The position numbers and the translations under genes were made by a program. The notes beneath the pieces were generated by a model. That model saw only the letters and a program-made list of their open reading frames with translations, was not told where the DNA came from and ran no database searches. This document shows positions 1 to 36,283 of a stretch of DNA of 36,283 bases, in pieces. Source of the stretch: a virus. Positions within the stretch are counted from its first letter, which is position 1. Each line of letters begins with the position of its first letter. Location: positions 1 through 36,283 of the IMG/VR virus record IMGVR_UViG_3300043448_000779. One strand, written 5' to 3'.

Positions 1-504
1 ATTATAGGATCCGCCTCGGACAGCAGATGAAGAAGTAGAGTTAGATGAAATTTTGGAGCCATTTTCTAATTCTAGACTACCTTTGTTCCAGGATATGATA
101 CCCTGCTGCATCCACTTTGGTAAATTCTCATAAGCAAGTTGTAATCTTCCAAGCAGATCTCTAGCAGTTGATGCTTTGTTTGCTAGAATAGCTATATTAA
201 CATTGTCGTTGAATACCGCATAATGTAACAAATATGAAACACAAGTTGTTGACTTACCCGTCTGACGGGGCATCTTGCAGATATTAAAACGATTCTTATG
301 GAAATTATCAATTAACTTCTCTTGGAATGGATACATTTCAAAAGGAACAAGACCGTGATCCAAGGAAACAATTTTAATATAATTTCTTGCAAAATAAACA
401 GGATCTTCTTTACACTTTAAGAACTCAATGATTTGTTCTTCTGTGAATTCAATCTGTGTATTTGCTTTTTTTAGGTTAGGATTACCAAGATAAACTTCAC
501 TCAT
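1..504 (-). CDS. 17: Terminase large subunit gp17, N-terminal part (cut by window edge)
   Basis: This is the ATPase/nuclease motor that packages phage DNA into the prohead. Reading the minus strand from the ATG at 504 gives 168 uninterrupted codons that run off the left edge. The Walker A P-loop PRQTGKST lies at residues 79-86, corresponding to the T4 gp17 SRQxGKT-type loop. A motif SSAVRGGS near residues 159-166 resembles the AVRG segment of T4 gp17 that precedes the Walker B region. The Walker B strand and the C-terminal nuclease domain lie outside the window. An AAGGAG Shine-Dalgarno sits about 7 bases before the ATG. T4 gp17 is 610 aa, so roughly three quarters is missing. Unlike T4, where genes 16 and 17 overlap, gp16 here lies about 3.6 kb upstream. 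The identification is secure from the P-loop context and the neighbouring neck genes. Confidence 0.95.
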   Translation of the reverse strand, partial: MSEVYLGNPNLKKANTQIEFTEEQIIEFLKCKEDPVYFARNYIKIVSLDHGLVPFEMYPFQEKLIDNFHKNRFNICKMPRQTGKSTTCVSYLLHYAVFNDNVNIAILANKASTARDLLGRLQLAYENLPKWMQQGIISWNKGSLELENGSKISSNSTSSSAVRGGSYN

Positions 505-516
505 AATAAAACTCCT

Positions 517-2076
517 TTAATCTTCAATAAATGTTACACCACAACTTGCCGTTTGCATAACTGCACTGGAAGATACTGCAACTGCAAATTTTGTTTGAGG
601 TGGAAGTACAAGTCTTAGATTATCTAGGTCAAAATGATCGGGAGCACCAGATGTAAGGTTAAATACTGCAATTGGTGTTCCGCTAGTGATTAAACACTCT
701 GTCCCAGAATAAGAGGAAGAGTTACCAATTGGTGTAAAATCAAGTGGTGTTGAATATGTTGGGTCAATATACAAATAAAGAGTACAGGGGTTTGATGCTG
801 ATGCAGTTGTTCCGCCAGTAAGTCTTTTAAGTATAATTTCTCTCGTATTAATCTTATTATTTGCAATTAAATTATTTTTAATTGTAAGTAAATGATAAAT
901 TACATCCGTTGTATTCATACCACCACTTCTTGTATGGGTAGCAGCAACTGGATATGTTGTAGTACTAATAATGCCTTCAATTGCACCCATCATTGATGCA
1001 CCAGATACTGTTACCCCAACCCCAGAACTTCCATTTAATTCTGCAGCAACATATCCAATTTTAAGTGAAGGATTGTCTAAATGGACATCATTATTTCTAT
1101 TTGAATAATGAATATGATGAATTGGCATCATATCACCAGTAGTTGGATTTTCAATCGCAAATCTCATCTCACCAACACCCAACCAACGGAAGTTGATTTG
1201 ATAAACATTTAACTTTGTGGGATCTAATGTAACTCCTGATGGATTTGTAGTTCCACCAACACCAGTCAAGGTATCAAAGTTCCAGTCTTCCTGATAAGTC
1301 CAATTACTTGTGTGGTTTATCCCAGATTGTGCCGTTGATGATGTTGCAACAAGAGTTCCAGAACTTGCAATTGAAAATGTCCCTGTTTTTGGACCCACAC
1401 TAGTTGCTAAAAACTCAATTTTAGAATCTTGATAATCGACAATCCAACCAGGAAATGTTTGCGTTCCAATTCCAGTTGTATTCTGAGTTGTTGTGCCCGA
1501 TGGAATACTTACAGTTTTGGCAACTCCTGCAAGAGTAACGGTTATGTTCTCTGTTCCAGTTGCAGCATTGGTGACAGTAAATCTATGAATATGTGCTTTA
1601 CCACCATTCTCACGAAGAATGCCAAATCTTCCATTGGTGTTAAATCCAACTTGAAGTGCTTGTTCTTGTGCAAAAAAACCTGCTCTTTGAGTATATCCTG
1701 TCACACTTCCAGAAAACTGTGCGGTAAATCTTGCAAGAGCACCTTGCCCAGGACGATATCTTACTGCTCTCTTTGAACGAATAACACTATAACCATAAGC
1801 ACCAGTTCCTGATGATGCTTTCATCAAGGTATTTGATGTTGTAATGCCAGTACCTGATGTAAATGTTTCAAATTTATTTGTTTCTAATCCATACAATGCA
1901 TCCAATTGCAGCACTGGCGTAACTGGAACAGCAATACTTTCACCAAATGCACTGTTAGCACTTGCTGTTCCATTACATCCATCAATATTGCCATATCTAT
2001 CGGCACAAATATTAACTTCAAAAAGGGATCTTTCTTGATTTAGATAATCCTGCGTAGTCTTATTCCACTGAGCCAT
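517..2076 (-). CDS. Putative virion structural protein (519 aa) next to terminase
   Basis: A 519-aa protein rich in Gly, Ser, Thr and Asn with alternating beta-like segments and no signal peptide or membrane segment, which suits a virion surface protein. A conserved-looking patch around residues 100-130 (RSKRAVRYRPGQGALARF) and a second near residue 290 (INFRWLGVGEMRFAIENP) look like the core of one domain and are typical of marine phage structural proteins. The C-terminal half has short strands ending in FAVAVSSSAV. Its start codon overlaps the preceding stop in a TAATG arrangement, so translation is probably coupled to the 102-aa gene. It sits between head-type genes and gp17. I recognise the type as one seen beside cyanophage terminase genes but cannot name a specific role; a capsid decoration or tail/fibre protein are both possible. 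Confidence 0.7.
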   Translation of the reverse strand: MAQWNKTTQDYLNQERSLFEVNICADRYGNIDGCNGTASANSAFGESIAVPVTPVLQLDALYGLETNKFETFTSGTGITTSNTLMKASSGTGAYGYSVIRSKRAVRYRPGQGALARFTAQFSGSVTGYTQRAGFFAQEQALQVGFNTNGRFGILRENGGKAHIHRFTVTNAATGTENITVTLAGVAKTVSIPSGTTTQNTTGIGTQTFPGWIVDYQDSKIEFLATSVGPKTGTFSIASSGTLVATSSTAQSGINHTSNWTYQEDWNFDTLTGVGGTTNPSGVTLDPTKLNVYQINFRWLGVGEMRFAIENPTTGDMMPIHHIHYSNRNNDVHLDNPSLKIGYVAAELNGSSGVGVTVSGASMMGAIEGIISTTTYPVAATHTRSGGMNTTDVIYHLLTIKNNLIANNKINTREIILKRLTGGTTASASNPCTLYLYIDPTYSTPLDFTPIGNSSSYSGTECLITSGTPIAVFNLTSGAPDHFDLDNLRLVLPPQTKFAVAVSSSAVMQTASCGVTFIED

Positions 2077-2384
2077 TAATCACTCCAACTCAATCTTTCT
2101 GGTTGATATCTTTGTGCGTTTTTAATTATTGAAGTATTTACCTGATTTGGATAAATGTTATGAACAATTGCTCCAGGATATTCTCCTTGAATTTGCTCTG
2201 CTAATTGATTTTTAGAAAGCATCTTGCCTTCTACTTCTAAACGATATAGCTTTCCTTCCCACATAACATCGGCAAAGAAAGATTCTTGTGCCTGTTCCTG
2301 TTGAGAAGAACCTACATTTAAAGTTCCGTTAAAGTCACCATTAATAGTGATGCTTTCTGATAGAAATTGTTGAAAGGATTTCAT
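2076..2384 (-). CDS. Small protein with capsid-targeting-like N terminus (102 aa)
   Basis: A 102-aa protein of unknown function. Its first residues, MKSFQQFLSES, closely resemble the capsid-targeting sequence of T4 internal proteins II and III (MKTYQEFIAEA). That sequence directs them into the prohead core and is cut by the gp21 protease after an [L/I]xE motif; here LSE lies at residues 8-10. The next part (residues ~13-27) is a short beta-like stretch with NGDFNGTLNVGSS, and the rest is a small mixed domain. It begins one base after the stop of the 560-aa gene and its stop overlaps the next ATG (TAATG), so the three genes are co-translated. I infer an internal head or prohead-processed protein; this rests on the N terminus alone. 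Confidence 0.65.
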   Translation of the reverse strand: MKSFQQFLSESITINGDFNGTLNVGSSQQEQAQESFFADVMWEGKLYRLEVEGKMLSKNQLAEQIQGEYPGAIVHNIYPNQVNTSIIKNAQRYQPERLSWSD

Positions 2385-2385
2385 T

Positions 2386-4068
2386 TTAGTTACAGTTCCA
2401 ACGACGTAGGGCTTTGTTAATTCTTGAATCTGGGTCTCTTGCAGTTTTTGCTGAAGTCAACTTAGATTTCATACCTTTCATACGACGACAAAATGATGCA
2501 CGACGTTTTGCTCTTTTACCCGATGGATTTTTTTCAGTTACTGCAGTTTGAAGTTTTGAACCTGGATTTTCACGACGATATGCTTTTACTGCAGCAGGAC
2601 TCAATCCATCAGTTTTATCCTGACGATTAACTTTCTGCCAGTCCTCGATAACATCTCCTTTTGGTTCATAAGAGTTAGTTTGGGGAACTCTTTTATCTCC
2701 ACCGATCGGAGTGGTTTTTCTAGATTTGTCTAGTGCGTCATTTACTGGTTTTTCTCCAAGTTTTTTGACAAGATAAGGAAGTGCTGCGGCTCCTGCTGCC
2801 AAGGCAACTTTACCCCAAAGTTCATCTAGTTGCTGAGAATCTTCCTGCAACTCTTGTTTTAACTCTTCCCTCCAATTAGAAAACTGTTCCTTTTTAACAC
2901 AACGATTATATGTTTTTCCAAATAGTTTTTGAGTTCCTTTTTTCTCATAACCTGGCCAACATTTCTTTGCTGCCTCTTCAACATTATGCTCACCGCTTTC
3001 AACATAATCTGCGGCAGTATCAATATAATCTGCTGCTTTGGTAATTTTAGATTGAACCCAAGCTTCAATACTACCTTCACCTTTCATTTTTTTCTTCAAT
3101 CTTTTTGCTGCAGAAATTATAGTAGAAAGTTCGGAACGAGCCATTGAATACTCGTGATCCTTTTCTTCGTTTGCAGGATGTGGTCTAGTTGAATTGTATT
3201 TAATTTGATTTGCAGTTAACATTGGTGGAGAAGAAACTATTTCTGGTCCCGAATATGGCATGGTTATTTTATAATCTTTTTTATTCGTAATTATTTCTGC
3301 AGGTAAAGAATACATATCCCAATATTTTGGTCCATATCTACACTCACTTCTCAATTCAAGTTTTTCGCATTTCGGACAATATCTATCAGGTCTTTCACGA
3401 ATTGGAGTATTCCAGTCATAATTTAAAGCGGTTGTGGTTTCTTCTGTTTTGGTTCCCCAGTTATCAGCACCAACTTTACGACATTTAACCAATGCTCCAG
3501 AAGCATAAGCACTTGGCCAAACATCATATCTTGCCTTAACCTTATGGTAGCAGGCATCTTTTGTCCCACTACCTTTTCCAGGTTTATCTTTCTTTGCTTC
3601 GTTGAGTTCCATTTGTTCTTTAATACCTGGTTCTGCTTTTATGTAATTGGGATCCTTTTTACCTTTTGCAAAAGTTGCAACATTTGTTGGAGATGCTGCT
3701 CCAGATTTTGCTTGCTGTCCTTTATCTTTTTGGCGCTTACGACGAACCGCTGATCTAATCAGTGCTTCTCCTTTTTTACCTTTTCTCTTCAAAGCTTTTA
3801 ACCTTCCACTACTAAAACACTTTGGTGTTTTAGTTTCTCCGGGTTCATTTGCACAAGGTGAACCATCTGCTTGAACCCAACCAGGTTTTCCACCTTTTGA
3901 TTTTGAACCTTTGAACCAATGATGGAGAGTGCCTTCACTGAAGGGAGATTTAGATTGAGTCTCTTGTCCCCTTGACCTTTTTTTGCGAGCAGCACAATGG
4001 GATTTTTGTGAAAATCCTTTTGGATTGTCACAGTCTATTGATTTCTTATAATCTTTAGACCAACTCAT
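2386..4068 (-). CDS. Basic modular protein with DUF5872/DUF6321-like modules, possible internal head protein (560 aa)
   Basis: A strongly Lys/Arg-rich 560-aa protein built from short, Cys-containing modules. From the N terminus: a CDNPKGFSQKSHCAARKK module (13-30); a GGKPGWVQADGSPC segment (59-72) followed by a very basic stretch (84-122); a DUF5872-like block with ACYHKVKARYDVWPSAYASG (172-191) ending GADNWG; a possible zinc knuckle CPKC...EC (231-243); a helical block MARSEL...KITKAADYIDTAADYV (309-356); a CWPGYEKKG...FGKTYNRCVKKE block (370-394); a short hydrophobic segment (418-435); and a DUF6321-like C terminus FCRRMKGMKSKLTSAKTARD (526-545). The module types are known from cyanophage and some large-virus proteins of unknown function. 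The charge and its place among head genes suggest a DNA-associated internal protein. No clear Shine-Dalgarno precedes the ATG. Domain names are from memory. Confidence 0.72.
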   Translation of the reverse strand: MSWSKDYKKSIDCDNPKGFSQKSHCAARKKRSRGQETQSKSPFSEGTLHHWFKGSKSKGGKPGWVQADGSPCANEPGETKTPKCFSSGRLKALKRKGKKGEALIRSAVRRKRQKDKGQQAKSGAASPTNVATFAKGKKDPNYIKAEPGIKEQMELNEAKKDKPGKGSGTKDACYHKVKARYDVWPSAYASGALVKCRKVGADNWGTKTEETTTALNYDWNTPIRERPDRYCPKCEKLELRSECRYGPKYWDMYSLPAEIITNKKDYKITMPYSGPEIVSSPPMLTANQIKYNSTRPHPANEEKDHEYSMARSELSTIISAAKRLKKKMKGEGSIEAWVQSKITKAADYIDTAADYVESGEHNVEEAAKKCWPGYEKKGTQKLFGKTYNRCVKKEQFSNWREELKQELQEDSQQLDELWGKVALAAGAAALPYLVKKLGEKPVNDALDKSRKTTPIGGDKRVPQTNSYEPKGDVIEDWQKVNRQDKTDGLSPAAVKAYRRENPGSKLQTAVTEKNPSGKRAKRRASFCRRMKGMKSKLTSAKTARDPDSRINKALRRWNCN

Positions 4069-4080
4069 CTATACAAAAAC

Positions 4081-4494
4081 CTACTCTTTATTATTTAGAA
4101 AACCTTGTTTGAGTAGTTTTGAAAGTTCTGAAGTTGACCCAACAAAGACAGCGTTATTAGTTACATTATTTGTTGTTTTGACTGTATCTTCTTCTACGTC
4201 TTTTAATTTTTTTTGAAGATCAATAAGTTTGTCTGTCACATCACCAACAGATTTTATAAGTTGACCAGCAACTTCATACGCTCTTGGACTTGCACTTTCC
4301 CCAGCAAGTTCCATAATTCCATTGATTGCTTCTTGTCCTTTTTCAATTAAAGAATAAAGATTTGCTCTTGTATATTCATAATCTTTTTTAATATCATTTC
4401 CTGTAGGAACAACTTCAATACTATTATTTTTTTCAACCTGAACTATCTCACTTTCGACATTTAATGCTTTATCAATACTACTATAATCAGACAT
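4081..4494 (-). CDS. 16: Terminase small subunit gp16
   Basis: The small terminase subunit, which forms a ring that recognises DNA and stimulates the gp17 motor. The 137-aa protein follows T4 gp16 (164 aa) in layout: a variable acidic N terminus, a DYEYTRANLYSLIEKG helix at 38-53 matching T4 DDYGVVRRN, a SPRAYEVAGQLIKS helix at 69-82 matching T4 SPRHMEVFATLM, a coiled-coil segment at 84-100 (LIDLQKKLKDV), and the C-terminal NNAVFVGSTSEL at 113-124 matching T4 NATVFMGSPTEL. That last match is decisive. It starts 11 bases after the gp15 stop, and the 560-aa gene follows after 12 bases. It is a little shorter than T4 gp16, mainly at the N terminus. Confidence 0.93.
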   Translation of the reverse strand: MSDYSSIDKALNVESEIVQVEKNNSIEVVPTGNDIKKDYEYTRANLYSLIEKGQEAINGIMELAGESASPRAYEVAGQLIKSVGDVTDKLIDLQKKLKDVEEDTVKTTNNVTNNAVFVGSTSELSKLLKQGFLNNKE

Positions 4495-4505
4495 AAAACT
4501 ACCTA

Positions 4506-5555
4506 TCAGAAATCAATTTTGCGTGTTGGGCTGTACTCTTTAGAATCTCCTAGATACGTCCAACTTTCGTTGAATCCGAAATCGTCATCTGCTTCAACTA
4601 ATTGGTCATCTGCTGACGTTAATTTATCAATGTTGGTATTTACTAAATGTTCCGCTGCAGATGTATTTTCATAACCACGTTCAACATATAGTTGAGTTGC
4701 ATTTGGTTTATCTTTTACATACATTATTTCATTATCAATTATTATTCTATCGCCAATACTAAAGTTTGCGCTACTAACAACAGGTATTAAAACGTCGCCC
4801 GTTGAAATAGTATCTGTTAGAGTAGAAGTATTATCATTATTATAGTCTTTTTTAGCTCTTGGGGTGGCAATATATCTCATCTCACGTCTAGATGTATTTA
4901 CAGTATCACCAGTATAAGTATCAACTTGAACTTTTTTGATAAGACCTTCTGAACTGTCTGCAATAGGTCCAAATAGATATGTTTTTGCTGTAAATCTTAA
5001 AGTATAAATTAAAACTCTTCTTGTTGAAAAATCACCTTCATAGTCATCTTGGAAATTGATACTTTCTAAAACAATCGGAATATCTCTTTTTTCTCCAATG
5101 GATTCTACAAGATTGATGGTGATGTTAAATGCTGGTTGGAAATATGGTAGAATTTGCTCAATAATTTGTAGTCCATCATCGTTCAATTTTACCATAATAT
5201 TCAAATCAAATCCAATATTATATGGAACTGGCAAATAAACTTTTTTTAAATTTGATCCAGAAGATGCTTTAAAAGTTTGTGTTAAACTTGCCTTTCTTGT
5301 TGGGTCGTATTGTATCGATGTCATTTCAAATGACATCCTTGGTAAAGTTATTTGTACAGGTTTATTTAAATCTGCTTGCTGCCTAATTCTTGCTAGAAAT
5401 TTCTGAATTGGACCATAAGCAAGAGGAACTCTTAAATCACTAATGACGGTACTATCATCAGAGTCTTGATGTTTTATGTTTATCTGATTAAATAAAGTTC
5501 CAAAACCAATAATGGTTTTTCTAATAATTTCGTGATAGTAATAAGTTCCTAACAT
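4506..5555 (-). CDS. 15: Tail sheath stabiliser and completion protein gp15
   Basis: gp15 caps the tail tube and sheath and joins the tail to the head. The N-terminal 210 residues track T4 gp15 (272 aa): GTYYYHEIIRKTIIGFGTLF at the start, TLPRMSFEMTSIQYDP (70-85), IIEQILPYFQPAFN (131-144; T4 has IVEQILPYFQPHFN), KRDIPIVLESI (157-167), and FGPIADSSEGLI (195-206). Residues about 250-310 are an extension not in T4, carrying GDRIIIDNEIMYVKD and VERGYENTSAAEH. This small module recurs in the two giant baseplate proteins of this window. The C terminus is acidic (DDQLVEADDDFGF). The ATG overlaps the gp14 stop (TAATG), so translation is coupled. Identification is firm; the role of the extension is unknown. 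Confidence 0.95.
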   Translation of the reverse strand: MLGTYYYHEIIRKTIIGFGTLFNQINIKHQDSDDSTVISDLRVPLAYGPIQKFLARIRQQADLNKPVQITLPRMSFEMTSIQYDPTRKASLTQTFKASSGSNLKKVYLPVPYNIGFDLNIMVKLNDDGLQIIEQILPYFQPAFNITINLVESIGEKRDIPIVLESINFQDDYEGDFSTRRVLIYTLRFTAKTYLFGPIADSSEGLIKKVQVDTYTGDTVNTSRREMRYIATPRAKKDYNNDNTSTLTDTISTGDVLIPVVSSANFSIGDRIIIDNEIMYVKDKPNATQLYVERGYENTSAAEHLVNTNIDKLTSADDQLVEADDDFGFNESWTYLGDSKEYSPTRKIDF

Positions 5556-6973
5556 TAATAAGTACCAAAAGGATTCGATTCTGAAAAATCTAGAATAAGG
5601 TCTGCTTCTTCTTCAATTTCATCATTTTGACTATATTTATCGTAAATATCATTTTGATTATAAGTCTTAACTGAGAATATAGCGCCAGACTCTTGACCAA
5701 TAATTGATTCACCTGGATAAAAATATGGTTGAGTTGAAGATGCCCCTACAAAAGAAACCTTGAGAATTCCATCGTCTGAATCCCAAGATTTAACTCTAGC
5801 TTTAAGTCCAGATCTTTGCCCTACAATAATTTCATTAAATTGATAAGTTCCAATTCCTGTTAAAACCTCTGGAGCAGCAATTGTAATCGCTGGTGGATTA
5901 TTAATATCATATCCTACTCCAGGATCACTAATCAATATAGATTCGATGGCTCCAGAAGAATTGATTCTACTCTCAGCACGTGCAGTAGAACCAACTCCAG
6001 GTGGTCCAGAAATAGTTACAACAGGATTTGTAGAATATCCTACTCCACCGTCACTTATTACTATCTGAACAACTCCGTATCTTTGAATTTCTGTGGAGCA
6101 AGTTGCAGCCGCCCCTGTTCCAACACCATTACTAATAAACGTGATTGATGGTGGTACATCTCCAGTGTATCCAATCCCAGCCTTTGTAAATAATAGTCTT
6201 TGAACAGAAGTTACTCCACCTTTGCTTGTTGTTATTGCAATTGCAGATGCTGGTGTACTTCCAACGCCAACCACAGGACCAGTTCCGATTGCAACTTGAG
6301 GTGCTACAGTATATCCATATCCATCGTTATTTAAAAATACTTGCCTTACATATCCTGTGCGAACAATAGGATTTGCTAAAGCTGTATATCCATATCCAAC
6401 CATATTAAGAGTAGTTATAAATCCAATTTCCTCAAGTTCTCTATCAACTTCACTAATTCCAGTATCAAGAATTTCATCTTCATATTCGAACAATTCACAT
6501 TTTAGTTCATAAACATAAAGTTTTCCTAGTTGATAAAAAGGTTGCTCATGTTCTACAAATTTAACTTCAAATAATCTTTGACCTAATGGAAAATAAACCA
6601 AATCACCTTCTCTTGGTCTTGAAGATAATTCAATTTCATCTTGATCGCTACCTGTTAAAAAAGGAGATATAAAGTCTTCAAATCTTTCTTTTGATATTGT
6701 AATTAACAATTCATCTCTCAGACTCATACCAAACTTGGTAAGAATATCTCCAGCCCCTCCATATCCATCGTAAGTATTTACGTATGCTTCTAACGCAAAA
6801 TTATCATCGAATCTTGATGACTGAACTTCTTGTATGACCGTTTTTTTATTTACAAACTTTCTTGGTATGTAAATAACATCGATACCATACATCCTTAATT
6901 GCTCGTTAATCAAAGATTGAACGAGTCTTTGTTCAGAAGAAGAACCTTGAAGGAAAAAGGGATTAAGAGCCAT
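5555..6973 (-). CDS. 14: Neck protein gp14 with inserted repeat domain
   Basis: gp14 forms the neck with gp13 below the portal. The N-terminal ~165 residues match T4 gp14 (256 aa): MYGIDVIYIPRKFV (28-41; T4 GVECYYVPREYV), AYVNTYDGYGGAGDILTKFG (63-82; T4 AYLNSFEGYEGA), REGDLVYFPLGQRLFEV (121-137; T4 KEGDLIYFPMDNSLFEI) and EQPFYQLG (143-150). The acidic tail ending FSESNPFG (463-470) matches T4 FESSPFDND. Between these lie about 290 extra residues: five GxGY repeats (194-366) and two copies of a GexIxGxxSG module (about 375-440). The same two repeat kinds occur in the giant baseplate proteins. Start and stop both overlap neighbouring genes as TAATG. At 472 aa it is nearly twice T4 length. Confidence 0.95.
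   Translation of the reverse strand: MALNPFFLQGSSSEQRLVQSLINEQLRMYGIDVIYIPRKFVNKKTVIQEVQSSRFDDNFALEAYVNTYDGYGGAGDILTKFGMSLRDELLITISKERFEDFISPFLTGSDQDEIELSSRPREGDLVYFPLGQRLFEVKFVEHEQPFYQLGKLYVYELKCELFEYEDEILDTGISEVDRELEEIGFITTLNMVGYGYTALANPIVRTGYVRQVFLNNDGYGYTVAPQVAIGTGPVVGVGSTPASAIAITTSKGGVTSVQRLLFTKAGIGYTGDVPPSITFISNGVGTGAAATCSTEIQRYGVVQIVISDGGVGYSTNPVVTISGPPGVGSTARAESRINSSGAIESILISDPGVGYDINNPPAITIAAPEVLTGIGTYQFNEIIVGQRSGLKARVKSWDSDDGILKVSFVGASSTQPYFYPGESIIGQESGAIFSVKTYNQNDIYDKYSQNDEIEEEADLILDFSESNPFGTY
5876..6394 (-). repeat. GxGY repeat block inside gp14
   Basis: Five protein repeats with core GxGYxxxPxV/I at residues 194-197, 218-221, 266-269, 310-313 and 352-355. Most are spaced about 42-48 residues apart, with a glycine-rich VGSTxxA turn between. 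They look like a beta-helical or beta-sandwich insert between the conserved N-terminal neck domain and C-terminal tail of gp14. T4 gp14 has nothing comparable. Confidence 0.8.
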
Positions 6974-7818
6974 TATCCAATAAAATCGTAAGGTGGTAAT
7001 TCGTGCTCTGATGCCATTCTTTGTTTTAAGATATCAAGTTCTCTAACAGCGTCTTCATATATTTCTCTTCCGTTTAATTCGATGCCGCCAGGTAATTTAA
7101 CTCCTCTAAACTTGATAAGATTTTGACCCCACTGTTTTTTGATTAAAGATGTTAAATATTGCTTTAAAAAACTATCATTGTAAATTTGACTGAAAGATGC
7201 TGGATCTAATGCTCTGTAACAGTCAATTACCATAAAATTTCCAACTGATTGTGAACCCCAATCAATATCCAAATATAAACGATCTTGTCTTTTGTTAAAT
7301 CTTACTTGCTTATCAGTAGTTAACAAAAAGTCAATGTCTTCCAAATAACTTTTTGTCATTGCATACTGAAGAAGTTCAACAGAATTAAAATAATATAAGT
7401 CATTTAAAAAGAGTTGATATTTAATACTGAATAAACCACCAGAAATTGAACTAGTGTCAAACTTAAATATTTTTTCTATACCAATTACTGAATCTGGAAC
7501 TTGAATAAAGTTTGATGATTCATAAAAATTAGATGTTACTGTTCCATATCCACTAATATTTGTAGATGTTGCAGTGGTAGTTACAACACCTACTCCATTT
7601 GTTTCTCTTCCTCTTCCTCTATCAATATCTTCTTGAGTAATTTCATATTTTAAATACATTCTTTCGACACCATCGAAGTGTCTTTCCTGGAAATATTGAA
7701 TAGCATCATCTACTAAATCATCAATTTGATCGTCATCAACATTGATTTCAAGAACAGGAGCTCCTAGTTTCCTTTTACAATATTCTATAAGTTCTTGCCT
7801 GGTAGATGGTTTTGCCAT
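6973..7818 (-). CDS. 13: Neck protein gp13
   Basis: gp13 is the head-completion (neck) protein that sits between the portal and gp14. The 281-aa protein begins with STRQELIEYCKRKLGAPVLEINVDDDQIDDLVDDAIQYF (5-43), the helical start typical of the gp13 family, followed by FDGVERMYLKYEIT (48-61). The middle has LFSIKYQLFLNDLYYF and the later part a conserved VDCYRALDP-like segment and LKQYLTSLIKKQWGQNLIKF, then GVKLPGGIELNGREI. T4 gp13 is 309 aa, so this one has about normal length. It starts one base after the stop of the 56-aa gene and its stop overlaps the gp14 ATG (TAATG). It shows no large insert, unlike gp14 and gp15. Confidence 0.93.
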   Translation of the reverse strand: MAKPSTRQELIEYCKRKLGAPVLEINVDDDQIDDLVDDAIQYFQERHFDGVERMYLKYEITQEDIDRGRGRETNGVGVVTTTATSTNISGYGTVTSNFYESSNFIQVPDSVIGIEKIFKFDTSSISGGLFSIKYQLFLNDLYYFNSVELLQYAMTKSYLEDIDFLLTTDKQVRFNKRQDRLYLDIDWGSQSVGNFMVIDCYRALDPASFSQIYNDSFLKQYLTSLIKKQWGQNLIKFRGVKLPGGIELNGREIYEDAVRELDILKQRMASEHELPPYDFIG

Positions 7819-7819
7819 T

Positions 7820-7990
7820 TTATTCTTCCTTAAAATCTTTATCTATGGATCTATTCAATTTTTCTATTTCATTTCTAAGTGTTTGGACTGTTGCTTCTAA
7901 AAGAATGACTTGATTTGACAACTCAGATATTTTTCTATGGTATGATTTAATCAAAAAATTAATATCAACCTCTTCACCAGGATTATTCAT
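7820..7990 (-). CDS. Small coiled-coil protein (56 aa), function unknown
   Basis: A 56-aa protein starting MNNPGEEVDINFLIKSYHRK, mostly one heptad-patterned helix (about residues 14-50, with LSNQVILLEATVQTLRNEIEKL). It is probably an oligomeric coiled coil; no family is recognised. I chose the ATG at 7990 rather than the in-frame ATG at 8008. The 8008 codon runs straight into GGAGGAAA, which is the ribosome binding site for the ATG at 7990 and lies inside the last codons of the fibre gene. With this start the gene begins one base after the fibre stop. It ends one base before gp13. Its place between the fibre and the neck suggests a minor structural or assembly partner. Confidence 0.7.
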   Translation of the reverse strand: MNNPGEEVDINFLIKSYHRKISELSNQVILLEATVQTLRNEIEKLNRSIDKDFKEE

Positions 7991-7991
7991 T

Positions 7992-9692
7992 TTAATAATT
8001 TCCTCCATCTAGAGTTGCAGTCCAAGTGGGTCTGTTAGTATATATGATATTAGTTGAACTTGGAACTATAGAAAGATTTTGAATTTGCCCGTTATTACCC
8101 TCTCTTCTTAGATTGTTGGAAGTATTAAATGTTCCTTCAACCCCAATAAGACTTACAGAAGAGAGTGTGCCACCAGTTTCAACAATTCCATAAGCATTTG
8201 AACTATCTTGTTTAATAAAATCTCCTGTATTAACTACAATTGAACTTGGTAAGGTTAAAACAACTTTTGTAATAGCAACTAAAACTTGTTTAGAAGTTAT
8301 AGTTGAAGACGAAGGATTATTAGTAGAAGTTTGAAGTCCATCTACATCAAAATAAACAACACCATGCGTGTTAAAATCTCCAGATTGATAGTAGATACCT
8401 TTAATGTCTAGGTATCCTCTAGTTCCAGTAACAACGCTATTTGTGATTGTGGCATCTGGAATATAAGTCCAAGATCTTGGTGTAGCAGCACTCCCTACAT
8501 TTGTACCATCAATATATCCGAAAAATCCTGTTTTATTATTTAAAAGTCCACTGCTAGTGTTATAATTAAATCCAATACCACGATCAGTATTTGTATCATA
8601 AGCGTGAGTAACAGTTAATTGTGTGGTTGTTGATATTCCAGAAATAACTGCTTGAGATAAAGTAATAATCTTATTTGGAGAGTCTACAGAGGTAACAGTA
8701 CCTACACCTGAAGGAGATAAAGATGTGCTTCCACTAATTACATCGTCTGTATTAATACCAACAACTGAATCTAATCTGATTGTTGAAACACCAGTTATAA
8801 CTGGTGTCATAACCGTTCTCTTGCTTGTTACGTCACCAAGAATTATAATGGGATCATTTACGTCTACCGTGCTTGAATTAATTGATGTTGTATTTCCATC
8901 TACCTGAAGATTTCCTTTTATAATTACTGTACCTTCGTTACTCAATCCATCTGGATATGGATCTATGTAAATTTCAGTTGTTCCGGGTAAAGTAGATATT
9001 ACATTATTTTCTATCTTAATGTCGTCAAAGGTTGAAATTCCAGAAACACCTATAGAACCACCGACAAAAAGATTTTTTTCAATTCCAACCCCACCTTCAA
9101 CTACGAGAGCACCAGTATCTTTATTGTCCGATTGTGTTGTATCACCAATTTTAATTGCTACACCATTTTCAAAATACCAGTCTGCACCTTCAATTTCAAA
9201 CCTGTCATCAGTTGTTTCATCATAACGCATTGCTACGTTTTTATCATCACCAAAATTTAAATAAGTATCATCTGGAATAATTACACTACCAATTCCGGCA
9301 GGATCTAAAATAATATTGCCGTTAATGTTGGTAGAAGATAAAGTATTAGAATCTAATCTAAGGTTATCTACGTTCCACTGATCTACTTTCAGTGATGTTG
9401 TACTATCACTTGTGTTTGTCGCTGGAGCAAGAACTGCTACAACTCCATTATCAAAATTTCTTGAATTAGTTACTCCAGCAATTGCTCCTGGAGCATGTTC
9501 CATCATCGAGGTGTAATAATATCCACCAACTGGAATTACATTTAAACCATCATCTGCGATGTAAATTCTATCTCTATACCCAACACTTCCGGAATAACTT
9601 CCAATACCAGTTATGTAAGCAAGTTCACCCCAACTTAAAGATGTAGGTAGAGCGGTCCCTGTAGACCTTTTAATCTTAATTATACTTGCCAT
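7992..9692 (-). CDS. Fibre protein at the wac (neck whisker) position (566 aa)
   Basis: A fibre-type virion protein. The N terminus ASIIKIKRSTGTALPTSLSW followed by GELAY (2-26) is the start seen on many phage tail fibres. Residues about 192-215 carry the fibre repeat TGALVVEGGVGIEKNLFVGG, preceded by a short strand-turn segment (NINGNIILDPAGIGSVIIPD). The C-terminal half is Ser/Thr/Gly-rich beta structure. It stands between the peripheral baseplate genes and gp13, exactly where T4 has wac (fibritin), so a whisker or side fibre is the likely role; T4 fibritin is 487 aa but is mostly coiled coil, which this is not. The last codons contain the ribosome binding site of the 56-aa gene. Host-receptor contact is possible but not shown by sequence. 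Confidence 0.82.
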   Translation of the reverse strand: MASIIKIKRSTGTALPTSLSWGELAYITGIGSYSGSVGYRDRIYIADDGLNVIPVGGYYYTSMMEHAPGAIAGVTNSRNFDNGVVAVLAPATNTSDSTTSLKVDQWNVDNLRLDSNTLSSTNINGNIILDPAGIGSVIIPDDTYLNFGDDKNVAMRYDETTDDRFEIEGADWYFENGVAIKIGDTTQSDNKDTGALVVEGGVGIEKNLFVGGSIGVSGISTFDDIKIENNVISTLPGTTEIYIDPYPDGLSNEGTVIIKGNLQVDGNTTSINSSTVDVNDPIIILGDVTSKRTVMTPVITGVSTIRLDSVVGINTDDVISGSTSLSPSGVGTVTSVDSPNKIITLSQAVISGISTTTQLTVTHAYDTNTDRGIGFNYNTSSGLLNNKTGFFGYIDGTNVGSAATPRSWTYIPDATITNSVVTGTRGYLDIKGIYYQSGDFNTHGVVYFDVDGLQTSTNNPSSSTITSKQVLVAITKVVLTLPSSIVVNTGDFIKQDSSNAYGIVETGGTLSSVSLIGVEGTFNTSNNLRREGNNGQIQNLSIVPSSTNIIYTNRPTWTATLDGGNY

Positions 9693-9695
9693 ATC

Positions 9696-9923
9696 TTAGA
9701 AAGTTCCCCCCTCAACAACTAAGTTTTGAGTGTTAGTGGGGGTCAACTGTAGAGTCGCTGTCCACTTTTGAGTAGAACTGTTATACACCAAAACCATACC
9801 ATTTTGTAAGTTCGAAGCATCTACATCTGTAAGTTCACTTAAAGCAAGACTGCCTGCACCCGCTAGTGATGAAAGAACTTTAATGGCGTTTTGTTGGCCT
9901 ACTCTGACCTTTATTTCCGACAT
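9696..9923 (-). CDS. Small fibre-related virion protein (75 aa)
   Basis: A 75-aa protein starting MSEIKVRVGQQNAIKVLSSL, a cyanophage-typical N terminus also found at the head of longer fibre proteins. Residues 29-60 (LSELTDVDASNLQNGMVLVY) are the tail-fibre attachment-like stretch in which a short beta domain repeats 'DxDxSxLxxGxxLVYN'. The end, NLVVEGGTF, echoes the GALVVEGG repeat of the fibre gene next door. It could be a split-off N-terminal adaptor of a fibre or a short fibre itself. A late promoter (TATAAATA) lies 27 bases upstream and there is no Shine-Dalgarno. It stops 3 bases before the fibre ATG, so the two are probably made together. Confidence 0.78.
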   Translation of the reverse strand: MSEIKVRVGQQNAIKVLSSLAGAGSLALSELTDVDASNLQNGMVLVYNSSTQKWTATLQLTPTNTQNLVVEGGTF

Positions 9924-9949
9924 CTAAGTATGAACCAGGTTCTAAAATG

Positions 9950-9957
9950 TATTTATA
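9950..9957 (-). promoter_or_regulatory. T4-type late promoter TATAAATA
   Basis: The minus strand reads TATAAATA, the exact T4 late promoter element recognised by the gp55/gp33 sigma-like complex. It lies 27 bases before the ATG of the 75-aa gene and overlaps the last codon and stop of the 59-aa gene. It would start a transcript for the 75-aa protein, fibre and neck genes. Confidence 0.82.
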
Positions 9958-10132
9958 CTGGCTTCGAATCGAAGTTGGCCAAAACTTCTTGCTGTTTCAA
10001 GTATAACTTATAATAAGATTTTGCAATATTACGCAAATCTTCAACATTATCAATTTTGTCTATTTCCGATGAATATTTAAAATATTCAAAATTCTTACTC
10101 AAATTTTCAAGTTCAATTTTATCTGGATCCAT
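9953..10132 (-). CDS. Small acidic/basic helical protein (59 aa), cyanophage type
   Basis: A 59-aa reading frame starting MDPDKIELENLSKNFEYFKY and ending LANFDSKPV. It is predicted to be largely helical, with a conserved-looking SKNFEY...EIDKIDNVEDLRNIAKSYYKLYLK core that I associate with a recurrent small cyanophage protein. Its ATG lies inside the end of the 66-aa gene (14-base overlap), which suggests coupled translation, and an AAAGGAG motif lies about 9 bases upstream. Its stop lies within the late promoter of the next gene. Function unknown; its place between baseplate and fibre genes suggests a chaperone or minor structural role, which is only inference. Confidence 0.75.
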   Translation of the reverse strand: MDPDKIELENLSKNFEYFKYSSEIDKIDNVEDLRNIAKSYYKLYLKQQEVLANFDSKPV

Positions 10133-10319
10133 TTAAAAACTCCTTTAATAAAGTTTTAATTTCATCAATGTCTGACTTAATTTGATCTATTTCTTCTCTT
10201 TGTTTTTTTCTATCCTCCTTCATTCTAATATATTGAGAATATGCGAATGTATCACAATTAACAATTGCTCCAGTATTTTCATCTCTAAAAAGATTTTTAT
10301 GCCCTTCAACTGGTATCAT
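10119..10319 (-). CDS. Small conserved cyanophage protein (66 aa)
   Basis: A 66-aa protein, MIPVEGHKNLFRDENTGAIV at the start, then NCDTFAYSQYIRMKEDRK and a basic-acidic coiled coil (about 33-62, QREEIDQIKSDIDEIKTLLKEF). The first half, with GHKNLFRDENTGAIVN, is a cyanophage-typical motif for a small baseplate-associated gene. The coiled coil suggests a trimer or dimer. The ATG overlaps the stop of the 2,351-aa gene (TAATG), so its supply is tied to that protein, and it overlaps the following gene by 14 bases. The role is unknown; assembly chaperone or linker are the simplest guesses. Confidence 0.78.
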   Translation of the reverse strand: MIPVEGHKNLFRDENTGAIVNCDTFAYSQYIRMKEDRKKQREEIDQIKSDIDEIKTLLKEFLNGSR

Positions 10320-13300
10320 TATGCTAATGCAATAACTCTCAAATCTTTGAATCTTACTGGTTTTGCTTCATTAGTTGAAGACATCACTATTTTAATAACA
10401 AAACCTGTAAATTGATCAAGATTATCTGCTGTAAATTGATACTCTAGGAATTCGTCATCATTACTTGGTCTTACGTAAGCATCAGGTCTTCCACTATTTT
10501 TAGAAGAATCGATAACTACATCGCCATAACCATCTCCATCAGTATCTCTTAAATTATCATATCCTGGGAATAAATCGTAAGTTTGACTGATTTCACTAGA
10601 ATCTGATTTAAACAGATGATATAGAACTCTAAAGTCAGCTTCGGATGCTCTATAGGCAGAAACTAAAACTTTCAGTGAAGATGCTGGTTGTTTTAGATCG
10701 ATTTTCTTAGAAATATATACAGAAGCATGAGGATCTCCCTCTAAAAGATTTGCTCTTGCATCAGTAACATAATCTGAAATAGGATTATTTACCCTACTTC
10801 TTCCAAGAACAACGCTTGCATTTTTGAGATTAATTGCTGGAGATAGATTTGAATCTCCACCGTTGTTCATATTTACTTTTAATGTAAAAGATTTTTGTGA
10901 GGACAATCTTGCAGATTCATTTTTCTCAGAACACATCAATCTTGGAGAATCAAGAACATTTTCTTCATTAAGAGTTATATTTTGTGGTTCTTTTGATATA
11001 AAGGAAACTTCAGAACCACCAGCACTTGTTCCAGATACTGTATCAATAGTTGAATTTACTGTAGTACCCTCACCTGGAGTAAAGATACTAAATTGTGGTC
11101 TAATAATATTAAATTGATAGTTCTGAGAAGCAGAGGCATCAGTTCCTCCAGAAATTTTTTCTTCAGTAAACGAAAGTAGTGATGATCCACTGCTTCTGCC
11201 ACTTCTATCAACTTCTAGATGATAAACATCAAAATCTCTGATACTCTTCAGTGCTTGTGTACTAGGTAAAGTATGAGTTGTATTAATTCTTGTCAAGGAC
11301 ACTCCGTTTAATTCATACTTATAGGCAAGATCATTTAGATAGTGTGGAGTTATAGTGGTTCCCTCAGCACCTCTGGTGCTGATTCCGAGTGATCCAACAT
11401 TGATCCCATCATAATACATAATTTCATTATCAACTTTAATATATCCTTTAGAAGTGCTTATTCCTTCGAAAGTTGTAAAGTATGATGTGTTAGCAACAGA
11501 AATTGTGCTGTCACTTATACCCATATTTGCTGTTATTCTAATTGGAGCAGTTGATGGGCTCACATTTTTAAGTTCAACAACGTTGTTGTCAGCTTGCATA
11601 CCATGATTTGGATGATATACTCTAACAACATTTCCAGAGTACAAGTTATTATAAACGCTAGAAGAACCTCTAATGTCAGTGTTTGCAGTTGCTACAGCAG
11701 TTGAAGAATCATAATAAATTAAATCTTCGCCGCTAGTAAAGGATTCACCCTGAACACCAGTTAAGTAAAGTGTATCGATACCGTCGATTGTTCTTACAGT
11801 GAGTTGTGCTCCAGAACCTCTAACAACGTTGCTAGTTGTTATTCCTAATACATCACCAACAACATAACCATTTCCTGTGGAACCGACACTTAAAGTGCTT
11901 ACTTGACCATTGCTGAAAACAATTGTTGCTGTTGCTCCACTACCATTACCAGTAATGTTGTATAGTGAAACTCCACTAAAGGTTCCATCAGAATATCCAG
12001 CTCCAACATTTGTAGTGCTAATCCCACTTCCAGCACTGTTTAATCTGGATCCAATATTTTCAATATATCCATAGCTTCCTGGAGCAGAAACTGATCCATG
12101 ACTTATTTTTTTACCAACTGTCAATATCGATGACATTGTTGTGGTTGTTGTTATACCAACTTTTAATTTTCTTGGATAAGAAGTAATTGGATTTTCAATT
12201 AGTTTTTGAATAATATTTTCACCTGCTCGTAAAGGTGGATTGTAGAATACAACATCTCCAGAAGTGGATGTGAAGTTACACTTATATAACTTAAATTTCA
12301 GATCTTGGAATTGATTTGCTGTCCAAATACTTCCATTTTGAGATCTAAACAAACTACCGCCAAGATACTGTCTTGCATAAACAACGCTTTCAGCAGAAGG
12401 TAATGTGCTTGTGTTTATACTCTTCTTGCCCATCGTAGCAATCCAAAGAGTATAATTATCACTACTTGGTGCTAAGAATACTAAAGCGTACTCATTTTTT
12501 GGTTCTAGATAAATTGGCGATGGGAAAGTAATTCTGGTTGGAACAGAAGCATCAGATGTAACTGTAATATCAGAAGGTTCTAAAGTTACAGTTGCAAATT
12601 CATTTACAAGATTCAATGTTGGAGTTCCAAGTTCAACGGTTCTTACTTGTACCTGTAGTTTTTCAACTTCATCTTTTGAACCAAAATAAACATCTACAGA
12701 GCTAAGATACGCTCCAGTTTCATCTACTGTAAATGATTGTGCAAGTGGATCATATCTTTCTACAGTTGTTACGACTGTTGTTTCAGTCCTAATTGTTCCT
12801 CTTGTCTGATAAACAGTTTCTGCGTTAGAAGAAAGACGTAAATCTCCTGGTAAAGATGGAACACTTGAAGGATTTGCAGTAATTTTAAATACTCTATCAC
12901 CTGTTCTAACTCTAACCAAAGGAGGTGGAGTTACATTAGGATCTCTAATGAAGAATGTTCCTAGAATATCTCCAAAAGTATCAGATATTAGACGAATATT
13001 GGAAACTGTAGCAACTGCTCCACTTGTTTTTCCTACCAGTTTAACTCCAATTTCAATATATCCACCATATTTTCCTACCGATTCTTCCGCTAAAGAGAAA
13101 GTATCAACGTTTAAGATTGTCGATGAAGCAGAATATGCAGTTGGAAGAGAAATAGTTCTATTGTATGGGTTGGCGTTGTATGTTTTTGTAGGACTTGAAT
13201 AGTTTCCTGATTTATGATCTGGTCTTGCTGTTCTGAAAGTAATTGTTTTAAGACCAGCAACATATCCCTCAACATCTTCACCAACATTAAATGATCCAGA

Positions 13301-16300
13301 AATCATCGATATTTCAATTAGTTTTGGAACATAGTCAATTGAACTAATGCTATCCAAAGAAATATAATGTTGTGTTAATGGTTTTAATCCTTGACCATAG
13401 AATTGAACATTTCTAGATCTTGCGTATGGATCTTCTTGGAAGGTATTTGTAACCGTTGCGGTTTGCTCTCTTCTAGAACCATGAGGAGTTGCAATGCGTC
13501 TTGTACCTCCGTCAATTCTAATTCTGATTACTCTCTCCCATTCATCAGATTTTGGATTGAGAGAAACTAATCCAACATATTCAATTACGTTAAAGGGATT
13601 AACATTTTCAACTTCGGTAGCTATTGGTTGTTCTAACCAACCAACTTCATTGTAGTTTAAAGTAATCAGTTCTCCAGTTTTACGTACATTTGAGTCAAGT
13701 AAGGTTAGATTCTGAGAATAGTCTGAAGTATCAGCATTAAAGTTTGGAGATAATGCAATTCTTGGTTTTACTGACCAATAATCAACTGTACTAGAAAGTT
13801 CGCTATTTTGAACATCACATTTTAAATCTGTGTTTGTTATATCTAATAAGTCTGTATTTTTAAAGTCGTCTGCAAAAAATCCAGATTTAAATCTTGTTAA
13901 ACCAAGATCATCTTGTACTTGTAAAGTTTTAGTGTCTAATTCTAATAAAGATAAAGAAGTTGTAATTTCCAGATTTTCAATTCTATCCTCCAATTTACCA
14001 ATATCTCTCATTGTATAGCGTCTATTATCAACTAATACAATTTTTGCATCATCTGGATTGTACAGGTATGCTGGAAGAGTAATGGTTGCAATATCCATCG
14101 TCTCTTCAACATTTAGAGGAACTTTTGGATCAACAGAAGATACTCCTTTAATAACTGTAAATTGTCCAAATTTATTTAAAACTACTCTGTCAATTCTTGG
14201 TAAGTAGTAACTATATCCAAGTAGTGAACTTTCATCTGGAGATACTATTTGGGAATTTTGTAGCGTCGTAAATACTCTGCTTGAAAAATCAAACGGAGAG
14301 TTTGTTGTGGACGTAAATCTTTGAACTCTTGGTCTAAAATCAAGTGTATCTGAAGATCTCAATCCATTTGATAAAATAGGAACATCGGAAGCAAATCTAT
14401 CATAGTCATACGAATTGACAGTTATGATATCACCAAGATCACTTGATGGTATTTCATAATAATTGAATATTACTAATAATTGCTTTGTTGGTGGATTGGC
14501 ATCAGTCTGTCTTACTATCTTAGAGTAGTCATAGTATTGATCCTTTTGCCCTTTATCCAACTTATAATTGGTCGTGATGTCAAGGTAACTTCCTGCGGTA
14601 ATTGTTTGTATGTTAGAAGTAATTTTTGATTCTTCAAAAATTACATTTTCTCCAACTATGAATCTTTTTGAATTTAGATAAACAATCTCAACTTCTGTTG
14701 AAGAAGATCTGGTAACTAACTGTGCTATAGATCCGCTGGTAGATCCTACAATTTTTTCACCTAGAATTGATGCAGTATCAAGGTTTAATCCAGAAACAAA
14801 TGTTAATTTATCTAAAGTTGGTGCTGAAGTGTCTAAAGATTCGTAAACTGCAATAACATTGACAACATCTGGTAAGTTGAGAGAAATTTCCTTATCTTCA
14901 ACTCTCAGACCATAAGCACTACTGGTAGACAATCCACTTATGGTTGTTGAAATACCAGATATTGTTTTATTAACTGTTACTTTTTCACTTCTTACTAAAT
15001 TCTTAGTTCTATTTTTAATTACTTGCTTTCTTACTGTTACATTAACTGTTACATTATTAGTTTGACTTGGAGTTAATCCAGAAAATACAACTTGTTGACC
15101 ATCGTTTGAAATCGTGACCTGATCAGATCTTAATTGTTGAATTGTTCCATCAATATAAAACACTGAATACCTTTCAGCATCAAAAGCTTCAAAATAACCA
15201 GTTGTTACATTAGTATCTGTAATATTAATAGTTAAAGATCCAACAGAATTTGTGCTTCTTTCTCTAACTTGTGTTGTGATTACTAAATTGGATCCAGAAA
15301 GATCAACTGAAGAAATATTTCTTGCATTCAAAGGTGTATACAACGAAGCATTTTCAGAATTTTTAATATCAGGAATACCTATGGTAAAAGTAGCTTCCGT
15401 TGTGGTTATTCCTGTAGTTGGAAGTGCTCCATCGCAAATATTAGCAATTGTTGGAACAGATGCCAACTGCATGGTTCTACCATCAGAAGAAACTGAAACA
15501 ACTCTGTTAAAAGTTTCTGTGACAAATCCCACTCTTTGATATCTAATGATTGCATCACTTCTAATTCCAGTAAAAACTTTACCTGGACAAGTTGCTATTC
15601 CGGCAGAGTTAATTGACAGTCTATCAGTAACTGTAAAGTTATTTGGAGTAAACTTATAAAGAACCGTATCGGCAACAAAATCTGTCTTTAATCCGGAAGA
15701 TATTGCTGTAGAATCTTGATAAACTGATTTGATATCTTGAACATTATATGCTTTAATAGACCTAATTACTCTACGAAGAACAGGGGACTCATTGATAATT
15801 ACACTTTCACCTTGAATGAAAGTTCCTGATGTTTGAGATAACTTAATTACTGTGCTACCAGCAGCAGCGTCTACAACGTATCCAGATGCTCCGCTACTGG
15901 CACCACGAATAAACGAGGTTGCTGAGCACTCGGCAGAGGTTAGCGACTGATTGAGAGTCAATTCAGTGTAGGTTTGAACGTCAAATAAGTATAAATCCCA
16001 CTCAGTTGAAGCGTTACTGTAAGTTGCGTCAGTCAAAGAGAAAGAGTATATTCTTGCTTTTCCAATTGAGGTTCCAGTTCCAGCTACAGTAGAATTTTTT
16101 CTTTGATTGTATAAATCAACTGTGTTAAGTGCAGAGTTGATTCCAACAAATGGTGTTCCACTGACATTATTAACTCTTAAGAGATTTCCCATCTCAAAAG
16201 GAACTAAAGACGTAGGAACAGATTGAGTATCTCTTGGTTTTTCTATATCAATAATAGTGCTACCAGCATAATCATAATCAAATCCACGAACGTAAGCCGT

Positions 16301-17374
16301 TCCTGGAGAAATTTTTACGCACATTAAATTATCAGATGGAGTATTACCCTGATCTGTTTTTTCTGATGGTAAATATATGCCTTCGTTTGAAATTCTATCG
16401 TTAAGAGAATTTAGAACATCTACTGCAAAAGGAGTTACGGCATAATTTCCAGATTCATCATAAGTTCTTTTTGCAAAATAATCTTTAATAATAGAATAAG
16501 TTGATTTATCTTGAAGTTTTCTTATTTCTCCATTTTTAATTCTGATTAATTCTATAAAGTCTTTATCATCTAGATCGTCTATATCTTTTTTAGATAAAAT
16601 AGCACTTATTTTAAATCTATCCGCCCCTGGAGAAGCATAATTAGAAAATCCACGAGCATTATCATTTAAACTATCATCATCGTCTGAGGTTACTAACTCT
16701 TCAAAAATACTCAGACCAACTCTATATGAACCATTATTTGCATATGGATCTAGGATTACTGTTGAAACGCCAACATTTACAAAACATCCTCTCATAAAGT
16801 AAATGCCTTGGTTCATTCCAACTGCAGAACCAATAGCATTTGGATTATTTCCAAGAACAGTCGCAACAGTATCTCCAGAATTGATTACTGTAGCACCATT
16901 ATTATAAGTGATATTTTCGTTTATGACTAAATTTTCATCTTCCAAAAAGGTTGTTCTTTGAAAATCAGTACCGGAAGAAACGTATTTGATATAAAGAGTA
17001 ATATTCTCAACATCATCTTGAGGTGGTATGCTATAATTATTAACAACGGCAACAACACCTGAAGTTTGACCCTCTAAACGCTTCCCAAGTAATTCATCTA
17101 AGTATAAAGTTACATCTATTCCTAAATGTGTCTCTTGAATTTTTAAAGAAAAATACTCACTATCGTATGTAACAGATCCAGGGATAACCATAGATCCTTC
17201 TTTAAAAATATGACTACCAAAAGACTCTATCTGATTCTGAAGTATTGACTGGAGTGTTGTTAATTCTCTTGCTTGAACAGGATATCCAGGTTTAAACAGA
17301 ACTTTATAAAAGTTCTTATCTGCATCAAAATCATCAAAGTAAGGACTGATATTTAAGTCTGTTTTTTGGGACAT
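10319..17374 (-). CDS. Giant DUF4815-type baseplate/tail-fibre virion protein (2,351 aa)
   Basis: A 2,351-aa virion protein at the place of T4 genes 9-12, probably in the outer baseplate or fibre network. The N terminus (TDLNISPYFDDFDADKNFYK, then VLFKPGYPVQARELTTLQSILQNQIE) is the DUF4815-type start that I know from marine T4-like phages. Much of the body is Ser/Thr/Gly/Asn-rich beta structure with small modules: GexvxGxxSG blocks (near residues 100 and several later), a GxGY pair (around 1790-1850), and a DNEIMYY module at about 1981. A DTDGDGYGD motif near residue 2275, typical of calcium-binding loops, lies close to the C terminus, which ends in VRFKDLRVIALA. It starts two bases after the gp8 stop. 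No exact counterpart in T4 is clear; the name rests on the N-terminal family and synteny. Confidence 0.85.
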   Translation of the reverse strand: MSQKTDLNISPYFDDFDADKNFYKVLFKPGYPVQARELTTLQSILQNQIESFGSHIFKEGSMVIPGSVTYDSEYFSLKIQETHLGIDVTLYLDELLGKRLEGQTSGVVAVVNNYSIPPQDDVENITLYIKYVSSGTDFQRTTFLEDENLVINENITYNNGATVINSGDTVATVLGNNPNAIGSAVGMNQGIYFMRGCFVNVGVSTVILDPYANNGSYRVGLSIFEELVTSDDDDSLNDNARGFSNYASPGADRFKISAILSKKDIDDLDDKDFIELIRIKNGEIRKLQDKSTYSIIKDYFAKRTYDESGNYAVTPFAVDVLNSLNDRISNEGIYLPSEKTDQGNTPSDNLMCVKISPGTAYVRGFDYDYAGSTIIDIEKPRDTQSVPTSLVPFEMGNLLRVNNVSGTPFVGINSALNTVDLYNQRKNSTVAGTGTSIGKARIYSFSLTDATYSNASTEWDLYLFDVQTYTELTLNQSLTSAECSATSFIRGASSGASGYVVDAAAGSTVIKLSQTSGTFIQGESVIINESPVLRRVIRSIKAYNVQDIKSVYQDSTAISSGLKTDFVADTVLYKFTPNNFTVTDRLSINSAGIATCPGKVFTGIRSDAIIRYQRVGFVTETFNRVVSVSSDGRTMQLASVPTIANICDGALPTTGITTTEATFTIGIPDIKNSENASLYTPLNARNISSVDLSGSNLVITTQVRERSTNSVGSLTINITDTNVTTGYFEAFDAERYSVFYIDGTIQQLRSDQVTISNDGQQVVFSGLTPSQTNNVTVNVTVRKQVIKNRTKNLVRSEKVTVNKTISGISTTISGLSTSSAYGLRVEDKEISLNLPDVVNVIAVYESLDTSAPTLDKLTFVSGLNLDTASILGEKIVGSTSGSIAQLVTRSSSTEVEIVYLNSKRFIVGENVIFEESKITSNIQTITAGSYLDITTNYKLDKGQKDQYYDYSKIVRQTDANPPTKQLLVIFNYYEIPSSDLGDIITVNSYDYDRFASDVPILSNGLRSSDTLDFRPRVQRFTSTTNSPFDFSSRVFTTLQNSQIVSPDESSLLGYSYYLPRIDRVVLNKFGQFTVIKGVSSVDPKVPLNVEETMDIATITLPAYLYNPDDAKIVLVDNRRYTMRDIGKLEDRIENLEITTSLSLLELDTKTLQVQDDLGLTRFKSGFFADDFKNTDLLDITNTDLKCDVQNSELSSTVDYWSVKPRIALSPNFNADTSDYSQNLTLLDSNVRKTGELITLNYNEVGWLEQPIATEVENVNPFNVIEYVGLVSLNPKSDEWERVIRIRIDGGTRRIATPHGSRREQTATVTNTFQEDPYARSRNVQFYGQGLKPLTQHYISLDSISSIDYVPKLIEISMISGSFNVGEDVEGYVAGLKTITFRTARPDHKSGNYSSPTKTYNANPYNRTISLPTAYSASSTILNVDTFSLAEESVGKYGGYIEIGVKLVGKTSGAVATVSNIRLISDTFGDILGTFFIRDPNVTPPPLVRVRTGDRVFKITANPSSVPSLPGDLRLSSNAETVYQTRGTIRTETTVVTTVERYDPLAQSFTVDETGAYLSSVDVYFGSKDEVEKLQVQVRTVELGTPTLNLVNEFATVTLEPSDITVTSDASVPTRITFPSPIYLEPKNEYALVFLAPSSDNYTLWIATMGKKSINTSTLPSAESVVYARQYLGGSLFRSQNGSIWTANQFQDLKFKLYKCNFTSTSGDVVFYNPPLRAGENIIQKLIENPITSYPRKLKVGITTTTTMSSILTVGKKISHGSVSAPGSYGYIENIGSRLNSAGSGISTTNVGAGYSDGTFSGVSLYNITGNGSGATATIVFSNGQVSTLSVGSTGNGYVVGDVLGITTSNVVRGSGAQLTVRTIDGIDTLYLTGVQGESFTSGEDLIYYDSSTAVATANTDIRGSSSVYNNLYSGNVVRVYHPNHGMQADNNVVELKNVSPSTAPIRITANMGISDSTISVANTSYFTTFEGISTSKGYIKVDNEIMYYDGINVGSLGISTRGAEGTTITPHYLNDLAYKYELNGVSLTRINTTHTLPSTQALKSIRDFDVYHLEVDRSGRSSGSSLLSFTEEKISGGTDASASQNYQFNIIRPQFSIFTPGEGTTVNSTIDTVSGTSAGGSEVSFISKEPQNITLNEENVLDSPRLMCSEKNESARLSSQKSFTLKVNMNNGGDSNLSPAINLKNASVVLGRSRVNNPISDYVTDARANLLEGDPHASVYISKKIDLKQPASSLKVLVSAYRASEADFRVLYHLFKSDSSEISQTYDLFPGYDNLRDTDGDGYGDVVIDSSKNSGRPDAYVRPSNDDEFLEYQFTADNLDQFTGFVIKIVMSSTNEAKPVRFKDLRVIALA

Positions 17375-17376
17375 CT

Positions 17377-18930
17377 TTAGAATTCCAGTATGATTTTAAT
17401 ATCTTCTTTTTGGCGAGTGTTTCGAGTAATTATCGCTCGATTATCTAGGTAAATAATATCACCCGACCCTTTATTTATCTCAGGAGTCGCAAGACCAGAT
17501 GTGAAATTAACTCCAAGATTTATAACTTTATTTCCTGTTGGATTTGTACTTATTCCTGTAAAATTGGTATCAACAGATGCACTAAATCCACTTGGTGAAG
17601 CAGTTATTTGATTGCCAGATGATTCAAAATCTAGAACTTTGGAAGAGGTTGAAACTCCAACGTAATCTTTCTGATCTAGAGTAGTTTGATTGAAGTATAA
17701 AGAACGATCTTGAATATACTTCATAACTTTAGTTTCACTGTCATATGAAGCAACCCAACCATAGGCAATTCCATTAGTCACAACTTGCTGTATTTTATCT
17801 CCAACTGAAGGTGTTCCAGAAGTAGACGAAAACTTTAATGCATAAGTGGAAGAATATTGACTGCCAGAGTATATTGTCGTAGATCCTATAGAAGTTGGAT
17901 TTTTAACAATTCCAACTTGGGCAAACTTTGTATCTGTTGGAAAATCTTTTGTTGAATCGTCAAATCTTGAATAAACTAAAACCTTATCTGCACCAAGTTC
18001 TTTGTAAATATCATAACCATGACCTCTTGAAGGTGGTATGATTGGAATTAATTTAGCAAAATCTGATGATGAATTTGAATTTATAGATCCTAAATCCACC
18101 ATTCCATAAGTGTATCCCTTTCCACCAGCAGAAACGGTTGTATTCGTTATTCTTCCATTGACAACATCAATAAGAACTTTTGCACCAGTTCCATCTCCAA
18201 GAATATTGACTTCTTGACCTAATCCATTTGAATAATTTGAACCTTGTCTTTCAATGTAAACCTTTTTAATTTGGTTTTCATTAATTGTCGAATCTCCGTT
18301 TTCTCTTACCGCTTGAATTTGTGAGTCAGTTGATGATTCCCAATCGCTTGGTAAGGTAATATATTCTGTGGAATCAAATTTTACAATATCACTTGGATTA
18401 ACAGTAAACAAATATTTCCAAACATATCCATCTCCACTATCACCCGCTTTTGATGGTTCTAAATCTGTAAAAGTAGGTTCATCTTGAGATGCATTGCCAG
18501 TGGTGCTAATTCCAGAGGAACCGTTGTCAATACAAATATAAACTTTATATTGACTATTCATAACATAATAGTTTGCATCATATAATCTAGAAGATGATGT
18601 TATAGGCGAAGGAGAAGTTAAAGAATAATCATGTCTGTACATTTCATATTTTACTCCTCTTGCCCAATCTATTCTACGAATAATTCTACGTACAGTAGAA
18701 GAGGATACTTTTTTGCCATATAAAGACACATCGCCAGTATGAGACAAATATGTAAAGTTGTCTACTGGATTTGGAACACTTGTGTTCCAATTGGAAGTTC
18801 TACCAAAACCTACTTGTGTTGCATTGGGTAATCCAACAAACACATAATATGAATTAGCAGTGTTCTCAACAGATTCTACAAAATTTTCAGCATTTAGTAT
18901 TCTAAATTGATCTGTTACAATTGAGGACAT
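17377..18930 (-). CDS. 8: Baseplate wedge protein gp8
   Basis: gp8 joins the wedge with gp6, gp7 and gp25. T4 gp8 has 334 aa, this one 517. Matches include the N-terminal IVTDQFRILNAENF (T4 IVTSKFRTEKMLNF), the VGFGRTSNWN region, GDGYVWKYLFTVNPSDIVKF followed by TEYITLPSDW (T4 GDGYVWEYLFEIPPDVSI then NEYIVVPWP), and the C terminus IIYLDNRAIITRNTRQKEDI (T4 MIYMENRPPIIMAMDQTEEI). About residues 225-280 contain an extra GxGY/GDGTGA insert, which also occurs in gp14 and the giant proteins. A TATAAATA late promoter lies 20 bases upstream and the leader has no Shine-Dalgarno. The gene follows gp7 after a 30-base gap, the only real gap inside the baseplate cluster. Confidence 0.95.
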   Translation of the reverse strand: MSSIVTDQFRILNAENFVESVENTANSYYVFVGLPNATQVGFGRTSNWNTSVPNPVDNFTYLSHTGDVSLYGKKVSSSTVRRIIRRIDWARGVKYEMYRHDYSLTSPSPITSSSRLYDANYYVMNSQYKVYICIDNGSSGISTTGNASQDEPTFTDLEPSKAGDSGDGYVWKYLFTVNPSDIVKFDSTEYITLPSDWESSTDSQIQAVRENGDSTINENQIKKVYIERQGSNYSNGLGQEVNILGDGTGAKVLIDVVNGRITNTTVSAGGKGYTYGMVDLGSINSNSSSDFAKLIPIIPPSRGHGYDIYKELGADKVLVYSRFDDSTKDFPTDTKFAQVGIVKNPTSIGSTTIYSGSQYSSTYALKFSSTSGTPSVGDKIQQVVTNGIAYGWVASYDSETKVMKYIQDRSLYFNQTTLDQKDYVGVSTSSKVLDFESSGNQITASPSGFSASVDTNFTGISTNPTGNKVINLGVNFTSGLATPEINKGSGDIIYLDNRAIITRNTRQKEDIKIILEF

Positions 18931-18949
18931 ATTTACAGGTTTTTTTCTA

Positions 18950-18957
18950 TATTTATA
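18950..18957 (-). promoter_or_regulatory. T4-type late promoter TATAAATA before gp8
   Basis: The minus strand reads TATAAATA here, 20 bases before the gp8 ATG, with the A-rich tract GAAAAAAA after it. It gives gp8 and the genes downstream their own late transcript in addition to read-through from gp7. Confidence 0.82.
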
Positions 18958-18960
18958 TTG

Positions 18961-21900
18961 TTATCCGAAGGTTTTCTTGAGAGGTCCTTTATCTCTTAAA
19001 CCATATCCTCTTCTTTGAATAGTTGGGAATGTTGATAATCCCGAATCTATTGTCAATCCAGTAACTCCAATTGAAACTGGTGAAGATGATCTAGATACAT
19101 CAAATAGTCTTCCCCAAGAGAATCTTCCTACTGGAACATCAGAAGAAATTGCAGTTGTTGCCAATCCAACCACCGAAGTTCCAGAATGAATATTAGTAAT
19201 TACTTGAGCATTTTGTCCAGAAGCGGATATTGATTTGATATAATAGATATTATCTAAGAAAGAAGTTCCAATTCCAACAATTGAGGAATTTTCACCGTCA
19301 ACAGAAGTAACTCCCGATCCAACTCCAGTTTCAAAAACAAATATTGGATATCCTACCGATAGATCAGCAAATGGGGTTGCTGAAACTGTAGAATTGAGGA
19401 ACAATTTAAGAGCAAGAGGATGTCCGCCAGTTCCTGCTGAAGTTGTTATTCCTGTTATAATTCCAGAGAATCCCATAACCTCAGAACTACTAATGTTTGT
19501 TATAGTTTCAATCTTAGGAGAAGGTGCTTCAACAATTACACTTGGTGGTACAGACTGAGTATACCCTAGACCTGGATTTACTATCACTGGTGAAGAAATC
19601 GAACCACCAGATATTGAAACTGTTGCTGTAGCAGTTGTACCAATACCAACTCCAATTCTGTTAGGAGATGCTATTTTAATATTAACCGTTCCAGTATATC
19701 CAGCACCAGGATTCGTAATTGTTAGTGCAGATATAGTTCCTGCAGCAGATACTGTAGCAGTTATTCCTGCCGAAACTAATCCAGCATCCTGTGCAAGAAG
19801 TACACTAAATCCTGCAATAGATGTGCTGCTTACATCTTTTTCATAATCAAATAATTGAACATCATCTACGAAGATTTCTGTGTCACCAGAAGAAATATTT
19901 TTAATTACTCTAGCGGTTGGATAAATTTGACCTTCAATCGAATCTCTGCTCTTATATACAAAATCTCCATTTATAATTTTATCGACTTTTTGTTTTGTCC
20001 AGAATAAAGGTTTGTAGTTGTTTGTATCAATACCTGGTCCAGAATAGATGTTGGTTTCAATTCTATCAGATCCACTCAGATCATCAACTCTTCTGATCTC
20101 TTGATCTACTGTTCCCTGATAGTTATCATTTTTAAATATTTGAACATCATCACCTATTTTGATGGTTTCTGTTACATCTACTTGTACAGTATCAACTCCT
20201 GTTGTTCCTCTGTAGAAGAAAATTGCTAGTTTATCTTCAACTCTTGGTGCTTCTGAGAACATAATAGACGTACCGCCATCATATTCATATGCTTCACCTG
20301 GTTTTTGAATAACACCATTTCTGAAAACAAGTAAAACTGTGTTTAGATCAATATCAACTGAATCTGGATCAGCAGCATCTATTTCAAAAGAAAGAAGTTG
20401 AGCATTATAATATAAGGGGAATCTCTTTCTAGATCCATCTTGCAGTGCTGTGATTGGATCAATAAAGTCCAGATCGCCAAATTGCCAAGCAGCAAATGAA
20501 TCGGTAAAGATATCTAAAACAGTTAGTTCAAAATCTGCCAGAGGAGCTGCCAATCCTTTTGTAGTTACTAATCCAACTGGTTTGAATACATCTCCAATTC
20601 TAAATCCATATCCAGGTCTGGATATCTTAAATGACTTGACTTCAAATAGTGTTGATCCAATTCCAGTTGTTGAAGAAGCTCCAACATCTAAAGAAATTAG
20701 TAGAGAAGATCCAGTGTCTGTAGTTGCTCCAATACCAAATCTAGAAACTCCTGTTACTGGTAGATTTGAATAGGAAGGTTCTGGTATGCTAATCTTTGGA
20801 TTTGTGTATCCAGTTCCACCATAACTTACAGTGAACGAAAGTGTTCCACCAGCACCTACCGTTGCTAAAATTATGGCAGTTGAACCAAGACCAACTGAAT
20901 GTGACGTTTCACTTACTCCTATAGAAACTGTACCATAGTATCCAGATCCAACTCTATCAGTAGTTCCAAGTCCAACTGAGATAATGCTTCCTCCAGCTCC
21001 AACTACCGCTGTTACTGAAGCACCGACTAGAGGAGCAAATCCTAACCCGTTAGTAGATCCGAGAGAAACAATAACACCACCTCTTGGAATTTGGTTTTGA
21101 TTAACGTCATAGTCCGAAATAATAAGTGCATTGTTTGATGAAGTTATTCCAGTAAATCTAACAGTAGACACACCAGAAGACGATGAAGGAATAAATTCAT
21201 AATTATTTCCAGTATTATTTTCTGTGGTTGGTGTCTGGAAGACATCATTGATTAAGAGAACGGCAGTCGTATTTACTCCAGTTGTGTTTATACCTTGAAC
21301 TGTAACATTAAATGTTCTACCGATACCGGTAAAGTTATCTGAAATATCATCATATATGTAATTTGTTGAATAATTTTGTCTCAAATAAACTCTACCATCA
21401 AAAGTTGATCTTACATATGGTAATTGTGTTGTTGGATTCTTGGTTATTCCAGCATTTCCATAAGGAGCATCAGTAAAATAAATCGTGCTATCTTCAATAT
21501 TATATGATCCTCTATATACCCTTACAGAAGTTCCGTCTGTGTGAGTTGTTATAGAAGATCCAACAACTGCTCTAGATACAGAAACAAGGGGATAAGTTCC
21601 CAATCCACTTACTGGTCCAGTTACAGAAGTTCCTATTCCAACTGAAATAACATCCATATATTCATTATCAATTTTAAGGATATCTCTTGGTCTAATAGAA
21701 GAAACTCCCGATAGAGCAAATATGGAGGATGCTGTTCCAATTTGCCCGCCATTATTGACCAAACTATAACTTAAAGGTGTAAACGTCAATGGTTTTTGGA
21801 TAACTCCGTCTAAGGTAATGATAGATTTTTCATTTCTCTTAGACATTGTTAGTTTATGGGCATTTCCACTACCTAGAGATGTAAATGTTACACCTATACC

Positions 21901-24900
21901 TGCAGAAGCATATGTTGGGGTTGTTGCAATTTTAAAACTGTCATTATCAAGTTTAATTGCATAAACCGTTGATGGTAAAATATTGGTTGTTCCAATTCCA
22001 ACTCCACCAGAAATCTGAGTGGCAGTAGATCCAATTCCAACTGCAGTTGCTGCAACACCAATCAATGTTGAATCGGGTGCATACGTCAGTTGTTCTCCAG
22101 TGCTAAAGAAGTGGTCATTAATTTGAAAAACACCAGTTACTGGATTTAAAACAGCAGTGGAAGATGGATTAAACGTTTTGCTAAAAATAGGTGTTCCTTC
22201 AAACTTCAGATCAAAAGATTTTTTATTAACTCTTGATCCATTTAAACCACTATATTGAGATAATTTTATTGAATCTCTTACTGAACCATAGTCTAAGTTC
22301 GGTGCTTCATTATCATTGTCGTTGGCAGAATATAAAATTTCATTAAAACTCTGAACTAAAACATTGGCAGAACCTACGTAAGTATCTGGATAGAACGCCA
22401 AAATTACATTAGATCCAGTTAAACTTCCTCCAAAAGTACCTATTCCGTTTGTACTACCAATTGATAGGAAAGGATATTGAGAAACATTTGTATCAGTGCC
22501 ATCATATGACATGATAACCTGGTGTAAAGAACTGGTGTTTCCATAAGAAACTTTGACTGTGGATTTAACAGTTAAAATATTTTCAGTGCTAACACCAATA
22601 ACTGAGGTTGTGCCAGAGGATACATTATAATTTGACTGATAGTAGGCACTTCTTTCGTTCCCACTAATTTGACCTGAACTTAAAAATCTATACGTACCAA
22701 CACCTACTGCAGTCGTTCCAAAACCAACAATTTTGCTTCTGATTGAAACTGCATTTGACGTATTATTATAATAATCTAATCTTATAGAACCAGAACTTAT
22801 TGTTGGTTGGAATATTCCAATTTGACTGGTTGTTATACCAGAAGTAGTATCAAAATAGTATTCTGAAGTATAAGTATTTGTTCCATCGTGATCTATGTAC
22901 AACTCAACATAGTTCATTTCTTGAGTTGCTGAATTAATCACTTGAATATTGGCAAAAATACCCTTATTGGATGATGTTGATGCCGAAAACACAGTTACTG
23001 TGGTTCCAATTCCAGCACTGGTGTTGATGCCGCTGAGATTTATGAATCCAACAGACTGAGTTCCTATTCCAGGAAGATCACTATTAAATTCTGTTTTTAA
23101 TACTTTAATATCATAATCTCTATTGTATGGATCTGTAGGAATAAATCTTAACGAGGCAATATCAAAAGAGTCTTTATCAGCAACAACTTGACCAATAGTA
23201 GTCTGTGTTGCAGTGGTTATTCCACTAGCGACTAAAGATTTTGATAGACTGTAGACATTATCATTTGTATAAAGTGCTACTACTTCTCCAACTTGTCTAA
23301 TATTTTGCTCAATATCGGAAATTTGATAAAGGTATTTTACAAAACTACCTTCAATTAGATCCATATACGTGTAAGTATTCAGATTAGCATTTGTATTCTG
23401 GAAACTTCCACTTATGTCATCTATCAAGAGAACTCTATTAGTTGAACACTTTACATAATCAGTTAACTTTTTATTTTTAAATTTAATGAATTTAGATCTT
23501 GTGGATACTGTATCTACATCCAAAGATAAATCAAAATAATTGATAGTATCAACTCGTTTTTCATCAATAACATCCAGAACAATTATATCATTTGTGGAAG
23601 AAGCAATTGATACTCTATTAGGTCTAGAATTAATCTGTGTATCTGCAAAATTCTTCATTCCACTAGGGTGAAGAAGTCTATTAACTGAATTGACTATTTC
23701 TTCATATTGAACTGTACTCCTAATGGAATACGACATATTTTGATAGTAGTCGTTATCTGGGGAAACTTGTGAAAGAGTGTTTAATTTTCCAGTATCAGTT
23801 GACCATCCATTATCTTTTCTGACAGAATAATCAATATTGAATTTTGCTTTTCTATCTTCAATATCTGAAATTGTTGCAATAACTCCAGATTTTTTACCCT
23901 TTATAAGATCTCCAACTCTGATTTGACTGTAAGTTCCTAAGAACTTAACATAGTCTCTTTCTGATATTTGAACGAATAGATCTCTTTCAACAAAAGATGT
24001 TCCTGTAGAAGATTTTACTAGGATTTGTTCATCTAGTAAGAACTTAGAAAATCCTTGAATTGGTTCAAAAATTGGATAATCATTTTGATTAACTACAAAA
24101 GCATAACTACTTTGTGAAGTTTTTGCTAATCCTGCGTTAGTTGTAAGACCAGCAACACTGAATTCTAATCTTGCTGGATTAGAATTTACGTAGTTACTTA
24201 CAGTGAAGAATCTATACCCATAATCGGCAGAATTAAACCCAGTTCCAGTAGAATCATTCTTTTGAATGTTTTCTATGAAAATCTTATCTCCTGTAGCAAA
24301 TACTGCTGTTGTAAATCCAGTTAATGGAGTTGTTAAGAAGCACGTAACGATTCCGGCAGGGGATGAAATAATAGTATTGATTCCAACTCCATTGCTATTG
24401 TTAATTGCAACTATATTTTGTTGCGAAGAAGATAATCCTTTTGGAGGATAAAGCACATTGACAGATCCTACAGCAGTTCCATTCAAAGTGCAAGTTAAAG
24501 AATCATTGTTTACAAGAGAATTTGTTGCTGGATCTACTATGATTAGATTTGGTGGAGTTGAATAGTTCTTACCACCACTAACAACAGTTACTGATTCAAT
24601 AGTATTTGAATTGGAAAGATAAAATGTTGGTGAAACATATGCATCTGGTCTTAAAGTTTTATCAGAAGGATATTCGAATCCTTGCTCTAGTATTCTAATT
24701 TTATTAATTTTTCCTATTTGATCGCTTATGGCAACAATATTTGCATCTTGACCATTAGCACTTGTAACTGAAGAAAATCCAGGTATGGAATTATAATTAT
24801 ATCCACCAAAAATATTTCTAATTTTTTTAATTCCACCAGATGCGGTAAGAGAAGTTGTCGAATACTTTAATACATCCGTATTAGAAGACGACAAGAATGT

Positions 24901-27900
24901 TTCATTCGGAACTTTGGATAGTGAAACGGAGAACGTTGTAGACCCAACACCAGAAATTGTGTAAGTACCGTTATACTCATTATCTACAAAACTAATCTTC
25001 GAATAGTTTTTAACTTCAGTATCAGCAGTGCTAATGAAACCAGACTTTTCTACAGCGTAGAATAATTCTAATGGCAGACCTTCAGAATGTTTTAGTGTTA
25101 GCGATGCTGTAGTACCAACACCAACTGTTCCGATACCTAAAATATTGAAGTTTGTTGTATTTCCAACAGAAATAAACTCATTATTAAACTCTTTATCATA
25201 GAAGAGTTTTAACTTATATCCAGATAGAGAGGAATGTGAAAGATCAAATTTTAAATCTGAATTATTTTGTACTTTTACTGGAGGATTTACAATCTGCAAT
25301 TGATGTTGACTTCCACCAATACCAATAATAGAAACTGTAGTTGGATATGGTCCTTCTATATCTTTATGTGTTTCAGCAAGTTTTATAGTATTATCATCAA
25401 TTTTGTAGATAAAGTACGTTGATGATGTTAATCCAGAAGCAATAGTATCAGATGCTGTATAGAAAACCTTATCTCCAGTATTAAGATGAGAAGCTCCTAT
25501 AGAAATTGTACTATTAGAAGTGCTAATTCCTGCAGAAGTAAATCCAATTGGGTTGAAAACAATTTTATCAATTGTTGAGTTATATCTAACATCAATTACA
25601 CTAGTAGTTCCAAATCCAACTGTAGTATTTGGTTTCACTTCTAGTGTTACAATATCACCATTATTCATTTGATGAGAAGTTGAAACTGACACAACTGCAG
25701 TTATTTTCTCAGATTTTCCAGTTACTTGTGTATAATTTGTTTGCAGTAAATATTCATAGTTATCAGAACCATTTGATGAAAAATACAATCCATCAGTATT
25801 AGTGGTTAATCCAACTGATGTTGTTAATCCAATATAATTTTTTGACTTATTAATAGCGTATACTGTTTGAGTATTACCAGTTTGTGGAAGATTAAATGTC
25901 GAACTTGTAGGTTCTTGAGATACAATTAGAGCTGCTCCTGCAGAGGTTTTTGTCAGGGTTAATTGATCACCAGTTTTAAATGGATGATCTGGTAAATAAA
26001 TTGATTGAGTTGGAATAGAGATTGATTTTGTAACTTCACCAATTATAAAATTGGTTGATATTCCAATTCCTGCTGTTGTTCCAAGACCAACTGACTGTTT
26101 AGGATTAAAATAAACTTTACTATTAATTTTTGAATCAAAATAATTTACGTTTACTGGTATTGAGAATGTATCTGGCAATACATTGACACGTGTTGTGGCA
26201 GTATGTGCAGCACCAGAAGTTCTCTTAACTCTAATAACAGAATTTACATCAAATCTATTGAGAACTGATACAATTTCATTTTCAATTGTTAAAGTACTTC
26301 CAATTGAGACTGACGCAGGAATTTTCGAAACATAAATGTCTTCAACTGTCGATATGCCTGCTGCAGGCATATTTTTGAAAAGAACGCAAAATTCGGTAGT
26401 AACTCCAATTTTATGTACTCTATTAAGATAAGTTATTGAACTTGAAAGTCCAGATATCGAAATATTATCGTTATCTAAAAATGTATGTTTTGGTGAAACA
26501 TTTGCTAAAACTGTGCTCGAATCTTTCCAAGTAAAAACAGTGTTATTGTATGTTTCAACTGAAGTATTAACATTGACAATATTTTTTCCTGTTACTGCAG
26601 ATACATCAGCACTTAATCCTCCACCACCGGTTCCTTCATCATTAAAGTGTAGGTTATCTCCGACCTTATATCCACTACCTTCACTAAGAATATCAAATCC
26701 AGTTACTCCACCCTTTGTGACAGATTCTACAAGAGATAGTTGTTTTATAATTTCATTTGATTCTACAAAAAAGTCATTGTTAGCATATGAATCATTAACT
26801 TTGTATCCTAAAGTATTTCTTACAAGACCAGAATTATTAAAATCAAATGACTGATCTAGAGTATTATTTTCTTCAATATATTGAGATCTATAACTATCTC
26901 CTACAAAGTATGGATATTGTGGAATTAAAGTTCCAGTTCCTATGTCTGTAGTTACTCCAACAAAATACGCATAGATTCCTTTAGGGAACTCTGGAGTTTT
27001 GCATATTCTACCATTATGAACATCAAGATTTCCAGAATTTGTAAAAACATGATCTTCAATAAAGTAACCAGAATCAAATTGAGATGGTCTATCAACAACT
27101 AGAGAAGTGTTTACTGAATAACCACTCTTCAATAAAGTTATTGGTGATGCATTATCTTCTGGATCTGAATAACCGTATGGACCATAGATTGGATTTCCAT
27201 CATATGCCCAACCAATAATTGGAGAGTGTGAGAGTCCAGTATCGTTATAATTTTCGGAGAAAATATTAGTTGAGTATCCTACAAAAGAATATTTTAAGTC
27301 GTTTAATGTATCAATAAAAGTTTCAGTTTTATTCGTATATTGCTCATTAATTTGTAAAGGTCTTATTTTTACATCTAAAAAGGCATCTTCTCCAGATGCT
27401 TGAACATTAACTGTTGTATTTGCTTGAGTATATCCACTTCCGCCATTAATTACCGAAACTGATACTAACTTTTGATTTACGACATTTGCTTTTAAAACTG
27501 CTCCCGATCCGTCACCATTAACCTCAATATCTGGAGTTGAATAGTATTCACTGCCAGCAGTAAGAACATCAATACTCTGTATTTTTCCGTTTTTAATTAA
27601 AGCTTTTACTTCTGCATTTTTGCCGTTTTTGATGCTGATAACTGGTTTTTTCTCAAAATTTACAACTGTTGATCCATATCCAGTTCCTTTCTCATATAGA
27701 TATGCGTCAATAATACTTCCCTTAACAAGCGGAGTCGCTGTGATTACACCAACTGAGGTATTTCCATAAGAAACATTAACATTAACTTGAATGTCTGGAT
27801 ATTTAAAAATATGATATCCAGATCCAACTGATTGCAATCTAACGTAATTATTTCTCAAATAATTGTTGGTTATAGTTGCTCCTATTCCAGCATCTGCCAA

Positions 27901-30900
27901 TCTAAAAGAATTATTATCATTTTTTAGAACATAGTAAGAATTAGATGTTGACAAACCTGAAATACTAGTTCCAGTTGTTTCATATCTAATAATATCACCA
28001 TTGTTGAAGTTATGATTCTCAAATGAAACTAAATTGAATATCGTAGAAATACCAGAGGTCTTTACATATAGTTTTCTATTTTGATATCCAGATCCTGGAT
28101 TTATTACATTAATTGCCTTAAGAGTATCTTTTTCAAAAGTTATAAATTTATGAACACCAGAAGTATTTTCAGTAGAAAATCCTACAGTGTTAATTCCAGA
28201 AAATCTATCTGAAGAAGTCTGGTACAGTTTAACAGTTGTCAATCCGACAACTTCAACATAATATGTTTCTCCATTGGCAAGCGTTTTATAATACGAATTG
28301 GAATTAAAATACGTTGCTATTCCAAGACTATTATTATCGTTATTGTTGTAAATTACAGAATCGCCAGTTTTTAAATTGTGATTACTTCTAAATGTAATCG
28401 TTTCGTTAGTAACATCTACACCACCACCAAAAATATTTTGCCTTGCATCAAATTCAATTTCCCTATATTTTTTAGCAACATAGGGTTTTAAGATTGCACC
28501 AGATCCGTTACCACCACTTATAGAAGCAGAAACAACTACACCAATATCAAATTCTTGTGGTTCTACATAAACATATTCTACACTTCCACTTAAAACTGGT
28601 TGAATAAGTGCTGTAGTACCTGCTCCAGAAGAAACGTTGATGTAAGGTGGATTGATAACGTCATAGTTTCTACCTCCATTTATAATGTTCACATTTGAAA
28701 GTGGTCCATAGTAAATTCTATCATCAGTTTTTGGACTGATAATTTCTACACCGTTTATCAACATTCCAACTCCACCAGGGAGAGTTTTATCTCCGTCTCC
28801 AGACTGATAATTTGGATTTAAATTAAACTTTTTAAGTAACTTTTGTGGTCCAATAACCAAAGATTTATGGCGATATAAAACAAATCTATGTGTTCCAGTG
28901 CCTGCATTTAGAGAATCAAATTCTACATAAAATTCAGTTCCTATGAAAGAACGAGATTCATATAATTTTATTTTATTTCCAGACCCAAGAACTTCGACAT
29001 AGTAACTAGACCCAGATGTCAATCCAGGTATTTGTGTGTTACTTGCCAAATAAACGATTCTATCACCAGTAACTAAACTAGTATTGGAAGAAAATGCTAT
29101 GATAGAAAACTTTAATGTTACAGAATTAAATCCTTGCAGGTATCCAGTTGTGGAAGAAGATGATTTAACTCCAGTTGCCTCAGGTATTTCTGATAACGTT
29201 ATATTTTTTGTTATTGTATAAGAAGGTAATGAATTAGAGGCTACATATGCGTATTTTTCTGCGTCATCTACATATAGATTTTGGATGTCAGATACAACCC
29301 TGCCATTTCCATATTTAATTGTCGCTCCAATACTATTAGCTTTGTTTAAAGTTCTTCTTAAATCATAATCCAATGATACTGAAGGAGAAAATCCCGTTAA
29401 AGAAGAAAGAATAATTTGATTAGTTGTTGTATTAATTGTTTGAACAATTGCACCAGAATAAACAACGTTTTGAGTTCCTCTGACTATAATTTCAACCGAA
29501 TCTCCAACCTTTAAACTAGACTTATCGATGGCACTCAATAAAGTTAGAGTTGACCCCGAAAAAGACTGAATAAAATATCTGGAACTTGTATTATAAATCC
29601 AAGAATTAGCAAAAATTTCAGTATAAGATTTGTTAGTTGGTGGATTATCAATAACTCTTCCTAAATTTTTAACCGTGATCTTTTCATTTTCCACTATTCC
29701 CATCAAATCGGGACCATAAAACTCCGATAATACTCCAGTAATCAAGAGTTCTACTTTTTTAGATGTATCTCCGTTTTCATATCCAAAAACAACTTCGTCT
29801 GAACGAATTGAATTTGCTTTTGAAATTGTAGATGTTACATTTTCACATCCAAAAAACTGATTAACACTTTTATCGGAGTAAGAAATTATATTATTTCCCG
29901 AAATTAAAGTACCAGTGTTTCCAAATCCGATTGTAGAATCTACAGTAATAATTGACGATCCAACAGATACTGTATCAATTACTCTTGTTTTTGGACTGAT
30001 ATTGAATTCACCTTCTGTTAAGTTACTATCATCATATCCAATAAACAAAGAAATTTTATAGTATGTTCTACCAGATCGGTTTATGATTTCAACTTCAGAA
30101 ACAGATCCTTGTGTAGTTAAATCTGTAGATTTTCTAATTGTTTGACCAACAAGATTTGCTGGATCTCCAGATATTTTTTCTGCAGTAATTACTTGTCTTC
30201 TTAAGAATTTTGCAAAGGAAGGTTTAATTAAGTAATTTTCTAAATCTACGACTTTGATGTTTTCACCATAAAGAACTTTGAATAAAATCTTAAAAGATTC
30301 TTCTGTGCCTTTAGAAGCATAAAAACTTCTAGACTCTTTAATAAAATTACTTACATCTAAATTATTGGTAAAAGATACATTTTCCAGTCCGGGAGATAGA
30401 CTATATCTTATTTTTTTATAAAACTCTTGTAAAAATAAGGCACTTAAATTTTGTACCGATGTACCTGCGGTATGAACTCCTGCTTTTGAAGTTGAGAAGG
30501 TAATCTCTGAAGGATTTAAAGCATTTTGATAGGTCGTGATCCCACTAAATCCTCTAACACAACCAGTAAAAGAGTTCGTGGTTATGCCTGTGTATGTGAC
30601 AATTTCATCGTCAATTTTGAAAAGTCCATACTCTGATGGGAATCCCTTCGTAGTTGAAACAACAACAGTGGTTGATGATGTTGTTATTCCCGATGATAAA
30701 GTAGTATATCCCTTAACTACTTCTGGTGTTAAATTATCTAACTTTAAGTATTGATCTAAATTATCTGCAAGATCAACTGGACCACCCTGATACTCCTGAG
30801 AAATATAATATTGCTTTAAAAACTCAGATGCTTTTGGAGATTCTGATAGTAAAAACTCTGGAAGTTGATTGTCAATAATTTGCTGGACTTTAACTCTCTT

Positions 30901-30921
30901 ATCAAACCCAGTTTCGATCAT
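18961..30921 (-). CDS. 7: Giant baseplate wedge initiator gp7 homologue (3,986 aa)
   Basis: gp7 starts baseplate wedge assembly. T4 gp7 has 1,032 aa; this reading frame is 3,986 aa, intact over 12 kb. The gp7 identity is in the N-terminal part: residues about 185-225 read FIKESRSFYASKGTEESFKI then LFKVLYGENIKVVDL, matching T4 gp7 FFESRSYDFYSTKGIEASYK then FLFKVLYNEEVEIEI, and LVGQTIRKST (about 257) matches T4 LVGQTIYTAT. The residues before that (LPEFLLSESPKASEFLKQYY) align with the region upstream in T4. The rest is mostly repeats absent from T4: seven HxFxTGDxVxY blocks (near 618, 852, 973, 1652, 1753, 1815, 2940), DNEI modules (104, 1547, 3084), GxGY repeats and a GDLIKGKKSG block near 2340. 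It starts right after gp6 with GAGAGGAAA as ribosome binding site. Confidence 0.9.
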   Translation of the reverse strand: MIETGFDKRVKVQQIIDNQLPEFLLSESPKASEFLKQYYISQEYQGGPVDLADNLDQYLKLDNLTPEVVKGYTTLSSGITTSSTTVVVSTTKGFPSEYGLFKIDDEIVTYTGITTNSFTGCVRGFSGITTYQNALNPSEITFSTSKAGVHTAGTSVQNLSALFLQEFYKKIRYSLSPGLENVSFTNNLDVSNFIKESRSFYASKGTEESFKILFKVLYGENIKVVDLENYLIKPSFAKFLRRQVITAEKISGDPANLVGQTIRKSTDLTTQGSVSEVEIINRSGRTYYKISLFIGYDDSNLTEGEFNISPKTRVIDTVSVGSSIITVDSTIGFGNTGTLISGNNIISYSDKSVNQFFGCENVTSTISKANSIRSDEVVFGYENGDTSKKVELLITGVLSEFYGPDLMGIVENEKITVKNLGRVIDNPPTNKSYTEIFANSWIYNTSSRYFIQSFSGSTLTLLSAIDKSSLKVGDSVEIIVRGTQNVVYSGAIVQTINTTTNQIILSSLTGFSPSVSLDYDLRRTLNKANSIGATIKYGNGRVVSDIQNLYVDDAEKYAYVASNSLPSYTITKNITLSEIPEATGVKSSSSTTGYLQGFNSVTLKFSIIAFSSNTSLVTGDRIVYLASNTQIPGLTSGSSYYVEVLGSGNKIKLYESRSFIGTEFYVEFDSLNAGTGTHRFVLYRHKSLVIGPQKLLKKFNLNPNYQSGDGDKTLPGGVGMLINGVEIISPKTDDRIYYGPLSNVNIINGGRNYDVINPPYINVSSGAGTTALIQPVLSGSVEYVYVEPQEFDIGVVVSASISGGNGSGAILKPYVAKKYREIEFDARQNIFGGGVDVTNETITFRSNHNLKTGDSVIYNNNDNNSLGIATYFNSNSYYKTLANGETYYVEVVGLTTVKLYQTSSDRFSGINTVGFSTENTSGVHKFITFEKDTLKAINVINPGSGYQNRKLYVKTSGISTIFNLVSFENHNFNNGDIIRYETTGTSISGLSTSNSYYVLKNDNNSFRLADAGIGATITNNYLRNNYVRLQSVGSGYHIFKYPDIQVNVNVSYGNTSVGVITATPLVKGSIIDAYLYEKGTGYGSTVVNFEKKPVISIKNGKNAEVKALIKNGKIQSIDVLTAGSEYYSTPDIEVNGDGSGAVLKANVVNQKLVSVSVINGGSGYTQANTTVNVQASGEDAFLDVKIRPLQINEQYTNKTETFIDTLNDLKYSFVGYSTNIFSENYNDTGLSHSPIIGWAYDGNPIYGPYGYSDPEDNASPITLLKSGYSVNTSLVVDRPSQFDSGYFIEDHVFTNSGNLDVHNGRICKTPEFPKGIYAYFVGVTTDIGTGTLIPQYPYFVGDSYRSQYIEENNTLDQSFDFNNSGLVRNTLGYKVNDSYANNDFFVESNEIIKQLSLVESVTKGGVTGFDILSEGSGYKVGDNLHFNDEGTGGGGLSADVSAVTGKNIVNVNTSVETYNNTVFTWKDSSTVLANVSPKHTFLDNDNISISGLSSSITYLNRVHKIGVTTEFCVLFKNMPAAGISTVEDIYVSKIPASVSIGSTLTIENEIVSVLNRFDVNSVIRVKRTSGAAHTATTRVNVLPDTFSIPVNVNYFDSKINSKVYFNPKQSVGLGTTAGIGISTNFIIGEVTKSISIPTQSIYLPDHPFKTGDQLTLTKTSAGAALIVSQEPTSSTFNLPQTGNTQTVYAINKSKNYIGLTTSVGLTTNTDGLYFSSNGSDNYEYLLQTNYTQVTGKSEKITAVVSVSTSHQMNNGDIVTLEVKPNTTVGFGTTSVIDVRYNSTIDKIVFNPIGFTSAGISTSNSTISIGASHLNTGDKVFYTASDTIASGLTSSTYFIYKIDDNTIKLAETHKDIEGPYPTTVSIIGIGGSQHQLQIVNPPVKVQNNSDLKFDLSHSSLSGYKLKLFYDKEFNNEFISVGNTTNFNILGIGTVGVGTTASLTLKHSEGLPLELFYAVEKSGFISTADTEVKNYSKISFVDNEYNGTYTISGVGSTTFSVSLSKVPNETFLSSSNTDVLKYSTTSLTASGGIKKIRNIFGGYNYNSIPGFSSVTSANGQDANIVAISDQIGKINKIRILEQGFEYPSDKTLRPDAYVSPTFYLSNSNTIESVTVVSGGKNYSTPPNLIIVDPATNSLVNNDSLTCTLNGTAVGSVNVLYPPKGLSSSQQNIVAINNSNGVGINTIISSPAGIVTCFLTTPLTGFTTAVFATGDKIFIENIQKNDSTGTGFNSADYGYRFFTVSNYVNSNPARLEFSVAGLTTNAGLAKTSQSSYAFVVNQNDYPIFEPIQGFSKFLLDEQILVKSSTGTSFVERDLFVQISERDYVKFLGTYSQIRVGDLIKGKKSGVIATISDIEDRKAKFNIDYSVRKDNGWSTDTGKLNTLSQVSPDNDYYQNMSYSIRSTVQYEEIVNSVNRLLHPSGMKNFADTQINSRPNRVSIASSTNDIIVLDVIDEKRVDTINYFDLSLDVDTVSTRSKFIKFKNKKLTDYVKCSTNRVLLIDDISGSFQNTNANLNTYTYMDLIEGSFVKYLYQISDIEQNIRQVGEVVALYTNDNVYSLSKSLVASGITTATQTTIGQVVADKDSFDIASLRFIPTDPYNRDYDIKVLKTEFNSDLPGIGTQSVGFINLSGINTSAGIGTTVTVFSASTSSNKGIFANIQVINSATQEMNYVELYIDHDGTNTYTSEYYFDTTSGITTSQIGIFQPTISSGSIRLDYYNNTSNAVSIRSKIVGFGTTAVGVGTYRFLSSGQISGNERSAYYQSNYNVSSGTTSVIGVSTENILTVKSTVKVSYGNTSSLHQVIMSYDGTDTNVSQYPFLSIGSTNGIGTFGGSLTGSNVILAFYPDTYVGSANVLVQSFNEILYSANDNDNEAPNLDYGSVRDSIKLSQYSGLNGSRVNKKSFDLKFEGTPIFSKTFNPSSTAVLNPVTGVFQINDHFFSTGEQLTYAPDSTLIGVAATAVGIGSTATQISGGVGIGTTNILPSTVYAIKLDNDSFKIATTPTYASAGIGVTFTSLGSGNAHKLTMSKRNEKSIITLDGVIQKPLTFTPLSYSLVNNGGQIGTASSIFALSGVSSIRPRDILKIDNEYMDVISVGIGTSVTGPVSGLGTYPLVSVSRAVVGSSITTHTDGTSVRVYRGSYNIEDSTIYFTDAPYGNAGITKNPTTQLPYVRSTFDGRVYLRQNYSTNYIYDDISDNFTGIGRTFNVTVQGINTTGVNTTAVLLINDVFQTPTTENNTGNNYEFIPSSSSGVSTVRFTGITSSNNALIISDYDVNQNQIPRGGVIVSLGSTNGLGFAPLVGASVTAVVGAGGSIISVGLGTTDRVGSGYYGTVSIGVSETSHSVGLGSTAIILATVGAGGTLSFTVSYGGTGYTNPKISIPEPSYSNLPVTGVSRFGIGATTDTGSSLLISLDVGASSTTGIGSTLFEVKSFKISRPGYGFRIGDVFKPVGLVTTKGLAAPLADFELTVLDIFTDSFAAWQFGDLDFIDPITALQDGSRKRFPLYYNAQLLSFEIDAADPDSVDIDLNTVLLVFRNGVIQKPGEAYEYDGGTSIMFSEAPRVEDKLAIFFYRGTTGVDTVQVDVTETIKIGDDVQIFKNDNYQGTVDQEIRRVDDLSGSDRIETNIYSGPGIDTNNYKPLFWTKQKVDKIINGDFVYKSRDSIEGQIYPTARVIKNISSGDTEIFVDDVQLFDYEKDVSSTSIAGFSVLLAQDAGLVSAGITATVSAAGTISALTITNPGAGYTGTVNIKIASPNRIGVGIGTTATATVSISGGSISSPVIVNPGLGYTQSVPPSVIVEAPSPKIETITNISSSEVMGFSGIITGITTSAGTGGHPLALKLFLNSTVSATPFADLSVGYPIFVFETGVGSGVTSVDGENSSIVGIGTSFLDNIYYIKSISASGQNAQVITNIHSGTSVVGLATTAISSDVPVGRFSWGRLFDVSRSSSPVSIGVTGLTIDSGLSTFPTIQRRGYGLRDKGPLKKTFG

Positions 30922-30924
30922 ATT

Positions 30925-32853
30925 TTATTTCCTCTCTAAATCCCCGTTAGAATAACTTGAAGTATAGTAATCTTTAGTAAATGTTACTCCGGAAATATTC
31001 TCTCCAGAGGATATCACATCCTTAAGCATATTTATTTCACTATCAGCAACGCTAAAACTCAAATATAGGTCAGTAAGACCAACAACATCGTTAGACTCTG
31101 GAAATGCTTGAACTTCAATAATATTATTTTCCTTTAAGGTAGATGTGACGTTAAGTGGACCGAGAATAATTTCTCCTGTTGCATAATCAACTGTACCTGC
31201 AGAAACAATCACATCCATATAAGAACCATCTGCAGCCCTTCTAACAATTGCGATACTTCCTTTTTTACTTCCATCAAGTTTCTTTCCAGAGGAATCTTTA
31301 TAAGGTCTATCAGTTAGATAAACAGTATCGGTGCTTCCAGAAATAGTAAATCCTGTGCTCTTAATATTAAGACCTTCTGGATTAATATGGAAGGCATTAC
31401 CAAAACATAATTCATACTGAACAAACTGATTTAGACTTGCCTTCAAATTTCTTCTAATTCTAATTTTTGTAATATTTGAAGTAATTGCTCGATCTGTATT
31501 ATCGATTACCTGAAGTGCTTTACTATATTTGAATCTGCCTCCAAATTTATTCATATCAACAGACTGTGAATACTCATTCAATGCTGCAACTACAGAACTC
31601 TTCAGGTTCGCAGGATTGGTAGTTTGTGATGGATTATAATAAATTGCAGAATCAATTTCAACGTACAGAACTTTGAGATCTATAATTTGCTGATTGATTC
31701 CACTAATCGAATACTGCTTTAATTTTGAAAGAATAAACTCTTTATCAAAATCTGATAAGTAGTCACCGTTTTTAGGTTTGATGCTAATATAAACCGTTCC
31801 AAATCTTGGAGGATCTAATTCCTCACCTCCAACAACAGAAACTGATTCAGTATTTGTGTATATTTGTTGTATAATTGCTTCATAGTCTCTTGGAGTTACT
31901 GCACGATACTGAGAAGCATATAATCGAGGTGCAAAATATTTTACTGACGCAATTGGTTCAATATCTCCACCATTTGATGCTTTTTGAACCGTGGTTATAG
32001 ATACCGAATCACTTGGTAAAAATAAATTGTTATCGGAATTGCGAAGTGAACCTGCATAAGTGAATGATGAAGCACCATCACCTTCTTTTCCATCAGTGAC
32101 AACGTATGTTGCTGTAATAACGCTTGAGTTCTGTAGTTTCTTACCGAAGAATCCATCACCAAAAAGAAGTTCATACTTTTCATCTTGAACTTCTTGAATC
32201 AAATAAGTCTCAGAAGTTGTAGTGACACCAACAATATTGTCGATTTTTGAATATTCTCTACCAAGACCAGTATCACTTGGACCTTTAACGTAAACGACAA
32301 GTGTAGAAGTGTCGATTGAAGAGTTATCTAAAACAAACCTTTGATCAAGTGAACCATCGACTGTGAATTGTTTCTTAAGAAACGTTCCCTGATAGATCTC
32401 AATTGGAGATGTGGTGGTTCCAAAAGTTGCATATCCACCATTGATGGTGGTTGTTACGTTTTCTGGTAGAGAGAACACATAAGATGTGTCATCTTTCGTT
32501 CCAACGCACACTAGACCCGCCTGTAGAGTTGCTGTGGGACTTGTTGAGGTAGTTGGTACTTTAACAATTACTTGTGCCTTAGAGGCGCTTTTAGAGCGGG
32601 GTACATAACCAATATTTCTTGCCAGTGACACAACATTTTCTCTCAGTGTCGCAGAGTCAAGGAATGACTCATTGACAATCATATTTGAGTTAAACGCTGT
32701 AATATAGGTATTATATGCTAACGTATCAATTAAAATTGAAAAATTGGACCCCTCAAAGTCAAAATCCGTGAAATTTGAATTCGCACGGAGATAATCCTTG
32801 ATAGAGGTCCTAATTTGATCAAAATCTAAATTGGTAAATTTGGTGAAAGGCAT
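30925..32853 (-). CDS. 6: Baseplate wedge protein gp6
   Basis: gp6 forms the ring that ties the baseplate wedges together. The 642-aa protein has almost the T4 length (660). Its N terminus matches T4: FDQIRTSIKDYLRANSNFTD then FDFEGSNFSILIDTLAYNTY (T4 FAEIKQNLIEWLNGQNEFLD then YDFEGSRLNVLCDLLAYNTL), then ESFLDSATLRENVVSLARNI and GYVPRSKSA. The central YLIQEVQDEKYELLFGDGFF (T4 ETIDGNTEFYFGEGE) and SVKYFAPRLYASQYRAVTPR with DYEAIIQQIY (T4 RETQQRCVTATDYDTFV) are also present. Unlike its neighbours it has no large repeat insert. It begins one base after gp25's stop, with AGAGG before the ATG, and its final codons carry the ribosome binding site of gp7. Confidence 0.96.
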   Translation of the reverse strand: MPFTKFTNLDFDQIRTSIKDYLRANSNFTDFDFEGSNFSILIDTLAYNTYITAFNSNMIVNESFLDSATLRENVVSLARNIGYVPRSKSASKAQVIVKVPTTSTSPTATLQAGLVCVGTKDDTSYVFSLPENVTTTINGGYATFGTTTSPIEIYQGTFLKKQFTVDGSLDQRFVLDNSSIDTSTLVVYVKGPSDTGLGREYSKIDNIVGVTTTSETYLIQEVQDEKYELLFGDGFFGKKLQNSSVITATYVVTDGKEGDGASSFTYAGSLRNSDNNLFLPSDSVSITTVQKASNGGDIEPIASVKYFAPRLYASQYRAVTPRDYEAIIQQIYTNTESVSVVGGEELDPPRFGTVYISIKPKNGDYLSDFDKEFILSKLKQYSISGINQQIIDLKVLYVEIDSAIYYNPSQTTNPANLKSSVVAALNEYSQSVDMNKFGGRFKYSKALQVIDNTDRAITSNITKIRIRRNLKASLNQFVQYELCFGNAFHINPEGLNIKSTGFTISGSTDTVYLTDRPYKDSSGKKLDGSKKGSIAIVRRAADGSYMDVIVSAGTVDYATGEIILGPLNVTSTLKENNIIEVQAFPESNDVVGLTDLYLSFSVADSEINMLKDVISSGENISGVTFTKDYYTSSYSNGDLERK

Positions 32854-32854
32854 T

Positions 32855-33256
32855 TTATCTTGTTGCCTCTAATATGAATGAAAATTCTTGTGTCGGAAAC
32901 TGTTGTCCAATAATATCAAAGATGACTTGCACTTCGAAAGCGTTATCATCGGGTTTAGGATCGACTTCAACCTTTACATTCGTGACTCTTGGTTCATAAT
33001 TACGAATTGTAGTCAGAATTTGCTCCTGAATTACAGAAGCAGTTGCATAATCAACAAAGTCAAACAGACTTTTAATTACGTCAGATCCCACATCTGGTTG
33101 AAAAAACTTTTCAGTGGGAATTGTTTGAACCAAATTACGAATCGAACGACTAATTGCGCTCTCATTTTTTAGAATAGGAAGGTCTTTAGTCACGGGATGT
33201 GGCTCAAAAGACAAACTAATGTCCTTAAATGCTCTTGATACCCGTGTAACTTCCAT
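32855..33256 (-). CDS. 25: Baseplate wedge protein gp25
   Basis: gp25 is the small wedge protein (GPW/gp25 family) that anchors gp6 and primes sheath assembly. The 133 residues equal T4 length (132). It shows NESAISRSIRNLVQTIPTEK (31-50), FFQPDVGSDVIKSLFD (51-66; T4 RPFDPEFGCDLSDQLFE) and TIRNYEPRVTNVKVEVDPKP (83-102; T4 AVRNYEPRIDKLAVNVIP). In T4 gene 25 lies elsewhere, next to 26 and 51; its place directly before gene 6 is the arrangement I know from cyanophages. A TATAAATA late promoter lies 22 bases upstream, and the leader lacks a clear Shine-Dalgarno. Confidence 0.95.
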   Translation of the reverse strand: MEVTRVSRAFKDISLSFEPHPVTKDLPILKNESAISRSIRNLVQTIPTEKFFQPDVGSDVIKSLFDFVDYATASVIQEQILTTIRNYEPRVTNVKVEVDPKPDDNAFEVQVIFDIIGQQFPTQEFSFILEATR

Positions 33257-33277
33257 TGGACGATAGTTTTCTTGCTT

Positions 33278-33285
33278 TATTTATA
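33278..33285 (-). promoter_or_regulatory. T4-type late promoter TATAAATA before gp25
   Basis: The minus strand reads TATAAATA just after the stop of the 80-aa gene and 22 bases before the gp25 ATG. This is the likely start of the gp25-gp6-gp7 transcript. Confidence 0.85.
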
Positions 33286-33288
33286 CCC

Positions 33289-33531
33289 TCATGTCCACGG
33301 AGAACCATATGTTGGTTCCGTTCCATAGGACCAATCATCATAGTCTTCGTCATTGCGAATTTTTTCGTGCAATTCAGTTTGTTTTTTCAGATCATGACGT
33401 GGTGCCAAGTCATTCATAACTTCTTGAATGACTCTTTGGGGTGGTGTGCTATCATAATCTGTAATTAATTTTGCGGTTCCCCACATTTCTCTCATGTAAT
33501 TGGGGTCTCTATCGACTGGTAAATTGGACAT
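33289..33531 (-). CDS. Small conserved cyanophage protein (80 aa)
   Basis: An 80-aa acidic protein, MSNLPVDRDPNYMREMWGTA at the start, then PPQRVIQEVMNDLAPRHDLK, and a Tyr/Asp/Trp-rich end (DEDYDDWSYGTEPTYGSPWT). No enzyme motif, signal or membrane segment is seen. I associate the type with small hypothetical proteins beside cyanophage baseplate genes, but no function is known. A GGAG ribosome binding site lies about 7 bases before the ATG, directly against a perfect hairpin (33,540-33,559), and a TATAAAAG promoter-like box lies further upstream. It ends just before the gp25 late promoter. Confidence 0.72.
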   Translation of the reverse strand: MSNLPVDRDPNYMREMWGTAKLITDYDSTPPQRVIQEVMNDLAPRHDLKKQTELHEKIRNDEDYDDWSYGTEPTYGSPWT

Positions 33532-33539
33532 TTTAGCTC

Positions 33540-33559
33540 CTGTTTTAAAAATAAAACAG
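33540..33559 (-). promoter_or_regulatory. Perfect 8-bp hairpin abutting the ribosome binding site
   Basis: CTGTTTTA, a four-base loop, TAAAACAG: an exact inverted repeat. On the minus strand its last base directly adjoins the GAG of the CAGGAG Shine-Dalgarno of the 80-aa gene. It could protect the messenger 5' end or control access to the ribosome binding site. The stem is AT-rich and so weak. Confidence 0.6.
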
Positions 33560-33561
33560 AA

Positions 33562-33569
33562 CTTTTATA
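33562..33569 (-). promoter_or_regulatory. Late-promoter-like box TATAAAAG
   Basis: The minus strand reads TATAAAAG, two mismatches from the T4 late element, 30 bases before the ATG of the 80-aa gene and just before its hairpin. It could start that gene's transcript, but AT-rich sequence gives such boxes by chance. Confidence 0.4.
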
Positions 33570-33589
33570 AAGGAGGTTGCTATCTCCTT
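33570..33589 (-). terminator. Possible terminator hairpin after speD
   Basis: AAGGAG, an eight-base loop, CTCCTT: a 6-bp stem just downstream of the speD stop, followed on the minus strand by an AU-rich TATAAAAG run rather than a true U tract. It may end the speD transcript, or attenuate it before the 80-aa gene. Confidence 0.45.
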
Positions 33590-33597
33590 ATTTCTAT

Positions 33598-33939
33598 TTA
33601 ACGATCGACTTCACGTAGAGAATAATTGTCCGAATTGAGGTATTTTAGCACTTCTAGAGCGATTAATTTGGGATTTCCTTCACCACAAGTGTAGACATCG
33701 ACTGCCAAACACCCATTTTCTGGCCAAGTATGACAAGAAACGTGACTTTCTGCTAGTGCAATCACGACTGTACACCCTTGTGGTAGAAAACAATGCGAAA
33801 AAGTGTTCAAAATCTTCATTTTAGCACGATTTATGCCATTAATCATGACGTTCTGTAGAGATTCCACGTCATTAATCAGGTCAAAATCAACATCATACAC
33901 CTCTAGGAGCAGGTGTTTACCCATTGAAAACTGTTTCAA
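33598..33939 (-). CDS. speD: S-adenosylmethionine decarboxylase (prokaryotic type), auxiliary metabolic gene
   Basis: SpeD decarboxylates S-adenosylmethionine, giving the aminopropyl donor for spermidine synthesis in the host cytoplasm. The 113-aa protein has the pyruvoyl enzyme core: AESHVSCHTWPENG (63-76) with the self-cleavage pair Glu64-Ser65, the catalytic His70, and CGEGNP (85-90) with Cys85, all aligned to the Thermotoga enzyme motifs ESHLTIHTWPEYG and TCGE. All key residues are intact, so it should process itself. The length, about 113 aa, is near the bacterial class (around 120-130 aa). The start is uncertain: TTG at 33939 gives the usual few residues before the conserved GKH, while the ATG at 33924 leaves only MGKH; neither has a good Shine-Dalgarno. 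speD is a known cyanophage auxiliary gene. Confidence 0.93.
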   Translation of the reverse strand: MKQFSMGKHLLLEVYDVDFDLINDVESLQNVMINGINRAKMKILNTFSHCFLPQGCTVVIALAESHVSCHTWPENGCLAVDVYTCGEGNPKLIALEVLKYLNSDNYSLREVDR

Positions 33940-33959
33940 CTCAATTTTTATGAAAAAAT

Positions 33960-34616
33960 TTATTTATTCTCTCTTTCTTCTGGGGTTGTCCAGAAATAAT
34001 CATGACAATCTCCTAATCTACCCCACTTTACACCGTTTTCAACCTGATACCATTGAGTCGAAACCTTAAAATCAGGTGTTTTGACTTCATTGGGAGTCAT
34101 TGAAATGTCGTAAATACGGCAACGATTGTTAGGATAGAGTGCAAATTGCCCATTTTCAAGTTCAATCAAGTTAAATGACTTGTGTTCATCGGGCAATTCA
34201 CTTGTAGAACAGTCAAGTTCATTCGTTGATTCGTGATAATTATCAATTGTTGCTATGTAAGACCCTTTAATTGATCCAAAATGACGTGTACGAACTTCCC
34301 ATTCCATCGATGCGACGATACTTTTACAGATTGTGGTCACACCATAGTCCATACAGTTCCAAAATTGTAAATTAGGTAAATCTAAATCTGGATCTGGAGT
34401 TTCTGGTTTTGATAAAAATGCACTAATCGGAAGTTTATCGTACATTGCCGCATATTCAGGCAAGAAAGTTTCGAAATAAAAGGCACGTCCAGGTATGCTT
34501 TTAGCACACACCCAGACTCCTTCTACAAATTCTCCATGACCTTCTTTAAAATCACATAGGTATTCTTTACGAACCCATACTTTTACTGTTGGTAAATTTG
34601 TAATTAAACAACTCAT
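33960..34616 (-). CDS. Conserved cyanophage protein of unknown function (218 aa)
   Basis: A 218-aa soluble protein beginning MSCLITNLPTVKVWVRKEYL, with HGEFVEGVWVCAKSIPGRAF and YFETFLPEYAAMYDKLPISA (27-82) and a C-terminal segment LPDEHKSFNLIELENGQFAL then YPNNRCRIYDISMTPNEVKT, ending VENGVKWGRLGDCHDYFW. I recognise this overall pattern as a protein conserved in T4-like cyanophages, always called hypothetical. Many aromatic residues suggest a compact mixed fold. No catalytic motif, signal peptide or membrane segment is seen. The ATG overlaps the stop of the 50-aa gene in an ATGA arrangement, so they are translationally coupled. An AATAAATA box at its end may serve speD. Confidence 0.75.
   Translation of the reverse strand: MSCLITNLPTVKVWVRKEYLCDFKEGHGEFVEGVWVCAKSIPGRAFYFETFLPEYAAMYDKLPISAFLSKPETPDPDLDLPNLQFWNCMDYGVTTICKSIVASMEWEVRTRHFGSIKGSYIATIDNYHESTNELDCSTSELPDEHKSFNLIELENGQFALYPNNRCRIYDISMTPNEVKTPDFKVSTQWYQVENGVKWGRLGDCHDYFWTTPEERENK
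33961..33968 (-). promoter_or_regulatory. Possible late promoter AATAAATA before speD
   Basis: The minus strand reads AATAAATA, one base off the TATAAATA element, 22 bases before the TTG start of speD. It overlaps the stop of the 218-aa gene, like the promoter at 9950. AT-rich context makes it tentative. Confidence 0.45.
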
Positions 34617-34765
34617 CCCTTACCTTGCCCTCTGTATTTCTTTCGAGCTCCATTGCGAGAAGAAGCGGCATACTTCGTTCCAGCGCCATCGCCTTGGCGA
34701 GACTTTTTAGGAGGTCCAGGAATATAAGAAGTACGCTTATTCAGTCCACCAGTTTTTGCAGCCAT
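34613..34765 (-). CDS. Small basic cyanophage protein (50 aa)
   Basis: A 50-aa highly basic protein: MAAKTGGLNKRTSYIPGPPK at the start, then KKSRQGDGAGTKYAASSRNG and the tail ARKKYRGQGKG. I recall near-identical small proteins in many cyanophages, so it is very likely real. Lysine/arginine runs plus glycine and proline suggest an unstructured nucleic-acid- or ribosome-binding peptide; this is inference. It overlaps the upstream 63-aa gene by 25 bases and the downstream ATG by four bases (ATGA), so all three are coupled. Confidence 0.8.
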   Translation of the reverse strand: MAAKTGGLNKRTSYIPGPPKKSRQGDGAGTKYAASSRNGARKKYRGQGKG

Positions 34766-34932
34766 TGATGATTCTCCAATAAAATTTCAGTTTCAAGATC
34801 TTCAGGATTTGGAGAACCTGTCTGATAATACTCTATCGACAGATCCTCCATTGTATTGAAATATTCTTCTTCTGTAAGCGCAGTATAAATCCTACGCCCT
34901 TTGCACAGAATATTATACCGTTCGTTAGACAT
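34741..34932 (-). CDS. Small acidic protein (63 aa)
   Basis: A 63-aa acidic protein starting MSNERYNILCKGRRIYTALT with EEEYFNTMEDLSIEYYQTGS, a pattern known to me from small cyanophage proteins. The frame is open further upstream to 35085, but that part lies inside the glycosyltransferase gene in another frame, so I take the ATG at 34932, two bases after the end of that gene. No strong Shine-Dalgarno is seen; coupling to the upstream gene is likely. Function unknown. Confidence 0.72.
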   Translation of the reverse strand: MSNERYNILCKGRRIYTALTEEEYFNTMEDLSIEYYQTGSPNPEDLETEILLENHQWLQKLVD

Positions 34933-34933
34933 A

Positions 34934-35689
34934 TCAAATGATTCTTGTCTTTTCGTGACCAACTCTGACACGAGGATCACACCAGATCTCAAAACCTGCT
35001 TCCTTTGCATCCAAACAGAACGATACGTCTTCTCCACACATATCCTGTACTTCACCAGATTCAAAGACTTGCATCTTCGGTGCAAACCAAGGGTACTTCA
35101 TCTCAGAGTGTTCAAAGACTCCTTTCTTAATCAGCAACCAACCAAAACCAGTGTAATCAACAGTAAAAGGCTTACGACGCTTTTGAATACTTTCCAGAGT
35201 TTCGTGATTCATCACTCCACCATTGTTACGGAAATCATCTTCTTCTAACCAGTGAGCAACAGAAGTCGTGTGACCATCTTCTGTACAATACCAACCAGCA
35301 GCAATATCCTGATCCATCAGAACCAGTTGCCAAAACTTTTCACTATTGAATACAATATCACTATCAATCCACAGTTGCCAATCATAGTTCAGTTTTCCAT
35401 CCCAGGGAACCTGATCAGGACCACGCAGAACATTTGCACCCAGACACTTACAACGTGCAAAGTTCACCATCGAACTATAGTCTTGAGAAATCTGAATACT
35501 TGCACCTGCCTGAACAAGATCAAAACAAAGTTGTACAAAGTTCTTCAGATAGGTATAGGAAACTCCACGACCAGGAAGACAGAATACAACAGTCTTTCCT
35601 CTGACCATTTCTTTCGCTTTATTGTAGTCCCACTCTGGTGCTTGTTGGGCTACAGGCGTTTTTGCTTTTACAGTAAATCCTTTTGCCAT
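34934..35689 (-). CDS. GT-A fold glycosyltransferase-like protein (251 aa)
   Basis: A probable GT-A type transferase. An early strand VVFCLPGRGVSYTYLKNFVQ (34-53) is followed by the DxD-type metal/nucleotide-sugar motif in LWIDSDIVF (107-114, DSD 109-111), a GWYCTEDGH loop (132-140), the acceptor-side GFGWLLIKKGVF (181-192), and CGEDVSFCLDAKEAGFEIWC (218-237) with GHEK (244-247), a pattern found in GT-A enzymes. No signal peptide or membrane segment is seen, so it would act in the cytoplasm. A substrate cannot be told; modification of phage or host glycans is possible. It has a sigma-70-like promoter 23 bases upstream but a poor Shine-Dalgarno. It is followed at two bases by the 63-aa gene. 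Confidence 0.78.
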   Translation of the reverse strand: MAKGFTVKAKTPVAQQAPEWDYNKAKEMVRGKTVVFCLPGRGVSYTYLKNFVQLCFDLVQAGASIQISQDYSSMVNFARCKCLGANVLRGPDQVPWDGKLNYDWQLWIDSDIVFNSEKFWQLVLMDQDIAAGWYCTEDGHTTSVAHWLEEDDFRNNGGVMNHETLESIQKRRKPFTVDYTGFGWLLIKKGVFEHSEMKYPWFAPKMQVFESGEVQDMCGEDVSFCLDAKEAGFEIWCDPRVRVGHEKTRII

Positions 35690-35711
35690 AACTTGATTAA
35701 TTTACAATCAT

Positions 35712-35740
35712 ATCATACAGTATTATCTATGATAAGTCAA
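35712..35740 (-). promoter_or_regulatory. Sigma-70-like promoter (TTGACT-17-TATGAT)
   Basis: On the minus strand TTGACT and TATGAT are separated by exactly 17 bases, a near-consensus host sigma-70 promoter that should be used early, before late gp55-type promoters. It lies 23 bases before the glycosyltransferase ATG; its -35 box overlaps the end of the 57-aa gene. Confidence 0.75.
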
Positions 35741-35910
35741 GAACTGTGTTCACTCAAAACAACTTCATCGCCCTCGACACTTAATTGAATCTCAGTATCT
35801 TCATACCAAGAAAGTTCGTTTGCAATCCACTCAGGTATTACGATATAATACTCCCCACTAATTGGATCGACCTGTATGGATTGAATTTCTTCTCCGGAAT
35901 TTTTTTTCAT
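35737..35910 (-). CDS. AbrB/SpoVT-like small protein (57 aa)
   Basis: A 57-aa protein, MKKNSGEEIQSIQVDPISGE then YYIVIPEWIANELSWYEDTE, IQLSVEGDEVVLSEHSS. The pattern of a short strand, YYIVIPEWI, then W-x-x-x-T-x-x-x-x-V-x-G-D-x-V/I resembles the swapped-hairpin AbrB/SpoVT/MazE DNA-binding domain, and I recall cyanophage proteins of this type. It may be a small regulator. The ATG at 35910 is used because a TATAAATC box lies just upstream, but the frame stays open without an ATG to 36022; the real gene could start further up and be cut by the foreign-looking boundary. Confidence 0.65.
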   Translation of the reverse strand: MKKNSGEEIQSIQVDPISGEYYIVIPEWIANELSWYEDTEIQLSVEGDEVVLSEHSS

Positions 35911-35935
35911 CTCATGTAAATAAAGTCTTATTTTT

Positions 35936-35943
35936 GATTTATA
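35936..35943 (-). promoter_or_regulatory. Late-promoter-like box TATAAATC
   Basis: The minus strand reads TATAAATC, one base from TATAAATA, 26 bases before the 57-aa gene's ATG, with no Shine-Dalgarno in the leader. The same spacing and lack of Shine-Dalgarno are seen at the clearer late promoters of this window. Confidence 0.5.
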
Positions 35944-36014
35944 TAGCTCACCTTTTTTAGCGTTTACATACCTCCGGAAATTTTTGAATTCGATGTATAT
36001 TGATCGGTCGATCT

Positions 36015-36142
36015 GGGTCGTTTATAGCTTACGGGGACCCATGGATTTTATAACGGGGGGCGCCTTATAACCCCATAACGCCCCGCAAGGGCGGGGGACG
36101 CCGGCGCGCCCCAACTGCCCCCCACGAACCCAGGTGCTGGGG
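36015..36142. other. Boundary to a GC-rich region of different origin
   Basis: Up to about 36,010 the sequence is AT-rich; from about 36,030 it becomes G/C-rich, with runs such as GGGGGGCGCC and CGGCGCGCCC. No gene is seen in this gap. It holds three TTATAA or CTATAA-type words and one GC hairpin. The change is too abrupt for one genome's normal variation. Confidence 0.85.
36081..36096 (-). terminator. GC-rich hairpin in the foreign-looking end
   Basis: CCCCGC, a four-base loop, GCGGGG: a perfect 6-bp GC stem 47 bases downstream of the stop of the GC-rich CDS on the minus strand. It lacks a U tract, so it is a possible terminator or simply a secondary structure. Confidence 0.45.
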
Positions 36143-36283
36143 TCACCCCCACTGCACCTCCCGCACGTCGTCGCGGTGGACATCAGCGAACTGCCCCGCC
36201 CAGGTGACGGCATCAGTTCCCCACGGCGGGGTCAGGCGGTTGAAGTTGCTGCCGTCGTTGCGGTATGCAACCCAGATGGTCTG
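36143..36283 (-). CDS. C-terminal end of a GC-rich gene, unknown product (46 aa visible)
   Basis: The minus strand reads open from the right edge to a TGA at 36,143. The 46 residues start QTIWVAYRNDGSNFNRLTPP and end WAGQFADVHRDDVREVQWG. Third codon positions are nearly all G or C (for example AAC, GGC, CTG, CCG), supporting real coding in a high-GC genome. Codon use is unlike every other gene here. No family is recognised; the 5' part is beyond the window. I think it belongs to a different organism or phage than the rest of this window. Confidence 0.6.
   Translation of the reverse strand, partial: QTIWVAYRNDGSNFNRLTPPWGTDAVTWAGQFADVHRDDVREVQWG

Follow-up and report, generated by a model that had tools for sequence, protein, structure and literature searches.

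A putative head-packaged mosaic polyprotein of short modules in T4-like cyanophages

Results

A basic mosaic protein encoded between gp16 and gp17

The window (the complete stretch of 36,283 nucleotides analysed here, a fragment of the structural region of a T4-like cyanophage) encodes a 560-aa protein that appears to be a head-packaged mosaic polyprotein of internal-protein modules, with predicted cleavage in trans by the prohead protease gp21. We put the probability of this reading at about 0.6. It draws on conserved modules that are shuffled between phages, on hydrophobic-x-Glu tripeptides and capsid-targeting motifs observed in the sequences, and on virion data published for relatives.

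The open reading frame lies on the minus strand (2386..4068), with its ATG at 4068 and its stop at 2386, and the plus strand across the same interval carries many stops. It adjoins gp16/TerS (4494-4081 in minus-strand coordinates) and is followed by a 102-aa internal-protein candidate (phrog_1742; 2076..2384, minus strand), a virion structural protein of 519 aa (phrog_1645; 2076-517) and the first part of gp17/TerL (504-1), while gp21 of this phage falls outside the window. Lysine makes up 14.6% of the protein, with 117 K+R vs 68 D+E and 13 cysteines. The preliminary description of a basic protein of short Cys-paired modules between gp16 and gp17 was thus confirmed, and the modules that it quoted are present. 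Elsewhere in the window, a 113-aa ORF (33598-33939, minus strand) resembles SpeD-type S-adenosylmethionine decarboxylase by eye.

PHROG searches matched the protein to phrog_727 (E 1.2e-87) and phrog_3477, and the homologues in S-SM1, S-SM2, P-RSM4 and P-SSM2 carry the label T4-GC 119; judged by sequence, the protein is a member of T4-GC119, a family of T4-like cyanophages. Matches to this family, annotated as "hypothetical protein", were found in 512 phage records and 327 IMG/VR stretches. The T4-GC119 of Sullivan et al. 2010 is the same gene family at the same locus; the relevant passages of that paper treat it as a hypothetical protein and part of a possible mobile cassette, and do not mention its modules, sites or targeting sequences (PMC3037559). 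The gp16-gp17 locus is described in passages of two papers as a hypervariable insertion region (PMC3037559; PMC2984593). The T4-GC119 gene of P-SSM2 (L141:2596-3411) lies between gp15 and gp16 rather than at this locus.

The sole domain that Pfam found in the 560-aa protein was DUF6321 (PF19846; aa 483-557, E 1.5e-14, 54.8 bits vs a cut-off of 28.5), which bears out one of two earlier domain proposals; the other, DUF5872, was absent by Pfam from the window (E<=1) and from 34 homologues (E<=0.01). DUF5661 occurs as an inserted module in 19 relatives and is absent from the 560-aa copy. An NCBIfam search with the protein returned nothing meaningful, a sequence search of solved structures returned none, and the gene and protein contain no tandem repeats. 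Among bacterial genomes, the DUF6321 module was found in 6 MAG contigs only, and these contigs may be phage. In the T7-like cyanophage P-SCSP1c (L130:2959-3213), DUF6321 forms a small stand-alone gene flanked by those for the major capsid and tail tube proteins.

Conserved modules are shuffled between phages

To describe the mosaic, profile HMMs of 15 short modules were constructed and used to annotate 85 homologues. All coordinates that follow are on the minus strand. From the N terminus, the protein consists of module N (aa 1-31, 3976..4068; SWSKDYKKSIDC..KGFSQKSHC), the strongly basic module A (aa 46-144, 3637..3933; GGKPGWVQADG, with a Cys pair), module B (aa 158-207, 3448..3597; CYHKVKARYDVWPSAYASGALVKC), module C (aa 229-254, 3307..3384; RYCPKC...C), the helical module D (aa 304-360, 2989..3159), module E (aa 368-392, 2893..2967; CWPGYEKKG..C) and module F, which is the DUF6321 domain of Pfam PF19846 (aa 476-559, 2392..2643). 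The Cys pair is near-invariant in modules N, A, B, E and F, and three Cys are conserved in C, while the helical modules D, G, J and I have none. From these patterns one might guess that module C binds zinc and that the modules with two Cys form disulfides. Modules A and F are very basic (mean charge +18 and +15).

About 50 architectures were found among the 85 homologues, with modules shuffled, swapped and duplicated. Module E stands before C or after D, A is exchanged for its allele A2 in many relatives, H takes the place of F, and DUF5661 (module G) and other modules are inserted. In held-out isolates modules also occur as separate genes or split across neighbouring genes. Module N is found elsewhere as a mini-gene behind a capsid-targeting sequence, or directly behind an internal CTS-like FEEFRE, and module D usually follows C, with no conserved site between them. 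By sequence comparison the modules are conserved and not the product of chance. The S-SM2 protein (L002:6096-8222) has DUF192 inserted as a further module (aa 339-441) between hydrophobic-x-Glu sites. A Gly/Ala-rich hydrophobic helix (LWGKVALAAGAAALPYLVKKL; aa 417-437, window 2758-2820, minus strand) lies in a lineage-specific linker of the 560-aa protein; similar stretches, such as RAGLAAGTALAG, are found repeatedly in relatives and might act on membranes.

Structure prediction gave short better-predicted segments separated by low-confidence linkers. The full-length AlphaFold model (pLDDT 55, pTM 0.23) was too weak for a fold search and fits, weakly, a beads-on-a-string layout; at low confidence it places two helices in module D (305-327 and 334-356), and the candidate cut sites described below fall within or next to linkers that were modelled with low confidence. 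Module F alone was modelled better (pLDDT 80). Since this model had no match in the PDB, and its significant matches in BFVD were other DUF6321-type phage proteins only, its function could not be deduced from structure.

Hydrophobic-x-Glu tripeptides mark the module junctions

The T4 protease gp21 cleaves after L/I-x-E (PMC9026906), and we searched both for this T4-strict motif ([LI]xE) and for a wider one, [LIVMF]-x-E, denoted phi-x-E. The number of [LI]xE tripeptides in the 560-aa protein alone (6 vs 3.1 expected) is not significant (Poisson about 0.1) and was rejected as evidence, so that the case for the sites was drawn from comparative analysis only. Among 50 dereplicated homologues, [LI]xE was enriched in linkers (155 vs 85 expected, z 8.3) and depleted within modules (38 vs 101 expected, z -7.0). 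The difference was sharper for [LI]xE[AGS], with 62 occurrences in linkers vs 19 expected and none in modules vs 22 expected, whereas the reversed motif E-x-[LI], used as a control, showed a much weaker linker bias (z 3.1).

In 90-97% of unique contexts, as compared to 14-46% after shuffling, the wider motif precedes modules A, B, E and F with nearly constant spacing, and it is present in the majority of linkers for 30 of 32 junction types. With the 32 types weighted equally, phi-x-E reached a mean of 0.93 vs 0.50 shuffled (Wilcoxon p 2e-10), and the strict motif a marginal 0.37 vs 0.27 (p 0.04). Strict sites were frequent at particular junctions (A-B 94%, E-F 93%, J-A 88%, I-E 80%); the C-D junction, an internal negative control, had [LI]xE in 6% of cases vs 22% shuffled. 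The strict rule is therefore strong at a subset of junctions and the wider rule general, which requires that the protease also accept V, F and M at P3. A strict T4 rule at every junction was rejected, as it holds mainly before B and F and at few others. In held-out isolates, which were not used in forming the idea, phi-x-E occurred at 32 of 39 boundaries vs 14.8 +- 2.8 shuffled. The homologues behind the junction statistics share descent and are not independent samples. Related phages do possess gp21, and the N-terminal maturation region of their gp23 reads FLSE|A, FISE|A or ILTE; these sequences fit the same specificity as the candidate linker sites.

The best conserved candidate in the 560-aa protein is LNE at aa 155-157 (3598..3606, minus strand), followed by A: [LI]xE is found in 32/34 relatives at this column, E157 is invariant, and P3 and P1 are kept while P2 varies. 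This site had been singled out in the preliminary description, together with LQE (407-409) and LDE (414-416) in the lineage-specific linker (2821..2850, minus strand), which were each conserved in only 1/34 and did not hold up as cut sites. Missing from that list were [LI]xE at 149, 223 and 437 and the looser FSE45, VEE365 and VIE475. FSE (aa 43-45, 3934..3942, minus strand), followed by GTLHHWF, is phi-x-E in 26/34 relatives ([LI] in 15/34), and phi-x-E precedes module A in 91% of unique contexts. VEE (aa 363-365, 2974..2982, minus strand), followed by A, stands before module E, where 90% of unique contexts have phi-x-E, and VIE (aa 473-475, 2644..2652, minus strand), followed by DWQ, stands before module F at a column that is phi-x-E in 33/34 relatives, 24/34 of them with [LI]. 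IRE (aa 223-225, 3394..3402, minus strand) is a weaker candidate: its linker exists in 14 rows, 11 of them with phi-x-E, and 20/34 rows are gapped. Positions 45, 157, 365 and 475 are thus better candidates for cut sites than 409 and 416.

Capsid-targeting sequences in and around the family

The capsid-targeting sequence (CTS) of T4 is MKTYQEFIAE. Its key positions within these ten residues are 4, 7, 8 and 10 (PMC9026906). The 102-aa neighbour of our gene begins with a T4-type CTS, MKSFQQFLSE|S, and this start is kept in 63/63 of its stand-alone homologues. An N-terminal CTS was found in 0/85 homologues of the 560-aa family, while internal CTS motifs were found in 5/50 members vs 0.5 by shuffling, for example KTFSEFMIE|A in a member on stretch L056. 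In relatives, single modules are encoded directly behind a CTS: in Bellamy the CTS is joined directly to module N (MKSFKQFQE|SWSNKYKKSIDC), and in S-SZBM1_192 MKTFKQYITE is followed by module F. These cases indicate that modules can exist as separate pieces. SSM2_108 of S-SM2 starts with a CTS and has a further motif inside the chain, KTFEEFRE|SWSNKYKKSIDC.

A linker element, FSNWREEL (aa 396-403, 2860..2883, minus strand), belongs to a pattern, [FYLW]S(x)WR, that is present in 36/50 relatives and lies in linkers in 39/39 copies. The element, in its [FY]S[ND]WR form, could replace the N-terminal CTS, given a presumed likeness to the F/Y4..F7 pattern. S-SZBM1_194, also at the gp16-gp17 locus (L123:3253-5376, minus strand), has the CTS-like TYREFIAE|G at an internal position and, behind it, a SAM-lyase-like domain (PF23780, E 6.8e-8); it may be a packaged anti-restriction factor, and P-RSM4_119 (L137:828-1499) looks similar. 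In the literature searched, mostly open-access, capsid targeting was linked to cyanophages in no paper besides a T4 review.

Relatives of the protein are found in virions

Our data on virions are the published tables and record labels of other groups, and concern relatives of the protein rather than spectra. Mass spectrometry of S-SCSM1 detected 45 virion proteins (PMC9602691), and the orthologue in this phage, gp029 (modules A2-B-E-C-F), is annotated as 'virion protein'; its candidate linker phi-x-E sites read VSE|GTLHKWF, MTE|GKDKKGKGSG and VSE|GAAWT. In S-CREM2, ORF137, encoded between TerS and TerL, has a J and an F module; virion mass spectrometry found it with 4 peptides (4.1% coverage), while TerS and TerL are absent from the virion list (PMC10665884). 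As relatives were found in virus particles, the 560-aa protein is probably head cargo, and we hold it very likely to be a virion protein. The virion proteins reported for S-SCSM1 and S-SZBM1 do not include the small phrog_1742-type neighbours with a CTS.

The S-CREM2 data also relate the CTS to virion presence. All five proteins starting with M[KRQ]x[FYL]xxF[LIVMF]xE (SAM hydrolase ORF6, ORF13, kinase ORF14, ORF136 and cytidylyltransferase ORF154) were detected, vs 45/212 others (p 0.0006); this pattern was widened after ORF136 was seen, and a narrower, T4-like pattern gave 4/4 (p 0.0026). A T4-type targeting motif may thus be a possible route of non-structural enzymes into cyanophage virions. 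The Cas9-like ORF12 of S-CREM2 has RFASFMAE|A near its start. The S-CREM2 loci with a CTS-type motif were ORF6, ORF12, ORF13 and ORF14 on stretch L126, ORF136 on L122 and ORF154 on L124.

Discussion

We propose that, late in infection, the 560-aa protein would be taken up into the prohead core together with the scaffold and with its CTS-bearing neighbours. There, gp21 would cut it in trans after hydrophobic-x-Glu in the flexible linkers and free small, mostly basic, Cys-paired modules, roughly N; A; B; C+D; E; and F, which would remain beside the DNA in the mature head; some would probably enter the host at infection, like T4 IPI-III and Alt. Recombination in linkers, by which every module arrives with a cut site of its own, would make head cargo exchangeable between phages. 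Cleavage itself, retention of the pieces, their ejection and the activity of the modules are the steps that we infer. Cutting at the linker sites is probable on the comparative evidence, and entry of the pieces into the host, by analogy with T4, slightly favoured. DNA binding as the main role of the pieces, for which only their basic charge speaks, seems doubtful. The SAM-lyase-like domain in S-SZBM1_194 and the DUF192 in S-SM2 suggest that the cargo could plausibly serve host take-over or anti-restriction, as T4 IPI does. The preliminary description had already suggested that the prohead protease cuts a polyprotein inside the head; the junction tripeptides, the CTS and the virion data of relatives lend this idea strong, if indirect, support. 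Of the sites that it named, 157 is conserved and 409 and 416 are not.

The protein might instead stay uncut inside the head, its modules acting as beads on a flexible string that, for example, neutralises DNA, and phi-x-E could then belong to the structure with which each module begins. The excess of positive residues in the protein and in modules A and F agrees with this, as does the detection or annotation of relatives as virion proteins, and a V-x-E tripeptide is conserved inside module F too (VTE512, 33/34). However, a role as module start does not account well for the depletion of strict [LI]xE within modules and its enrichment in linkers, for a site 157 that keeps P3 and P1 while P2 varies, or for the relatives in which a CTS leads straight into one single module, and we regard an uncut protein as unlikely.

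Two further readings seem less likely still. Its position between terS and terL in the window would suit an accessory of packaging that works with terminase outside the virion, but the P-SSM2 gene lies between gp15 and gp16, the locus is, in the passages cited above (PMC3037559, PMC2984593), a hypervariable insertion region, the S-SCSM1 relative is labelled a virion protein, and in S-CREM2 it is the relative and not TerS or TerL that appears on the virion list; such a role is very improbable. That same hypervariability, the roughly 50 architectures and the mobile cassette in which passages of Sullivan et al. (PMC3037559) place T4-GC119 could also point to a by-product of recombination, a hot-spot gene that gathers short viral domains with no common function. 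Yet the frame is open and module residues are near-invariant across hundreds of phages, and phi-x-E is kept at junctions despite variable linkers, which makes a functionless collection hardly credible.

If the polyprotein reading is right, it would be a rare case among DNA phages in which a single gene, through trans cleavage, supplies many small domains for delivery, and its cut sites would allow module exchange. It gives a testable role to a family still labelled hypothetical in hundreds of cyanophage records, and the candidate sites define concrete peptides to seek in existing mass-spectrometry data. Cyanophage virion proteomes have repeatedly shown puzzling non-structural proteins, including NMNAT-like enzymes, kinases and SAM hydrolase, whose carriage inside the virion was left undecided by the authors; a T4-type CTS on these virion enzymes offers a mechanism and a simple sequence test. 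A broader proposal, which we make tentatively and at somewhat less than even odds, is that heads are loaded with CTS-addressed modular cargo, that the polyprotein is cut in trans and its modules injected as separate effectors, and that the CTS explains the entry of NMNAT, SAM hydrolase, kinase and Cas9-like proteins.

The closest known parallel is formed by the T4 internal proteins IPI, IPII and IPIII and by Alt, which like the 560-aa protein are basic late proteins of T4-like phages with L/I-x-E sites. The likeness extends to the T4-type CTS, here borne by the neighbouring gene and by relatives with a single module, and to the reports of relatives in virions. Unlike them, the 560-aa protein consists of many fused modules, lacks an N-terminal CTS, has several predicted cuts and has its modules shuffled between phages, and no sequence relationship to the T4 internal proteins was found. 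Several gp21 cuts in one chain, as predicted for the 560-aa protein, are known from the T4 core proteins gp22, gp67 and gp68; the fragments of these mostly leave the head, whereas our protein has conserved modules between its sites. The ejection (E) proteins of the giant phages SPN3US and phiKZ are head cargo cut after x-x-E, in some cases several times per protein, by a gp21-like protease, with A-x-E as the motif in SPN3US (PMC10052503), but there N-terminal propeptides are trimmed from one mature protein. Polyvalent proteins (Iyer et al. 2017, PMC5512222) are multi-domain phage proteins predicted to enter the host with the DNA and to separate into domains; they contain an embedded peptidase and known enzyme domains, of which Pfam found none in the 560-aa protein, and the text of that paper does not mention cyanophages. 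Delivery of head-packaged proteins is thus a concept known from T4, and the fused, shuffled and predicted trans-cleaved form described here appears, from the sequences, to be new.
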